Shown piece by piece: positions 1-64,000 of a stretch of DNA of 64,000 bases (positions are counted from its first letter, which is position 1; each line of letters begins with the position of its first letter). A program made the translations under genes and the position numbers. The notes under the pieces were generated by a model, which was given only the letters and a program-made list of their open reading frames with translations, had not been told where the DNA came from and searched no databases. Origin of the DNA: Candidatus Protochlamydia amoebophila UWE25. GTDB taxonomy: Bacteria; Chlamydiota; Chlamydiia; Chlamydiales; Parachlamydiaceae. The stretch covers positions 868,001-932,000 of the forward strand of contig NC_005861.2 of NCBI RefSeq assembly GCF_000011565.2, written 5' to 3'.

Positions 1-1
1 G

Positions 2-1000
2 CAAATTTTGAGTTGGATTTATCAAAAAGGGGTTTTGTCTTGGGATAAAATGTCTAATTTAAGCCAATCTTTACGAGAAAAACTAGCGAAGCATATTAGA
101 TTACCCGTTTTAGAATTAGTGCGTTATACTGAATCAATTGATCAAGAAACTATTAAATTCTTATGGCGTTTACGAGATGGAAATTTAGTAGAGTCTGTTT
201 TAATTTTATCCGGAATTCGTCGAACTGTTTGCGTGTCTTCTCAGGTAGGCTGCCCAGCTAAATGCGCCTTTTGTGCTTCTGGCCAGCAAGGTTTTTTTAG
301 AAATCTTAGGCCGACTGAAATTATTGAACAGATTTTGCAAATTAATGCTTGGCTTTCTAGCAAAGGAGAAAAAGTTTCGCATGTTGTTTATATGGGAATG
401 GGAGAGCCGCTTAAAAATTATGAATCTGTTGTTGCCTCCATTAGGGTATTAAGTCACCCTGACTTTTGTAATATTTCTCAAAGAAGAATCACAGTTTCTA
501 CAGTTGGAGTCGTGGAAGGTATCAAACGCTTATCTAAAGAGGGATTAAAGGTTAATTTAGTCCTATCTCTGCATGCTCCTAATCAACATATTCGTAAAAA
601 AATTATCCCCTATGCTCGAAAATATCCTTTAGAAGAAATATTAGAGTCAATGGATGAGTATGCTCAAAAAACTAAACGAGACATTACCTTCGAATACACT
701 TTACTAGCGGGCATTAATGATCATCCCGATCATGCTCATGAATTGGCACACTTATTGAAAGGGAAACAATGTACAGTTAATCTGATTCCTTATAACCCAA
801 TTCCAGGATTGCGGTTAAAGAGACCAGAGAAAAAAGCGATTAAACAGTTTCGAAGTGTCCTTTATGGGTCGCATATTGTCAATACATGCCGTTATACGAA
901 AGGAGACGATATTGGAGCGGCTTGCGGTCAACTTGCCTTACAAGAACGAGAGGGGCAAACAGGGCTTCCTATGTTAAAAGAAGTCGCATTTGGATCTTAA
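2..1000 (+). CDS. rlmN: 23S rRNA/tRNA adenine-C2 methyltransferase RlmN (5' end outside window)
   Basis: Radical-SAM methyltransferase that methylates C2 of an adenine in 23S rRNA and some tRNAs. Counting from the TTG at 8, the iron-sulfur motif CxxxCxxC sits at C82, C86 and C89, and the two methyl-transfer cysteines are C75 (in TVCVSSQVGC) and C306 (in AACGQLA). All key residues are present. The visible start is not the real one: the reading frame is open to the window edge, and the first residues (SWIYQKGV) match an internal RlmN segment that normally follows about 40 more residues. The true start therefore lies upstream of base 1. ATG at 50 is internal. Confidence 0.93.
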   Translation, partial: QILSWIYQKGVLSWDKMSNLSQSLREKLAKHIRLPVLELVRYTESIDQETIKFLWRLRDGNLVESVLILSGIRRTVCVSSQVGCPAKCAFCASGQQGFFRNLRPTEIIEQILQINAWLSSKGEKVSHVVYMGMGEPLKNYESVVASIRVLSHPDFCNISQRRITVSTVGVVEGIKRLSKEGLKVNLVLSLHAPNQHIRKKIIPYARKYPLEEILESMDEYAQKTKRDITFEYTLLAGINDHPDHAHELAHLLKGKQCTVNLIPYNPIPGLRLKRPEKKAIKQFRSVLYGSHIVNTCRYTKGDDIGAACGQLALQEREGQTGLPMLKEVAFGS

Positions 1001-1219
1001 ATGAACATGCTATACGGGAATATATATTTATATTTTCTAATTTGATATAATAAATACATATGCTAAAATAATATTGATGTATATTGGTATTAAGTTGGTT
1101 TTAAAAACTAACTAAAAAACAAAGTTTACAAACTCGGTTTGTCTATTTATGACTGAATTAAACAGCATTAGATAAAGCGAGAGGTTAATTTGATTTTTAA
1201 AATTTAATAAGTGGTTAAA

Positions 1220-1603
1220 ATGGATACTGGATTTGTTACACCAGATTGGTCAAACGCTCTTCCATCTTATGCACAAGATGAATATCTTCCTGCCATTAAA
1301 AAAGCCGGGAGAGAAGCTTTTGCTGAGTCAGCGTCTGACATTGATCAACCGTTAACATGCAAAGACAGTGTGTCAGCGTTTGCGGCAGAATCTTTATTCA
1401 ATCACCTAGAAGAAAATGTTTCTCCTCTAAAAGAACACTATTTTACTGTTGGAGTGAATTCAAAAGTAAATAATGTTCAGAAACAAGTCATTCATCCTAT
1501 GGAAGATGAGGCTAAAATCCAAGAAAAATTAACTGAAAGTCTCAATTCTCTTCAAAGTAGTTTTCAACAACTCGTTCAACAAATTAGGCAACAACAATTT
1601 TAA
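1220..1603 (+). CDS. Small protein of unknown function
   Basis: I do not recognise this protein. It has 127 residues from ATG at 1220; GTG at 1211 is an alternative start, and neither has a good ribosome-binding site. It is soluble-looking, has no signal peptide or membrane segment, and ends in a glutamine-rich stretch (FQQLVQQIRQQQ). It lies 11 bases upstream of uvrC on the same strand, so the two may be co-transcribed. A 200-base AT-rich gap separates it from rlmN. Confidence 0.6.
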   Translation: MDTGFVTPDWSNALPSYAQDEYLPAIKKAGREAFAESASDIDQPLTCKDSVSAFAAESLFNHLEENVSPLKEHYFTVGVNSKVNNVQKQVIHPMEDEAKIQEKLTESLNSLQSSFQQLVQQIRQQQF

Positions 1604-1614
1604 GGCCTTTTTGA

Positions 1615-3447
1615 ATGTCCTACGATCCCAAAAAAATTGACCTCTTTCCGACCCTGCCTGGCGTTTATTTAATGAAAAATGAAGAGGGAGAAGTTTTATA
1701 TGTCGGAAAAGCTAAGAATTTACGTCAAAGAGTGAAACAATATTTTGTTCCCGGTCGAGATGGGCGACTCATGATTCCCTACTTAGTGGCTAAAATTAAC
1801 TACATTGAAACGATTGTTGTCACATCGGAAAAAGAAGCCTTATTGCTTGAAAATAACCTTATTAAGCAGCATAAGCCTCGCTATAACGCTTTGTTAAAAG
1901 ACGATAAAAGCTATATTGCTCTCAAAATTAGCCAAAATGATGCATGGGCCACAGTTCGTTTAGTGCGTTACAAAGGTACACCGGAGCCAGATGGCCTTTA
2001 TTTCGGCCCTTATACTAGTGCACAAGCAGCTCGCCAAACATTAGATCTGTTAAATAGATTATTTCCTCTTAGACAGTGCTCTGATCAAGAATTTGCAAGG
2101 CGCACACGTCCTTGTTTACTCTATCAAATGAAGCGTTGTGTAGGCCCTTGTACACAAAAATGCACTAAAGGGGAGTATCAACAACATCTTGATCGAACAA
2201 TTAAGTTTCTAAGAGGACAAAATAAAGATGTTTTAAAAGATCTTTATGAAGAAATGCGTCTTTTATCAGAACAGTTAGAATTTGAAAAAGCCAACCATCT
2301 CTTACGAACCATTCGATATATTGAGAAAACAATTGAAAGTCAATATGTAGATCGCCCTTTAGGACATGATGCTGATGCGATAGGCTTATTTCGTTATGGA
2401 GAGCATGTGGTTGTGGTCCTCATGATATTTAGAGGAGGAAAACTTGTAGGATCTCGTCATTTTGAATTTGATAATATTATTGAAGAAGATCACGAATTGT
2501 TAACTTCTTTTCTTCTACAACATTATGAAGGCGCAACTGAAATTCCTTCAGAGATTTTATTGCCAAGTAAAATTTCTGATGAACATCCTGTGGAAGAAAT
2601 TTTGTCGGCAAGGCGGGAGCAAAAAGTTAATTTACAAATTCCTCAAAGAGGAGAAAAAAAAGCTTTAATTGAGATTGCTCAAAAAAACGCTGAGGCGTTA
2701 TTTAAAACGCAAAAAGATGAAGCCACATTACGTGAAAAAACATTATTAGAAATGCAAGAGTTGTTATTTCTCACCAATTATCCGACACGAATCGAGTGTT
2801 TTGATAATTCTAATATTGCTGGATCAGAACCCGTTTCTTCGATGGTTGCTTTTACCGATGGGCTTAAAGACAGTAAAAGATATCGCACCTATCGTTTAAA
2901 AATTGGTTCTAAGCCTGATGACTATGCGGCAATGTATGAAGTATTAACAAGGCGTTACAAGCGGGCAAAAGAAGAAAACGACATGCCAGATTTAGTGGTC
3001 GTGGATGGGGGAAAGGGGCAATTAAACATTGCGATTAAAGTGTTTGAAGAACTTAATATTACCGGAGTAGACCTCCTTGGGCTGGCGAAAGAAGCTGGTA
3101 GACACGATAAAGGGATGACGGCCGAACAAGTCTTTACCTGTTACCAAAAAGAGCCAATTCTTTTGAAGGCAAATTCTCCTATTTTATTTCTCCTCCAAAA
3201 AATTCGAGACGAAGCGCATCGCGTGGCCATTTCTTTTCACCGTAAAAGAAGATCAAAAAAAACACTCAAAAGTGCTTTAGACGATATCCCTGGTATTGGA
3301 CCTGCCAAAAGAAAAACTTTATTAACACATTTTGGAAGTTTAAAAAAAATTGAATTAGCCGCTGATGCAGAACTGCGTGAAGTAAAGGGAATTTCTGCCG
3401 CCAACATTGAAGCAATCCGCACATTCTTTCAAGGAAGAAAAGAGTGA
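1615..3447 (+). CDS. uvrC: Excinuclease ABC subunit C (UvrC)
   Basis: UvrC makes the two incisions around DNA lesions in nucleotide excision repair together with UvrA and UvrB. The 610 residues match the usual family length. Domains in order are an N-terminal GIY-YIG nuclease (LPGVYLMKNEEGEVLYVGKA, about residues 13-32), a cysteine-containing middle, a UVR helical motif near 205-235, an RNase H-like nuclease half (FDNSNIAGSEPVSSMVAF and VVVDGGKGQLNIA) and C-terminal helix-hairpin-helix motifs (DIPGIGPAKRKTLLTHFGS). ATG at 1615 has a weak AAGG about 10 bases upstream. The gene appears complete. Confidence 0.97.
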   Translation: MSYDPKKIDLFPTLPGVYLMKNEEGEVLYVGKAKNLRQRVKQYFVPGRDGRLMIPYLVAKINYIETIVVTSEKEALLLENNLIKQHKPRYNALLKDDKSYIALKISQNDAWATVRLVRYKGTPEPDGLYFGPYTSAQAARQTLDLLNRLFPLRQCSDQEFARRTRPCLLYQMKRCVGPCTQKCTKGEYQQHLDRTIKFLRGQNKDVLKDLYEEMRLLSEQLEFEKANHLLRTIRYIEKTIESQYVDRPLGHDADAIGLFRYGEHVVVVLMIFRGGKLVGSRHFEFDNIIEEDHELLTSFLLQHYEGATEIPSEILLPSKISDEHPVEEILSARREQKVNLQIPQRGEKKALIEIAQKNAEALFKTQKDEATLREKTLLEMQELLFLTNYPTRIECFDNSNIAGSEPVSSMVAFTDGLKDSKRYRTYRLKIGSKPDDYAAMYEVLTRRYKRAKEENDMPDLVVVDGGKGQLNIAIKVFEELNITGVDLLGLAKEAGRHDKGMTAEQVFTCYQKEPILLKANSPILFLLQKIRDEAHRVAISFHRKRRSKKTLKSALDDIPGIGPAKRKTLLTHFGSLKKIELAADAELREVKGISAANIEAIRTFFQGRKE

Positions 3448-3883
3448 TTCATTAAAAGAGCGCGGTAAGCGTATTTATTTTAAATCCAATCTTTTTAAAT
3501 AGATTTTTTAGCTGACTTTAGGCGTATTTGCATAAAAAAATCTCAATTTTACCTAAATGATTAGTAGGAACAACTTTTTATTTTTTAAAAAAATATAACT
3601 CACTAACTAGGCTTTAAAAAAATAAATATTTTTAACAAATAAAATTTATTTTTAGAATTAGAGTGTAATGAAACAATAAAATTATTTAAGTATTTTACGC
3701 TTTGGCTATGGCTCGCTCTATAGTTCGCCTAAATTTATAGATTCAAGAACGCTATGAATTTCAGACAAATTTACTTATGACTACAGATAAAAAAGACCAT
3801 GAATTTCAGACAAAATAATTGTAGCTCTTAGCGAAAATTTGATCTAACTATCTAGACAGCTATTTTGTCTGAGACTCACTAAG
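3448..3883. other. Intergenic AT-rich gap with a short repeated phrase
   Basis: The 436 bases between uvrC and the convergent minus-strand gene contain no supported gene. The phrase atgaatttcagacaaa occurs twice about 43 bases apart (near 3754 and 3798). I see no convincing terminator hairpin followed by a T run. Confidence 0.5.
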
Positions 3884-4417
3884 CTAAGTGTCTTGTCTGT
3901 CTTCAGGAGGAAAATATAAAACTATAGTTCCAAGATCTTTATAATATGCATTATAATGTGTGGTTGAAGCTATCTGTTCTTTATCGGGCATGCGATTAAA
4001 TTTTTCTTGATATTGAGAAGCTGTATAGTAATTAAAAGTTTTATTATCAGATTTCCAATAAAAATGAGGGCCATATCCACCTTCTCTAAGCATTCCAATA
4101 TTATCTTGCAGATAGCAAAAAAATCTCGTCAGGAACCATTTTCGTGATAACCTTTTATCATTATCTTGATAAATCTGATTAATTTTAGATGCAATTTTTT
4201 TACCTGCATTTCTTTCTTCCTCCGTATATTCGAATCTCGTTTTTTCCATCAGCTCAATAACGCGTCTGGCTAAAATGTCAATGTGGAATCTATCTGAGCT
4301 TTCGGAAAAATAAACGTAACGAGTGCCCCAGAAGGTAATACCTTCTTTAACGTGTTCTATAACTGGTTCTAATTCAACAAATTTATCTGTTTGATATAAA
4401 CTATTTTCTAAATGCAT
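3884..4417 (-). CDS. Unrecognised protein, last gene of a three-gene cluster
   Basis: This 177-residue protein is rich in Tyr, Phe and charged residues, with no signal peptide and no membrane segment. I recognise no domain. ATG at 4417 is the only good start in this frame and has no clear ribosome-binding site, which fits translation coupled to the gene 34 bases upstream. It is probably the third member of the minus-strand group 6277-3884. A cognate partner of the larger protein is possible but not shown. Confidence 0.6.
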   Translation of the reverse strand: MHLENSLYQTDKFVELEPVIEHVKEGITFWGTRYVYFSESSDRFHIDILARRVIELMEKTRFEYTEEERNAGKKIASKINQIYQDNDKRLSRKWFLTRFFCYLQDNIGMLREGGYGPHFYWKSDNKTFNYYTASQYQEKFNRMPDKEQIASTTHYNAYYKDLGTIVLYFPPEDRQDT

Positions 4418-4451
4418 GTGCTTGATCCATTAAATTTTTATTTTGATAATT

Positions 4452-5795
4452 TTAAAGGGATACCCCAACTTTTTCGTTAAAATAATACTCAGGTGGTTTT
4501 GTATACAATTTAGCTAAGGCAGCAAGATTTTCAAAAGCACTTTTTTCTAGTTGAATATCTAACAAACGTAATTTTTTCCGCGCCCAATCCAGACAATTCG
4601 AATTTCCTCCCATTATAGAACTTTCGCCGCAGTAGGAATAAGGAATAACAACCCGATTCCTGTCTTCTTCATCAATGATATCAATGACTTTTTGGACTTC
4701 TTCACTTTGTTTCATCCAAATTACAGATCGTGTTTGAAATTCAACTTTTTTAACATCCCTATTAAGTCGTACTCTTAAACCAGTAAATTCGCCAAGTTTT
4801 GCAAAATAGTTGCCTTCTGTTATCCCTTCAAAGCAAATTAGTGCATGATTACCAAGTATTCCATTATTAGTAATCAAAGTGACAGCCCATTGAAACGAAC
4901 TTACCCTTACTCGTTCATCAAGCTGACTTGGAGCGTTATAAGGTTCTATTTCAACTGTAAAATTCACATTCTTTAATTGTTCTTCTATCTTAGTGAATTC
5001 AGCACTATATCTATCCCTTTGAATTTTAATTCTATTCTTATATTCCCTAAAGTTGCGATAAGAGTTATGAGCTGCTCGTATAGTCGCTAATATACTAAAT
5101 AGGGCAGCGTTACTAGGAGAAAAAAGCAAAGTCCCTAAACTAACAATGGATCCTACAGCTGTATTTACAATTACAGCATCTTTAACTGATTCAAATTCTT
5201 TTTCTTCAATAATTTGCCAAACTGCAATTTCTTTTGCTAATTTTTTATGGTCTGAGCAATTAAAAACAGTAAAAAATTTACTAAAAAATTTGCTTTGTTC
5301 TTCTAAACTTAGTCCTTCTCTTACTGTTTTAACCTTATGCACAGTTTCCATGCTGCATTGACTAGAACATGTTATGCGCTCAACCGGAACCTGAATACTT
5401 ATTTTCAAGTTTTTATAAAATAATTGCCAAACAAAATCATTTTTTCTACGTAGCAAAGTAATCTCTTTCTTGCCAAATGTTTGTGTTAAAATTGGCTTCG
5501 AAAAACTTATAGTATTATCATCTTCTAAGGCGGCTTTACACTCAAAAACGTAAGAGATGGTGTTTTTTTTTGAAATTTGTTCAGCTTCTGGTTGCAGCTT
5601 TAAAATATCAGTTGTGATTTTTTTACCAGCAGCGTCACAAGTTTTGCATTTCAACTGATCATCTTTCGTAAATAAGCTAATCTTTTTTTCATTGACTGTC
5701 CAAAAATTACGAACTTTCCAATCGCTATTGATATCTATTTTTATCTCATCATTAATACGCAAGAAACAGGGATTATGATTATGTGTCACATACAT
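4452..5795 (-). CDS. Unrecognised protein with possible papain-like His/Cys site
   Basis: This protein has 447 residues from ATG at 5795, chosen because AAGGAG lies at 5805-5810, nine bases upstream. An in-frame GTG at 5855 has no such site. The first 200 residues look beta-rich, with several cysteines including a CxxC. About residues 205-245 contain a hydrophobic stretch (VNTAVGSIVSLGTLLFSPSN) that may span or insert in a membrane, followed by charged helix. The C-terminal third has GNHALICFEG (His about 317) and GGNSNCLDWARKKL (Cys about 401). This His-then-NCxxW order is seen in permuted papain-fold (NlpC/P60 and LRAT-like) proteins. The match is by eye and the function is unproven. Confidence 0.65.
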   Translation of the reverse strand: MYVTHNHNPCFLRINDEIKIDINSDWKVRNFWTVNEKKISLFTKDDQLKCKTCDAAGKKITTDILKLQPEAEQISKKNTISYVFECKAALEDDNTISFSKPILTQTFGKKEITLLRRKNDFVWQLFYKNLKISIQVPVERITCSSQCSMETVHKVKTVREGLSLEEQSKFFSKFFTVFNCSDHKKLAKEIAVWQIIEEKEFESVKDAVIVNTAVGSIVSLGTLLFSPSNAALFSILATIRAAHNSYRNFREYKNRIKIQRDRYSAEFTKIEEQLKNVNFTVEIEPYNAPSQLDERVRVSSFQWAVTLITNNGILGNHALICFEGITEGNYFAKLGEFTGLRVRLNRDVKKVEFQTRSVIWMKQSEEVQKVIDIIDEEDRNRVVIPYSYCGESSIMGGNSNCLDWARKKLRLLDIQLEKSAFENLAALAKLYTKPPEYYFNEKVGVSL

Positions 5796-5866
5796 GAAAA
5801 ATTTCTCCTTATCATCATGAACCTTTGCCTGAAAGGCAAAGGTTTCTTTTATCACGGTTTATTAAT

Positions 5867-6277
5867 TTAGCATTGTTTAGGGAAGAGCCAGTGAAAAAAA
5901 GACTTTGTAGAGTCTACTGACTTACCAGTACTTTTTTTTAAAACTTCTTTTGAAACTTCTGCTGTCAACTCTATTACTGAAGGGAGAGAATTTTTAACAT
6001 GATTTTTAGCCGCACCTACACAACCATCAATACATGGATCTGTAAGATTTCCAACTGAAGGAACATGTTTTTTTACTGAGGCTTTTATAGTTGATCCAAC
6101 CGCATCAGCTGATTTATCAATTGCTGTATCTACGTTTGTTTGTAAACTTGTTTTAACAATAGTTGTGGCGTGATTAACAACTTTGTCAGTAACTTCATTT
6201 GCATGAGTTTTTACAGAATCAGTGTCGAAGAAGACGACTGAAAAGTTTTTAGATTCATTACATATAGATGGGGACAT
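5867..6277 (-). CDS. Small unrecognised protein, first gene of the three-gene cluster
   Basis: This protein has 136 residues from ATG at 6277, which is preceded by AGGAG with correct spacing. An upstream in-frame ATG at 6310 lacks a ribosome-binding site. The sequence is low in aromatics and rich in Val, Ser, Thr and Lys (for example VSKEVLKKSTGKSVDSTK), suggesting an amphipathic helical protein. It has no signal peptide. It precedes the 447-residue gene by about 70 bases on the same strand and probably shares its promoter. No family is recognised. Confidence 0.6.
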   Translation of the reverse strand: MSPSICNESKNFSVVFFDTDSVKTHANEVTDKVVNHATTIVKTSLQTNVDTAIDKSADAVGSTIKASVKKHVPSVGNLTDPCIDGCVGAAKNHVKNSLPSVIELTAEVSKEVLKKSTGKSVDSTKSFFHWLFPKQC

Positions 6278-6669
6278 ATTATCTCCTAATTTAAAAGTTA
6301 ATAAAAACATTAATAATTTTAGATGTTTGATTAATTAAAATCAATTGCAATTTAATAACAATTTTAATTTATTTGTATAAAAAAATAATGTAATTAATAT
6401 TTATTTATTTAATTTAATTATTTTTTAAATAAATATTTATTTATATTTTTTTAATACTTTTAATTTATTTCTAGAAATAACTAAATGTACACTAGCATTT
6501 TTGAGGGTGTTTACTATCTGATAAACCATAAAACTTTGATGAGTTAAATGAGCTCACCTGTACTCAATAATTTTGGACCTATAAAATAAATTCGATTGAT
6601 ATTCACAAAGAAACATTTTTTTCGTTGCTGAAAATAGAAAGACTTCTATATAGTTGCGCTTCACTCGAT
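6278..6669. other. AT-rich divergent intergenic region
   Basis: This gap separates the minus-strand trio from tRNA-Val. It is very AT-rich and contains a 12-base inverted repeat (aatatttattta / taaataaatatt, near 6399-6440) that could simply reflect composition. The tRNA promoter candidate lies at its right end. I see no gene in it. Confidence 0.5.
6625..6654 (+). promoter_or_regulatory. Candidate promoter of tRNA-Val
   Basis: TTGCTG at 6625-6630 and TATAGT at 6649-6654 resemble a major-sigma -35 and -10 pair with an 18-base spacer (16 if TATATA at 6647 is the -10). The tRNA begins 15 bases after the -10. This is an inference from consensus only. Confidence 0.4.
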
Positions 6670-6743
6670 GAGATATTAGCTCAGTTGGTTAGAGCGCCAC
6701 GTTGACATCGTGGAGGTCAGCTGTTCGAGTCAGCTATATCTCA
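6670..6743 (+). tRNA. tRNA-Val (anticodon GAC)
   Basis: The sequence folds as a complete cloverleaf. The 7-bp acceptor stem is GAGATAT/ATATCTC, the D arm is GCTC...GAGC, and the anticodon stem is CCACG/CGTGG around the loop TTGACAT (anticodon GAC, Val). The T arm is AGCTG TTCGAGT CAGCT and the discriminator base is A. The CCA end is not encoded. The thrS-like gene starts 20 bases downstream. Confidence 0.95.
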
Positions 6744-6762
6744 ATCTCATTTAAAATCAATT

Positions 6763-8526
6763 ATGCCTTTTCTTCATTCAAACAAATCTTTACGTATTCA
6801 ACGCCGTTCGGTGGCAGAGCTCTTGGCTTCTGTTGTTTCTCAGCTTTTTCCTGGAGTATACTTAATGGGGGGAGGAGAGACTTCATACGGGTTTTATTAT
6901 GATTTCATTTTCCAACAAAAAGTCGATAATAACCTTGTTTCTCTGATTGAAGTTCACTTAAAAACTTTAATTAAAGAAAATCATCCTATCCAAGCTTTAA
7001 GTATGATGCGTGAAAATGCGCAGGCTTTATTTGACCATCATGATCAACCTTTTTTAGCTGAGTTAGCAGGAGAAAAAGAGGAAAATATTGTTGAAATATT
7101 ACAATTCAAACAATTTTATGGACTCTGCTCTTTTCCACTTATTTCTTCGACAGAAGAAATTGGCGTGGTTAAACTCTTAGAGTTGGACTTTCGACAGGAA
7201 GAGAGAGAAGGGGAAACTTTGGTTGTGACACGCTTGTTGGGTACTTCTTTTCCAGATAATCAAAAACTCAAGCAATTTTTAAAGCTATACGATAGCTATC
7301 GAAAAAAGAAAGATCATCGACAATTAGGAAGTGATTTAAATTTATTTAGTTTTCCAGAGAAATTAACGGCGTTAGAATGTGTTTGGCATCCTAAGGGAAA
7401 CCTTTTGTTGATGCTTTTAAAAGAGTGGGTAACCAAAGAATTTTCTAAAATCGGGAAATGGGAACCTGTTAATACTCCTTATGTGGTTAATTCTCATTTT
7501 TTTAAATTCAATGTGGATTATTTACCGACTGTTGAGATGGGAACAGAGGAATATGTTTTTAGTCCATCTCCTTTGATTCAGCATCATTATCTTTTTAAAC
7601 GCAAAAAGAAAGATTCTAGTGACTTACCTATTCATTTTTTTGAATGGGCGAAAAAATATGTCCTATCAACTCATCCTTTAAAAGAAGGATTATTCAATGC
7701 CGTTGGTTGGAGTGGAGATTTTTCTACGATCTTTTCTTCAGATGAACAACTTAACCAAGAATTCATTTCTTCCTTGCAATTCATTGAACAAATCATTAGA
7801 ATCTTTGGTTTTGAAGCCCGTTGGTGTCTTGTCACTTCGAGACAAAAAAGTTTTAAATTTAGGCAAGAAAAGGCTGCAATTGATCGGATTGAGAAAATCC
7901 TTTCTCTTTGTACTTTATCTTATCCTTTGCAAGATGAACACTTCGAAAGTGATTGTTTAGAAGGACCCCGACTAGAACTCAGAGTAGCTGATGAAATTGG
8001 TCGGGAATGGGTTATATCGGCGTTGACTCTTATTTCTATTCACTATTTGAAGAAAGATAAGACTGAAAAGCAAGAAAACGAAATAACGATTCCATTTGTT
8101 ATAGTAAGGCAAATATGGGAATCACTAGATCGTTTGATAGCTTTATTAATTGAACGCTTTGAAGGTAGCTTTCCTTTATGGTTAGCTCCTGAACAAGTAA
8201 GAATTTTAGCAGTTGGAGAGGGCAGCCTCTCTTATGCAAGGCAAATTGAAACTCGCTGTCGTTCTCAAGGATTGAGAGTCGGAGTTGATTTTAAAAAATC
8301 GACTAAGTTAGGCGAAAAAATACACTTGGCGGAAAAAGAAAAAGTTCCTTATCTCCTAATTATTGGAGAGCAAGAAATTAAGCGAAATGCGATAACCTTC
8401 CGATCAGTTGAAAAGCCTGGAAAAAGCGAATCAATTAGATTAGAGGAATTTTTAGAACAAATACGCCAAAAATGTGTTTGTCCAACAGTGTTGGATAATA
8501 ACTATGAAGAGGAGAGACTAGATTAG
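6763..8526 (+). CDS. Catalytically degenerate threonyl-tRNA synthetase paralog
   Basis: The 587 residues align by eye along the ThrRS chain: GFYYDF of the second domain, the linker RLLGTSF...KDHRQLGSDLNLF, the motif 3 region with DRLIALLIERFEGSFPLWLAPEQV, and an anticodon-binding end with VPYLLIIGEQEI. The catalytic parts are gone. The editing HxxxH is RRSVAELL. The editing CxGPH is CSFPL. The zinc-binding NCPGH is SPSPLIQH. Motif 2 (RNE...GL) is not seen, and the motif 3 zinc His is Val. The N-terminal TGS domain is also missing. It occupies the place thrS has before infC in gammaproteobacteria, ending one base before the infC start. It is probably not a synthetase; a regulatory or RNA-binding role is only a guess. 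The start is ATG at 6763, without a strong binding site. Confidence 0.85.
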   Translation: MPFLHSNKSLRIQRRSVAELLASVVSQLFPGVYLMGGGETSYGFYYDFIFQQKVDNNLVSLIEVHLKTLIKENHPIQALSMMRENAQALFDHHDQPFLAELAGEKEENIVEILQFKQFYGLCSFPLISSTEEIGVVKLLELDFRQEEREGETLVVTRLLGTSFPDNQKLKQFLKLYDSYRKKKDHRQLGSDLNLFSFPEKLTALECVWHPKGNLLLMLLKEWVTKEFSKIGKWEPVNTPYVVNSHFFKFNVDYLPTVEMGTEEYVFSPSPLIQHHYLFKRKKKDSSDLPIHFFEWAKKYVLSTHPLKEGLFNAVGWSGDFSTIFSSDEQLNQEFISSLQFIEQIIRIFGFEARWCLVTSRQKSFKFRQEKAAIDRIEKILSLCTLSYPLQDEHFESDCLEGPRLELRVADEIGREWVISALTLISIHYLKKDKTEKQENEITIPFVIVRQIWESLDRLIALLIERFEGSFPLWLAPEQVRILAVGEGSLSYARQIETRCRSQGLRVGVDFKKSTKLGEKIHLAEKEKVPYLLIIGEQEIKRNAITFRSVEKPGKSESIRLEEFLEQIRQKCVCPTVLDNNYEEERLD

Positions 8527-8527
8527 C

Positions 8528-9082
8528 TTGAAAGTTAATAGAGAAATACGAGCTCCAAAAGTTCGAGTCATTGATCATTTAGGTGAACAAGTAGGGATTA
8601 TTCCCTTATATGAAGCCTTGGCAATGGCCGAAGAACACGGATTAGACCTAGTTGAAATTGTTCCAGGGTCCAGCCCTCCCGTTTGTAAAGTCATGAATTT
8701 TGGAAAATTCCGTTATGACCAAAGTAAACGAGAGAAGGAAAATAAAAAGGCTCAACATCAAATTAAGGTAAAAGAAATTAAGCTTAAGCCAAATATTGAT
8801 GTTCATGACCTTGAAACAAAAACAAGACATGCCCGAGACTTTTTAGCAAGTGGTAACAAAGTTAAAGTCACTTGTACATTTCGTGGGCGAGAAATGATGC
8901 ACCCAGAGATTGGAGAGAAAATCGTTCGAGAGATGTGTCAGGAACTAGAAGATATTTCAACGCCTGAATCACCTGCGAAAATGATGGGACGCATGCTGCT
9001 TGTTGTTTTAGCCCCTGGAGGAAAAAAGAAAAAAGAGGGAGTCAAATCAAGTGGTGGGACTGAAGAGTCTACTACCAACTAG
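8528..9082 (+). CDS. infC: Translation initiation factor IF-3, UUG start
   Basis: IF-3 binds the 30S subunit, prevents premature joining of 50S and discriminates against non-AUG start codons. The 184 residues show the N-terminal domain (VNREIRAPKVRVID, then LVEIVPGSSPPVCKVMNFGKF), a lysine-rich linker and the C-terminal domain (VKEIKLKPNIDVHDLETK, then FRGREMMHPEIGE), plus a lysine/serine tail. The start must be TTG at 8528, since no ATG precedes the conserved KVNREIR. GGAG at 8511-8514 lies 13 bases upstream, a long spacing. A non-AUG start on infC is the classical device by which IF-3 limits its own synthesis. Confidence 0.96.
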   Translation: MKVNREIRAPKVRVIDHLGEQVGIIPLYEALAMAEEHGLDLVEIVPGSSPPVCKVMNFGKFRYDQSKREKENKKAQHQIKVKEIKLKPNIDVHDLETKTRHARDFLASGNKVKVTCTFRGREMMHPEIGEKIVREMCQELEDISTPESPAKMMGRMLLVVLAPGGKKKKEGVKSSGGTEESTTN

Positions 9083-9132
9083 ACGTAATAACTTCCTCAC
9101 TGAAGAGATTTAACAATTTAGGAGAAAAGACA

Positions 9133-9327
9133 ATGCCTAAAATGAAAACCCGCAAAGCCGTTGCTTCTAAGTTTCGCGTGACGGCAACAGGCAAGCTTAA
9201 GGCTAGTCGTCCGGGCAGACGCCATAAATTGACCGGTAAAACACCTAAGCGCAAACGTCAGTTACGTCGACCAGGACTTGTAGATGATGGTCATCTCAAG
9301 ACATATAAACGTCTGATGTGTTTATAA
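9133..9327 (+). CDS. rpmI: 50S ribosomal protein L35
   Basis: This 64-residue basic protein has the L35 signature (MPKMKTRKAVASKFRVTATG, then RRHKLTGKTPKRKRQLR). The ribosome-binding site AGGAG lies about 9 bases before ATG at 9133. It sits between infC (50-base gap) and rplT (169-base gap), the usual order. The C-terminus HLKTYKRLM is slightly unlike the common form but complete. Confidence 0.96.
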   Translation: MPKMKTRKAVASKFRVTATGKLKASRPGRRHKLTGKTPKRKRQLRRPGLVDDGHLKTYKRLMCL

Positions 9328-9422
9328 ATGAAATAGGGGAAACTCTGTTAAGGTTCTATAACTTGCTCATCTATTTTGATTGATGTCTGTTTACAGGCAA
9401 AGCATCCGGAAAGCAAGTCGTG

Positions 9423-9472
9423 ACTTAAGCAAAAGCTTAAGTTCGTAATAAAGTTTAAGCCGTTTAACGGTA
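9423..9472 (+). promoter_or_regulatory. Hairpin leader between rpmI and rplT
   Basis: The 169-base rpmI-rplT gap is long for this operon. It contains a perfect 8-bp hairpin, ACTTAAGC-AAAA-GCTTAAGT at 9423-9442, and a small CCGTTTAACGG element near 9463, both before the rplT start at 9497. L20 is known to repress its operon by binding RNA structures in the leader in several bacteria, so a similar control is plausible. No T run follows, so this is not a terminator. Confidence 0.4.
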
Positions 9473-9496
9473 AATTGATTAACGTGGAGACTAGCT

Positions 9497-9853
9497 ATGG
9501 TTAGAGCAACCAATGCTGTAGCTTCTCATCGTCGCAAGAAGAGATTGTTCAAGTTAGCAAAGGGTTTTGTCGGAGATCGAAAAAATCACTTGCGTTTGAC
9601 GAGTGGTGCGGTTATGCGAGCGATGGCATACAATTATGCACATCGTAAACAAAAGAAGCGCGATTTTCGTAGTTTATGGATTATGCGTCTTAATGCCGCT
9701 GCCAGAATTAATGGAATTTCCTATAGTAAATTCATCTATGGGCTAAAAAAAGCGCAATGCGAACTCGATAGAAAAGTTCTTGCTGATATGGCTATCCGTG
9801 ATCCTGGCAGTTTTGCTGCGATCGTAGGATTTGCAAAAGAAGCTTTAGCTTAA
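9497..9853 (+). CDS. rplT: 50S ribosomal protein L20
   Basis: This 118-residue basic protein has the L20 landmarks [24 protein letters not shown] near the start, then [26 protein letters not shown] and [11 protein letters not shown]. Length and termini are normal. L20 is an early assembly protein of the large subunit. The gene is followed by a strong terminator, so pheS likely uses another promoter or read-through. Confidence 0.97.
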
Positions 9854-9864
9854 AATTGTGTAAA

Positions 9865-9897
9865 CTAAAAAGCCAAGCTTAAACCTTGGCTTTTTAG
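9865..9897 (+). terminator. Rho-independent terminator after rplT
   Basis: A perfect 13-bp stem (9865-9877 with 9885-9897) carries a GCCAAG/CTTGGC core around a 7-base loop and is flanked by an A run and a T run. It begins 11 bases after the rplT stop codon. The A and T runs are symmetrical, so it could act in both directions. Confidence 0.9.
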
Positions 9898-10007
9898 TTG
9901 ATGTTATTTATGATATCTCTTGTTTAACTCTATTAAGTCTCATAAGTGACTTTGTTGTGTCGTTCGACATTAAATAAATGTTCTCTTATCTTCTGATGAG
10001 GTCTTCT

Positions 10008-11036
10008 GTGCAGCCATTGATCAATGAAATTCGTCAGCAATTCCTCCATGATTTAGAACAAGTTCAAACTACACTTGAACTTGAGCAGCTTAAGATAAAA
10101 TTTTTAGGCAAAAAAGGGTCCTTACAAGGTCTCATGAAAGAGCTTAAAAATGTTGAGCCTGATCAGCGACCTTTGGTTGGCAAATTCATCAACGAATTGA
10201 AAGAATTCATGTCTAATCATTGCGATGAATTAGAACATCAGCTAATTGCTAAAGAAGAAAATGCTCAGTTAGCTCACGAAACTATTGATGTTACATTGCC
10301 AGGGCGACAGCGATTTGTTGGCCGAAAACATCCGTTGACTCAAGCGATGGATCAAATTATCCATATTCTGTCTAAGATGGGTTTTTCGGTTCAGTATGGG
10401 CCTGATATTGATACGGACTATTACAATTTCGAAATTCTCAACTTCCCTCCTGAGCATCCAGCAAGAGATATGCAAGACACTTTTTATATCTCTCCTCATG
10501 TTTTGCTTCGTACTCATACGTCGAATATTCAAGCGCGAGCAATGGAGCTAAATAGGCCCCCCATTCGTATTATTGCTCCTGGAAAAGTTTATCGTAATGA
10601 AACAATTACAGCTCGCTCACATGTCTTTTTTCATCAAGTTGAAGCTGTTTATATCGATCAACATGTTTCGTTTGCCGATTTATTTGCGACGATGGATGAA
10701 TTTTTGAAAAAATTGTTTAAGCAAACTATTGAAACTCGTTATCGACCGAGCTATTTTCCTTTTGTGGAACCAGGGCTTGAAGTAGATATTAGTTGCCTAG
10801 TTTGTGAAGGCAAAGGATGTCAACTTTGTAAGCACACAGGGTGGGTTGAAGTCGCAGGTGCTGGAATGATTCATCCCGAAGTTCTCAAAAATGGGGGCAT
10901 CGATCCTGAGCACTATTCAGGTTTTGCTTGGGGGATGGGACTAGAGCGTTTAGTTATGATGTTGAGAGGGATTCAAGATATTCGTTTATTCACAGAAAAT
11001 GATCTAAGATTCTTACAACAATTTACTTTGTTGTAA
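10008..11036 (+). CDS. pheS: Phenylalanyl-tRNA synthetase alpha subunit
   Basis: PheS is the catalytic subunit that pairs with PheT (not in this window). It has 342 residues from GTG at 10008, chosen because a GAGG site lies about 7 bases upstream and the distance to LGKKG matches the E. coli protein. ATG at 9978 would add 10 residues. Signatures are ARDMQDTFYI, LLRTHTSNIQARAM, GKVYRNETITARSHVFFHQVE (motif 2) and GFAWGMGLERLVML-like motif 3 with RDIRLF-like end. An insert with four cysteines (CLVCEGKGCQLC) looks like a small metal-binding site. rluA-type synthase follows after 19 bases. Confidence 0.95.
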   Translation: MQPLINEIRQQFLHDLEQVQTTLELEQLKIKFLGKKGSLQGLMKELKNVEPDQRPLVGKFINELKEFMSNHCDELEHQLIAKEENAQLAHETIDVTLPGRQRFVGRKHPLTQAMDQIIHILSKMGFSVQYGPDIDTDYYNFEILNFPPEHPARDMQDTFYISPHVLLRTHTSNIQARAMELNRPPIRIIAPGKVYRNETITARSHVFFHQVEAVYIDQHVSFADLFATMDEFLKKLFKQTIETRYRPSYFPFVEPGLEVDISCLVCEGKGCQLCKHTGWVEVAGAGMIHPEVLKNGGIDPEHYSGFAWGMGLERLVMMLRGIQDIRLFTENDLRFLQQFTLL

Positions 11037-11055
11037 AAGCCAATTAGGACAAAGC

Positions 11056-11952
11056 ATGCCTGATGCATTAGATTGGGTGGTTTCAAATGAAGAATCAGGC
11101 AGTAAACTGGTCTCGTTTTTAAGCAAGCAGTTAAGCCCCCATTATTCTTCTCGTCAACTCAAACGCATGATTGAGCAAAATGATTGTCAAGTCAATGGGC
11201 GCATAGAACGATTTGCTTCTACTTTTCTAGGAACAGGGGATAGAGTTTCTCTGAACCTTAAAAATCCTCAACAAACTTTTAATCGTCAATTAGAGCAATC
11301 TCGCATTCTTTATGAAGATGAAGATTTATTTATTTATGATAAACCTGCTGAAATGAATTGTGATGAGCAGGGAATTATTGCACTACTAAGACCCTCTTTT
11401 CCATCCATTCAATTAATTCACCGTTTAGATAGACAGACAACAGGAGTGTTAGCTTTAGCAAAGAATAAAACTACTTTTGAAGCTCTAGTTAATCAGTTTA
11501 AACAGTTGAAAGTGTCTAAAAGTTATCGGGCCATTGTTGACGGGATATTAACGTCATCTAAAGGGCATATAGAAAACTATTTAGGAAAAAAACATGTGTA
11601 TCAAGGACAGTCGATTTGGGGAGAAGTTCCTTCTTTTCAAGGATTGTATGCCTCTACGTATTGGAGCTGTCTAGAAATAGGCAAAAAAGCTTCATTGGTC
11701 AGATGCTTTCCCAAAACAGGAAGAACTCATCAAATTCGTGTTCATTTGGCAGGTCTTGGACATCCCATTTTAGGGGATTATCAGTATGGAAAAAAATTCA
11801 CATGTCTTTACAATCCTCCAAGATATTTACTACATGCTGAAGAAATGGGTTTTATCCATCCCAGAACAAGACAAAAGTTGATTGTTCAAGCGATTTTGCC
11901 AGAGGATTTTTTAGGTGCGTATAAAAAACTATTTGAAGGAAAGACAGCTTGA
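11056..11952 (+). CDS. RluA-family RNA pseudouridine synthase
   Basis: The 298 residues have an N-terminal S4 RNA-binding domain (SRQLKRMIEQNDCQVNGR) and the RluA catalytic domain, with the catalytic Asp in HRLDRQTTG at about residue 125 and the family motifs KSYRAIVDG and TGRTHQIRVHLAGLGHPILGD. The target uridine cannot be told from sequence. TTAGGA precedes the ATG. The stop codon overlaps the start of the next gene, so the two are translationally coupled. Confidence 0.93.
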   Translation: MPDALDWVVSNEESGSKLVSFLSKQLSPHYSSRQLKRMIEQNDCQVNGRIERFASTFLGTGDRVSLNLKNPQQTFNRQLEQSRILYEDEDLFIYDKPAEMNCDEQGIIALLRPSFPSIQLIHRLDRQTTGVLALAKNKTTFEALVNQFKQLKVSKSYRAIVDGILTSSKGHIENYLGKKHVYQGQSIWGEVPSFQGLYASTYWSCLEIGKKASLVRCFPKTGRTHQIRVHLAGLGHPILGDYQYGKKFTCLYNPPRYLLHAEEMGFIHPRTRQKLIVQAILPEDFLGAYKKLFEGKTA

Positions 11953-13037
11953 AAATCTTAATTGTAAAAACGTCTTCTTTGGGAGATATTATCCATGCTT
12001 TTCCTGCACTGCAGTTATTGAGACGTCTCTATCCTGACGCGCAAATTGATTGGGTGGTTGAAAAATCATTTGTAGAACTTATTGAGTCTCATCCCGATTT
12101 AAGCCAAGCAATTTCCATTCCGCTAAAAGAGTGGCGCAAGCAATTCTGGACTAAGCGAACGTGGCAAGCAATGGCTCAATGGATCAAAGAATTTAGACAG
12201 GTTTCTTATCAACTTGTGTTTGATTTACAGGGAAATAGTAAATCAGGTTTGATAACAAAACTAGCGAAAGGAAAGCGAAAAATTGGATTTGGGCGTCAAA
12301 CTGTGTCCGAGTGGCCCAATCTTTTAGCAACTAAAGAGCGTTACAACCCTCCTGAGGGGGCAAATATTCGAGAAGATTATTTATTTTTAATTCAAAAAAC
12401 TTTAGACAAACAAGAATCCCATCAAGCAGGAGTTAAACTAAACGTTTCTTTTGAACAAGAACAAAAAATTGCACAAATTCTTCACTCACCTTATTTAAAA
12501 AAATCACTCAAGGTCATGGTTTGCCCTGGATCTAATTGGCCTAATAAACAACTGACTTTAGATACATTTGAAAAGTTTCTGTCGTATTTATCGAGCCAGT
12601 ATGATGCTTGCTTTGTTTTTATTTGGGGAACTTTACAGGAAAAAAAAATTGTAGGGGAGTTAACAGCTAAATTTCCAGAGACTAGTTTAATTGTAGAACG
12701 CTTAACATTACCTCTTTTGCAAACTTTAATGTTTAAAATAGATTTAGTGATTTCCGTTGATTCCTTGGCTTTACATTTAGCAGGCACGACATCGACCCCT
12801 ACTTATAGTATTTTTGGACCTTCATCTGCTAAAAAATACAAACCATTAGGACTTTTACATGAAGCTTTTCAAGGATTATGTCCTTATGGGAATGTCTTTG
12901 AAAAGCGGTGTCCTATTTTGCGTACATGCCCTACAGGTAATTGTATAAAAAATATTCCGATAAACACTTTAGTCGAACATTTTTCTAAGTGGTGGTTAAA
13001 CAACGGATTTGCTAAATCAAATGTTTATCATAATTAA
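11949..13037 (+). CDS. LPS heptosyltransferase-like glycosyltransferase (family 9)
   Basis: The 362 residues open with MKILIVKTSSLGDIIHAFPAL, the typical start of heptosyltransferase I (WaaC) and related GT9 enzymes. The second Rossmann half has VMVCPGSNWPNKQ and ISVDSLALHLAG, the nucleotide-sugar-binding signature, and then PTYSIFGPSSAKKYKPLG. A cysteine-rich end (CPILRTCPTGNC) follows. It probably transfers a sugar to the lipopolysaccharide core at the inner membrane. It starts with TTG, overlapping the pseudouridine synthase stop by 4 bases. Heptose versus another sugar cannot be decided. Confidence 0.85.
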   Translation: MKILIVKTSSLGDIIHAFPALQLLRRLYPDAQIDWVVEKSFVELIESHPDLSQAISIPLKEWRKQFWTKRTWQAMAQWIKEFRQVSYQLVFDLQGNSKSGLITKLAKGKRKIGFGRQTVSEWPNLLATKERYNPPEGANIREDYLFLIQKTLDKQESHQAGVKLNVSFEQEQKIAQILHSPYLKKSLKVMVCPGSNWPNKQLTLDTFEKFLSYLSSQYDACFVFIWGTLQEKKIVGELTAKFPETSLIVERLTLPLLQTLMFKIDLVISVDSLALHLAGTTSTPTYSIFGPSSAKKYKPLGLLHEAFQGLCPYGNVFEKRCPILRTCPTGNCIKNIPINTLVEHFSKWWLNNGFAKSNVYHN

Positions 13038-13077
13038 GCTATAAACTCGCAATTAAAAATTGTTGTTTAGTATTCAT

Positions 13078-13734
13078 TTATTTTACTATTCCTTGATCCG
13101 CAGCAAATTTAAAATATATGTCGGCCTCTTGATCGGATTGAGCCACACCTTGCCCTTTTTTATACATCACCCCGACATAATATTGAGCGAATGGATCTCC
13201 TTGGTCTGCCACGAGTTTAAAACATTCAAAAGCTTTTTTGTGAGATGGTGGAACACCTCACCCCTTTTTATACATACGTCCCAGGTTATATCGAGTGTCT
13301 GCATTACCTTGATCCGCAGCAAGTTGGTAATATTTAATAGCTTCTTGATCAGACTGCGGGACACCTTGTCCCTGTTCATACATCAATCCGAGCTTATGCT
13401 GAGCAGTTGCGTTGCCTCGATCTGCCAAAAGTTTAATCGATAAAGTTGGGGAGGAACTGTAAATAACTTTACTTTTTTTGCCATTCCAAAAAGACTTCCA
13501 ATCTTCTCGAACACTTTCCGAATAAAGCCCGAATCCTAAAGAAAATAGAATTTTGCAAACTGCACGTATTCCAATTCCAATTCTACGTATTAAAGGATGT
13601 GTTTTTTCAAAGCTTCCTAAAAGCACATACATTTTCCCCTTAATTATTTTACTTTGGCTGAGTTTTGAATCTGTGCTAGAAGAAAAAGTAGAATAGTTAA
13701 TAGGAGTATCACCGTCTATAAATTTTAATCGCAT
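13078..13734 (-). pseudogene. Sel1-repeat gene interrupted by an in-frame TGA
   Basis: From ATG at 13734 (AAGGAAATCAT before it) the frame encodes the shared N-terminal module of the neighbouring Sel1 genes and then Sel1 repeats, but stops at TGA, 13258-13260, after MYKKG. The same frame continues after that codon for another 59 codons of good Sel1 sequence (GVPPSHKKAFECFKLVADQG...) to TAA at 13078. In the paralogs this position is usually Arg or Gln, so a single CGA to TGA change explains it. Either a 158-residue truncated protein is made or the gene is dead. Confidence 0.85.
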
Positions 13735-14022
13735 ATGATTTCCTTTTTAATTTATTATTAATAATATATGTATATATATTATTTACAATTTTTTATTATA
13801 AATATAAAATAAAAATTAAAAATTGATTTAACGATAAAATTTTTAACAAAATCTATTTTTTGAAATATAAATCGTATTTTTTATAAAATTTATGATTGCA
13901 TATAAAATATAATTTTAAATTATTCGGTTGATCTTCTCAGCAATTAGCAGTAAGCAGTAAGCAGTAAGCAGTAAGCAGTAAGCAGTAAGCAGTAAATTGA
14001 TATTATTTATAGCTAACTTTTC
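13735..14022. other. AT-rich gap holding a 7-base tandem repeat
   Basis: There is no gene here. The region resembles the one downstream of the 379-residue Sel1 gene (15403-15500), starting with gattgcatata, so the flank was duplicated with the genes. Confidence 0.6.
13946..13994. repeat. Seven perfect copies of AGCAGTA
   Basis: Seven head-to-tail 7-bp units fill 49 bases. The homologous flank at 15452-15458 has a single unit, so the array looks like a recent slippage expansion. It lies about 30 bases beyond the stop of the minus-strand 309-residue Sel1 gene. Confidence 0.95.
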
Positions 14023-14952
14023 CTACGCTATATTATTAAGGCGTCCATTTTCACGCATAGTTCTGAGGTTCCTTTGAGCAATTAGATCACCCTGATCGGC
14101 AGCGAGTTGATAATATCGAGCGGCTTCTTGATCCGATTGTGGGACACCACGACCGCTTGAATACATAACTCCGAGATTGCATTGTGCAGAGGCGTTTCCT
14201 TGTTTAGCAGCGCGTTGATAATATTTCACAGCTTTTTGATCCGATTGCTCAACACCTTTTCCATGTGCATATATGAATCCAAGGCTGAATTGAGCTTTTG
14301 CATGGCCTTGTTTAGCAGCGAGTTGATAATATCGAGCGGCTTCTTGATCCGATTGCGCGACACCTTGGCCATGCATATACATGACACCCAGGTTATATTG
14401 AGCTTTTACATGATTTTGATTAGCGGCGAGCTGATAACATTGCGCAGCATTTTGATCCGATTGTGCGACACCTTGGCCGTTTTCATACATACAACCAAGG
14501 CTGTATTGAGCATCTGCATAATTTTGATTGGCAGCAAGTTGAAAATATTTAAAAGCTTCTTGATCTGATTGTGCGACACCTTGGCCGTTTATATACCTTA
14601 ATCCAAAGAGGTATTGAGATTTAGCATCGCCTTGGTCTGCCAAAAGTTTAACCGGTAAAAAAGAGGAAAAAGTATAAATGATTTTTCTTTTCTTACCATT
14701 CCAAAAAGTCTTCCAATCCTCTCTAACACTTTCAAAAAGAAGTCCGAATCCTAAAGAAAATAGAGTTTTGAAAACTGCACGTATTCCAATTTCAATCCTA
14801 CGTATTAAAGGATATGTTTTTTCAAAGCTTCCTAAAAGGGTATAAGTTTTACCATTGTAAACTTTGCTTTGATTTAATTCTGAATTCAAGCAGGGGGAGA
14901 AATTAGCATATTTATTGGGGAGAACATTGCTATCTATGTATTTTACTGTCAT
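14023..14952 (-). CDS. Sel1-repeat protein, 309 residues
   Basis: Residues 1-110 form the module shared by all Sel1 genes of this array: a short polar head, KTYTLLGSFEKTYPLIRR, a hydrophobic/amphipathic segment (IGIRAVFKTLFSLGFGLLFE) and SVREDWKTFWNGKK. Five to six Sel1 repeats of 36 residues follow, each of the form A-QYNLG-MY-GQGVAQSDQEAARYYQLAA. Sel1 repeats build alpha-alpha solenoids that bind other proteins. The module's hydrophobic segment could touch a membrane. AAAGGA precedes ATG at 14952. Its partner is unknown. It lies in a tandem paralog array, all on the minus strand. Confidence 0.85.
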   Translation of the reverse strand: MTVKYIDSNVLPNKYANFSPCLNSELNQSKVYNGKTYTLLGSFEKTYPLIRRIEIGIRAVFKTLFSLGFGLLFESVREDWKTFWNGKKRKIIYTFSSFLPVKLLADQGDAKSQYLFGLRYINGQGVAQSDQEAFKYFQLAANQNYADAQYSLGCMYENGQGVAQSDQNAAQCYQLAANQNHVKAQYNLGVMYMHGQGVAQSDQEAARYYQLAAKQGHAKAQFSLGFIYAHGKGVEQSDQKAVKYYQRAAKQGNASAQCNLGVMYSSGRGVPQSDQEAARYYQLAADQGDLIAQRNLRTMRENGRLNNIA

Positions 14953-15530
14953 GTTAGTCCTTTTAAATTTATTAATAATTTATAGGATTAATTAATGATT
15001 ATTTTAGCGAGTTGGGCGATGCTGTATTTGTTTTTATAACGTGAGCTTTAAATCAAATTTGGCAGGTCGGCAACATTGATCGAAAGGACTAAAATATTTT
15101 AACATTTTTGATTAGATTACGAGAAGTTGCGTTTCTTTACCTACATAGCTTCAAACTTACCCTATCCTAAGCTATCCTCGATTAGATTTGTTAACAAATT
15201 TATTTTATTAATATCATCCTTCAAATTTAAATTTTATAAATAAAATTTTAAGCCAAATTAATGATATTAATTGCCTACTGACAAATTTTATTTTCTTAGT
15301 TTTCATTTTAATTGTAAAAAAATTAAGGGATTAATGCACAAAAAATTTTGAAATTCAAATTTTATTTTTTATATTATAAGTCATATTTTTGTATGAGGTT
15401 ATGTGATTGCATATAATATAATTTTAAATTATCCAAATGATTCCAGCGATTAGCAGTAAAGTGAATATTATCTACAGCTAATTTTGCCCCGCTACATACA
15501 TTATACAATGCATCCTTTTTACGCATGGTA
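14953..15530. other. AT-rich gap, no gene
   Basis: This gap separates two Sel1 units. The stretch 15403-15500 is homologous to 13894-14030. I see no gene or RNA in the rest. Confidence 0.5.
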
Positions 15531-15539
15531 CCACGCATA

Positions 15540-15698
15540 ATACTAAAATTCCTTTTTAATCGACTAAAATTCGAACGGATAAAAAGGAGTGGAAAGTATA
15601 AATAATTTTATTTTCTTACTGTTTCAAAAAGATTTTCTCTCAATCTACTCTCTAACATCTTCAGAAAAAGCCAAATTTCTAAAGGAAATAAAATTTTA
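15540..15698 (-). pseudogene. Relic of the Sel1-gene N-terminal module
   Basis: This stretch aligns base by base with the start of the 309-residue gene (14645-14770), for example the run of lysine/serine codons before SVREDWKSFWNGKK, but it carries frameshifts and stops. It is the remains of another copy whose repeats are lost. The 379-residue gene ends directly beside it. Confidence 0.7.
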
Positions 15699-16838
15699 TT
15701 ATGTAATGTTTTGGCCATTTTCATTCATAACCTCAAGATTATGCTGGGCAGTTAAATCACCTTGGTTGGCAGCGAGTTGAAAGTATTTAACCGCTTCTTG
15801 ATCCGATTGTGCGACACCTTGGCCATTTTTATACATCAATCCGAGGTTGCGTTGAGCGATTGTATGATTTTGATTAGCAGCGAGTTGGTAATATTTTACA
15901 GCTTCTTGATCAGATTGTGGGACACAGTGGCCATGTGCATACATGAGTCCAAGGCTATACTGAGCGGTTGCAATACCTTGATTAGCAGCGAGTTGGCAAT
16001 ATTCTAAAGCTTTTTGATCAGATTGTGTAACACCTCGTCCATGTGCATAAAAAACTCCTAAGCAATACTGAGCAGCTGCATGATTTTGATTGGCAGCGAG
16101 TTGAAAATATTCCACAGCTTCTTGATCAGATTGTGGGACACCTAGGCCCTCTGCATACATTGCTCCGAGTTTGCATTGAGCAGAAGCGTTTCCTTGTTTA
16201 GCAGCAAGTTGGTAATATTCAAAACTTTTTTGGTAAGATTGTGAAACACCTCGTCCATGTACATATAAATCTCCGAGTCTGCATTGAGCAGAAGCGTTTC
16301 CTTGTTTAGCAGCAAGTTGGTAATATTTTACAGCTTCTTGATCAGACTGGGCAATGCCCCATCCATTTGCATACAGGAGTCCAAGATTATTCTGAGCAGC
16401 TGCATGATTTTGATTGGCGGCGAGTTGAAAATATTTCGCAGCTTTTTGATGAGACTGGATAGTACCTTTTCCTTCTAAATACATAACTCCAAGCTTGTAT
16501 TGAGTAGTTGCATTTCCTTGCTTTACTAAAATTTTTGTAGCTAAAAAAGGGGAGGAGCTGTAAATAACTTGTTTTTTTCTACCATTCCAAAAAGATTTCC
16601 AATCTTCTCTAACTGATTCAAAAAAAAGCCCAAATCCTACAGAAAATAAAGTTTTAAAAATTACCCTTATTCCAATTTCAAATCTACTTATTAAAGAATA
16701 TGTTTTTTCAAAATTTCCCAAGAGTAGATATGTTCTACCTTTGTACATCTTACTTTGTTCGAATTCTAGATTCAAACAGGAAGTAGCATTAAAATATTTA
16801 TTGGAAATAGCGTTGTCGTTTATGTATTTTACTAACAA
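15699..16838 (-). CDS. Sel1-repeat protein, 379 residues
   Basis: The same architecture as its neighbours: the N-terminal module to about residue 110 (GNFEKTYSLISRFEIGIRVI, then SVREDWKSFWNGRKK), then seven to eight Sel1 repeats (AQCKLGAMYAEGLGVPQSDQ and similar), and a short tail. The last repeats end LEVMNENGQNIT. The start at 16838 is TTG in the context taattgTTAG, and an ATG-less start is likely; the downstream bases match the other copies. Its repeats resemble those of the 309-residue protein most closely, suggesting a shared ancestor within the array. Confidence 0.85.
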   Translation of the reverse strand: MLVKYINDNAISNKYFNATSCLNLEFEQSKMYKGRTYLLLGNFEKTYSLISRFEIGIRVIFKTLFSVGFGLFFESVREDWKSFWNGRKKQVIYSSSPFLATKILVKQGNATTQYKLGVMYLEGKGTIQSHQKAAKYFQLAANQNHAAAQNNLGLLYANGWGIAQSDQEAVKYYQLAAKQGNASAQCRLGDLYVHGRGVSQSYQKSFEYYQLAAKQGNASAQCKLGAMYAEGLGVPQSDQEAVEYFQLAANQNHAAAQYCLGVFYAHGRGVTQSDQKALEYCQLAANQGIATAQYSLGLMYAHGHCVPQSDQEAVKYYQLAANQNHTIAQRNLGLMYKNGQGVAQSDQEAVKYFQLAANQGDLTAQHNLEVMNENGQNIT

Positions 16839-16947
16839 TTAAATCTCTTTTTTAATTTATTAAATTTTACTATTTAATAATTTATTATTTATCAAATTTT
16901 ATATTTAAATTCAGATATATTTATGTACGTTTATTCTCTTTTATTAG

Positions 16948-17215
16948 TATGGAAAATTGCAAATAATTTTTAAAGCTTTTATTATTTCAAAAAACTTCCA
17001 ATGTTTGGACACGCTCAGAAAAAAGTTTAAAATCAAAAAAATAAAGTTTTAAAAGCTTTATGCATTTTAAATCATAATTCTGCGCTTTAAAGAATACCCT
17101 TTTTCCAAAACTTCTAAGAGTACATAGATTTTAACATTGTTTTATTTACCTAATCTAGATCCGAAAAGAAAAAACAGATTATTTAGGGAAAGTCGCCTAT
17201 GAATTTTTATTGCTA
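16948..17215 (-). pseudogene. Relic of a Sel1-gene N-terminal module
   Basis: This stretch resembles the coding start of the Sel1 genes, reading backwards from residues like SVREDW through the hydrophobic segment and LGSFEK to the polar head. It has many indels and stops, and no Sel1 repeats remain. The surrounding 16839-17266 holds nothing else. Confidence 0.6.
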
Positions 17216-17266
17216 TACTTTTTTTTAATTTACTAAAATATAAATGATGATCTTACCTCAATTTAG

Positions 17267-18505
17267 CTAGTTCTGTCGAGAGATTATAGAGTTAATTTTA
17301 CTTGCTGCCATTGTATCGCCTTGTTTGGCAGCAAGTTTGTAATATTTAATAGCCCCTTCTTCTGATGGAGAGACACCTCTTCCTTTTTGGTACATCATTC
17401 CGACAAAGTATTGAGCATCTGCATGGCCTTGATCAGCAGCGAGTTTAAAATATTTAAAAGCCTCTTGTTTTGATTGTATAGCATCTCGTTTTTTATCATA
17501 TATGATTCCAAGATAATATTGAGCATCTGCATAACCTTGATCGGCAGCAAGTTTGTAATATTTAATAGCCTCTTGCTTTGATCGCTTAACACCTCGCCCA
17601 TTTTTATACGTGTCTCCGAGCTGATATTGAGCCTTTGCATGGCCTTGATCAGCAGCGAGTTTAAAATATTTAAAAGCCTCTTGCTTTGATTGCTTAACGC
17701 CCCATCCATAAGCATACGTTAATCCAAGGCTATATTGAGCCATTACATGGCCTTGATCGGCAGCGAGTTTGTAATATTTAAAAGCTTCTTGCTCTGAATT
17801 TGTAACACACCTTCCATAGCCATATATGATTCCAAGTTTATATTGGGCCGTTGCATGGCCTTGATCGGCAGCGAGTTTAAAATATTTAAAAGCCTCTTGC
17901 TCTGAGCGTGTCACACCGCTGCCTTCATCATACATGGCTCCAAGTTTATATTGAGCCGTTGCGTCGCCTTGATCAGCAGCGAATTTAAAATATTTAAAAG
18001 CCTCTTGCTTTGATTGTGTCACACCACAGCCTTCATCATACATGGCTCCGAGGCTATATTCAGCCATTACATGGCCTTGATCGGCAGCGAGTTTAAAATA
18101 TTTAAAAGTCTCTTGCTTTGATTGTGTCACACCACAGCCTTCATCATACATCAATCCGAGTTTGTATTGAGCTTTTGTATCGCCTTGGTCTGCCAAATTT
18201 TTAGTTGGTAAAAATGGGGGAGAAGAAGAGTAAATAATTTTACATTTTTTACCGTTCCAAAAAGACTTCCAATCTTCTCGAACACTTTCAGAAAAAAGCC
18301 CGACTTTTAAAGAAAATAGAGAATTGCAAAATGCACGGATTCCAATCCAAATTCTACGCACTAGTGGATATGTTTTTTCAAAGCTTCCTAAAAGTATGTA
18401 CGCTTTACCATTGATTATTTTATTTTGGCTTAATTTTGAATCCATGCTAGAAGAAAGGGCAGAGTAGTTGCTAGGAGCGTTGCCATCTATAAATTTTAAT
18501 TGCAT
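17267..18505 (-). CDS. Sel1-repeat protein, 412 residues
   Basis: Module 1-112 (KAYILLGSFEKTYPLVRR, IGIRAFCNSLFSLKVGLF, SVREDWKSFWNGKK) is followed by eight or so Sel1 repeats of a second type, rich in KQEAFKYFKLAADQGHA. Several neighbouring repeats are nearly identical, which shows recent internal duplication. The C-terminus MAASKINSIISRQN is shared with the 447-residue paralog. The start is ATG at 18505. The protein probably acts as a scaffold; the substrate and location are unknown. Confidence 0.85.
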   Translation of the reverse strand: MQLKFIDGNAPSNYSALSSSMDSKLSQNKIINGKAYILLGSFEKTYPLVRRIWIGIRAFCNSLFSLKVGLFSESVREDWKSFWNGKKCKIIYSSSPPFLPTKNLADQGDTKAQYKLGLMYDEGCGVTQSKQETFKYFKLAADQGHVMAEYSLGAMYDEGCGVTQSKQEAFKYFKFAADQGDATAQYKLGAMYDEGSGVTRSEQEAFKYFKLAADQGHATAQYKLGIIYGYGRCVTNSEQEAFKYYKLAADQGHVMAQYSLGLTYAYGWGVKQSKQEAFKYFKLAADQGHAKAQYQLGDTYKNGRGVKRSKQEAIKYYKLAADQGYADAQYYLGIIYDKKRDAIQSKQEAFKYFKLAADQGHADAQYFVGMMYQKGRGVSPSEEGAIKYYKLAAKQGDTMAASKINSIISRQN

Positions 18506-18664
18506 AAAATTCTCTTTTTTTTAGTTTATTAATAATATTTAATTAACTTTATAATATTTTCAAATTTAATTGGGAAAATATTTACAATAAAATTCAAATA
18601 TTTACTATTAAGGTAATAAAATTTGTGCACCAACAATAAATTATTAAAATAATTTTTAGAAACA

Positions 18665-18985
18665 ATTTTATTTATTTTCGGTAAAAATGCGGAAGAGAAC
18701 GAGTAAATATTTTTTTGCTTTTTACGGCTCTCAAAAAAAAATTCCAAACTTATCGAATATTTTCGAAAAAAAGTACCGAAGTTTAAAGAAAATAAAATTT
18801 TAAAAATATAGGTAAATTAATCCCAATTCTACGCATTAAAGGATGTGTTTTTTCCAAAACTTTCCCTAAGCTTATATGGTTTACATCCTTATATATTTTA
18901 ATTTGTTCTTCGGAGCTAAACAAAAAGAAAAATTAACTTATTTATTAGGATAATATTTCTTATAAATATTTTACTAACATTTAAT
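18665..18985 (-). pseudogene. Relic of a Sel1-gene N-terminal module
   Basis: Readable pieces in broken frames match the module (the segment before the repeats, the SVREDW region, the FEK region and the start). An open stretch at 18529-18747 is a fragment of this relic and not a gene. Confidence 0.6.
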
Positions 18986-19094
18986 TCTCTTTTTTAATTT
19001 ATTAATTTTATCTTTTAATGATTTAAAATTTATATAATTAGTTGTTTAAAAACTAATAAATTTGTATTTATTTTCCTTTATTAATGAGGTGAAT

Positions 19095-19385
19095 TTGTAA
19101 ATATTTTTTAATATTTTATTATTCTAATAATACTTTCAATTTTTTCTAATACTTCCAACAAAATCTTAAACTTTAAGTGATAAATTTTTAAAATCTTTGT
19201 GCATTCTAAACACAATTCTAAGCTTTAAAGAATATGTTTTTTTCCAAGTTTTTTAAAAAGACATGGGTCTTAAATATTGCTTTATTTTTGACTAACCTTA
19301 AAGCTTAAAAAAACAGATTATTTATGAGGAAAGTCGGCTATGAATTTTAATCGTATATGACTTCCTTTTTAATTTATTAAAATAT
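19095..19385 (-). pseudogene. Second relic of a Sel1-gene N-terminal module
   Basis: It is similar in layout to the relic at 16948-17215, including the phrases tttaaagaata and agattatttatg before the start-like end. It is heavily decayed. With the relic next to it, two former copies stood between the 412- and 447-residue genes. Confidence 0.55.
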
Positions 19386-19410
19386 AAATTTTGATTTTAA
19401 ACTAATTTAG

Positions 19411-20754
19411 TTAGTTTTTTTGAGAAATAATAGAGTCAATTTTTATTGCTGCCTGAGTATTCCCTTGTTCAGCAGCAAGTTGATAATATCTCAGAGCTTC
19501 TTGACTGGATTGTTCAACTCCTAGCCCCTTTTTATACATAGTCCCAAGCTCGTATTGAGCATCTGCATGGCCTTGATCGGCAGCGAGTTTGTAATATTTA
19601 GCAGCTTCTTGATCAGATTGTGTGACGCCTAGTCCATTGGCATACATAAACCCAAGAGCACATTGAGCATCTGCCTCACCTTGATCGGCTGCAAATTTAA
19701 AGTATTTAGCGGCTTCTTGATGGGATTGTGTAATACCTTTTCCCTGGAAATACATAAATCCAAGAGCACATTGAGCAATTGCCTCACCTTGGTCAGCTAT
19801 GAGTTCAAAATATTTAATAGCTTCTTGGTGAGATTGTGGAACCCGTTTTCCTTTTGCATACATGAATGCAAGATTATATTGAGCATTTACATCGCCTTGA
19901 TCGGCAGCGAGTTTAAAATATTTAATAGCTTCTTGATTGGATTGCTCAACTCCTAACCCCTTTTTATACATAGTTCCAAGTTTGGATTGAGCATTTACAT
20001 CGCCTTGATCGGCAGCGAGTTTAAAATATTTAAAAGTTTCTTGATTCGTTTGTGCAATATCATGGCTTTCTATAATGAGCTTGAGCTCAAGCTGCGCTTC
20101 TGCATGGCCTTGTTTGGCAGCAAGCTGAAAATATTTAGTAGCTTCTTGATTCGATTGGGAGACACCTCGACCCTTTTTATATCTAATTCCAATAATGAAT
20201 TGAGCATCTGCATGGCCTTGATCAGCAGCGAATTTAAAATATTTAATAGCCTCTTGCTCTGAATGCACAACGCCCCGCCCATTGATATACATGCATCCAA
20301 GGTTGTATTGAGCCTTTACATCACCTTGATCAGCAGCAAGTTTAAAATATTTAAAAGCTTCTGCATCTGATTGTGCGACAACTTGACCATTTTTATACAT
20401 GAGTCCAAGCTCGCATTGAGCTTTTGCATCGCCTTGGTCTGCCAAAAGTTTAATTGGTAAAAATGAGGGAGAAGAGGAGTAAATAATTTTACTTTTTTTA
20501 CCGCTCCAAAAAGACTTCCAATCTTCTCGAACACTTTCAGAAAAAAGCCCTAAGCCTAACGTACATAAAGTCTTAAAAGCTGCATATATTCCAATTCCAA
20601 TTCTACGCATTAAAGGGTATGTTTTTTCAAAGCTTCCTAAAAGGATATATGTTTTACCATTGTTTATCGTACTTTGGCTTAATTTTAGATCCGGACTGGA
20701 AGAAAGAGCAGAGTAGCTGCTAGGAATATCGCCATCTATAAATTTTGATCGCAT
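19411..20754 (-). CDS. Sel1-repeat protein, 447 residues
   Basis: Module (KTYILLGSFEKTYPLMRR, IGIYAAFKTLCTLGLGLF, SVREDWKSFWSGKK) plus about nine Sel1 repeats (AQCALGFMYANGLGVTQSDQ and similar) and the tail AAIKIDSIISQKN. One repeat near residue 230 is degenerate (ELKLIIESHDIAQTNQE). The module is almost identical to that of the next gene upstream, so the two arose by a recent duplication. Start ATG at 20754 with AAAGGAATTAT before it. Confidence 0.85.
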   Translation of the reverse strand: MRSKFIDGDIPSSYSALSSSPDLKLSQSTINNGKTYILLGSFEKTYPLMRRIGIGIYAAFKTLCTLGLGLFSESVREDWKSFWSGKKSKIIYSSSPSFLPIKLLADQGDAKAQCELGLMYKNGQVVAQSDAEAFKYFKLAADQGDVKAQYNLGCMYINGRGVVHSEQEAIKYFKFAADQGHADAQFIIGIRYKKGRGVSQSNQEATKYFQLAAKQGHAEAQLELKLIIESHDIAQTNQETFKYFKLAADQGDVNAQSKLGTMYKKGLGVEQSNQEAIKYFKLAADQGDVNAQYNLAFMYAKGKRVPQSHQEAIKYFELIADQGEAIAQCALGFMYFQGKGITQSHQEAAKYFKFAADQGEADAQCALGFMYANGLGVTQSDQEAAKYYKLAADQGHADAQYELGTMYKKGLGVEQSSQEALRYYQLAAEQGNTQAAIKIDSIISQKN

Positions 20755-20804
20755 ATAATTCCTTTTTTAATTCATTAAAAAATAAATAATAATTTTATAA
20801 TAGT

Positions 20805-20929
20805 TTAGCTATTTTGTTGAGAAATAATAGAGTCAATTTTTCCTGCTACCTGGACATTCCCTTGATCAGTAGCAAGTTGATAATATCTCAAAGCTTCTTG
20901 ACTGGATTGTACAACACCTAGCCCCTTTT
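20805..20929 (-). pseudogene. Frameshifted last repeat and tail of the next Sel1 gene
   Basis: Directly after the stop of the 445-residue gene, another frame encodes the expected end: a last Sel1 repeat and KIDSIISQQNS, as in the 447-residue paralog. A small indel near the lysine codons of TMYKKG moved the frame and created ELETLTL-stop. The stretch is thus the lost C-terminus of that gene. Confidence 0.75.
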
Positions 20930-22267
20930 TTACAGAGTTAGAGTTTCAAGCTCGTATTGGGCATCTGCATGGCCTTGATCGGCAGCAAGTTTGTAATATT
21001 TAGCAGCCTCTTGCTCTGATTGCGTAACGCCTCGCCCATTCGCATACCTGGCTCCAAGGTTGTATTGAGCCTTTGCATCACCTTGATCGGCAGCAAGTTT
21101 ATAATATTTAGTAGCCTCTTGCTCTGATTGCGTAACACCTCGTCCATTGGAATATCTGACTCCAAGGTTGTATTGAGCCTTTGCATGACCTTGATCGGCA
21201 GCAAGTTTGTAATATTTAATAGCCTCTTGATCTGATTGCATAACACCTCGTCCATTGGAATATCTGACTCCAAGGTTGTATTGAGCATCTACATAGCCTT
21301 GATCGGCAGCGAGTTTGTAATATTTAGCGGCTTCTTGCTCTGATCGCATAACGCCTTGCCCATTCACATACCTGACTCCAAGATTATATTGAGCATCTGC
21401 ATGACCTTGATCGGCAGCAAGTTTGTAATATTTAAAAGCTTCTTGATCTGATTGCGTAACACCTCGTCCATTGGAATATCTGACTCCGAGGTTGTATTGA
21501 GCATTTGCATGGCCTTGTTCGGCAGCGAGTTTAAAATATTTAAAAGCTTCTGCATCTGATTGTGTAACACCCAGTCCATTGGCATATATAAATCCAAGAG
21601 CATATTGAGCATCTGCATGACCTTGTTCGGCAGCGAGTTTGTAATATTTAATAGCTTCTTGCTCTGATTGTGCAATACCCCACCTATTGGCATACATAAA
21701 TCCAAGAGCATATTGAGCATCTGCATGGCCTTGTTCGGCAGCGAGTTTGTAATATTTAATAGCTTCTTGATCTGATTGTGTCACACCCCGCCCATTGGCA
21801 TACCTGACCCCAAGGTTATATTGAGCATCTGCATGACCTTGTTTGGCAGCGAGTTTAAAATATTTAATAGCTTCTGCATCTGATTGTGTCACACCACAGC
21901 TTTCATCATACATCAATCCGAGTTTGTATTGAGCTTTTGCATCGCCTTGGTCTGCCAAAAGTTTAGTTGGTAAAAATGAGGGAGAAGAAGAGTAAATAAT
22001 TTTACTTTTTTTACCGCTCCAAAAAGACTTCCAATCTTCTCGAACACTTTCAGAAAAAATCCCTAAGCCTAACGTACATAAAGTCTTAAAAGCTGCATAT
22101 ATTCCAATTCCAATTCTACGCTTTAAAGGGTATGTTTTTTCAAAGCTTCCTAAAAGAATATATGTTTTACCATTGTTTATTGTACTCTGGCTTAATTTTA
22201 GATCTGGACTGGAAGAAAGAGCAGAGTAGCTGCTAGGAATATCGCCATCTATATATTTTAATTGCAT
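20930..22267 (-). CDS. Sel1-repeat protein, 445 residues, C-terminus truncated
   Basis: This is the largest uninterrupted set of repeats in the array: module 1-112 and about nine Sel1 repeats, several almost the same (AQYNLGVRYSNGRGVTQSDQ repeated with small changes). It ends YELETLTL where paralogs have one more repeat and a KIDSIIS tail, because of the frameshift described in the adjacent entry. The solenoid is otherwise intact, so a product is plausible. Start ATG at 22267. Confidence 0.83.
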   Translation of the reverse strand: MQLKYIDGDIPSSYSALSSSPDLKLSQSTINNGKTYILLGSFEKTYPLKRRIGIGIYAAFKTLCTLGLGIFSESVREDWKSFWSGKKSKIIYSSSPSFLPTKLLADQGDAKAQYKLGLMYDESCGVTQSDAEAIKYFKLAAKQGHADAQYNLGVRYANGRGVTQSDQEAIKYYKLAAEQGHADAQYALGFMYANRWGIAQSEQEAIKYYKLAAEQGHADAQYALGFIYANGLGVTQSDAEAFKYFKLAAEQGHANAQYNLGVRYSNGRGVTQSDQEAFKYYKLAADQGHADAQYNLGVRYVNGQGVMRSEQEAAKYYKLAADQGYVDAQYNLGVRYSNGRGVMQSDQEAIKYYKLAADQGHAKAQYNLGVRYSNGRGVTQSEQEATKYYKLAADQGDAKAQYNLGARYANGRGVTQSEQEAAKYYKLAADQGHADAQYELETLTL

Positions 22268-22730
22268 AGAGTTTCCCTTTTTTAATTTACTAGTAAATTT
22301 TATAATGCGTCGTTTTTTTATCTATTAATAATTATCATGTATTTTTATGTAATTTACAATTTAATTTTTATTGTTGCTTATAAAATAGTAAATAAATATA
22401 AATTTAATAATAAAAAATTTGGCTAAATCTTCAGTTATTTTAAATAATATTTGGATTATTACTTAGGATTTATAATTTTGATTAGAGAAATATAAACAAA
22501 TACATTTCAATGGTGAGAAACACCTAAGCTACTCGATAATAATTAAAATAAATTTAGTATTAAAAATTTTTAGAAAAAATGGCGTAAAATTTATAGATAT
22601 AACAACAAATTTGATTAAAAGATTAATTTAAAAACTAATATTTATTTGTTAATAATATTTATTAAGTTTAAATTATTTTTAATAATAGCAAAAAAGAAGT
22701 TGCTAAAACAAAATAGTCTTTTGAAGCATG
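22268..22730. other. AT-rich gap, nothing recognised
   Basis: This gap lies upstream of the last Sel1 gene. It probably contains that gene's promoter, but I cannot pick one with confidence. Confidence 0.4.
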
Positions 22731-22965
22731 ATTTTGATTAGCAGCGGCTTAAAATTATTTATATTTTCAAAAAGAAATCTAAAACAAAAGTTAATAAAGT
22801 TTGAAAAACTGCATAAACACCAATGTTTAATCTATGCTCTATAGAATATATGTTTTACTTTTGTATACTTTGGTTTGACTTAAATTTTGGATTTGAATGG
22901 GGAATAGGGGAGGGAAGAGTTTACAAAAATTTATTCGCCTATAAATTTTATTGCCATAGGATGAA
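22730..22965 (-). pseudogene. Relic of a Sel1-gene N-terminal module at the array edge
   Basis: It starts with a piece of Sel1 repeat (gattttgattagcagcg, as inside the intact genes), then decayed versions of the module down to the start-like ctataaattttattgccat. It marks the outer border of the array. Confidence 0.6.
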
Positions 22966-23085
22966 ATTTCGATACTTCATTTTTATAAAAAATTTGTAAA
23001 AGTTCTTCAACTCTAAATTTTCACTTGTATTTAGATACAAAAAATTTAAGCTAAAAAAATTTTAATTAAATATTTAATTAATGTT

Positions 23086-23418
23086 TTATGCAGAAGATAT
23101 TTTAAGTCCGATGATAGAAATAATAAGACAGACAAGAAAAAATAAACGCCAAAAATCTATAGACTCGCCAAAATAAAGAATACCAATCACAGCTGTTCCC
23201 ACTGCTCCCATGCCAGTCCAAATAGCATAAGCTGTTCCTAATGGAATAGTTTTTAAGCTTAAGGAAAGTGCTAAAAAGCTGCAAACCGAGAAAATAAAAA
23301 AAATAGCTGTTGGCCATAGACGAGTAAAATTATTAGACAACTTAAGAAAAGTCGTAAACCCTATTTCAAATAAACCAGCAATCAATAAATATATCCAGCC
23401 CAAATTAAATCTCAACAA
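23086..23418 (-). CDS. Small multidrug resistance (SMR) family transporter, SugE/Gdx-like
   Basis: This protein has 110 residues and four membrane helices. The essential Glu is at about residue 18 (AGLFEIGF). LPLGTAYAIWTGMGAVGT-like sequence (here IPLGTAYAIWTGMGAVGT) and GESIDFWRL match the SMR family and are closer to SugE/Gdx than to EmrE. It works as a dual-topology dimer in the inner membrane that exchanges protons for small cations such as guanidinium or quaternary amines. TTG at 23418 is the apparent start. It stands alone beside the Sel1 array. Confidence 0.88.
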   Translation of the reverse strand: MLRFNLGWIYLLIAGLFEIGFTTFLKLSNNFTRLWPTAIFFIFSVCSFLALSLSLKTIPLGTAYAIWTGMGAVGTAVIGILYFGESIDFWRLFFLVCLIISIIGLKISSA

Positions 23419-23589
23419 GTAAATAGTTAAAAAGAATTACAAGTAATGTCTCGGGTAAAATTTTTTGTAAGAATTATTTGATAGATTAAACCTTAAAGAA
23501 TTTCAAGAGCTAAATTTTTTGCCTTACTTTTTGCTTTTAAATGAAGCTGGGTGTCAGCCTGTTCATTTTTATTATATTAAATTGAAATA
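23419..23589. other. Short AT-rich gap, nothing recognised
   Basis: This gap lies between the SMR gene and a possible gene fragment. It holds no hairpin terminator that I can support. Confidence 0.4.
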
Positions 23590-23770
23590 TTAGTGTTGCT
23601 TGAATCGCACTGAGTCGAAAATATAATAATTTTTAAGTGGTTTATGTGGCATTTGATTCTCTAAATAAGGTGGTACAGAGTTTAAATATTTATCTCTATT
23701 TTGGTTAAAAAGTAGTATTTTAAAAAAGCGTTGAATTTGTGAGTCACAATCTCCAGGATTAATTAGAAAC
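23590..23770 (-). pseudogene. Possible 3' fragment of an unrecognised gene
   Basis: On the minus strand a clean stretch encodes NPGDCDSQIQRFFKILL, then KYLNSVPPYLENQMPHKP and a stop. Composition looks like real protein, but no start of its own is present; the frame runs into the Nudix gene in another phase. It may be the tail of a gene whose front was lost. Confidence 0.3.
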
Positions 23771-24247
23771 CAATTTTTTAGGGATGGAGCAAAAAGTAGC
23801 CAAAAGGTGCTGAAGAACTTGTAGCGTTTCTTTGAAAATATCGACATCGGGTTCGAGTAAATCTAAACCCTTTTGATCAAACCACTGATAAATTAGAGAT
23901 TCGCTTGGCGATGAGCTTTTAGCAGAGATTAAATTTGCTACGTAAATGAAATCCATGTGTTGGTGCGCAGGTTGATCTTTATAAGGGGGGATTTCTTCTA
24001 GTAGGCATAAATAGGGTCTTTCAAAGCTATTTGCATTCCAATAATTCACCCAAATATTTTCTTGGGAGATCAATTCAATTTCCAAACCTGTTTCTTCTCT
24101 CACTTCCCGACGAGCTGCTTCTACTGGTGTTTCATTATTTTCTACATGTCCACCTGGAGGAAGCCACTTTTGAAGTTTAGGATGTTTAATTAACAAAATT
24201 TTTTGATCATTAATAATGTAAACACTTGCTGTAAACTGTTTATTCAT
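23759..24247 (-). CDS. Nudix hydrolase
   Basis: This 162-residue protein has the complete Nudix box at about residues 33-55 (GGHVENNETPVEAARREV followed by REETGLE), which binds the metal and hydrolyses nucleoside diphosphates linked to another group. It begins MNKQFTASVYIINDQKILLIKH, as in ADP-ribose or NTP-cleaving members, and has WLPPGGH. The substrate cannot be named. The start is ATG at 24247, and the gene is divergent from mazG, which starts 105 bases away. Confidence 0.9.
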   Translation of the reverse strand: MNKQFTASVYIINDQKILLIKHPKLQKWLPPGGHVENNETPVEAARREVREETGLEIELISQENIWVNYWNANSFERPYLCLLEEIPPYKDQPAHQHMDFIYVANLISAKSSSPSESLIYQWFDQKGLDLLEPDVDIFKETLQVLQHLLATFCSIPKKLVSN

Positions 24248-24352
24248 GTAATAAATCCAAATTCAAATGATTCTAATTTTAAAAAAATATTTCTGCAATT
24301 GATGTTAACGAATTGTTGATTTTTTCGTCCTATTATTTAAAGGAGAAACCAA

Positions 24353-25006
24353 ATGGATGATTTTAAAGCTCTTATTATCACCATTGAACGTTTGTTAGCC
24401 CCAAATGGTTGTCCATGGGATCGAGAGCAAACGCTTCAATCGATGCGAAGTTCAGTCATTGAAGAAGTCTACGAACTAGTAGAAGCCATCGATCTTGAAA
24501 ACAATGAAAAAATTAAAGAGGAGCTTGGTGATCTTTGTTTTAATGTGATTTTTTTAGGAAAACTGGCTGAACGAGACAAAAAATTTTCTTTGCATGATAT
24601 GTTGAAAGAGATTAATGAAAAACTGATTAGGCGGCATCCTCATATTTTTGAAGAAATTCAGCTTGATTCAGTTGCACAAGTGAAGCATCAATGGGAAATA
24701 ATTAAGAAAAATGAAAAAGGTAATCGGTGGAGACAGAGTGTGTTGGACGGGATTCCTAAAGATTTCCCTTCATTGGCGCGGGCAGAGAAAATGATTAAAG
24801 AATTTGAAAAAACCGATTTTGCATGGCAAAATCGAGAACATTTTTCTTCCCAAGAGGACCTATTTGCGCAAGACTTATTAAATCTAATTAAAAAGGCCTC
24901 TCAAAATGGAATAAAGGTAGAAACAACACTTCGTAAAATGCTATCTCAATTAGAACAACAATTTCGTCAGTGGGAAAATGCTCAAAAACGTGTAGAATCT
25001 GCTTGA
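24353..25006 (+). CDS. mazG: Nucleoside triphosphate pyrophosphohydrolase MazG
   Basis: MazG cleaves NTPs and damaged NTPs to NMP and pyrophosphate. The 217 residues carry the family opening (LLAPNGCPWDREQT), the metal-binding EExxE helices (VIEEVYELVEAI and KEELGDLCFNVIF) and RRHPHIFEEI. The full-length form has two MazG halves; the second half here is shorter, as in many chlamydial homologs. AAAGGAGAA precedes the ATG at good distance. Confidence 0.92.
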   Translation: MDDFKALIITIERLLAPNGCPWDREQTLQSMRSSVIEEVYELVEAIDLENNEKIKEELGDLCFNVIFLGKLAERDKKFSLHDMLKEINEKLIRRHPHIFEEIQLDSVAQVKHQWEIIKKNEKGNRWRQSVLDGIPKDFPSLARAEKMIKEFEKTDFAWQNREHFSSQEDLFAQDLLNLIKKASQNGIKVETTLRKMLSQLEQQFRQWENAQKRVESA

Positions 25007-25066
25007 TAGAAAACACAACTCGTTATAAAATGACATTTTCTTAGAGTTTACCGATAAATAAAGTTT

Positions 25067-25168
25067 AACCGGGGACCTCATGGAATAAATTAGTTCGAAC
25101 CAGGTCAGGACAGGAATGTAGCAGCCTTAAGAATCATACTTATGCCTTGAGATAATCTCCGGTTTTTT
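25067..25168 (+). ncRNA. ffs: Small signal recognition particle RNA (4.5S type) with its terminator
   Basis: The conserved SRP core reads CCAGGTCAGGACAGGAATGT followed by AGCAGCC, the Ffh-binding part with GNAR-like tetraloop region. The ends pair (AACCGGGGA at 25067 with TCTCCGGTT at 25156), forming the long hairpin, and a T run at 25163-25168 ends transcription. It acts with Ffh to target nascent membrane proteins. Confidence 0.9.
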
Positions 25169-26182
25169 ATTTTAATCTCAAACTTCCTTTCTACTGATTT
25201 CTTCAACCAGTTTTTCCTTTTCAGCTATCGCTACAAATGCTTTTCGCTTAGGAAGAAAAATGTAATGACTAGTTCCTTATCACTCCAAATAAATTCGCGA
25301 ATAGATTTCTACTGTATGTAAAAAAGGAAGATTATTTTGGGATGATTTAAGAAGTAATTGGTAAATAGTTTGAGAATAAACTAGAAACAGACCACTGAAA
25401 ACTTTGTTTGAAGAGCAAACTAAGTTTTTAAGCCGGGTTCATTTTTGAATTTAGTTTGTTTAAAGTGAGGGATCTTGCGATGCTTAGGCGCATTTTAGGG
25501 ATATTGTAAAACTTTTCGAGCCTAATAAAAAAAGCATGGTAGCTTATTTTTTTGAGTCAATGATCTCAAATTCTGTATAAATTTCATAGGAAAAGAGAAG
25601 ATTATGTGCCCATAAGGATTAAGCAATCCTAGTTAACTTACGCAAAGAATAATCGCTAATCTTTTTTATTTGGTTCCGCAATCACTTCTGCACACATAAC
25701 AAAATCATATGCATAATCGTCCAGATGTGTTTTAGGCATAACCCCTTACTTAGATTCATGTGATGCATAGAATGTGTCTGAAGCCTTTTTAGATTGTTTG
25801 TTGTGATAGCTCAAGCAAGTGATTTGTACACCTCATCTCAACCAATTTCGCAACCTTTCACCATTTAATTCGACATAATTAGTGAGTCATGTCCAAATTA
25901 ACTTTAAGCACTCTTTTTGCGTTCGATTTCTAAGAGAAATAAATTGTTCAAGTTTTAATTAACCAAATTCTTTCAAAGATTGCTCGCATTCTTTTTCGTG
26001 AGATAAACGTTGAGAGGAATGGTTAGGAGCTACTAATGTGGAATTAGTTTTAATGATTTTTAAAATACATGTAAAACTAGTCAACATTCACAGAATAATT
26101 TATATAAAAGAGTTTTTTGATAAAGGTCAACCCACACTATAATTAAATGCAATGAACCCATAACTACAAACGAGATTGACAG
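25169..26182. other. 1-kb gap with one weak coding relic
   Basis: I see no intact gene. On the minus strand 25656-25739 reads MPKTHLDDYAYDFVMCAEVI to a stop, preceded in the same frame by ASDTFYASHESK and a stop. This looks like a decayed gene end whose family I cannot name. The rest appears non-coding. Confidence 0.4.
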
Positions 26183-27058
26183 ATGTTAGGTGATGTAGAA
26201 CTTCAAGAACATATTCAACAACACGTGAATACATTAGCTTTTGGATTAATTTTAGCTATTATCACAGGATATTTTGCATGGCATAAAGGGTTTTTTCGCC
26301 CTTTTCCCTTTACTTGTGTTCCTGTGATTAGCGGGAAAAGTGTTTTAAAAGGTTTCATGGCCTTTATTTTAGCAGAATTGATTGTATTTCCAGCCTTGTT
26401 TGAAGTGATAAGTCAAATTTTTTTTGATATTAGCTTACAACATTTATCTAGTATAGCGAAAGGATGGGTTAATGTTCTGATTATATTCGGAGGTTTTTTA
26501 GCTGTCTTAATGGTTTATTTTGACTTGAATCTTAATGTAAGATTGCAAATTTTTAAACAAACTCCCCTTGTTTGGTACAAGCAATTGAGTATTGGAATAC
26601 AGGCTTGGCTGATTAGTTATCCTTTTGTGATGGTGTTAAGCCAACTGCTTGCAATTTTGATGTTAGTGATTTTTAAACAACCGGCTACAGAACAAATTGT
26701 TGTAGAAAATTTTAAACGCATTCTTTCAAGTCCTCTTTTAGTTTCAGTAACAGCTCTGGAAATTATTGTCCTTGTGCCTATTACAGAGGAATTTCTGTTT
26801 AGGGGGCTTTTACAAAATTGGTTGAAAAGCCAATTCAAACATACTTCTTTAGCAATAGGAATAACCTCTTTGATTTTCGCCCTGTTTCATTTTTCTACTA
26901 AACAAGGAATTACAAATATTGAATTGTTATTTTCTCTGTTTATTCTTTCTAGTTTTTTGGGATTCATCTACGAAAAACAACGTTCGTTATGGGCATCTAT
27001 TGGACTTCACGGATTTTTTAATATGATGAGCGTCATTTTTATTTTAATGTCGAAATAA
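26183..27058 (+). CDS. CPBP-family intramembrane metalloprotease
   Basis: This 291-residue protein has about seven hydrophobic helices. The CPBP/CAAX protease motifs are all present: EExxxR at residues 202-207 (EEFLFRGLLQNWL), FxxxH around residue 236 (FALFHFS) and HxxxN near the end (GLHGFFNM). These Rce1-like proteases cut within the inner membrane; substrates are usually unknown. The serpin gene follows 11 bases downstream on the same strand and is probably in the same operon. Confidence 0.9.
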   Translation: MLGDVELQEHIQQHVNTLAFGLILAIITGYFAWHKGFFRPFPFTCVPVISGKSVLKGFMAFILAELIVFPALFEVISQIFFDISLQHLSSIAKGWVNVLIIFGGFLAVLMVYFDLNLNVRLQIFKQTPLVWYKQLSIGIQAWLISYPFVMVLSQLLAILMLVIFKQPATEQIVVENFKRILSSPLLVSVTALEIIVLVPITEEFLFRGLLQNWLKSQFKHTSLAIGITSLIFALFHFSTKQGITNIELLFSLFILSSFLGFIYEKQRSLWASIGLHGFFNMMSVIFILMSK

Positions 27059-27069
27059 AAGGTAAACAA

Positions 27070-28302
27070 ATGAAATATATGCGAGTGAGTATATTTTTGT
27101 TGATTTCTATGATGAGTTATCTTTTTTCTCAAGAACAAGAGATTTTAACAAATGCAAAAGTTTCTACGGAAGACCAACATTTTAATATTGTCGTCGATGG
27201 CAATAACCGTTTTGCTTTTGCGTTATTACAACATTTAAACAAGCAATATAAAGGAAATATTGTTTGCTCTTCCTATAGTATTGCGTCTGGTTTATCTCGA
27301 TTAGCTCTTGGGGCAAAAGGGACAACATTAAATCAAATTCGGCAAATTTTAAATTATCCTATGAGTTTCAATCCTCTCATTGGTAGCTTAGATCAGTTTT
27401 TTGTTACCATCCCTAAAGAAAAAAATGGATCTCAAGTTTTTTTAGCAAATTCGGTTTGGTTACAAAAAGATGTATCAGTCATCCCTGCTTATCAATATGC
27501 CTATAAAAAAAATTTTTTTTCAGAACTTCAAAAAATTAACTTTAAAGAAAACTCTGTTAATAGTTTAAAAGAGATTAATGATTGGACTCTAAAACAGACA
27601 AATAATCGCATTCATAATATCGTCAGCCCTCAAGCATTTTCAGAAAATAATCAATTCATTTTGACGACAAGTTTTTATTTAAAAGGGACGTGGGGAAAAA
27701 TGTTTCCGGTAGGACAAACGACACATAAACCTTTTTATATCAACTCTAGCCAAGTTAGACAAGTAGATATGATGCATACTCTGGGTCAGTATCCAATTTT
27801 GATAACGGAAAAATTAACGATGATTGAAATTCCTTATTTAACGCAAGAAGGTACTACTCCTGATTTTTCCCTTGTTATTTTACTTCCTAAAGAGCAGATG
27901 GGATGGCAAACAATTCTTGAAGAATTAAATTTAGAAAACTGGAAAAATTGGACTAAAAATTTGATTCCTCAGAGCATCAAGCTTAGTTTGCCTCGTTTTA
28001 GAATAGAGCAAAAATTGCAATTAAACTCTGTTTTACAAGCGATGGGAGCCAAAGAGTTATTTACTCCACAAGCTGATTTAACGGGAATCACTAGAGAAAA
28101 ATTGCAACTTAATCACGCCATTCACAAAACGTTAATTCATGTTGCAGAAGAAGGAAGTGATTCAAAAGCTTGGGGGGTAAATATGGAAGAACCAGAAGAT
28201 TCTTCACTGCAAGAATTACTGATTGATCATCCTTTCTTTTTTTTGATTATCGAACGATCGACGCATTCTGTTTTGAGCATAGGGCGTGTTTTGCAGCCAT
28301 AA
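27070..28302 (+). CDS. Secreted serpin-family protein
   Basis: The 410 residues begin with a signal peptide (MRVSIFLLISMMSYLFS). The serpin fold is clear: NRFAFALLQHL, NIVCSSYSIASGLSRLALGAKGTT, a central KGTWGKMF, VDMMHTLGQYPI, IEIPYLTQEG, then LSLPRFRIEQK and the C-terminal FFFLIIERSTHSVLSIGRV. The reactive loop begins around residue 357 (HVAEEGSDSKAWGVNMEEPE). Inhibitory serpins have small residues such as Ala/Thr in this hinge; here Ser-Asp-Ser-Lys-Ala-Trp is unusual, so inhibition is uncertain. AAAGGT precedes ATG at 27070. It would be exported and might meet host or own proteases. Confidence 0.92.
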   Translation: MKYMRVSIFLLISMMSYLFSQEQEILTNAKVSTEDQHFNIVVDGNNRFAFALLQHLNKQYKGNIVCSSYSIASGLSRLALGAKGTTLNQIRQILNYPMSFNPLIGSLDQFFVTIPKEKNGSQVFLANSVWLQKDVSVIPAYQYAYKKNFFSELQKINFKENSVNSLKEINDWTLKQTNNRIHNIVSPQAFSENNQFILTTSFYLKGTWGKMFPVGQTTHKPFYINSSQVRQVDMMHTLGQYPILITEKLTMIEIPYLTQEGTTPDFSLVILLPKEQMGWQTILEELNLENWKNWTKNLIPQSIKLSLPRFRIEQKLQLNSVLQAMGAKELFTPQADLTGITREKLQLNHAIHKTLIHVAEEGSDSKAWGVNMEEPEDSSLQELLIDHPFFFLIIERSTHSVLSIGRVLQP

Positions 28303-28550
28303 TTTTTTTAAAAAAGGTATCACTATCCTTAAAAAGTTTTATTTATTATGATGAGAGAGATTTACGGTTGGTATAGGTAAGTCAACGATTGCGTCCAATG
28401 ATAATAAAAAGTTGTAAAGCTCATTGACTTTTTTGAAATGAGAAGAAATTTGATTAATTTCGAATCAGTCTTAAAAGTATCTCAACGGTATTTTTTGTTA
28501 ATAGAGATATTAATGATTTTACGACCCCATTTTAGGTTTTACCTTTTATT
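28303..28550. other. Short gap between serpin and phosphatase genes
   Basis: This is AT-rich DNA without a gene. The promoter of the phosphatase-desulfurase pair is probably here, but no clear -35/-10 pair can be chosen. Confidence 0.4.
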
Positions 28551-29330
28551 ATGGCTCTTCAAGCAATGTTCTATAAAACCTTAGTTTATGGCATCTCGGA
28601 TGTTGGTCTTGTTAGGCAAAATAATGAAGATTCTTGGGGACAAATTCTAGAAGATCATTTTTTTGTTTTAGCAGATGGAATGGGCGGACACCGTGCCGGC
28701 GAAGTTGCTTCAAAGGAAGCTGTCAGCCAACTTTGCGCAAAGTTTAAAGAAAAATTCAGTCGTTGCTCAAAAGATATCAAATCTTCTTTCGAAATGATCA
28801 AAGAATCCATTCAGGAAGTCAACTACAACATTTATAAAATGGGCCGCGAACAAGAGATACTTCGTGGAATGGGGACAACATTGTGCTGTGTTTGCCTACA
28901 TTCGGAAGGGGTGATTTTTGGACACGTAGGAGATAGTCGAATTTATCGATTGAGAGATAACAATTTAAAGCAAATTACTCAAGATCATTCTCTGCTTCGA
29001 GAACTTATTGAATTAGGTCAGTTAAGCGAACATCAAGCGTGCGAATTTGCTTATAAAAATATCATCACTAAGGCAATTGGTACAGGACCTTTTGTTGAAC
29101 CTTCCCTCAAAATAGATTCCATTGAAGTAGGTGATGTTATTTTGATGTGTACAGATGGATTGAGTGATTTATTAAGCATTCAAGACATTCAACAAATTTT
29201 ATCAGATACTCCTGATGATGAAGTTACCAAAAAATTGGTAAAAGTGGCGAAATCGAGAGGAGGACACGATAACATCACAGTTGTTGTTATTAAAGTTCAG
29301 GGAAAATATGAATCGGCGAGTCTATCTTGA
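28551..29330 (+). CDS. PP2C-type serine/threonine phosphatase
   Basis: The 259 residues have the PP2C/PPM metal-binding motifs: VRQNNEDSW, VLADGMGGHRAGEVAS, GHVGDSRIYRLRDN, MCTDGLSDLL and GGHDNITVVVI. This soluble manganese-dependent enzyme probably reverses Hanks-type kinases, which chlamydiae possess. The end overlaps the next gene by 23 bases, so both are co-transcribed. As I recall, the same neighbour pair (PP2C then NifS-like) exists in Chlamydia. Confidence 0.93.
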   Translation: MALQAMFYKTLVYGISDVGLVRQNNEDSWGQILEDHFFVLADGMGGHRAGEVASKEAVSQLCAKFKEKFSRCSKDIKSSFEMIKESIQEVNYNIYKMGREQEILRGMGTTLCCVCLHSEGVIFGHVGDSRIYRLRDNNLKQITQDHSLLRELIELGQLSEHQACEFAYKNIITKAIGTGPFVEPSLKIDSIEVGDVILMCTDGLSDLLSIQDIQQILSDTPDDEVTKKLVKVAKSRGGHDNITVVVIKVQGKYESASLS

Positions 29331-30450
29331 TTGCAATTCTAGCACCGCGATCGATCCTCGCGTTTTGAAAGTTCTGATCCAAGAACTTCAAGAAGAAGAG
29401 GGAAATCCTTCAAGCGTTCATTATCACGGGCAGTTCTGTCGCAAAAAATTAGAAGAAAGTCGTCAAATAATTGCTCGCTTTCTAAAAGTCAAACCACAAG
29501 AAATTATTTTCACTTCAGGCGGAACAGAAGGAGCTAATCTTCTTATTAAGGGAGTTCTTCAACATTTTTCTTTGGGGCAGATCATTTCATCAAATGTCGA
29601 ACATGCCTGCGTTGATGAAGTTTTGAAAAAAATGGAAAAACAAGGACATTCTGTCACGTTCCTTGAAACAGGTTCATGGGGTGCTGTAGATCCACAAAAA
29701 CTAAAAGAAGCTATTGGATCTCAAACGCGACTCATTACTTTAATGGCTGCTAATAACGAAACAGGCGTAAAAACAGATATAGAAGCTTGTGCTGCGATTG
29801 CTCAAGAGGCTCAAATCCCTTTTATTGTAGATGGGGTTGCCTTACTCGGAAAAGAAATGTTTAATATTCCTAAAGGGGTATCAGCCATGTTTTTTAGTGG
29901 CCACAAAGTGCATGTCCCTAAAGGAATCGGTTTTTGTTTTGTTCGACAAGGGTTAAAATTAATGCCTCAGATAATAGGAGGGGGCCAAGAGCAAAATCGT
30001 CGATCTGGAACAGAGAATTTAGCAGGTATTGTTGCTTTAGCAGAAGGCATTTCTATTTTATCGGAAAGCCAAGAAAAGATTACTAATCAATTACGCTCAA
30101 GACGAGATCAATTAGAAAAGGGATTGATCAATCAATTAGATCAGGTGATCATTAATGGCGATGCTCCCCGTATCGCCAACACTTCTAACTTATCATTTGT
30201 TGGTATTGATGGAGAAACACTCTTGATGCAGTTAGACATGCAAGGGATTTCTGTGAGTCATGGATCTGCTTGCTCATCAGGAGCTCTTGAACCCTCCCGT
30301 GTCCTGTTGAATATGGGTTTTTCTAATAAACGTGCAGGATCTGCGATTCGCTTTTCTGTGGGCCGTATGACAACAGAGGAGGATATTAAACAAACGATTC
30401 AAGTTCTTGTTAAAACTATCACGAAATTTAAATCCAATTCTTTTACTTAG
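29308..30450 (+). CDS. Cysteine desulfurase (NifS/IscS-like)
   Basis: This PLP enzyme takes sulfur from cysteine for iron-sulfur clusters or thio-modification. It has 380 residues from ATG at 29308 with AGGG upstream; in-frame codons before it lie inside the phosphatase gene. Motifs are YLDCNSSTAIDP, SGGTEGANLL, the PLP lysine in SGHKVHVPKGIGF, GGGQEQNRRSGTEN and the active-site cysteine loop SHGSACSSGALEPSRVL. The longer NifS/IscS-type loop around Cys is present. No scaffold gene is adjacent. Confidence 0.93.
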   Translation: MNRRVYLDCNSSTAIDPRVLKVLIQELQEEEGNPSSVHYHGQFCRKKLEESRQIIARFLKVKPQEIIFTSGGTEGANLLIKGVLQHFSLGQIISSNVEHACVDEVLKKMEKQGHSVTFLETGSWGAVDPQKLKEAIGSQTRLITLMAANNETGVKTDIEACAAIAQEAQIPFIVDGVALLGKEMFNIPKGVSAMFFSGHKVHVPKGIGFCFVRQGLKLMPQIIGGGQEQNRRSGTENLAGIVALAEGISILSESQEKITNQLRSRRDQLEKGLINQLDQVIINGDAPRIANTSNLSFVGIDGETLLMQLDMQGISVSHGSACSSGALEPSRVLLNMGFSNKRAGSAIRFSVGRMTTEEDIKQTIQVLVKTITKFKSNSFT

Positions 30451-30476
30451 ACATGTTGAGGCATTGAAACAGGAAT

Positions 30477-30788
30477 TTAGTGTGTTTGATTATCGGAAGG
30501 ATAAAAAAAAACTTTTTTCTTTCCTTCAGGAACAAGGCCTAACCCCTTCATTAAAGTAAGCTCTATCCAAGCTAGGTCGCTCTGACTATTAATTTGCCAT
30601 TTTAAATCTTGTTGTTTTTGAAGAGCTTTCTGTTTTTCATTTTGCAAATTGATTAGTTGTTTATTTAGAAGCAAGAAATCATGATTTTTCTTTTTCAAGC
30701 CGCTTTCGTACAAAATTGCGCACAAAAGCAAAAAAGCGATGACCCACCAAGAGCGGATAAAAATTTCTCTATAAAAGAAAGTTCGCAT
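30477..30788 (-). CDS. Small membrane-anchored coiled-coil protein (FtsB/FtsL-like layout)
   Basis: It has 103 residues from ATG at 30788, with GAAGG upstream; a TTG at 30800 would add four. A short basic N-terminus is followed by one membrane helix (WWVIAFLLLCAILYESGL) and a coiled coil (LLNKQLINLQNEKQKALQKQQ), ending LGLVPEGKKKVFF. This layout and ending resemble the divisome proteins FtsB/DivIC and FtsL. The identity is an inference from shape. It converges with the desulfurase gene. Confidence 0.65.
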   Translation of the reverse strand: MRTFFYREIFIRSWWVIAFLLLCAILYESGLKKKNHDFLLLNKQLINLQNEKQKALQKQQDLKWQINSQSDLAWIELTLMKGLGLVPEGKKKVFFYPSDNQTH

Positions 30789-30875
30789 CAATGCCTTCAA
30801 GAATGATAGTTAATGAACAGAGTTTATTTCTTTTGGAAGAGGTTTGTCAAATGATAAAACTTGCGTTGAGTCACT

Positions 30876-31382
30876 TTAGTTTCGTTCGTGTCTATTTTTA
30901 ACCCATCTAGTCCAAGCATATTTAAGTAAAAAAAGTGGGTGTTGAAAAAAATACTTAAAGGTTGCCCAATACGTAATTTGAGTAAGAGGTTTTTTAACTA
31001 AAGATTTTGTTTTTAAACCCTCGTTTATCCAGTCTCGATGAGGATTAAATAAGCTAGAAGGAAGTGCATCAATGGAAAAAAAGGCAATATCACTTGTTTC
31101 ATTTGATAGCTGAGGGGTTCCTTCTCTCAATTTGCAAAGAAAAACAAAAGTCAAGGTTGCTAAACGATTAATTGGTGTATATTCAGCAACCTGCCTCATG
31201 ACTTTGACCTTCAGATTGGTTTCTTCCCAAATTTCTCTCAAGACAGCATCAAAAGGCTTTTCTCCTATTTCAATTCCACCACCTGGAAGCACCCAAACTG
31301 GCACATCTTTTCTTTTAACCAATAAAATTTTTTTTTCAGTTTGATCTAAAACTATTCCTATTGCAGCAGGGAGCATGGGCAT
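30876..31382 (-). CDS. Nudix hydrolase
   Basis: This 168-residue protein has a full Nudix box (GGGIEIGEKPFDAVLREI then WEETNLK) near residues 35-57, preceded by VPVWVLPGG. It differs clearly from the Nudix protein at 23759-24247 and is not a tandem copy. The C-terminal part is basic (FLLKYAWTRWVKNRHERN). The substrate is unknown. It starts at ATG 31382, probably as a single gene, with the small coiled-coil gene 88 bases downstream. Confidence 0.88.
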   Translation of the reverse strand: MPMLPAAIGIVLDQTEKKILLVKRKDVPVWVLPGGGIEIGEKPFDAVLREIWEETNLKVKVMRQVAEYTPINRLATLTFVFLCKLREGTPQLSNETSDIAFFSIDALPSSLFNPHRDWINEGLKTKSLVKKPLTQITYWATFKYFFQHPLFLLKYAWTRWVKNRHERN

Positions 31383-31545
31383 ACACTTATCTTAGGTAAA
31401 TAAAAAATGTATATTTTATACTTTTGTTGAAAATATTACTAATTTGAATTGTTGTATTGACAGTTTTCCTCGTGGAATCAGGGAGAAAAGACAGCAAATA
31501 AATTTTCCTCTAGCAATATTGCGGTAAGGAGAAGTAACGATAGTA

Positions 31546-31572
31546 TTGACAAAAAGTATTGTTTTTTATAGT
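31546..31572 (+). promoter_or_regulatory. Candidate promoter of tRNA-Leu
   Basis: A perfect TTGACA at 31546-31551 and TATAGT at 31567-31572 lie 16 bases before the tRNA. The 15-base spacer is short for a standard promoter, so the exact -10 is uncertain. Confidence 0.5.
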
Positions 31573-31587
31573 CTTTATCATTCATCT

Positions 31588-31669
<82 letters not shown>

Positions 31670-31675
31670 TATTAC

Positions 31676-31709
31676 AGGACACTTTTTTAATTAGAAAGTG
31701 TCCTTTTTT
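31676..31709 (+). terminator. Rho-independent terminator after tRNA-Leu
   Basis: The 10-bp stem AGGACACTTT/AAAGTGTCCT (31676-31685 with 31695-31704) is followed by TTTTTT. It begins 7 bases after the tRNA. Confidence 0.92.
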
Positions 31710-32184
31710 ATTTTAAGCTACTTAAGTAGAATTAAAAATAGCTTTTTGCCTTCAAATTTTCAGTTTTAAAATATAAAATTTAGAGGCTGTCGTTTTTCCG
31801 CCCACTTTAGAACTATTAAAGTTTTCCTTTGTCTGACGAGCAAGGCCTAACCTCATGAAAAAATCTTAAAATAATTTATATAAACAAAAATTTTTACAAG
31901 GCTGGAACGACAATTTTAGCTTTAGTGTTAAAACTCTATGTCTTGCAAGCATAAAATTTTTATCGTCAACACTTCTTTAAATTTTTCTTTGCCAATAAAA
32001 TTTTTTTGTATATGTGTATGTTTTATACACCTCTAAAATTTATTTGATTCTAGGCTGAAAAATCATTTGTGCTAAGAATTTTAATTCTTCTAAAAGTTCT
32101 AAATCAATTACTCAAACCGTTGTTATTTTCAATTGCGTCATTTTAATAAATTTGTTCCAAAATTCGTTGAATTTAGGAGATAGG
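31710..32184. other. AT-rich gap, no gene seen
   Basis: I find no supported gene or RNA. Several short AT-rich inverted patterns (for example ataaaattttt) appear to be compositional. Confidence 0.4.
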
Positions 32185-32406
32185 ATGCCAGATTTATTTC
32201 CATTAGACTCTTACACTCCGTATCCCTTAATATTTTCTCCTCAAAATCATGCCAAATCAATGAAATTGCATTCATTTCCACGCGTCAAACGTAGCGCAGC
32301 ACAAAAATGTGACGGGGCAAAATGGTTACAAAAGGGGAGTCGATGTTCTTTTTTGCACAATGGGGAAATAGCGGAAATTTTAAATAGAAAAGGGACGCTT
32401 TGTTAA
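32185..32406 (+). CDS. Possible small protein, 73 residues
   Basis: ATG at 32185 is preceded by AGGAG with five-base spacing, the best evidence that this is real. The product is basic and proline-rich (MPDLFPLDSYTPYPLIFSPQ), with three cysteines and no known domain. A second short frame, 32426-32536 (MSLSRQGHLITLGEAINCAK..., 36 residues), follows; the two could be pieces of one decayed gene. The function is unknown. Confidence 0.4.
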   Translation: MPDLFPLDSYTPYPLIFSPQNHAKSMKLHSFPRVKRSAAQKCDGAKWLQKGSRCSFLHNGEIAEILNRKGTLC

Positions 32407-32680
32407 AGAAAAAATTTATTATAAGATGAGTTTATCACGACAGGGGCATTTGATTACGCTAGGCGAAGCAATAAATTGTGCCAAAACTTTCAATGTCGAG
32501 GCCGGCCTATTTCTTCCTGGCTTGACTACATCTTAAAGGTAAATTTATTTTTTTGTTCTCTTCTATTGATGTTGAAGAGAGGTTTTTCAGCATCGATAGT
32601 TATATTAATTATTTGATGGATTTTTTCATTTGAACGCGTTATATCAAAGTTTTTTAGAGATTAATTGCTTATAAGGGATT

Positions 32681-34078
32681 ATGGAAGAAATTAAAACAGA
32701 TATCGTTATTATTGGATCAGGGCCTGCAGGACAAAAAGCTGCGATTCAAGCCGCTAAGTTAGGAAAAAATGTCATTGTAATTGAAAAAGAGCCTGAATTA
32801 GGTGGTGCTTGTTTATACTCGGGAACTATTCCCTCTAAAACTTTTAGAGAAGCTGTTGTTGATTTAACCCGCTTCCATGATCGTCATTTTGCAGGAAAAG
32901 ACTATATTCTTCCGAATGTCACGATTGATGAACTCAATGTTCGCCTTCATACCGTCATTAATGAAGAACGGAACATTATCACGAGGCAATTTAAAAAAAA
33001 TAGCATTCGTGTTATTCAAGGATCAGCAAGATTTGAAAATCAACACACTTTAATTGTTGTCGATAATGATTTTCGGCTTAAATATCAAATCAAAGCAACA
33101 AGTTTTATTATCGCAACAGGCTCTAATCCTCGCAATCCTCCTGATGTTCCATTTGATCAACAAGTAATTTTAGATTCTACTACCTTGCTTGGCATCGGCC
33201 GAGTTCCTAAAAGCATGATTGTCTTGGGAGGAGGGATTATTGGATCAGAGTATGCAAGCTTTTTTGCAGCTCTTGGAACAGAAGTCACAGTGATCGATCG
33301 AAAAGATCATATGCTTCCTTTGTTAGACGCAGAAATCGGCATTCATTTACAAACAGCTTTGACAGATATCGGATTAAAATTCTTAGGAAAAAAAGAACCT
33401 GTAGAAATTTCAAGAGTAGAAGACCACGCTTATGTCAAATTCAAAGATGGTTCTTCTCTAGAAGCAGATGTTTTACTTTATGCATTGGGGCGACTTGCCA
33501 ACATCGAAGCTTTACACGTCGAAAATACAGGAATCATCGTTGATGCGAAAGGCTATATTCCTGTGAATGCCTTATTCCAAACGGTAATTCCCCATATTTA
33601 TGCGGTGGGAGACGTCATTGGAGGCCCATGTTTAGCCTCGACAAGTATGGAACAAGGACGTTTGGCTGCTCGCCATGCTTGTGGCGTTCAAACGCATCAT
33701 TTTCCGACTTTTTATCCTGTGGGAATTTATACTATTCCTGAAATTTCAAGCTGCGGTTATACAGAAGAAGAATTAAAAGCGTGGGGATTTCATTATGAAG
33801 TGGGAAGAGCTCATTATTATGAAATTGCCCGTAGCCATATCGCTGGTAGCAATACAGGACTTTTTAAAATTCTTTTTCATGCCGAAACCTTAGAAATTTT
33901 AGGGGTTCATGTCATTGGTCGAAATGCCACAGAGGTGATTCACATTGGTCAGATGGGAATCAGTTTTCGAGCCCATATCGATTATTTTATTGATCACGTT
34001 TTTAACTATCCGACTTATGCTGAAGGGTATAGAGTAGCTGCATTAAACGGAGTAAATAAAATTAAATTTAAAAAATAA
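32681..34078 (+). CDS. sthA: Soluble pyridine nucleotide transhydrogenase (SthA-like flavoprotein)
   Basis: The 465 residues of this FAD enzyme show IIGSGPAGQKAAIQAA for FAD, CLYSGTIPSKTFREAV with only one of the two redox cysteines of classical disulfide reductases (typical of SthA), IVLGGGIIGSEYASFFAALG for NAD(P), YAVGDVIGGPCLAS, and the SthA-like end YTIPEISSCG...FNYPTYAEGYRVAALNG. It interconverts NADH and NADPH in the cytoplasm. ATG at 32681. Other family members such as mercuric reductase have CxxxxC and are excluded. Confidence 0.92.
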   Translation: MEEIKTDIVIIGSGPAGQKAAIQAAKLGKNVIVIEKEPELGGACLYSGTIPSKTFREAVVDLTRFHDRHFAGKDYILPNVTIDELNVRLHTVINEERNIITRQFKKNSIRVIQGSARFENQHTLIVVDNDFRLKYQIKATSFIIATGSNPRNPPDVPFDQQVILDSTTLLGIGRVPKSMIVLGGGIIGSEYASFFAALGTEVTVIDRKDHMLPLLDAEIGIHLQTALTDIGLKFLGKKEPVEISRVEDHAYVKFKDGSSLEADVLLYALGRLANIEALHVENTGIIVDAKGYIPVNALFQTVIPHIYAVGDVIGGPCLASTSMEQGRLAARHACGVQTHHFPTFYPVGIYTIPEISSCGYTEEELKAWGFHYEVGRAHYYEIARSHIAGSNTGLFKILFHAETLEILGVHVIGRNATEVIHIGQMGISFRAHIDYFIDHVFNYPTYAEGYRVAALNGVNKIKFKK

Positions 34079-34242
34079 TTGAATTTAACTCTTTGATAAA
34101 CGCATTTGGTTTTTTTATATTTGTTTTTTCTCCTTGAAATTCCACCTATTTACTGGCATCTTAAAACCTCAACGAAAATTAAACTGAACTTCGAATAAAA
34201 ACTTCAGATTTTGAAGATTAAAGTCTATGAAGGTAGGCCTAA

Positions 34243-34737
34243 ATGAACGATGCAGATAAAACTTCTCAAGAATCTAATCAAAACGATTCAAAAGAAAACA
34301 TTGTTTATAAAAAGCCAGAATTTATCCTTATTGATGATAGAAAAGGTGGACAAAGTCAAACTCATTATGATTCTGATGGTAATCCTACCAATGATACAGA
34401 ATCTTTAACATCGCAACGCCCTTTTCCATTACGGTTCCTTTGCTTTTTAGGTGTTGTTTTTTGCCTTGTATTTGGTTTAGGGCTATTAGTAATTGCCAGT
34501 TTGGCTACTTTAGGCGCATTGGTTTTTCTTTTACAAAATCAAGAATTGAACCAAAGCGTAGCGACGCTATGGAAATTGTATGTCAATGTTGTCATAGCTG
34601 GATTGGGCTGTGTCATTGGCGTGTTTAATCCAGCGATAGGAATTGGATTAATGGCTGTTTATTTCTCTCTTTCTGGCGAGCATTCAAGTAGTGATTTCTT
34701 AAAGAATATCCTTAAACGTTTTTTTAAATTAAATTAA
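34243..34737 (+). CDS. Unrecognised membrane protein, 164 residues
   Basis: The first 65 residues are polar and probably disordered (DDRKGGQSQTHYDSDGNPTN). They are followed by about three hydrophobic segments (FLCFLGVVFCLVFGLGLLVI, ATLGALVFLL and VVIAGLGCVIGVFNPAIGIG), and the end is basic. AGGTAGG precedes ATG at 34243. No family is recognised. Paired hydrophobic segments occur in chlamydial inclusion-membrane proteins, but the evidence is too thin to call one. Confidence 0.65.
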   Translation: MNDADKTSQESNQNDSKENIVYKKPEFILIDDRKGGQSQTHYDSDGNPTNDTESLTSQRPFPLRFLCFLGVVFCLVFGLGLLVIASLATLGALVFLLQNQELNQSVATLWKLYVNVVIAGLGCVIGVFNPAIGIGLMAVYFSLSGEHSSSDFLKNILKRFFKLN

Positions 34738-34935
34738 TATTATCTTAAAAAATTAATTTTTGGGCTTTCCTTTCCATTTTACATTTAAACCAACTTCTTC
34801 TCCAAACTTGCTAACTCATTTGGTTTGCCAGATCTTTTTTAGCCTGTTTGGCATTCTATTTGCAATCCCAGGTTAAAAGACATTGATTCGCTACAACGAA
34901 ATGTATGAAAAATCTATTAGTTAAATTTAAAAATC

Positions 34936-34972
34936 ATTAATTAATAAAATATTTAATATTTTATTAATTAAT
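34936..34972. repeat. Perfect 37-bp palindrome upstream of the 402-residue gene
   Basis: The arms ATTAATTAATAAAATATT (34936-34953) and their exact complement (34955-34972) flank one central T. They lie about 75 bases before the ATG of the 402-residue gene, inside an AT-only stretch. The element could be a protein-binding site, a transcript hairpin or a cruciform. No T run follows directly. The rest of 34738-35047 shows no gene. Confidence 0.85.
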
Positions 34973-35047
34973 ATTTTAAATATAATAAATAATTATTACT
35001 TAATATTAATTATAGTTGATTTTATAATTAATTTATTAAGGGGGATT

Positions 35048-36256
35048 ATGTTAACAGGAGATTATAATCATAGGCCAATTTCTATTCGTTCGCCTGAACT
35101 TTCTTCTAATTCAGCAAATCCTAACGCATCTCAAGAATCACAGACCGCTGAAAAAGGTGTTGAACAGGTAGGAAAAGAAGAGAATAAAGAAAAAAAAATA
35201 GGAGAAGTGTCGCAGTTTGTTGACACGCATAAAATGCGGCAAAATATTATCAATTTTCAAACAACTTTAAGTGAAATTCTTGTCACTGATATGGAAAATG
35301 CTCCTTTATTAGCAAAAGAAATGGCTTTAAATCCCACACAATTTAACACTTTTATCAACACAGCAATTGTTGATATTCCTCTTAGTGAGGCTGCTGCTAA
35401 ATCTCCCATTAATTATAAAAAAATGCTCAATTCAATCGATTCATATAAGGAAAAATTGGGAGCGAAAAGCGATGAAACAAGGCCTGATTTAAAATTAAAT
35501 GAAACGTTCTTGTTTTTTTCTATGAATATTATTCGCAATTTTGTTAGCAAAGCCCTAAGAAACAGCTGGGCTCCTTCTACTTTATGGAATTTGGTGGGAA
35601 AAAAAATTGGCTTAAAGGACGAAGGAATGAACAAATACGAGTATATTTCACTGATGGTACAAGGATGTGCAAAAGTAAAAGATAATTTGGATGAAATTAA
35701 GCGCCGTTTAATCGAGGATGATAGTCCCCATCAATTTGTGCAAGAAATCAGCGGTTTATATATCCATACTGGACTTAACTCTGCTCAAACTTTGATAGAA
35801 AGCATAGAAGGGACTTTGAAAATCTTAGAAGAGCAGTTTGCTTATCATGAATCACAAGGAACTCTAGAAGATTTTTTTAATGAAGCTTTTGACGACGGTA
35901 ATATTTGTTTTGAAGCACGTGCTAGGCATCTGCAAGAATATGCCATCACACAACTCACAGAAAAAGGGGTTGAAATTGCAGATATTAAGCTGATTTTAGA
36001 TTATACAAAAGAAAGTACATTCGAAAAAATTTTTGAAGAAGAGATAAAGGTCTTTAGAGAAAAGAAAATCCGTGAAGGGAGTTTAAGCAGCGTAGATACC
36101 CCAAAAGCAGATGAATTTGAAGATTATTTGGTAGAAGAAAGAAAGATTTATGAAATCGAAGGAAAAGATAGTATGGAAGAAATCCGTCCATTTAGACAAG
36201 CAGATGTAGAACGATTAATCGCTTACTTTAGAGACGAAATCATGATTTTAGAATAA
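35048..36256 (+). CDS. Unrecognised 402-residue protein
   Basis: An excellent ribosome-binding site (AAGGGGGATT) precedes ATG at 35048. The first 60 residues are Ser/Asn/Glu-rich and disordered-looking (SPELSSNSANPNASQESQTA). The rest is predominantly helical and acidic (FEKIFEEEIKVFREKKIREG), with no membrane helix or signal peptide. Such a flexible head with a helical body fits a type III secreted protein but is not proof. No domain is recognised. It converges with clpB. Confidence 0.7.
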   Translation: MLTGDYNHRPISIRSPELSSNSANPNASQESQTAEKGVEQVGKEENKEKKIGEVSQFVDTHKMRQNIINFQTTLSEILVTDMENAPLLAKEMALNPTQFNTFINTAIVDIPLSEAAAKSPINYKKMLNSIDSYKEKLGAKSDETRPDLKLNETFLFFSMNIIRNFVSKALRNSWAPSTLWNLVGKKIGLKDEGMNKYEYISLMVQGCAKVKDNLDEIKRRLIEDDSPHQFVQEISGLYIHTGLNSAQTLIESIEGTLKILEEQFAYHESQGTLEDFFNEAFDDGNICFEARARHLQEYAITQLTEKGVEIADIKLILDYTKESTFEKIFEEEIKVFREKKIREGSLSSVDTPKADEFEDYLVEERKIYEIEGKDSMEEIRPFRQADVERLIAYFRDEIMILE

Positions 36257-36304
36257 AAAAAAGATTGTCTACAAACTTCTTCTTAATCGAGGCTTGTAGA
36301 CAAT
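36256..36304 (-). terminator. Rho-independent terminator of clpB
   Basis: On the minus strand, ATTGTCTACAA and TTGTAGACAAT (36264-36274 and 36294-36304) form a perfect 11-bp stem followed by a T-rich tract (36256-36263 as read on this strand). It lies between the convergent stop codons. In the other direction no T run follows closely. Confidence 0.85.
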
Positions 36305-36314
36305 AGGGAAATAT

Positions 36315-38921
36315 TTAATTTTTTCCTCCAGCAAACGATTTAAATCGAATTGTGTTTCCTTCCAATTCAAGTTTGATATGGCTATGAGGAGGAATTTTAC
36401 CTTCCAAGATTGCAGTCGATAACTGATTAATAACTTCTTGCTGAATATACCTTTTTAATGGACGTGCTCCAAAATGAGGATCATATCCTTCTTTGGCTAA
36501 GTGTGCCAATGCTTGAGGTGTCCACATTAATTCGACATCTCGATCTTTTAAACGCTTAGCAAGTAAATTCAGTTGAATGACGACAATTTTTTCCATATCA
36601 TGTTCACGTAGAGGAACAAAAGGAAGAATATCGTCTAAGCGGTTAATAAATTCTGGGCGGAAATGTTTTTTGATTACAGGATCTAAGACCAACATAATTT
36701 CGTCTTTAGCAAGGCCTTGTTTGTTTTGCTCCATCTTTTCTAATAAGAGGTCAGATCCAATATTTGATGTCATGATGAAGAGGGCATTTTTACAATTGAC
36801 TACACGCCCTTTACTATCTGTTAAGCGTCCATCATCGAACACCTGAAGTAAAATATTAAATACATCAGGGTGAGCTTTTTCAATCTCATCAAACAGAACA
36901 ACGGCATAAGGCCTTCTTCGCAGCGCCTCTGTTAATTGCCCTCCTTCCTCATACCCAATATACCCGGGAGGGGAGCCAATCAATTTAGAAACCGTGTGTT
37001 TTTCCATGTATTCAGACATGTCTAGCCGAATCAATGCTTCATCTTGGTTAAACAATTGAAAAGCTAACGCTTTAGCAAGCTCTGTTTTGCCAACGCCTGT
37101 CGGACCCAGGAAAAGAAAAACACCCATTGGCCGATTAGGATCACTTAGTCCAGACCTTGAACGACGAATTGCTTCACTCACAGCTGAAACAGCTATTTCT
37201 TGACCAACAACTCTTTTTTCAAGTTCGTTTTCAAGATGTAAGAGACGCTCAGCTTCACCCTCTAACATTTTATGAACGGGGATACCCGTCCATTTAGAAA
37301 CGATTTGAGCAATGAGGGACTCGTCTACTTCTTCCTGCAAAAGTCTATTAGGTTTGTTATTAAGCTGAGTCTGTGCCTCTTCAATCTCTTTTTGTAGTTG
37401 AGGGATCAAATTGTAGCGCAGCTCTGCTACACGGTTATAGTCGGCTTTACGTTCTGCAGCTTCTTCTTCAAAACGCAATTTCTCAAGTTTGTCTTTTTTC
37501 TCTTTTAAAGATTCGATAATTTTTTTCTCTTGATCCCATTGCTCACGTAAAATTTTCAGTTCTTCCTTGATTTGAGCAATGCGCCCTTCTAATTTTTCTA
37601 CTTCATTTTTAGCTAGGGGAGTGCTTTCTCGTTTCATCGCTTCTTGTTCCACAATTAGGCCCGCCAGCTCTCGTTCTTTATTGTCGATGGGAAGAGGGCG
37701 GCTTCCGAGTTGCATACGAATTAAGCTAGCTGATTCGTCGATCAAATCGATTGCTTTGTCGGGCAGACGACGATCTGTAATGTAGCGAGAAGACAATAAC
37801 ACGGCAGCGTGGATCGCAGACTCTGTGATATGCACCCCATGGTAAATTTCATATCTTTCTCTTAAACCTCTCAAAATTGCAATCGAGTCTTCTATAGTTG
37901 GTTCATTAACTAAGACAAGTTGAAAGCGTCTTTCAAGAGCAGCATCCTTTTCAATGTATTTTTGATATTCGTTAAGGGTAGTCGCTCCGATGCAATGTAA
38001 AATACCTCTCGCAAGTGCGGGTTTCAATAAATTGGCGGCATCCATCGCTCCATCTGTCGCGCCAGCTCCAATTAAAGTATGCACTTCATCAATAAAAAGG
38101 ATGATCTGCCCTTCGCTTTTCTCAATGTCTTGTAAAATACCTTTCAGCCTTTCTTCAAATTCTCCTCGGTACTTTGTACCGGCAATTAAACTTCCCATAT
38201 CCAACGCAAGTAGCTGTTTATTTTTTAAAGAATCGGGAATATCTTGCTGGACTATGCGTTGAGCTAATCCTTCAGCAATCGCTGTTTTACCAACTCCCGG
38301 ATCTCCAATAAGCATAGGATTATTTTTGGTTCGTCTACACAAAACTTGCATGGTTCGTCTAATTTCTTCATCTCTTCCAATCACAGGGTCGAGCTTACCT
38401 TGACGAGCCAGATCTGTGAGATTTTTGCAATATTTTTCTAGAGCTTGTAAATTTGATTCGGAGCTAGGAGAGTCCATATGACGATCACCTCGAATTTTTT
38501 TTATTTGTTCTTCCAGCTTTTCTAAAGAGATAGTAGTTTTCTTTTTCCAAGAAGCAAAAGGATCTCCACCATTTTTCCAATAAGAGATTAAAAAATGATC
38601 GCTGCTCGTATAAGTATCTTTCCAGCTTTGAGCGATATTTTGAGCATCGACAATGCGACTTTGTAGGCTTCTGGAAGGATTTGGGGCTTGCCCTCCACCC
38701 GAGTAAGTTGGTAAATGGTGAATATTGTTTTCAGTCTCTTGAAATAATTTTTGCGGATTTGTCCCCAGCCCATTTAAAAGCGAGTAAAAATATCCTTCTT
38801 TATCTTTGAGAAAAGCCCATAGCAGGTGATTTTCAGTAACTTCTGTGTGATTTAAACGTTGTGCTTCTGCAAAAGCGGCTTGAATAGCTTCCGCAACATG
38901 ATCTGTGAAATTTTGATTCAT
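36315..38921 (-). CDS. clpB: ATP-dependent chaperone ClpB
   Basis: ClpB is a disaggregase working with DnaK. The 868 residues have the N-terminal Clp repeat domain (1-150), the first AAA+ domain with [17 protein letters not shown] and LFIDEVHTL, the coiled-coil middle domain (about 410-530, rich in Lys/Glu) that marks ClpB rather than ClpA/C, the second AAA+ domain with [15 protein letters not shown] and [14 protein letters not shown], and the C-terminal domain. It starts at ATG 38921, preceded by GGAG. I see no CIRCE element upstream, so heat regulation is not visible. Confidence 0.97.
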
Positions 38922-39300
38922 CTTTCACTCCAATGATTAAGAAAAAAGTTTGATCGCAATCTCATTGTCCAAAAACTAAAGCAAGCGAACAATCACTCGC
39001 TCATCTAATCTTTGACTATTAAGTAAATAACTTTACTTAAAAAAAATCCACTCAAATCGCAAAGCCAGTTTTTTTATCGTTTACGAGCTTTCTTTTCTTT
39101 AAAAAAATTGTATCATAAAACAAGCTTAAGCAAGTTATTGTTACTAAGGATTGTTTTATTTTAGAATTCAAAGGCATTAGATAAAATAGACATTAAATTT
39201 ATCGTTGAAATAGAGAGCTTTATTTAGAGATTCAGGTAATTTTACAAAAAAAAGCTCAGCAGTTTTTATCTAGAGGACCACTTACCTAGCAAGTACTTGG
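38922..39300. other. clpB upstream gap, no gene
   Basis: This AT-rich DNA should contain the clpB promoter. I could not select a convincing -35/-10 pair or a CIRCE inverted repeat. Confidence 0.45.
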
Positions 39301-39645
39301 TGACTTTTTATGGAAGACGAGCCATAACCACTGGTCATTTTCCAACTCATCGTTCTCATAGTAAGTAACTCGTGTATTTAAATACTCAGGTAAAACTTTG
39401 TTAATGAAATCTATAAACGCAGCAGCTATGGCATCTTTACATCAAAGATTCTACAAATTCTATTGAGGCACCTTTTCTCAAAAAGCTTTTCTAACAAATT
39501 CCTTTGTTTGTTCATTAATGATTTTAGTTTCATTGTTTTCGCTCCATTGTTTGCCACACTTTAAACAGCAAAAATTTTGCTTTTCCTTTCCTGTATCGCC
39601 TTTCTTCTTTACCAAATCGGATCCTCAGTGTGTACATTTCACTGC
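39301..39645 (-). pseudogene. Decayed IS1-family-like transposase
   Basis: Read on the minus strand, broken frames give KCTH-GSDLVKKKGDTG, KQNFCCLKCGKQWSE (zinc-finger head), then KLFEKRCLNRICRIFDVKMP, then INKVLPEYLN, YYENDELE and QWLWLVFHKKS. This order matches IS1-type InsA/InsB transposases. Several stops, two frame changes and an internal deletion show it is dead. Terminal inverted repeats are not recognisable. Confidence 0.6.
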
Positions 39646-39741
39646 TTTTCTTCACTTGAATTAGGACAATTAATCTATTCAATTAAATTAGTTTATTAAA
39701 ATAGCCTTACTTATTTAGCACTACCTATTTTCATCAAATAC

Positions 39742-42489
39742 TTATTCATTTTGTAATTGAGAAAGCAATAAAGCGTTTATTTTATCCAAGTTTTGTGTAT
39801 TCTTCAAACTCAATTTTTTTACGTTTAAATAATGGGGAGTTTTCCATAAAAGATGAAACTTTCCTTTCTTTACTTTCCGTACACTTAATTCTGCAAAATC
39901 AATCCTATGATTAACAATCAAAAACTTACCATCTGGTGAAAGTTGGATCATTGATTGACCAAAAGGAAGAATGAACTGATCAAGCTTTTTCTTCTGATCT
40001 AAATTCCATAAGCAAAACTTGGATTTATTTTTGGAAAAAACGCTTTCGTTCATCGAACTTACTAGTTTTTCAATAGTCACCATCCAAAGGCCATTCTGGG
40101 ATATAACAAAATCAATTAACTTATTTTTAAACTTAATGGTTTGCTTTCTACGCGTTTTTTTGTTCCATATACCAAGGGTTTGTTTATTCTTTTTAAAATA
40201 GAAGTTCGATTGTTGAAAATAGAACTTCGATTGACCTAACCAGTTAAAATTAGTGGAGGGTAATTCCGTTGACCACTGAATTAGCTCTTGTATTTGTTGA
40301 GTTTCCCAATTAATCTCCCATAAGCTAATTTGTCCTGTTTCAACACTTCTTAAGGCAAGAGTTGTGATGGGAAATAAAGGATCAGAAAAAGTATGTTCAA
40401 TTTTTTCTTTGCTCAAAAGAAAGGGACAAAAAACAGTAGGTTTTTGTTCTGTGGAATCGACGTCTACTAATTGATCGTATTTTTTGAAATCTATTTCAAT
40501 TAATTTAAGTTGGTTTTGATAAATAAAGACGAGGTAACGATTATTTTTTGATAAAAAATAACTTAAAAAAGATCCTGTATATGAAGCCTGTATTTCTTCA
40601 TTTTCAACTTGGGAAATAGTAATTTTGTTTTCGCCATTGCTTTTAGAAGGATACGTTCGAATACAGTATTGAGCATCAGAAGAAAGCTGACAATTCCAAT
40701 TCAAAATTGGTTTAGAAAAATGTATAGGTAAGTTTTTATACCCAAGATTTTTCCCATTAAAAATTTGGTAACTATATAGTTTATTTTCAATAATTTTAAA
40801 AAAGAAGTCTTCTGAGGAATAATGTAAATCATAAGCATAATGCCAAGCAGAGATTGTTTGTTCATTTGTAAAAAAATACATATCGTGAATAGACAGAGGT
40901 AATTCTTTTTTACCCACAAAAGTTTTTAAGGGGGTAATAGAAATTTGTTTGATTTTAGGTCGGAAGATAAATTGACTATTGGAAATAAAACCTAAAATTT
41001 TACTTCCAAGTATATCATTTGAGTTAAATCGTTCTCTAAACTTTAGTTTAAAATTTTTGTCGCGAATGTGAAAAAAGGTTGCATTATGGTTGTAAACTGT
41101 AAAGTAGGCAATTTGTGAGCTATCTGGCAAAAAATGGAGATTTTTTATAGGATGTTCTTCAAAAAACAAAAATTTTTTTTGCTTATTTTTTATATTCCAA
41201 AAATATACTTTGCTTTTAACTTTACTATCAATTTTATCAATTCCAGTAAGGATATTTATAATAAGCTGGTTCTCTTGGGGAGTAAATATCATATTGCTTA
41301 TGAATTTTCCCTTTTCTCCTAATAGCCGCCTTAATGTCTTTTCCTGCTTAATTTCTAAGTCAGGAAGAGAATAAAATTCGATACAGCTTTTCTCTAAAAC
41401 ATATAGGGCAATAATAGAGGTTTTGGGAGCATAGCTACACTCCTGTGCTAAACCTTTTGTTATTTTTTTTCTAACTAGCGTAAGTTGGGGAAGATTTTGT
41501 TCACTAAAGTCTATTTGCCAAAGGCAAATTTCTGTTTTCCCATTAGAAAATTCTTCATCATCTTTTACGGCTACACTAATAAGTGTTTTTTCATCTTGAG
41601 TAAGGGCCAATAACAAAAAAGAGTCATTATCTCCGATAATCGATTGGCTAATCATTTCTAAGGGTGTGATTTTCCATATTTCAATCCTTGCTTTGTGTGG
41701 TGTTTTCCCTCCTTTCCTACTAGTTGCTTTAAAGAGAAATTGACCATTTTGAAAAAACTGGAGAAAATTTTGCTGAGGACTTTCTATTTCCAATAGTTGC
41801 TTTTCAACTTCAAAAGTTTCCAGGTTCCAGACATAGAAATTATTTTGATCAACGGAAGCCAAATGCTTGCCATTAGGAGACACAGCCATAGCGAGTACAT
41901 TTTTTTGATGGTTTAAATAAGGGAGTTGCCCAAACTGGACGTCTTTAAGCTCCGCGCCATCAAGTATAGCGTCCTCCAAGGAGCAAGCGGTAAAATCCGC
42001 TCCTTCTAGATTCGCTCCTGAGAAATTAGCTTTATCCAAAATTGCCCGGGTAAGCCTAACACCAGGGGCTTGAATTCCTCTAAAATCAGAGCCAATAAAA
42101 GAAAAATTGGTTTTTTTTAAAATCATCAAGGCATTTGCAGCTGCGACCTTTATTTTTATGCAATCTTTCGAGAGCCTAATAATTGTTAAAAGAAAGCGCT
42201 GCTCGGCTTTTAATTTTTCAGGGTTTTGCAAATAATGCGTAGCTTCTTGTCTTACCCCAGCCGAACTCTTAAGACTTATATTATAGTTTTCAATAATATC
42301 TACTTTATTAATCAGCTGCTTCCATGTCCTACACACTAGCCTAGCTTGCCCTCGATCTAGCGATTCCAAATATTTGAAGATTTCTAACCCAATTTTTATA
42401 GCTAAAGGAGAAGGAAATAAAGGATTTTGTTCGTTATCTACAAAAATCGTAGAATTTATGTTAGTAACTATGTTACAGGGAAGCAGCAT
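39742..42489 (-). CDS. F-box, pentapeptide-repeat and WD40-like propeller protein (copy 1)
   Basis: This 915-residue protein has an F-box at about 24-61 (FPSPLAIKIGLEIFKYLESL then LVCRTWKQLI), a helical linker, pentapeptide repeats at about 128-188 (ANFSGANLEGADF and similar) and a long C-terminal part with WD40-like blades (LAMAVSPNGKHLASVDQNNF then VWNLETF). F-box proteins recruit targets to SCF ubiquitin ligases in eukaryotes; bacteria have no ubiquitin, so it probably acts in the amoeba as a secreted effector. No signal peptide is seen. TAGGAGAATTATACG before the ATG is conserved in all four copies. Confidence 0.85.
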   Translation of the reverse strand: MLLPCNIVTNINSTIFVDNEQNPLFPSPLAIKIGLEIFKYLESLDRGQARLVCRTWKQLINKVDIIENYNISLKSSAGVRQEATHYLQNPEKLKAEQRFLLTIIRLSKDCIKIKVAAANALMILKKTNFSFIGSDFRGIQAPGVRLTRAILDKANFSGANLEGADFTACSLEDAILDGAELKDVQFGQLPYLNHQKNVLAMAVSPNGKHLASVDQNNFYVWNLETFEVEKQLLEIESPQQNFLQFFQNGQFLFKATSRKGGKTPHKARIEIWKITPLEMISQSIIGDNDSFLLLALTQDEKTLISVAVKDDEEFSNGKTEICLWQIDFSEQNLPQLTLVRKKITKGLAQECSYAPKTSIIALYVLEKSCIEFYSLPDLEIKQEKTLRRLLGEKGKFISNMIFTPQENQLIINILTGIDKIDSKVKSKVYFWNIKNKQKKFLFFEEHPIKNLHFLPDSSQIAYFTVYNHNATFFHIRDKNFKLKFRERFNSNDILGSKILGFISNSQFIFRPKIKQISITPLKTFVGKKELPLSIHDMYFFTNEQTISAWHYAYDLHYSSEDFFFKIIENKLYSYQIFNGKNLGYKNLPIHFSKPILNWNCQLSSDAQYCIRTYPSKSNGENKITISQVENEEIQASYTGSFLSYFLSKNNRYLVFIYQNQLKLIEIDFKKYDQLVDVDSTEQKPTVFCPFLLSKEKIEHTFSDPLFPITTLALRSVETGQISLWEINWETQQIQELIQWSTELPSTNFNWLGQSKFYFQQSNFYFKKNKQTLGIWNKKTRRKQTIKFKNKLIDFVISQNGLWMVTIEKLVSSMNESVFSKNKSKFCLWNLDQKKKLDQFILPFGQSMIQLSPDGKFLIVNHRIDFAELSVRKVKKGKFHLLWKTPHYLNVKKLSLKNTQNLDKINALLLSQLQNE

Positions 42490-43107
42490 CGTATAATTCT
42501 CCTAAAAAGAGGATGAGAAAAAGTTCTATTTAACTATTGTGAGGGTGATAAACTATACCAAAATAAGACAATTCATTTTTTATTTGATTATTCGTATAAT
42601 TTAAAGAATTTCTTGTCAAACATTAACAAGAGTTATCTAGGGAGACGGAATCTAAAAGTTTTATTTAAAATTAATTTTTTATATTTGGAAGGACAAAGCT
42701 CTAATTTATTTATTTTTTCTTTAGTGATACTTATAATTTTTAAGTTAATTACAAAAAAATCTAATGTTTTTAAATTTAATGTATTTCCTTTAGTAGAAAT
42801 TTAGTTATGTTTTTGTTATAAGTATTAGCTTTAAATTCTCATAATTATTATAAAAAATAGATTCAATAAATGAGATTAAAATGCAGTATTTTAATTTCTG
42901 TTAGATAATTTAAAACACGGTGACATTACTTGGATAGATTACATTCGTAATTTGCATACATCGAATGAAAGAAAACCAAGCTTGTTGAAAAGTGTTGAAT
43001 AAAACTATTTCTTGCAAAATAAGCTTTAATAAGAAGAAAGGGCATTCATTCTTTAATTAAATGTTAATCATAGAAAAAGAAACAGGTCTCTAAAGGGGAA
43101 TTAAGTA
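42490..43107. other. Upstream flank of copy 1, with coding relic
   Basis: The flank is duplicated upstream of copy 2 (46892-47443) with about 90 bases more here. 42901-43002 on the plus strand encodes LDNLKHGDITWIDYIRNLHT and SNERKPSLLKSVE to a stop, a coding-like remnant of unknown origin that is broken by TGA in the other copy. Confidence 0.55.
42593..42619 (-). promoter_or_regulatory. Candidate promoter of F-box copy 1
   Basis: On the minus strand TTGACA (42614-42619) and TATACG (42593-42598) lie about 105 bases before the ATG, with a 15-base spacer. The block is conserved upstream of copy 3 and, beyond the insertion sequence, of copy 4; it is missing upstream of copy 2. Confidence 0.35.
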
Positions 43108-43350
43108 ATGATATACTTTATAATTTCCTCTATTGTTTTTAGTGGCGATTGGACAGAAATTTTTAACTGGTATAATTTAGCAATATTCTTAGGAGTAATA
43201 GGAGCGTGTTATATAAAGGCACCTTTTATTAATCAGCACATACTCAAATTTTTAAAAAAATATAACATACAAACTAGTTCAATCATTCAAAAGGATGTTT
43301 TATGGTTAATATTTTCTATTCTTATTGATGCTACGGATAACAACGTTTAG
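43108..43350 (+). CDS. Possible small membrane protein, 80 residues
   Basis: GGGG lies a suitable distance before ATG at 43108. The product has two hydrophobic stretches (MIYFIISSIVF and LAIFLGVIGACYIKAPF) and a hydrophobic end. Its first codons are also found at 47419, where the copy is cut off by the end of F-box copy 3. It may be a real gene or a fragment. Confidence 0.35.
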   Translation: MIYFIISSIVFSGDWTEIFNWYNLAIFLGVIGACYIKAPFINQHILKFLKKYNIQTSSIIQKDVLWLIFSILIDATDNNV

Positions 43351-43651
43351 TTTACCTCTGTCGGCTATTGTCAAAAAAATGGTAACATGTCGATGATCAG
43401 TTAGCTTTGATAATAAGGCTTGAAAAATCGTTGAAAATCTTTGGAAACAAGAAAAAAATCTAATCTAGATACAATGATTGATTTAATGTTAGATTTATAA
43501 AGCGAAATCGGACATTACGTAGGTCAATCAATTTCGATCGAAAATGGATTGAAACAAGTTCAAAATGACATCATCCAAAAAGGCTATAAAATTTTTAAGA
43601 ACCTGATAATTTTCAAAAAAAATCAAAGCAAAACAGAAGAAAAGCAAGAAC
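43351..43651. other. Gap, no gene recognised
   Basis: Short open stretches only. I see nothing to support a gene or RNA. Confidence 0.35.
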
Positions 43652-43837
43652 ATGCTCGTTGAGATACATATTAAGGTTGCTTTTGGTGTTACAATGTCTT
43701 CATGCGGTTTGTTCTTATGTGTCCTTCCAATTCCGCAAGCTAAGTTATGGAGCGGTGAATTAGCTTTCCCAGGTCTTATGATGGCTGTTGACGCAGGACT
43801 TGATTATGCTAAAGAAAAACAAAACAAGAAAAAATAA
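43652..43837 (+). CDS. Possible small hydrophobic protein, 61 residues
   Basis: It has a hydrophobic centre (VAFGVTMSSCGLFLCVLPIP) and a basic tail (YAKEKQNKKK), so it could be a small membrane peptide or a truncated piece. The start has no convincing ribosome-binding site. The family is unknown. Confidence 0.3.
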   Translation: MLVEIHIKVAFGVTMSSCGLFLCVLPIPQAKLWSGELAFPGLMMAVDAGLDYAKEKQNKKK

Positions 43838-44065
43838 GTCCTAAATGTTTATTAGGAAATACGCAAATAAATGTTTTTTTTGATCTTTGCGCACATCCTT
43901 AGTTCAATTTTAAATAAAATTTTGAATAAAAGTTTTAAATTTAATGCAATTTGGATAATTGTATAAAAAAAATTAAAAATCATAATGGATGGAAAGTCTC
44001 TTATTGGGATTTGTTTTTAAGAAAAACAATAATTCAAAAGCTTTCGCATATTCTTAGAAATAATT

Positions 44066-46891
44066 TTAAATATTTTCATCTAAAACTTTCTTATTTTGCA
44101 ATTGAGTAAGCAATAAGGTATTTTTTGCATCTAAATTTTGTGTGTTCTTTAAACTTAATCCCTTTACGTTTAAATATTGGGAAGTTTTCCACAAAAGATG
44201 AAATTTTCCTTTCTTTACTTTTCGTATACTTAATTCTGCAAAATCACTAGTACTGTGATTAACAATCAAAAAATTACCGCGTGTTGACAGTCGGATCATT
44301 GAACGACCAAAAGGAAGAGTGAAATGATCGAGTTTTTTCATTTGTTCTAAATTCCATAAGCGAAACTTGGATTTACCTTCGGAAAGGACGCTATCATGCA
44401 TTGAACTTACTAGTTTTTCAATAGTCATCATCCAAAGGCCATCCTGGGATACAAGAAAATCAATTAACTCATTTTTCAACTTGATGTTTTCCTCACTAAA
44501 TGTCTCTTTATTCCATATAGCAAGAGTTCGATTATTCTTTTGAAAATAGAACTTTGATTTTTGAAAACATAACTTCGGTATACCTAACACGCAAAAATTA
44601 GGAGAAGGTAATTCCGTGGACCACAGAAACAACCCTTGTAATTGTTGAGTTTCCCAATTAATCTCCCATAAGCTGATATTTCCTGTTTCAACACTCCTTA
44701 AGGCAAGAGTTGTAATGGGAAATAAAGGATCAGAAAAAGTATATACAACTTTTTCTTTGCTCAAAAGAAAGAGAGATAAAACAATAAGATTTTGTTCTGT
44801 GGTATCGACGTTTACTAATTGATCGTGTTTTTTAAAATCTATTTTAATTAATTTAAGTTGGTTTTGATAAATAAAGACGATGTAACGATTATCTTTTGAT
44901 AAAAAATAATCTAAAAAAGATCCTGCATATGAAGCCTGTACTTTTTCATTTTCAACTTCAGAAATAGTAATTTTGTTTTTGCCATTGCTTTCAGGAAAAT
45001 ACTTTCGAATACAATATTGAGCATCAAAAGAAAGCTGACAACCCCGCCCCCATGTTAACTCAGAAAAGGATGTTGGTAATTTTTTATACCCAAGTCTTTT
45101 CCCATTAAGGGTTTGATAGGTATAGAGCTTATTTTCAGTATTGCTAAAAAAATTGTTTATTGGAGAACCGCGAACGTCACTATTATAATTCCATAAAAAG
45201 ATTGTTTGCTCATCCGGGGAAAAATACATATCACGAATAGATAGAGGAAGTTCTTTTTTGCCTACAAAAGTTTTTAAAAGAGTAATAGAAATTTGGTTGA
45301 TTTTAGGTCGGAAGATAAATTGGCCATTGGAAATAAAACTTTGAGCTATAATCCTATACCTATAGCTGAAGTTAGAAAACCGTTCACTAAAATTTAATTT
45401 AAAATCTTTGTTACGTATGCAAAAAAAAGTTTCATGTCCTTTGGCTACAAAGTAAGCTATTCGTGAGCTGTCTGGCAAAAATTGGGGGTCTTTTATAGGA
45501 TGTTCTTCAGAAAATAGTTTCTTTTTTTGCTTATTTTTTATATTCCAAGAATATACTTTGCTTTTAATTTTATCTGTTTTGGTAACAATATTTATAATAA
45601 GCTGGTTCTCTTGAGGAGTAAATATCATACTGTTTAGGAATTTTCTCTTTTCTTCTAATGATTTTAATGCCCACTCCTGTTTAATTTCTAAGTTTGGAAG
45701 GGTATAAAGTTTAAGACTGTTAGGGAAAGAAGCATTAAAAGCGATAATAATAGCGATAATAGAGGTCTTGGGAGCATAGCTACACTCCTGTGCTGAACCT
45801 GTTATTGTTTTTGTCTTGACAGGGATAATTTGAGGAAGATTTTGGTCATTAAAGTCTATTTGCCAAAGGCGAATTTCTGTTTTTTTATCAAAATACAATT
45901 CTCCATAAAACCCTTTAACTTTTTTTGTGGTTACAGTAATAAGCGTTTTTCCATCTTGACTAAGGGCCAATAACGAAAAAGAGTCAATATCATCAATAAC
46001 TAATGAATTGGACATTTCTAGGGGTGTGGTTTTCCATATTTCAATTCTTGCTTTTTGGGGCGCCTTTCCTTCTTTCTTACTAGATGCTTTAAAGAAAAAT
46101 TGACCATTTTGAAAAAACTGGAGAAAAGTTTGCTGAGTATTTTCTGTTTCCAGTGGAAGAAACTGGGGAAAAGTTTGAGGACTTTTTATTTCCAAGGGCT
46201 GCTTTTCAACTTCGAAAGTTTCCAGATTCCAGACATAGAAATTATTTTGATCAACGGAAGCCAAAAGGTTGCCATTAGGAGACACAGCCATAGCGAGTAC
46301 ATTGCTTTGATGGTTTAAATAAGGGAGCTGGCCAAATTGGACGTCTTTAAGTTCCGCACCATCGAGAATAGCGTCCTCCAAGGAGCAGTCAGTAAAGTCC
46401 GCCTCTTCTAAATTTGCTCCCAAGAAATTAACCTTATCCAAAATTGTCCGAGCAAGCCTAACACCAGGGGCTTGAATCCCTCTAAAATCAGAGCCAACAA
46501 AAGAAAAATTGGTTTTTTTTAAAATCATCAAGGCATTTGCAGCTGCGACCTTTATTTTTATGCAATCTTTCGAGAGCCTAACAATTGTTAAAAGAAAGCG
46601 TTGCTCTGCTTTTAATTTTTTAGAGTTTCGCAAATAATGAGTAGCTTCCTGTCTTACCTCGGCCGCATTCATAAGTTTTGTATTATACCTTTCAATAATA
46701 TGTATTTTATCGATCAGCTGTTTCCATTTTCTGCACACTAGCTTAGCTTGCTCTCGATCTAGCGATTCCAAATATTTGAATATTTTTAACCCAATTTTTG
46801 TAGCTAAGGGAGAAGGAAATAAGGGATTTTGTTCGCTATCTACAAAAATCTTAGAATTAATATTAGAATCTATGTTAGAGGGAAGCAGCAT
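44066..46891 (-). CDS. F-box, pentapeptide-repeat and WD40-like propeller protein (copy 2)
   Basis: This 941-residue paralog of copy 1 has the same order: F-box (PLATKIGLKIFKYLESLDRE then LVCRKWKQLI), helical linker, pentapeptide repeats (VNFLGANLEEADF) and propeller (LAMAVSPNGNLLASVDQNNF). The N-terminal 190 residues are almost the same as in copy 1, while the propeller has diverged more, with small insertions such as a repeated FPQFLPLE/FLQFF segment. The upstream 90 bases with the promoter candidate are deleted, so expression may differ. Confidence 0.84.
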   Translation of the reverse strand: MLLPSNIDSNINSKIFVDSEQNPLFPSPLATKIGLKIFKYLESLDREQAKLVCRKWKQLIDKIHIIERYNTKLMNAAEVRQEATHYLRNSKKLKAEQRFLLTIVRLSKDCIKIKVAAANALMILKKTNFSFVGSDFRGIQAPGVRLARTILDKVNFLGANLEEADFTDCSLEDAILDGAELKDVQFGQLPYLNHQSNVLAMAVSPNGNLLASVDQNNFYVWNLETFEVEKQPLEIKSPQTFPQFLPLETENTQQTFLQFFQNGQFFFKASSKKEGKAPQKARIEIWKTTPLEMSNSLVIDDIDSFSLLALSQDGKTLITVTTKKVKGFYGELYFDKKTEIRLWQIDFNDQNLPQIIPVKTKTITGSAQECSYAPKTSIIAIIIAFNASFPNSLKLYTLPNLEIKQEWALKSLEEKRKFLNSMIFTPQENQLIINIVTKTDKIKSKVYSWNIKNKQKKKLFSEEHPIKDPQFLPDSSRIAYFVAKGHETFFCIRNKDFKLNFSERFSNFSYRYRIIAQSFISNGQFIFRPKINQISITLLKTFVGKKELPLSIRDMYFSPDEQTIFLWNYNSDVRGSPINNFFSNTENKLYTYQTLNGKRLGYKKLPTSFSELTWGRGCQLSFDAQYCIRKYFPESNGKNKITISEVENEKVQASYAGSFLDYFLSKDNRYIVFIYQNQLKLIKIDFKKHDQLVNVDTTEQNLIVLSLFLLSKEKVVYTFSDPLFPITTLALRSVETGNISLWEINWETQQLQGLFLWSTELPSPNFCVLGIPKLCFQKSKFYFQKNNRTLAIWNKETFSEENIKLKNELIDFLVSQDGLWMMTIEKLVSSMHDSVLSEGKSKFRLWNLEQMKKLDHFTLPFGRSMIRLSTRGNFLIVNHSTSDFAELSIRKVKKGKFHLLWKTSQYLNVKGLSLKNTQNLDAKNTLLLTQLQNKKVLDENI

Positions 46892-47443
46892 CGTATAATT
46901 CTCCTAAAAAGAGGGTGAGGAAGGATTTATTCAACTGTTTGCGTGGTATATAAACTAGACTAAATAAGAGTTTTATTTAAAATTAAATTTTTATATTTGA
47001 AAGGACAAAGTTTTAATTTCTTTATTTTTCTTTAGGGATACTTATAATTTTTAAGTTACTTTCAAAAAAATCTAATGTTTTTAAATTTAATGTATTTTCC
47101 TTAGCAAAAATTTAGTTATATTTTTGTTATCAAGTTTAGTTTTAAATTCCCGTAATTATTATAAAAAAATAGGTTCAATAAAGGAGATTGAAATGCAGTA
47201 TTTTACTTTCTGTTAGATAGTTTAAAACACGATGACACTACTTGAATAGATTAGATTCGTAATTTGCATATATCGAATGAAAGAAAACCAAGCTTGTTGA
47301 AAAGTGTTCAATAAAACTATTTCTTGCAAAATAAGCTTTAATAAGAAGAAAGGGCATTCATTCTTTAACTTAATGCTAACCATAGAAAAAGAAACAGGTC
47401 TCTAAAGGGAATTAACTAATGATATACTTTATGATTTCCTCTA
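46892..47443. other. Upstream flank of copy 2 (duplicated DNA)
   Basis: The sequence matches 42490-43133 base by base, apart from a deletion of roughly 90 bases near 46965 and point changes. The match stops exactly where copy 3 ends (47444), which marks the duplication junction. Confidence 0.75.
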
Positions 47444-50290
47444 TTAGAGTTCTTCTGAAACCCGATTTTTAAGCCCATAAAGCAATAAAGTATTTTTTAC
47501 ATCCAAATTTTGTGTATTCTTTAAACTCAATCCCCTTACGTTTAAATAATGAGGAGTCTTCCATAAAAGTTGAAATTTTCCTTTCTTTATTTTCCATATA
47601 CTTAATTCTTCAAAATCACTCATATGGTTAACAATTAAAAACTTACCTTGTGGTGAAAGTCGGATTATTGAACGACCAAAAGGAAGGATGAAGTGATCAA
47701 GTCTTTTCCTTTGATCTAAATTTACTAAGCAAAACCTGGATTTATCTTCGAAAAATTTTCCCTTATGCATTGAAATTACTATTTTTTCAATAGTTACCAT
47801 CCAGACCCCATCGTGGGATGTAACAAAATCAATGAACTGAGTTTTTGACTTGATGGTTTGCTTACTATGCGTTTTTTTGTCCCATACAACAAGAGCTTGT
47901 TCATTCTCTTGAAAATAGAACTTGGATTGTTGAAAATAAAAGTTGGATTGACCATACAAGCAAAATTCAGTGGAAAACAATTTCGTTAAACACTGAAACA
48001 CCTCTTGTACTTGTTTGGCTTCCCAATTAATCTCCCATATGCTGATTTGTCCTGTTTCAATATTGCTTAAAGCAAGAGTTGTGACGGGAAAAACATGATC
48101 AGAAAGAGTATATTTAATTTTTTCTTTGCCCAAAAGACAAGGAAGAGAAACAGCAAGTTTTTGTTGCGTGGAATCCATGTCCACTAATTGATTATGTTTT
48201 TCGAAATCTATTTCAATTAGCTTGAATTGGTTTTGGTAAATAAAGACAAGATAACGATTATCTTTTGATAATGAATAAGTTAAAAAAGATCCTGCATATG
48301 AAGCTTGTACTTTTTCATTTTCAACTTGAGAAATAGTAATTTTGTTTTTGCCATTGCTTTCGGAGGGGCATGTTCGAATACAATATTGGGCATTAGAAGA
48401 GAGACGGCAACCCCAATCCTCGAACCATCTCGGTGCAGAAAAAGGCTTCGGTAATTTTTTGTTTCTAAGTTTTTTCCCATTAAAAGTTTGATAGGTATAG
48501 AGCTTATTTTCAACTTTATGAAGAATGTAGGTGTTTTCTAGATTAGGCCAGTAAGTATTTCGGTGTTCATAACTCCAGAGAAAGACTTTTTGCTCATCTG
48601 GGGAAAAATACATATCACGAAGAGATAGAGGAAATTCTTTTTTGCCCACAAAAGCTTTTAAAGAAGCAATAGAAATTTGTTTTATTTTAGACTGGAAGAC
48701 AAACTGACCATTAGAAATAAAGTGTAGTGTATCTTTATAATTATCGCAATCATCAGAATTCTTTAAGCTTAACCGTTCGCTGAACTTTAATTTGAAATCT
48801 TTGTCACGTATGCGAAAAAAGGTTATACCATGACGCCCGCTAGTTATAAAGTAGGCCATTTGTGAGTTATCTGACAAAAATTGGAGGTGGGTTATAGTAC
48901 CTTCTTCAAAAAATAAAAATTTTTTTTGATTATTTTTTGTACTCCAACTATGTACTTCACTTTTACTTTCCCCAGCTATAGCCCTATTTATTATGACAAA
49001 ATGGCTTTCTTGCGGAGTAAATATCATATCATAGAACATTATATTGCCTGGCGCTATTTTCTTCTTTTCAGATAGCTGAAATACCAAACCTTGTTTTACT
49101 TCTTCTAAATCAGGGAGGGTATAAAATTTGACACATTCTCCTCTTAAGCATTCTCTCGCATGTTCTATTACAAGAATAGCGATAATAGAATTTTTAGGGG
49201 CATAGCGGCTAGCAATTACCGAGAAGCCCATTATTATTTTTTTTTTGACTGGCTTTGGTTGAAGTTGAGGAATATGGAGGGTATTAAAATTTATTTGCCA
49301 AAGGCAAATTTCTATTTTTGGCATAGGAGAAAACTGGTCTTTTATGCCTACAGTAATAAGCATTTTTTCATCTTGAGTAAGAGCCAATAAGGAAAAAAAT
49401 TCAATATTTTCAATAAGCAGTGAATTGATCATTGTTAGAGGATTAGTTTTCCATATTTCAATTTTCCCATCCCTTTTACGAAGCAATTTATCTTTTTCCA
49501 TGCACGATGCTCTGAAAAGAAATTGGCCATTCTGAAAAAACTGGAGAAAATTGTACTTAGGGAACGCCGACTTTGGATTAACTCTTGTCGCCAATATTTG
49601 CGTTTGAGCTTCAAAAGTTTCCAAATTCCAAATATAGAAACTGTCCCAATCAACGGAAGCCAAATGCTTGCCATCAGGAGACACAGCCATAGCGAGTATA
49701 TTGCTTAGATGATTTAAATAAGGGAGCTGGCCAAACTGGACGTCTTTAAGCTCCGCGCCATCAAGAATAACGTTTTCTAAGGAGCAGCCAGTAAAATCCG
49801 CCCCTTCTAGATTCGCTCCCGAGAAATTAGCTTTATTCAAATTTGCCCGGGCAAGCCTAACACCAGGGGCTTGAATCCCTCTAAAATCAGAGCCGACAAA
49901 AGAAAAATTGGTTTTTTTTAAAATCATCAAGGCATTTGCAGCTGCGACCTTTATTTTTATGCAATCTTTCGAAAGTTTGACAATCATTAAAAAAAAGCGC
50001 TGTTCTATTTTTAATTTTTTATATTTGCTTAAGCAATTAGTAGCTTCTTGTCTCACCTCGGCCCCATTCATAAGCCTTATATTATATCTTTCAACAATAT
50101 GTACTTTATCGATTAGCTGCTTCCATTTCCTACACACTAGCCTAGTTTGCTTTTGATCTAGCGATTCCAAATATTTGAATATTTCTAACCCAATTTTTAT
50201 AGCTAAAGGAGAAGGGAATGAGGGATTTTGTTTGTTATCTACAAAAATCTTAGAATTAATATTAGAATCTATGCTAGAGGAAAGCAGCAT
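47444..50290 (-). CDS. F-box, pentapeptide-repeat and WD40-like propeller protein (copy 3)
   Basis: 948 residues. F-box (PLAIKIGLEIFKYLESLDQK, LVCRKWKQLI), linker, pentapeptide repeats (ANFSGANLEGADFTGCSLEN) and propeller (LAMAVSPDGKHLASVDWDSF). The propeller is the most divergent of the open copies and has extra loops (RECLRGECVKFYTLPDL). Divergent propellers on a conserved F-box suggest different binding targets. ATG at 50290 has the conserved ribosome-binding site. The upstream flank keeps the promoter-like block. Confidence 0.84.
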   Translation of the reverse strand: MLLSSSIDSNINSKIFVDNKQNPSFPSPLAIKIGLEIFKYLESLDQKQTRLVCRKWKQLIDKVHIVERYNIRLMNGAEVRQEATNCLSKYKKLKIEQRFFLMIVKLSKDCIKIKVAAANALMILKKTNFSFVGSDFRGIQAPGVRLARANLNKANFSGANLEGADFTGCSLENVILDGAELKDVQFGQLPYLNHLSNILAMAVSPDGKHLASVDWDSFYIWNLETFEAQTQILATRVNPKSAFPKYNFLQFFQNGQFLFRASCMEKDKLLRKRDGKIEIWKTNPLTMINSLLIENIEFFSLLALTQDEKMLITVGIKDQFSPMPKIEICLWQINFNTLHIPQLQPKPVKKKIIMGFSVIASRYAPKNSIIAILVIEHARECLRGECVKFYTLPDLEEVKQGLVFQLSEKKKIAPGNIMFYDMIFTPQESHFVIINRAIAGESKSEVHSWSTKNNQKKFLFFEEGTITHLQFLSDNSQMAYFITSGRHGITFFRIRDKDFKLKFSERLSLKNSDDCDNYKDTLHFISNGQFVFQSKIKQISIASLKAFVGKKEFPLSLRDMYFSPDEQKVFLWSYEHRNTYWPNLENTYILHKVENKLYTYQTFNGKKLRNKKLPKPFSAPRWFEDWGCRLSSNAQYCIRTCPSESNGKNKITISQVENEKVQASYAGSFLTYSLSKDNRYLVFIYQNQFKLIEIDFEKHNQLVDMDSTQQKLAVSLPCLLGKEKIKYTLSDHVFPVTTLALSNIETGQISIWEINWEAKQVQEVFQCLTKLFSTEFCLYGQSNFYFQQSKFYFQENEQALVVWDKKTHSKQTIKSKTQFIDFVTSHDGVWMVTIEKIVISMHKGKFFEDKSRFCLVNLDQRKRLDHFILPFGRSIIRLSPQGKFLIVNHMSDFEELSIWKIKKGKFQLLWKTPHYLNVRGLSLKNTQNLDVKNTLLLYGLKNRVSEEL

Positions 50291-50757
50291 CGTATAATTC
50301 TCCTAAAAAGAGGGATGGGAAAAGATTTATTCAACTATTGTGGGGTAGTAAACTATACTAAAATAAAGCAATTCATTTTTTTTATTTGATTATTCGTATG
50401 ATTTAAAGAATTTCTTGTCAAATATTAATTAACAAGGGCTGCACCAGCAGGGAACAACTTGAAAAGATCTGTTTTTAAAATGAGTTCTTATGTTTTGAGA
50501 ATATTAAAGTAAACTCATTTACTACCCTCTCTGCCAAATTTAGGAAAATTTATTTTGAGCTAAAGTTTTAAGATTATTTTGCCTTGCCCTTATCTTATGC
50601 CGTGCTCTTTCTTTTCATGGAAATTCAAAAAAAAGATTGCCAATTATTAGAAAAAGAGCGGAAGATAAAATTTAAAAATTTTTATCCGTAAATCAAACGT
50701 AAAAACCCTGGTTCAAAGGCTTATATACGTACGTATTATTCTAACCTAAGGAAAAGC
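50291..50757. other. Divergent gap between F-box copy 3 and the NACHT gene
   Basis: 50341-50428 is homologous to the other F-box upstream flanks and shows the uninterrupted site (ACTATACTAAAATAA) that an insertion sequence occupies in copy 4. The remaining part up to 50757 has no gene and should hold the NACHT gene promoter. Confidence 0.6.
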
Positions 50758-53700
50758 ATGATAGAACCTACAATATCTTTCATACCTTCTATTAAAACAC
50801 CATTAATTACTTTTCATCTAAATGGTAGGGTACCTAGCCATCTCAAATACGAATATCGGTTGCGTATAGTTTTAAAGCAAGCAATCACGGCGAAAGCAGA
50901 GGTGAAAACAGACAAGAAAACAGAATGGAAAATGTGGAAGGTAACTTTTCAAACCCATTCGACTGACTGGCTTTTAGCAAATATTTCCCGTCAAATGTTC
51001 CAACAACATCCTCAAATCAACCTAACAAAACAAAAAAGTGTTAAGCAGTTAAATCTAGAGTTTGGACAAGCTATCTCAAAAGAACCTGTTCACGTAATGG
51101 TAGAAATCGCCGGTAAGACTTCGCGAGGGGAAAATTATATTTTACACTTATGCCCAAGTAATCTTAAAGAAAGCCGAGCAACTCTCCAAGATAAAAAAGG
51201 AAAAACAAAGCCTATCGCTCTTGATTTGGGTTTCTTGGAGACATTTACTTTAGAAGATCTTCGATATCTTTTTTTAACAAAATTTGAATCATTTGTTCGA
51301 ATTCAGATAAAACAAAAAGACGGAGAAAAATCTTTATGTTTATCTGCTTTAAACTCATCGTCTCTTTCTTTGTCATCACTTAAGCATACAAAAGACTTGG
51401 TAAAATATCTCAAGCAGGGGAACTCCCAAGATCCAATTATAGCTATATTGCTTAAGAAGATGGTAGACGCCTTTGTTAACATGCAACAGCCTCGCTCAGA
51501 GGCCATCGAGGAGATGATTGATATCTTTGATAAATTGCAGCAAAACGACCAAATGCGCGTTTTTAGGAGCGTTACCAAACATTTTGTAGAAAATCCTTTA
51601 ACCGATCAAAATATTGTAAAAATTTTAAAGAAGATTCTGGTCTATTTTCAAAAAACAATTTACCAGCAGCAGGTGGATGCAGAAGAAGATAATGTTTTTC
51701 TTTCCTCAAAAATTTTAGACGAATTTGATGCGAACGATTTAGTAAAAATCTTAGTGATTTTGACAGAAAATTTGGTCCCGCAGGCTGGTTCTAAAAACAT
51801 CCCTTCCATTCAAAATCGCCTAAGAGCGCTCGTTGCTTTGCTAGAAACCATGATCATACAAGAAGTCCAAGGAGTTAACAAAGATGTTTATCTCAGTGCT
51901 TATAAAGCCATTAATGAAATAGCAAAGAGCAAAGACTTAAAAAATAACTTAGAGATGGACTATCTTGCTCATTACGGCAAAAACTCCTTTCTTCAAATTT
52001 CAGACGATACAACGGTTGGAGATACAGCTAAATCTACTTTGTCCCGTACTTTTTATCTTCTGCGCGGTTTTGCCAAAATCGCCGATAGCGTCAGTATCTT
52101 TGAGCCTTGGCACATAGTTTCTTTATTTGATTCGTTAGAGGATTTTAAAAAAGTTATATCTTACCGAGATTATCGCTTTAAAAAATGGTTTTCCAAAAAA
52201 CAATGGTTTACTAGTTTACTTGCCTTGCGTTTTACCCTTTTTAAAAAACCGGAAAAGTTTTTTAGTGAATTAGATAAATTAAATACACAAGAAGCAAGCT
52301 TTAGCAAAAAAGCAATGAGGGTGTTTCACCACCCTTTATTTCTTATTGGATTTGTTAATTTACTCAAAGAAGTGCTTCACATTCCTACCCATGTCCCAAG
52401 AGATCTTGCTTTAAAAAAGGTCGCTATCCAGCTTTTGCAGCGCATTTACCAAGATAATGTGAGTAAAGAAAAACCTAATTCTCCCATTTCTTTTAAGTTA
52501 GAGTCAGATGAACAACGAAATCAGATTTTAGAAATTGTCAGAGGCTACTTATTAGCTTGTAAGACCCATGGCGATCCAGCAGTGAGCCGCGTAACTGAAG
52601 AAGCCCTCAAAGAGTTGAACCTGCAAGATGTGATCTTTTCCCCAGCTTCTAAACCACAAAATGAACTTTTTGATCAAGCTGTGAAACAGATACCTATTTT
52701 CAATGCTTTAAAACAAATCTCGAAGCAATTAGAAAAAGATGATCAACTTAAAAAAGAAAGTGTGTATTACATTTCTCCAAATGTCCAGGAAGACGAAGGC
52801 TTTTCTGACTCATTTCCTTTAAAAAAAGCTTTAAAAAACTTTTTCGAAACTGAAAATACACCTGTCCTTTACCTAGAAGGAGACGGGGGAGCGGGGAAAA
52901 CGCTTACCATGAAAGTTTTAACCAACGAGCTATTAAGAAATTATTCTAGTACCAGCTATTTTCCCTTTTATACCTATTTAGGAAGTTTAAATAATCCTCT
53001 TGAAAAAATTATAGAAGAGACATTTGCTTTGCGCGGAATGACTCCAGATCAGGTAAATGAATTAAAAGAGCGTAAAGTAGTATTTATTTGCGATGCTGTG
53101 GATGAAATCAATCCTCTTAAGCTTCCTAGTGAAACCAAAAATATGAACATGTATGAAGCTAATAACTTTGCAGAGAAAGACATAGCCAAAGTTATCTTTG
53201 TCAGTAAGAAAGGACTGAATGATGCAAAACGCTTTGAACCTGTGGGAAAAACGATTCAAAAATTCATCTTAACACCTTTTGACGAACAACAAATTTTTGA
53301 CTATCTAGAAAAATTTGCACAAGAGCGTCAAAAAGAAGAAAATAATCTTTTTCTTACGTGGACTGCAGAAAAATACCGGGAAACTTTCAAAAAGCTACAA
53401 GATAGCGAATTATGGAAACTCATTACCAACCCTTTTAGATTGCATGTCATCGTCGAAGTTTTGCCTTTGATTGTGGAAAGTAGATCGGATATAAAAATAG
53501 AAGAGATTTTTCGACAACAAACGAAAGGGGAGATCGAGCAACATTTCTTTGACATTTTTGCCTGCGTCCAAGCTTATCGATCAAGCCTTAAAGAAAAACT
53601 CCTCCCTATTGGACCTGAAGAATTTTTAAAGTATTCTGCTCAGTTAGCTGCAGTCATGCAAAGGCATGAAATTTTCTCTATTCCACTTCAAGCTATTGCT

Positions 53701-53985
53701 GAGCAACAAGAAGATGTCAAAGATCTTTCAAACTCCTCAATAAGCACAAAAGAGGATATCGCTTTACAAGGAATTATTCAAAAATTCTTTAAGAAATCTC
53801 ATGAAAAATTTTATAAAGAATGTTTAATTTTAAAAAACCAAGGAGAATGGGCTTTTATGCACGGAGATTACCAGCTCTACTTTTCCCAGTTTGGTAATTA
53901 TTTCGGTCGCGCTAAAAGATTTGATGAAATTTATAACAAGTATAACTTAACTAAATGGATTAGACGGGATAACGACAGAAGTTAA
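50758..53985 (+). CDS. Large NACHT-type P-loop NTPase
   Basis: This 1075-residue protein starts at ATG 50758, with AAGGAAAAGC before it. Residues 1-190 are a beta-rich unknown domain, and 190-690 are predicted helical, repeat-like. The NTPase follows with Walker A YLEGDGGAGKTLTMKVL at about 706-714 and Walker B VVFICDAVDEINP at about 774-783; the Asp-x-x-Asp-Glu form is typical of NACHT. Then come LTPFDEQQI and NPFRLHVIVEVLPL, the usual NACHT helical region, and a short C-terminal end without repeats. NACHT proteins are signal-sensing STAND ATPases in eukaryotic immunity and bacterial antiphage systems. Here the effector and sensor parts are unrecognised. Confidence 0.85.
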   Translation: MIEPTISFIPSIKTPLITFHLNGRVPSHLKYEYRLRIVLKQAITAKAEVKTDKKTEWKMWKVTFQTHSTDWLLANISRQMFQQHPQINLTKQKSVKQLNLEFGQAISKEPVHVMVEIAGKTSRGENYILHLCPSNLKESRATLQDKKGKTKPIALDLGFLETFTLEDLRYLFLTKFESFVRIQIKQKDGEKSLCLSALNSSSLSLSSLKHTKDLVKYLKQGNSQDPIIAILLKKMVDAFVNMQQPRSEAIEEMIDIFDKLQQNDQMRVFRSVTKHFVENPLTDQNIVKILKKILVYFQKTIYQQQVDAEEDNVFLSSKILDEFDANDLVKILVILTENLVPQAGSKNIPSIQNRLRALVALLETMIIQEVQGVNKDVYLSAYKAINEIAKSKDLKNNLEMDYLAHYGKNSFLQISDDTTVGDTAKSTLSRTFYLLRGFAKIADSVSIFEPWHIVSLFDSLEDFKKVISYRDYRFKKWFSKKQWFTSLLALRFTLFKKPEKFFSELDKLNTQEASFSKKAMRVFHHPLFLIGFVNLLKEVLHIPTHVPRDLALKKVAIQLLQRIYQDNVSKEKPNSPISFKLESDEQRNQILEIVRGYLLACKTHGDPAVSRVTEEALKELNLQDVIFSPASKPQNELFDQAVKQIPIFNALKQISKQLEKDDQLKKESVYYISPNVQEDEGFSDSFPLKKALKNFFETENTPVLYLEGDGGAGKTLTMKVLTNELLRNYSSTSYFPFYTYLGSLNNPLEKIIEETFALRGMTPDQVNELKERKVVFICDAVDEINPLKLPSETKNMNMYEANNFAEKDIAKVIFVSKKGLNDAKRFEPVGKTIQKFILTPFDEQQIFDYLEKFAQERQKEENNLFLTWTAEKYRETFKKLQDSELWKLITNPFRLHVIVEVLPLIVESRSDIKIEEIFRQQTKGEIEQHFFDIFACVQAYRSSLKEKLLPIGPEEFLKYSAQLAAVMQRHEIFSIPLQAIAEQQEDVKDLSNSSISTKEDIALQGIIQKFFKKSHEKFYKECLILKNQGEWAFMHGDYQLYFSQFGNYFGRAKRFDEIYNKYNLTKWIRRDNDRS

Positions 53986-54192
53986 TGTAATTAAGCAAAA
54001 TTAAAAAATTACTTCGATTTTGTGTCAAAAAAATAGGAGTGTTTTTTAATTTTTAATTTTAAGTTAACTGCTTTTAATGCTTAACTTTTTATTCATTCTT
54101 AAATTCCACTTTATTAGTGATTTTTATAATCAATTTTTCTCCTAAAAAATTGGTCTATTTTAAGGGAAATGATTTTAAACTACTAAATAAGT
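53986..54192. other. Short gap between NACHT gene and F-box copy 4
   Basis: AT-rich convergent gap. No clear terminator hairpin. Confidence 0.4.
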
Positions 54193-56965
54193 TTAGATGT
54201 CTTTATGAAAGTTTTTTTCATTTTGTAATTGAGAAAGCAATAAAGCATTTATTCTATCCAAGTTTTGTGTGTTCTTTAAACTCAATCCTTTTACATTTAA
54301 ATGATTGGGAATTTTCCACAAAGGAAGAAATTTTCCTTTCTTTATTTTCCATACGCTTAGCTTTACTAAACCATCGATATTTCGAAGAATTAAGAATTTG
54401 CCTTGGGGTGAAAGTTGGATTATCAAATCATGAAAAGGAAGAATAAAGCGATCAAGCTTTTCCCTTTGATCTAAATTCCATAAGCGAAACTTGTTTTTAT
54501 CATAAAGAAAGGGGCCCCTGCGCATTGAACTCGCTAGTTTTTCAACAGTCACCATCCAAAAGCCATCGTCGGATATATCAAAGTCAACTAACTCATTTTT
54601 AAACTTGATGGTTTCCTCGCTACGCGTCTTTTTATCCCATATAGCAAGTGTTTTTTTATCCTTTCGAAAATAAAACTTCGATTGGTCTAAAAAGAAAAAA
54701 TTAGTAAAGGACAACTCCGTTGAACATTGGTCCACTTCTTGTACTTGTTTGGCTTCCCAATCAATCTCCCATATATTGATTTGTCCTGATTCATCATTAA
54801 CCAAGGCAAGGGTTGTAATGGGAAATAAAGGATCAGAAAAAGTACATTTAATTTTTTCTTTGTCCAATAGACGGGGACAGAAAACAGTAGTTTTTTGTTC
54901 ATTAAAATCCATATCAACTAATTGATTTTGTTCATTGAAATCTGCTTTAATTAATTCAAATTGATTTCGATAAATAAAGAGGAGATAACGATTATCTTTT
55001 GATAAAGTACAAGCGAAAAAAGTTCCTATATATGAACTTTGCACATCTTTATTTTCAACTTGAGAAATAATAATTTTATTTTTGCCAGGGCTTGTATGAT
55101 AATATGTTTTAATGCAGTATTGAGCATTGGAAGAGAGGCGGCAACCCCACATCCACATCGGTTCAAAAGAAGGTTTCTGTAAGTTTTTATGCCCAAGATT
55201 TTTCCCATTAGAAGTCTGATAAATATAGAGTTTATTTTCAGCATTCCAAAGACATTTTGTTTGTCCATCTGGAGAATAATATGACTTATTTTCAACCATC
55301 CAAAGATAAATTGTTTGCTCATCTGAAGAAAAATGGAGAGCACTAATAGATAGAGTAAATTCTTTTTTACCTACAAAATTTTTTAAGGGAGCAATAAAAA
55401 TTTGGTTAGTTTTAGACCGAAAGACAAATTGACCATTAGAAATAAAATTTTGAGTTATAGTACTACTACTATTACTGATGGTTCGTTGATATAATTGATA
55501 TATATCATTGATTTTAGCAGAAAGTTGTTCGCTGAACTTTAATTTAAAATCTTTGTCACGGGTGCGAAAAAAGACTTCATCGTGTTTATCACCTGTAAAG
55601 TAGGCCATCCATGGGCTATCTGGCAAAAATTGGAGGTTAGTTATAGGACGTTTTTCAAAAAATAAAAACTTTTTTTTCTTATTTTTTATATCCCAGATAT
55701 ATACTTTATCTTTAACTTCACCAAAAACTTCACTAATTCCGGTAAGGATACTTATAATAAGCTGGCTCTCTTGGGAAGTAAATATCATATTGCTAACTTT
55801 GTATTTCTTTTTCATTTTCAGTGGCAACTTCCAATCTTGTTTAATTTCCAAGTCAGGAAGAGAGTAAAATTCAACGCAACTTCTTTCAAAAAAATATAGG
55901 GCAATAACAGAGATTTTGGGAGCATAGCTAGCCTTCTTTGCTAAGCCTGTTATTATTTTTTTCTTAGCTAATGTAAGTTGAGGAAGGCTTTGTTCGTTGA
56001 AGTCTACTTGCCAAAGGCAAATTTCTGTTTCTGCATCGCATAAAATTTCATTTTTTACGCCTACACTAACAAGCTTTGTTCCATCTCGAGTAAGAGCTAA
56101 TAACAAAAAAATGCTAACATTGTCAAAAATCAATCTATTAATCATTTCTAGTGGATTAGTTTTCCATATTTCAACTTTTAGTTTATGAGTCCGGTTTCCT
56201 ATCTTGCTATAAGCTTTAAAAAGAAATTGACCATCTTGAAAGAATAGGAGAAAAGTCTTCCAATCCCTTCCTGTTTCTAATGGTTGTTTTTCAACTTCAA
56301 ATGTTTCCAGATTCCAGACATAGAGATTTTTTGCACCAGTGGAGGCTAAATGCTTGCCATTAGGAGATAAAGCCATAGCGAGTACATTGTCTTGGTGGTT
56401 TAAATAAGGAAGCTTGCCAAATTGGACACCCTCAAGTTGCGCGTCATCGAGAATGGTATCTTCCAAGGAGCAGTCGGTAAAATTCGCCCCTTTTAGATTC
56501 GCCCCTGAGAAATTAACCTTGTCCAAAAGAGTTCGGGCAAGCCTAACACCGGGAGCTTGGATCCCTCTGAAATCAGAGCCGATAAAAGAAAAATTGGTTT
56601 TTTTTAAAATCATCAAGGCATTTGCAGCCGCGACCTTTATTTTTATGCAATCTTTCGAAAGCCTGACAATTGTTAAAAGAAAGCGCCGTTCTGCTTTCAA
56701 TTTTTCAGGGTTGCGCAAGTAATGAGTAGCTTCCTGTCTCACCTTGGCTGAATTCATAAGCCCTATATTATAGCTTTCAATAATATGCACTTTATCGATC
56801 AGCTGCTTCCATTTTCTACACACTAACCTAGCTTGCCCTCGATCTAGCGATTCCAGATATTTGAATATTTTTAACCCAATTTTTATAGCTAAAGTAGAAG
56901 GAAGTAAGGGATTTTGTTCGTTATTCTACAAAAATCTTAGAATTAATATTAGAGGAAATTAGCAT
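54193..56965 (-). pseudogene. F-box, pentapeptide-repeat and WD40-like protein (copy 4), frameshifted
   Basis: The start ATG at 56965 with the conserved ribosome-binding site is present, but an extra T near 56923-56925 turns the VDN codons into V-E-stop after 14 residues. After it the frame is open for the whole rest of the protein (to 54193), with pentapeptide repeats (VNFSGANLKGANFTDCSLED) and propeller (LAMALSPNGKHLASTGAKNL) intact. Only a GTG at 56823 could restart translation, losing the F-box. An insertion sequence sits just upstream. The clean remaining frame shows the damage is recent or that the frameshift is a sequencing error. Confidence 0.85.
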
Positions 56966-57030
56966 CGTATAATTCTCCTAAAAAGAGGTGAGGAAGGATC
57001 TATTCAACTATTTGTGCGGTATGTAAACTA

Positions 57031-57035
57031 TACTA
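57031..57035. repeat. Left target duplication TACTA of the IS982-type element
   Basis: TACTA at 57031-57035 is repeated at 58054-58058 on the other side of the element. The uninterrupted paralogous flank at 50349-50365 has a single ACTATACTAAAATAA. Confidence 0.9.
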
Positions 57036-58053
57036 ACCTGAACTTTGGGTTTAGGTGTTTAGGCTTAAACAAGATACATAAAATTTGAATGACAAAAGAC
57101 CTCAACATGATTTAAAAGCATTGTTTACCACAACCATACTTAATCATGAGAGGTCAAAATGGATGTAACTGAACTATATTGTACAATTGATGATTTCTGG
57201 AAATCTTTCAAGCAAGAATGGGAAAAACACCTTATAGATTCTGGAAAGCACAAAAAGGGCCCAGAATCTGTGTTATCTCCAGCTGAAATGATGACCATCA
57301 TCGTTTTATTTCATCAATCAAATTACAGAACTTTCAAACACTTCTATAACTACATTAATTTTTATTTAAGAAATGAATTTCCAAAATTAATAAGCTATGA
57401 TCGATTCGTTTATTTAAAGAAAAATATGTTTGTTCCTTTATTTGCTTACCTCATGCACAGAAAAGGTAAAGTGACGGGAATAGCTTTTATTGATTCTACA
57501 TCAATAGCAGTATGTCATAATAAAAGAATTTCGCGAAATAAGGTATTTGCAGGGCTAGCAAAAAGAGGGAAGAACACTTCAGGATGGTTTTACGGTTTCA
57601 AATTACACATAATTAATAATGACAGCGGGGAAATTTTAGCTTTTCAACTTACACCAGGTAATGTATCTGATGTATCGATGGCTGAAACCCTTTCCAAGGG
57701 GCTGTTTGGAAAGTTATTTGGAGACAAAGGTTATATTTCTGGAAAATTAACAGAAAGTCTTCTAGAACAGGGCTTAGAGTTGTTTACGAGTGTACGAGCA
57801 AACATGAAACAAAAATTAATGACCTTTAATGATAAAATTTTATTACGAAAGAGATCTCTTATAGAGACAGTCAACGATCAACTTAAAAATATTTCTCAAA
57901 TTGAACATACTCGACATCGTAATATAGGCAATTTTTTGGTAAATATGCTAGGTGGGCTTGCTGCATATAGCCATCAACGGAAAAAGCCGTCTTTAAATTT
58001 TAGAGAAGAGAAATTCTGTGTAGCTATTGCTGCTTGAAACCCAAAGTTCAGGT
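57036..58053. mobile_element. IS982-family insertion sequence with 17-bp inverted ends
   Basis: The ends ACCTGAACTTTGGGTTT (57036-57052) and its exact complement (58037-58053) enclose one transposase gene. A 5-bp duplication (TACTA) flanks it. The size of 1018 bp and one-gene layout fit IS982. Perfect ends and an open transposase suggest recent activity. Confidence 0.93.
57159..58037 (+). CDS. IS982-family transposase
   Basis: The 292 residues carry the DDE triad pieces AFIDSTSIAVCHNKR (Asp), FGDKGYISGKL (Asp) and SLIETVNDQLKN (Glu), plus GFKLHIINND and IEHTRHR, the typical IS982 order. The start at ATG 57159 has AGAGGT upstream. The stop overlaps the right inverted end. Complete and apparently functional. 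Confidence 0.93.
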   Translation: MDVTELYCTIDDFWKSFKQEWEKHLIDSGKHKKGPESVLSPAEMMTIIVLFHQSNYRTFKHFYNYINFYLRNEFPKLISYDRFVYLKKNMFVPLFAYLMHRKGKVTGIAFIDSTSIAVCHNKRISRNKVFAGLAKRGKNTSGWFYGFKLHIINNDSGEILAFQLTPGNVSDVSMAETLSKGLFGKLFGDKGYISGKLTESLLEQGLELFTSVRANMKQKLMTFNDKILLRKRSLIETVNDQLKNISQIEHTRHRNIGNFLVNMLGGLAAYSHQRKKPSLNFREEKFCVAIAA

Positions 58054-58058
58054 TACTA

Positions 58059-58446
58059 AAATAGAATAATGAATTTTTTCATTTGATTATTGACATGATT
58101 TAAGAAATTTTTTGTCAGATATTAGTGAAGACTTACCAGGAAGGCGGTTGTTAAAAAAAAATATTTTAAACTGATTTTGGTTCTGCAAACAACTCTAATT
58201 GTTTTCCTTAATTGCAAACCATCTTGCCGAGTATTACTCCCATTTTTTTATAAGTGAATTCTTTTTTGGTAATTTTGCGAAGTCTATCTTTTGCATCATG
58301 AACTCAAAGATATATCGGACGGCATTGACAAAGTAACATGAATGGAGGGATGATAAGTTTGATTTTCATTAAATCAATTGGTATATAAATAGATTTTTAA
58401 ATACAAAAAAGGCTCTTTTGTTGAAACCTTGCTGAGGTTGCAGCTA
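58059..58446. other. Former upstream flank of F-box copy 4 and a UmuC-like remnant
   Basis: 58059-58130 is the continuation of the F-box upstream flank displaced by the insertion sequence (TTTGATTATTG..., TTTTTTGTCAGATATT). On the minus strand 58168-58300 reads HDAKDRLRKITKKEFTYKKM, GVILGKMVCN, stop, GKQLELFAEPKS, which resembles the C-terminal end of UmuC/DinB-type DNA polymerases. It is a decayed fragment and the match is tentative. Confidence 0.4.
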
Positions 58447-58675
58447 TTACATAGGAAAGGTAGCGCTTCTGTTAATCCCATTGCTGTATAGATACATATC
58501 TACTTTATCTCTGTCAGCTGCGACAAGATTTATAAAAGGAGGATGAATAAAATTAACATCTAAATCATAATTAAATATGCTCATATTCAACATCAGTATT
58601 GGGAATAAAATAATTTTTCAGAGACGATAAAGTATTTTATTTCTATTCTCTTCACAGAAAAATTCTTCTATAATT
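58447..58675 (-). pseudogene. Decayed second copy of the RHS-associated small gene
   Basis: In one minus-strand frame the sequence reads IIEEFFCEENRNKILY, a stop, then ILMLNMSIFNYDLDVNF, PPFINLVAADRDKVDMYLYS, in step with ITEEFISEVNSNEMIRP, TNVDMGIVNYDFKGNV and PNVAIVCTDKDKIVYFYK of the intact gene next to it. It is the C-terminal half of a duplicated gene with at least one stop. Confidence 0.75.
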
Positions 58676-59209
58676 TCACTGTTTAATTTTTTTTAATGCT
58701 TCCTCGTAACTTTCGCGCTCATCTTTATAATCATAGATGTCTTTAGGTCCTTTATAGAAATAAACAATTTTATCTTTATCGGTACAAACAATAGCAACAT
58801 TTGGCGTTTCAATTACATTACCTTTAAAATCATAATTAACTATGCCCATGTCTACATTAGTGTTAGAAATAGGGTAATCTCTGAGATAGGGACGAATCAT
58901 TTCATTACTATTTACTTCTGAGATAAATTCTTCTGTAATTAAAACGATTAGCGTTTCTGATTCTTTTTTATTTAAGGGAAGGCCTTCTCTCCTAAATCCT
59001 AAAGTAAACTCATTTATACCATTATCAACCCCTCCTCCAATAGCCTCTAATTGCAAATTCTTCTCATATTTCATGCGTTTTGCAAAATCTTTGATAACTG
59101 CGTACATCAAATTACCTTCTTGGGACATTTTAGAATGATGCGATGGCATAGCAACCGCTTCGAAGATAATTAAACAAATTAATAATAAAAAATAAAATTG
59201 TTTATTCAT
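58676..59209 (-). CDS. Small secreted protein coupled to the RHS gene
   Basis: This 177-residue protein has an N-terminal signal peptide (FYFLLLICLIIFEAVA, cut probably before MPSHHS) and a mixed alpha/beta body (LQLEAIGGGVDNGINEFTLG). Its ATG lies within the last codons of the RHS gene; the frames overlap by 8 bases (ATGAATAA), so translation is coupled. I recognise no family. Position and coupling fit an immunity or accessory protein for the RHS C-terminal domain, but no function is shown. Confidence 0.75.
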   Translation of the reverse strand: MNKQFYFLLLICLIIFEAVAMPSHHSKMSQEGNLMYAVIKDFAKRMKYEKNLQLEAIGGGVDNGINEFTLGFRREGLPLNKKESETLIVLITEEFISEVNSNEMIRPYLRDYPISNTNVDMGIVNYDFKGNVIETPNVAIVCTDKDKIVYFYKGPKDIYDYKDERESYEEALKKIKQ

Positions 59210-62200
59210 GAAAAAATTTATTTGCGAATTTTTTTATTTCAGGTGCATAAGTTGGGCTTTGGAATGAATGATCCATAATGAAATATTCTGGATGGGCTTT
59301 CAAATTCACTACTGTGTCTCCACATCTCGAAATTTTATGATAATCTAACCAAGGAATAAGATCTTTATCACTCGTTAGATGCTTTACTTTGCCACATAAG
59401 CCATCCGCTATGTATCCTCCTGGAGCGACAGCAAGGACTTGAATCTGTTTTCTCAATTCTGGCGGATAGTCCATTAAAGCATTTCGAACATAAACAGCAG
59501 CTCGGCTATGGCAAACCATTAAAATCTTTCCTTCAGGAGTATCTTTGAAAAATTCATTCCAAGATCTATGTAGTATCCGCACAGATTCATAAGCAACATT
59601 GTTTATTAAAGCTTGTTTATAATGGTAAAAATCACTAAACATCCCTTGGGAAGCAGAGTATACCCCAAGTACATTATGGTTAGCAAGTAAACCAAGGTGG
59701 CCAAGGCTACTAAGGTGATCTTGAAGGCTATTATTCACACCATTCATAAACATTAAGAGTTTACCTTGAGTCATCTTTAAGTTATAGGGCATATTGGTTG
59801 AAGGATTTTTAAAGTCATTTAAATTATATACTGCGGATCGATTATAATAAATAGCATCAGGAATTTCAGAATCTGAATGGAAAAATTCATAATCTTTTTC
59901 AGATTCACAAAATTTATGATTCACAACATTGTTTAATGGGTCGTTATTTAGGTACTGATACACATTACTCGCAACAAAGCCAGGAATTCCAAATGCACCA
60001 TAGTCGCACAAAGCCATTGTGTAATCAAAAGTGGTATCTAATAAACCTGAAAAGGTGAATAGTCCAAATTGATCAAAGTAGATCAGAGGGCTATGATGCA
60101 CATAGGCGTAAAGGTTAGGACCGTCTTCAAAGCCGGAAGGATCAGCTGTGACCCAGCGACCGAGGTTGGGATCATAATACCGAAGACCAAATGCGACAAA
60201 TCCTGTCTCGGGATCAAATCGTTTGTTAGCATAACGCCAAGGATTTCCAACCTGAGATTCTTTAATTTCTTTTCCTTTCGCATTAAGGATTTGAATTTCT
60301 CCAAAAGCAGAATAACGATAAGTTTCAATTAGTTGCCCTTGTAAAGACTGTAACCCGCTAATTTGACCGAATAGATCACGAATGGGGACATAGACTTGAT
60401 CATTTAGTTCAATCGCAACAGGGGGATACTTTTCACCTTTCCCAAGAACTTTTAATTCAGTGATTTTTCCTTTAACGATAGCTCCAATTTCTTCCTGTCC
60501 TTGATGAAAGTACATCTCTTCTTTGACACCTTTTTTACTCAGGCGTCGATTAAAAGGATCGTAAGAGTAAGAAATTGTTTTTTGTTTGGATGTTACTGAT
60601 TGGAGACGGTCAAGGGCATCGTAGGTGTAAATGGTTTTTTCTGAGGCCGTTTGTTTCTCAATTAAATTTCCATTGGGATCATAGAGATAGGTTTCATCTC
60701 CTCTTTTTAAAAGTTGATTGAGGGAATTGTATGTGTGTTCTTGATCATCTTTAAGTAAGCGATTCGATAGGGAATCACATTGGTATTTATGATTAGCATG
60801 TCCTTTTTCACTTTGTAATTGATAGAAATCATCATAAGTATAAGAAGAAACTTTGCCATCCGTTTCATAGCTGAGCAGATTGCCGACCTCATCATACCCT
60901 TCACTTGAAATTGTTTGTTTGAAAAAAGGGGAGGCAACGCCGACACATCGATCTAAAGAATCATATTGATAATGAACAAGGCCATTTTCTCCTGGCGGTT
61001 GGGATTTAATTGGTGCACCTTGTAGATTGTGTTCTAAATCTTTATGCGTATAAGAGTACTTTTCGTTTACTAAACGATGAACAGCTTTTAAATCGACTGC
61101 GCTGAACTGATATTCAATTGTTGTTTGATCAGGTAGGGTGATAAGAATAGCTCTGCCAAGGCGATCGTATTGATAAGCAAGAATTAATCCATTTCCGAGT
61201 TTTTCTTGGATCATTCGTCCCATTTGATCATACAAACGCTCAGTAGAGCTTTCTGTAACATAGTCGACGACTTTTTTTACCAGTCCATTTAATGTATACT
61301 CATAATCGTAATCAATAGATCCATCAGAAGATTTTAATGTTTTTAAATAGCCAAATGAATCGTAGGTGTGAGATAAAATGGCTCCATTGGGTTTTGTGGT
61401 AGAAATTTTTTGACTTCGTTGATTATAGAGGTAATGAGTGATTTTTTGTTCGGGTGTATAAGCCGCTTCTGCAAGCATGATTAATTGATTATTTTCGTTA
61501 TAGCTGAAAAGGGTTTCGATGGAATGCGTTGTTTTTCCATCCACCATCACATGGTCAATGCGTTTTGCTTGATTGCCATTCAAATCGTAATAAAATTGTT
61601 GATGAGAAATCTCTATTCCAAAAGGAGTTTTTCGCTTCTCACTAACTAATCGATTCGCGTTGTCATAGGTAAGAATTGTCTGATAACCTAGGGCATCTGT
61701 TGTGGTGGCTTGCAAGACGCGTTGATTATAATGGTTTAAGTAGTAAGGATTATAAGCTGTGTGCGTCGTTTGACCAAGTGCATTGGTAATTTTTATCACA
61801 TTTTGATGGGCATCATAAGTTGTTTTTGTGACTTGTTCACCTGCCTTAACAACAATTTTATTTCCTTTCGCATTGTAAGTATATTGATTGCATTGATAGA
61901 GCTGATTTTGAGCATCTTCTAGCCTATCTTCAATAATACGATTGAGCCAATCATAGACTTTAATGGTACGTCGATAATTTGATTCATCAATCCATTCTTT
62001 AGTTTCAATTTCTCGTCCCAAACTATCGTAAAAGTACTCTGTCATTTGATCTTCTTTAATTTGAGAGACTAGGCGACCCGCAAAATCATAATGATAATGA
62101 GTGACGATTCCTTCTTTATCTATATAGGTCAAGGGGTGGAAAGCATTATACGACCAATGCTGTGCACAAAGAAGGTTTCCTTCTGCAGCATAAGTAGATT

Positions 62201-64000
62201 CGGTTAGAATTCTTCCTTGATAATCTTTTTCATAGTGCGTGCGTATGCCAGAGCGTTCAGTTTTTTGAATGAGAGTTCCATCTAGCAAATAAAGATATTG
62301 TTCGGATGATCCATCGGGATAGTGGGCAAGAATAGGCTGACCACGAATGTTATATTGAATTTTGGTTTGCAACCCTTTAGCATCTGTTACACAAGTTGGA
62401 AGACCGATAAGATTATATTCTCTATGAATAACGGGAGAAACAATTTCTCCAGCTTCATTTTCTATCTCGGGTAAATGTGTGGCAATTTGACGACCAAGAT
62501 CGTCAAATTCAAATGTGGTTTCTTGTCCATAAGGATCAGTTGTGGCGATACATTGGTTTAAATAATTATAGCGGTGCTTGGTCGCAAAATAGTTACCATC
62601 CGTATGCTTTTCTTCTTGCAAAACGAGACGATTGGAATAGTCGTAAGTATTATGTAAAGAAAATTGAGAACCCGGCTCTTCTTGGAAGATGAGATTATTA
62701 TAGTCATCATATTTTTTAGAAGAGACTTCACCCAAAGGATTAATCTCCTTGGTGCAGTTGCCATGGCCGTCATATTCCCAACTTTTTGAATAACAAAAAT
62801 CGCCTTGGTTATCATAAGTGTCTTCTTTTGCAAGATAACCTTCCAGGGTATAATGATAAATAACTTTGTTAAGCAACACTTCTTGTTTGGATTGCAAATC
62901 CAAATACATATGATCTACTCGTTCTGGCAAATGTACAAGTGTATGCTGCCTTGGGTAAAAGTGGGTAATAAAGCGTTTTGTTAAACCTGTTAAATCGTAT
63001 TCTAATAATCCTTTCCCATCATCAATCACTTTTTTAATGATGACATGATTTTGGTCATAAGTATAAAACTCTCTTTTTTGTACGATTTCATCAACGACAA
63101 TGAGCTTAGCGGCTAAAAGATCACTTCTTGGATAATAATGATAGACGGTAACAACGCCATTACTATCTGTCTCTGTCAAAAGATGATTTAACCCGTCTTC
63201 TGAATACGTACAAACTTTTTTTTCTTTTTCACAACCATTATTAATAGGAATATGATGTTTATCAAGCTGAAGTTGAGGGGTTGGCATTCCTGTCAAACAT
63301 CCCCATAATTCCTTTTTTTTAATGTTTCCTCGCTCATCGTATTTAAAATATCTCGCTTGATGCGTATTTCCTTGACCATCTTTGAGATATTTACAAATGA
63401 GATTTCCTTCATTCGAGGAACCCTCTTTCCCCCATACAAAACCTTCTTTACTAAATAAGTGATAATCGGAAGTGCCTTGATATTTTCGAATTTGTTCTAG
63501 GCGGTGTTCTTTTGTGAAGCAATAAGTTGTTTTATGAGAGTAGGCATCATAAACATCTGTTTTCCCTTCTTGAAGCTCGTTATCATCCTGTTTGATATCG
63601 TATACAAAGCGATGAGTTGTAATAGCTTTATCATCTGGCCCAACGGGTGCTTTTAATTGTCGCACACGGTCGATGCGATAATCATTTTTATCTTCAATAC
63701 AAATGGCAGGAAGAGCGTTATTAAATTGATAGAGATGCTTGTTTTTGTAGTAGCTAATATCTAAAAATTGCTTATCAGCAATTTTCTTTTTTGACATCAG
63801 GAGGAAATCAGATGAATCTCTTTTGACATATTCATAGCTTTCGTGAGGAAATCTAGGTTTTTCAACGTCTTTTACATATAAAATAGTGTCATTAGAATAA
63901 TTTTTAACTGTTTGTCGAGTAAAACTATATTTGACCACTTGGTTGTCGCTGGTTTGAAGATGAAGACGCTTACCAACTTGATCAAATCGAATCGTACTAA
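59202..64000 (-). CDS. RHS/YD-repeat protein with DUF687-like C-terminal domain (5' end outside window)
   Basis: The frame is open to the right edge, so the start lies outside; GTG at 63938 is not a true start, because STIRFDQVGKRLHL precedes it. About 1300 residues are YD repeats (YDSLGRE, YDPNGNL and similar) that build the hollow RHS shell. The shell ends with RYYDPNLGRWVTADPSGFED and NLYAYVHHSPLIYFDQFGL, the conserved core boundary. The last 285 residues form a different domain: VCHSRAAVYVRNALMDYPPE (Ser nucleophile-like), AVAPGGYI, TSDKDLIP (Asp) and IMDHSF (His). This resembles chlamydial DUF687 and a lipase-type triad. It probably is a released toxin or host-acting enzyme. Confidence 0.9.
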   Translation of the reverse strand, partial: STIRFDQVGKRLHLQTSDNQVVKYSFTRQTVKNYSNDTILYVKDVEKPRFPHESYEYVKRDSSDFLLMSKKKIADKQFLDISYYKNKHLYQFNNALPAICIEDKNDYRIDRVRQLKAPVGPDDKAITTHRFVYDIKQDDNELQEGKTDVYDAYSHKTTYCFTKEHRLEQIRKYQGTSDYHLFSKEGFVWGKEGSSNEGNLICKYLKDGQGNTHQARYFKYDERGNIKKKELWGCLTGMPTPQLQLDKHHIPINNGCEKEKKVCTYSEDGLNHLLTETDSNGVVTVYHYYPRSDLLAAKLIVVDEIVQKREFYTYDQNHVIIKKVIDDGKGLLEYDLTGLTKRFITHFYPRQHTLVHLPERVDHMYLDLQSKQEVLLNKVIYHYTLEGYLAKEDTYDNQGDFCYSKSWEYDGHGNCTKEINPLGEVSSKKYDDYNNLIFQEEPGSQFSLHNTYDYSNRLVLQEEKHTDGNYFATKHRYNYLNQCIATTDPYGQETTFEFDDLGRQIATHLPEIENEAGEIVSPVIHREYNLIGLPTCVTDAKGLQTKIQYNIRGQPILAHYPDGSSEQYLYLLDGTLIQKTERSGIRTHYEKDYQGRILTESTYAAEGNLLCAQHWSYNAFHPLTYIDKEGIVTHYHYDFAGRLVSQIKEDQMTEYFYDSLGREIETKEWIDESNYRRTIKVYDWLNRIIEDRLEDAQNQLYQCNQYTYNAKGNKIVVKAGEQVTKTTYDAHQNVIKITNALGQTTHTAYNPYYLNHYNQRVLQATTTDALGYQTILTYDNANRLVSEKRKTPFGIEISHQQFYYDLNGNQAKRIDHVMVDGKTTHSIETLFSYNENNQLIMLAEAAYTPEQKITHYLYNQRSQKISTTKPNGAILSHTYDSFGYLKTLKSSDGSIDYDYEYTLNGLVKKVVDYVTESSTERLYDQMGRMIQEKLGNGLILAYQYDRLGRAILITLPDQTTIEYQFSAVDLKAVHRLVNEKYSYTHKDLEHNLQGAPIKSQPPGENGLVHYQYDSLDRCVGVASPFFKQTISSEGYDEVGNLLSYETDGKVSSYTYDDFYQLQSEKGHANHKYQCDSLSNRLLKDDQEHTYNSLNQLLKRGDETYLYDPNGNLIEKQTASEKTIYTYDALDRLQSVTSKQKTISYSYDPFNRRLSKKGVKEEMYFHQGQEEIGAIVKGKITELKVLGKGEKYPPVAIELNDQVYVPIRDLFGQISGLQSLQGQLIETYRYSAFGEIQILNAKGKEIKESQVGNPWRYANKRFDPETGFVAFGLRYYDPNLGRWVTADPSGFEDGPNLYAYVHHSPLIYFDQFGLFTFSGLLDTTFDYTMALCDYGAFGIPGFVASNVYQYLNNDPLNNVVNHKFCESEKDYEFFHSDSEIPDAIYYNRSAVYNLNDFKNPSTNMPYNLKMTQGKLLMFMNGVNNSLQDHLSSLGHLGLLANHNVLGVYSASQGMFSDFYHYKQALINNVAYESVRILHRSWNEFFKDTPEGKILMVCHSRAAVYVRNALMDYPPELRKQIQVLAVAPGGYIADGLCGKVKHLTSDKDLIPWLDYHKISRCGDTVVNLKAHPEYFIMDHSFQSPTYAPEIKKFANKFFHE

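What the first reader, a model, noticed from the sequence alone, without database searches (positions are those of the whole stretch)
58447..64000. RHS protein with hydrolase-like tip, coupled secreted partner and a dead partner copy
The RHS core ends at the usual boundary and is followed by a 285-residue domain resembling DUF687 with a possible Ser-Asp-His triad. The next gene overlaps by 8 bases and is exported, and a decayed duplicate of it lies just downstream. Toxin-immunity loci of RHS type often keep such orphan immunity copies. In an intracellular chlamydia this may be a contact toxin against co-symbionts or a host-directed enzyme with a periplasmic protector.
Basis: partly seen in the sequence, partly recalled or inferred. 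Interest (0 to 1): 0.75.

Follow-up and report, generated by a model that had tools for sequence, protein, structure and literature searches.

The report
Chlamydial Rhs hydrolase toxin with exported immunity
An amoeba-associated chlamydia carries a large exported Rhs protein ending in an enzyme that looks like a lipid-cutting hydrolase, paired with a small exported protein that most likely protects the producer, and the same pair recurs across the chlamydial phylum, which suggests that these intracellular bacteria fight each other.

Summary
A 1835-residue Rhs protein with a signal peptide ends in a 285-residue alpha/beta-hydrolase tip. Its gene overlaps by 8 bases the gene of an exported 177-residue partner, and a decayed half-copy of the partner lies behind it. 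The pairing is not a local accident: tip relatives occur in 168 of 234 and partner relatives in 173 of 234 Chlamydiota genomes searched. All 51 assessable tips in open frames of 1000 aa or more, among the 100 best matches, are followed by a partner homologue, typically with a 4-base overlap. Ser185-Asp233-His264 is conserved in complete tips. Tandem partner arrays, displaced tip-partner cassettes and conserved orphan partners occur, as in polymorphic toxin/immunity systems. Partner divergence follows the tip, not the Rhs core. Best reading: a Sec-exported Rhs toxin with an envelope-acting esterase/lipase-like tip and a periplasmic immunity protein of an unnamed family. Toxicity, substrate and target (co-symbiont or host) are inferred, not shown. 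A foldase role for the partner is the main rival for its function. Rhs toxin/immunity is a known kind; the exported immunity family and its phylum-wide spread are new here.

The parts
59202..64000 (-). Rhs protein gene, 1598 of 1835 codons in the window. The first 237 codons lie beyond the window end; the gene's 5' end is at G000:C1:932709.
   Evidence: RHS_repeat E 1.4e-53, Rhs_assc_core E 8.5e-21, DUF6531 near the N-terminus, signal peptide MRWIIYILLNFILCLQTLTA
59205..60059 (-). C-terminal tip, 285 aa, alpha/beta-hydrolase fold, DUF687-related; probably released behind the core motif P-LIYF-DQF-GL
   Evidence: block pLDDT 80-98 from residue 71; VIA-align Z 13.5 to acyl-protein thioesterase 1 and 12.6-13.2 to cutinases; release site inferred from the known Rhs motif
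59505..59507 (-). Codon of the predicted nucleophile Ser185 (CHSRA elbow)
   Evidence: Ser in 68 of 68 partnered tips that cover the column; strand 178-184 precedes it
59361..59363 (-). Codon of the predicted catalytic acid Asp233
   Evidence: Asp in 70 of 70; Asp239 varies, so Asp233 is preferred; follows strand 224-230
59268..59270 (-). Codon of the predicted catalytic His264
   Evidence: His in 69 of 71, the exceptions being fragments or decayed orphans
58676..59209 (-). Partner gene, 177 aa, signal peptide followed by one alpha/beta domain; predicted exported immunity protein
59202..59209 (-). 8-base overlap of tip and partner reading frames (translational coupling inferred)
   Evidence: the modal overlap in homologues is 4 bases
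58486..58676 (-). Decayed second partner copy, C-terminal half only, with frameshift and stops
57159..58037 (+). Intact DDE transposase gene next to the locus, a possible agent of the decay
   Evidence: DDE_Tnp_1_3 E 5.1e-79

Best explanation
This is a polymorphic (Rhs) toxin-immunity locus. The Rhs protein is sent through the inner membrane by its Sec signal peptide. The Rhs/YD-repeat shell probably encloses the tip and cuts itself at its C-terminal core motif, freeing a 285-residue serine alpha/beta-hydrolase that most resembles small lid-less acyl hydrolases (acyl-protein thioesterase/lysophospholipase, cutinase, small lipase). The hydrolase probably cuts a lipid or acyl ester in an envelope. 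Because the toxin itself passes the producer's periplasm, the coupled 177-residue partner is exported too and blocks the enzyme there; it also guards against kin carrying the same tip. Spare partner copies behind the pair are remnants of tip exchange or protection against related tips. Shown by computation: pairing, gene overlap, export signals, triad, fold, arrays, tip-partner covariation. Inferred: self-cleavage, enzymatic activity, substrate, inhibition, bacterial target.
For: Of the 100 best tip matches in the phylum, 62 have a listed partner within 50 nt downstream on the same strand. Re-examining the other 38 adds 21, leaving 10 without and 7 cut by contig or locus ends. For tips in open frames of 1000 aa or more the count is 51 of 51 assessable. 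The modal overlap is 4 nt. The triad is present in 67 of 71 partnered tips, the 4 exceptions being fragments or decayed copies. 60 of 66 immediate partners have an N-terminal hydrophobic segment and 28 a lipobox-like motif; an internal control window passes the hydrophobicity test in 1. 15 of 59 tips with 1.5 kb downstream have 2-6 partners; 13 are followed by a displaced second tip (L042, L123, L144, L125). Ten of 12 loci chosen for a partner without a listed tip proved to have a tip or tip fragment just upstream. Partial Mantel: tip-partner given core r=0.37, p=0.017; core-partner given tip r=-0.06, p=0.65; 22 pairs. Structure. No VipB (T6SS sheath) match in the genome, and Rhs N-termini bear signal peptides, consistent with Sec export.
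Against: No toxicity, binding or enzymatic data exist. The window tip has Ala where nearly all relatives have the glycine of HSxG, and its N-terminal 70 residues are poorly modelled. 10 of 93 assessable tips have no partner although the triad is mostly intact, so either not every version needs protection or some are not toxic. A related but divergent Rhs tip in the same genome (G000:C1:37552-38235) has no partner. No route across the outer membrane was identified.
Confidence: 0.74

Rival explanations
1. The partner is a lipase-specific foldase or secretion chaperone (as Lif/LipH is for LipA), needed to make the exported hydrolase active, not an inhibitor.
For: Lif is also an exported, lipase-dedicated periplasmic partner (papers listed). 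Tip-partner covariation would be expected too.
Against: 2-6 tandem partner copies per tip, orphan copies kept without a tip, fusion of the partner domain to an Rhs core that lost its toxin, and partnerless tips with intact triads fit immunity better than a 1:1 foldase. The predicted partner fold is one small alpha/beta domain, not the extended helical Lif fold (the latter from general knowledge).
Confidence: 0.13
2. The Rhs tip is a host-directed enzyme acting on amoeba vacuole or membrane lipids, and the partner only protects the producer during export. (Overlaps with the best explanation on the protective role; it differs in the target.)
For: Obligate intracellular life; homologous DUF687 proteins in Chlamydiaceae are listed as putative inclusion-membrane proteins (PMC3048545); some standalone tips have a signal peptide and no partner.
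Against: Partner arrays, displaced cassettes and exchange of tips are the signature of conflict between bacteria; partner relatives were not found in the listed Chlamydiaceae genomes, which keep DUF687.
Confidence: 0.3
3. The locus is a non-functional relic: the CHSRA elbow is inactive and the pair persists by inertia.
For: Gly to Ala change at the elbow; decayed neighbouring copy; transposase next door; another Rhs in the genome has lost its toxin.
Against: Both ORFs are intact over 1835 and 177 codons and the triad is kept; Ala at this position also occurs elsewhere in the counted tips.
Confidence: 0.08

Closest known systems
Tox-ABhydrolase-2 of polymorphic toxin systems (Zhang et al. 2012, PMC3482391)
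   Same: Rhs-borne alpha/beta hydrolase tip; published motif NG..HSxG..D..H; reported from chlamydiae
   Different: Described there as without an immunity protein in the chlamydial case, with SUKH immunity elsewhere, and with no lipase link; here a dedicated exported partner is nearly always present
DUF687 (PF05095)
   Same: Homologous domain: 16 of 18 tips match, at profile positions of about 22-210
   Different: Chlamydiaceae versions are standalone proteins of about 580 aa with a C-terminal membrane bundle, reported to lack catalytic residues (PMC11878206) and listed as putative Inc proteins (PMC3048545); the tips are catalytically intact, Rhs-borne and partnered
Tle/Tli lipase effector-immunity pairs of type VI secretion
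   Same: Lipolytic effector acting in the periplasm with a dedicated immunity protein, sometimes several in tandem (Tli5b1-3 for PldB; PMC4899435)
   Different: No T6SS sheath gene (VipB) was found here and the toxin has its own Sec signal; sequence relationship to Tle/Tli families was not shown
Rhs/CDI orphan toxin-immunity cassettes (PMC3967940, PMC3150448, PMC10539506)
   Same: Displaced tip-immunity cassettes and orphan immunity genes behind the main gene
   Different: Exported immunity proteins, intracellular host, no recognised delivery machine
Lipase-specific foldase Lif/LipH
   Same: Exported partner dedicated to an exported lipase-like enzyme
   Different: Multi-copy arrays, orphan copies and partnerless tips; different predicted fold

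Membership tests
Rhs polymorphic toxin | Long YD/RHS repeat shell closed by the Rhs-associated core | tested here: met
Rhs polymorphic toxin | Variable toxin tip directly behind the core | tested here: met
   the own genome has three Rhs genes with three different ends
Rhs polymorphic toxin | Cognate immunity gene immediately downstream, covarying with the tip | tested here: met
   (position and covariation only; neutralisation not tested)
Rhs polymorphic toxin | Tip is toxic and the neighbour neutralises it | not testable with these tools
   Needs expression experiments
Tox-ABhydrolase-2 | Motif NG, HSxG, D, H in an alpha/beta hydrolase | tested here: met
   the window copy has HSRA instead of HSxG
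Tox-ABhydrolase-2 | Sequence membership in the published alignment | not testable with these tools
   The published alignment (supplementary file) is not held
DUF687 (PF05095) | Score over the curated cut-off | tested here: inconclusive
   Window tip not met on its own; 16 of 18 homologous tips match; relatives in G072, G078 and G101 exceed the cut-off
DUF687 (PF05095) | C-terminal transmembrane bundle (profile beyond about position 210) | tested here: not met
   Rhs tips align only to positions of about 22-210 of 537, and no helix bundle follows in the model
T6SS Tle/Tli pair | Delivery by a type VI secretion system | tested here: not met
   No VipB match in the genome; only this one sheath family was tried
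T6SS Tle/Tli pair | Serine hydrolase effector with exported immunity | tested here: met
   (by sequence and model only)
Lipase-specific foldase (Lif) | One foldase per lipase, required for folding | tested here: inconclusive
   Copy number speaks against it; the requirement cannot be tested

The most novel reading that the evidence does not exclude
The DUF687 proteins of pathogenic Chlamydia, thought to be catalytically dead putative inclusion-membrane proteins of unknown origin, descend from Rhs toxin tips used in warfare between environmental chlamydiae. In the host-restricted lineage the immunity partner and the Rhs shell were lost, the active site decayed and a membrane bundle was gained: a toxin turned into a host-interface protein. 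The direction of descent was not tested here.
Probability: 0.35. Interest if true: 0.8.

Novelty: new variant of a known kind. Interest (0 to 1): 0.62.

Why it matters
[quoted passage not shown] A conserved exported partner next to a Rhs hydrolase tip in a large part of Chlamydiota says that immunity was overlooked, and makes competition between chlamydiae inside one amoeba a testable idea. It also gives the unexplained DUF687 family a catalytically intact relative and a plausible ancestral function, and offers a Sec-exported Rhs with periplasmic immunity as a model for Rhs toxins without a type VI machine.

Tried and rejected
Pfam, NCBIfam and PADLOC for the partner: nothing beyond weak single-member hits. 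PDB by sequence for the partner: nothing credible. PDB by fold for the partner: no Foldseek match below E 0.001 and top VIA Z 8.0 to sex-pheromone-precursor C-terminal domains, then ring-building-motif domains, which may mean only a common arrangement; one weak hit was a Bacteroides T6SS effector-immunity complex (9jdi_C, Z 6.0), not taken as evidence. A T6SS route: no VipB in the genome. Acid at Asp239: rejected because it varies. The idea that the partner serves other kinds of tip: rejected for 10 of 12 loci tested. A literature search for Rhs in chlamydiae found only the 2012 survey and passing mentions. Possible bias: some loci used were fetched by partner matches, so the counts from the 100 best tips are the ones to trust. 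The 83/93 and 51/51 figures combine by hand.

Full report
CHECK OF THE OBSERVATION. The minus-strand Rhs ORF ends at 59202 and runs out of the window. The whole gene, read from the window's own genome (one contig of 2.44 Mb, Chlamydiota), is 1835 codons long and begins with a signal peptide. RHS repeats, a DUF6531 segment near the N-terminus and the Rhs-associated core are significant. The core ends at SPLIYFDQFGL; the next 285 residues are the tip. The partner ORF (58676-59209, 177 aa, signal peptide) overlaps the Rhs gene by 8 bases. Behind it lies a decayed C-terminal half of a second partner copy.

THE PAIR ACROSS THE PHYLUM. A search of 234 Chlamydiota genomes finds tip relatives in 118 with the single sequence and in 168 with an 18-row profile, and partner relatives in 173. 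The strongest tips sit at the end of Rhs ORFs of about 1700-1900 aa. Of the 100 best tips, 62 have a listed partner within 50 nt downstream. I fetched the non-edge remainder and rescanned it: 21 more have a partner, 10 have none, and 7 are cut off by contig or locus ends. So 83 of 93 assessable tips are paired, and all 51 assessable tips in open frames of 1000 aa or more (counts combined by hand; in one, G030:C8, the first copy is a fragment 166 nt away, followed by two full copies). The modal overlap is 4 bases. Partnerless tips are mostly short standalone ORFs, several with their own signal peptide (L092, L094, L095, L100). A pattern scan of 84,980 prokaryote species found 21 loci, mostly labelled Chlamydiota; two MAG contigs carry other labels, possibly binning or naming errors. 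That scan depends on one conserved peptide and does not prove absence elsewhere.

THE TIP. Ser185, Asp233 and His264 are invariant in complete tips; Asp239 is not. The AlphaFold2 model (pTM 0.80, blocks of residues 71-285 at pLDDT 80-98) has alpha/beta-hydrolase order: strand 178-184 then Ser185, strand 224-230 then Asp233, strand 250-253 then His264. The best solved neighbours are acyl-protein thioesterase 1/lysophospholipases (Z 13.5), cutinases and small esterases/lipases. A shared fold does not fix the substrate. Sixteen of 18 tips match DUF687, best 1.8e-16, although the window tip alone does not. In Chlamydiaceae, DUF687 is a standalone protein of about 580 aa; Rhs tips align only with its first 210 positions. 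A 2024 classification holds DUF687 to be an alpha/beta hydrolase without catalytic residues and with a membrane bundle (PMC11878206); a 2011 study lists several as putative Inc proteins (PMC3048545). The Rhs tips are thus the catalytically intact side of that family.

THE PARTNER. 60 of 66 immediate partners have a hydrophobic N-terminus (1 in an internal control window) and 28 a lipobox-like motif. No known family was found. The model is confident (pLDDT 92) and shows one alpha/beta domain behind the signal helix, without a convincing relative of known function.

SIGNS OF A TOXIN-IMMUNITY SYSTEM. Fifteen of 59 tips with at least 1.5 kb downstream are followed by 2-6 partner genes, and 13 by a displaced second tip. 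Examples: L122 (Rhs tip and six partner ORFs in a row), L123 (alternating orphan tips and partners), L042 and L144 (truncated tip plus partner behind the main pair). Partner divergence follows the tip but not the Rhs core (partial Mantel r=0.37, p=0.017, against -0.06, p=0.65; 22 pairs); shared ancestry is only partly controlled by this test. When partners without a listed tip were examined, 10 of 12 had a divergent tip or tip fragment directly upstream. In the window's genome there is also an Rhs core fused straight to a partner domain with the toxin gone (G000:C1 about 651.7-656.4 kb), and an orphan partner-like lipoprotein kept at 78-80% identity and beside the same neighbour gene in two congeneric genomes.

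MECHANISM. The Rhs protein has a Sec signal and the genome has no VipB sheath gene. A toxin that crosses the producer's own periplasm explains why the immunity protein is exported as well. I infer self-cleavage at the core, hydrolysis of an envelope or host acyl lipid, and inhibition by the partner. None of these was shown. The main rival for the partner is a foldase; copy number and orphan partners count against it. The target, sister chlamydiae or host, stays open.

COMPARISON WITH THE KNOWN. Zhang and colleagues (PMC3482391) described Tox-ABhydrolase-2 with the same short motif, noted a chlamydial case without immunity, and concluded that intracellular bacteria hold hardly any immunity proteins. 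That case may correspond to the divergent partnerless Rhs tip found here as well, but this could not be checked. The pair works like Tle/Tli lipase effector-immunity pairs (PMC4899435) and is arranged like Rhs/CDI orphan modules (papers), but lacks a T6SS. It is a Rhs toxin-immunity system by all features tested, with an exported immunity family not previously named in the sources searched.

Noticed in passing
L037:3688-8385 (G000:C1 about 651687-656384, +): A second Rhs gene of the same genome has lost its toxin: the core is fused in frame to a partner (immunity-like) domain, apparently by a deletion.
   Followed up: partly
L003:1387-2037 (G000:C1:139592-140143, +): An orphan partner-like lipoprotein of 216 aa, kept at 78-80% identity and beside the same neighbour gene in two genomes of the genus.
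   Followed up: yes
L006:1480-3684 (G000:C1 near 37552-38235, -): A third Rhs gene with a divergent hydrolase tip (AHSLGG elbow) and no partner; possibly the partnerless Tox-ABhydrolase-2 case of the 2012 survey.
   Followed up: partly
L094, L095, L092/L052, L100: Standalone secreted DUF687-like hydrolases with an intact triad and no partner in environmental chlamydiae; possibly host-directed.
   Followed up: partly
L138:1128-3569 and L139:802-2364: The same tip and partner pair on carriers of 813 and 520 aa without recognisable Rhs core motifs.
   Followed up: no
L013:2148-3308: A 386-aa partner version in which a partner domain is followed by extra sequence in the same ORF.
   Followed up: no
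window 47444-50290 and 54193-56823, -: Two similar large genes (F-box-like opening, pentapeptide-like and repeat regions by eye) flank a 1075-aa gene with a GDGGAGKT nucleotide-binding motif at 50758-53985.
   Followed up: no
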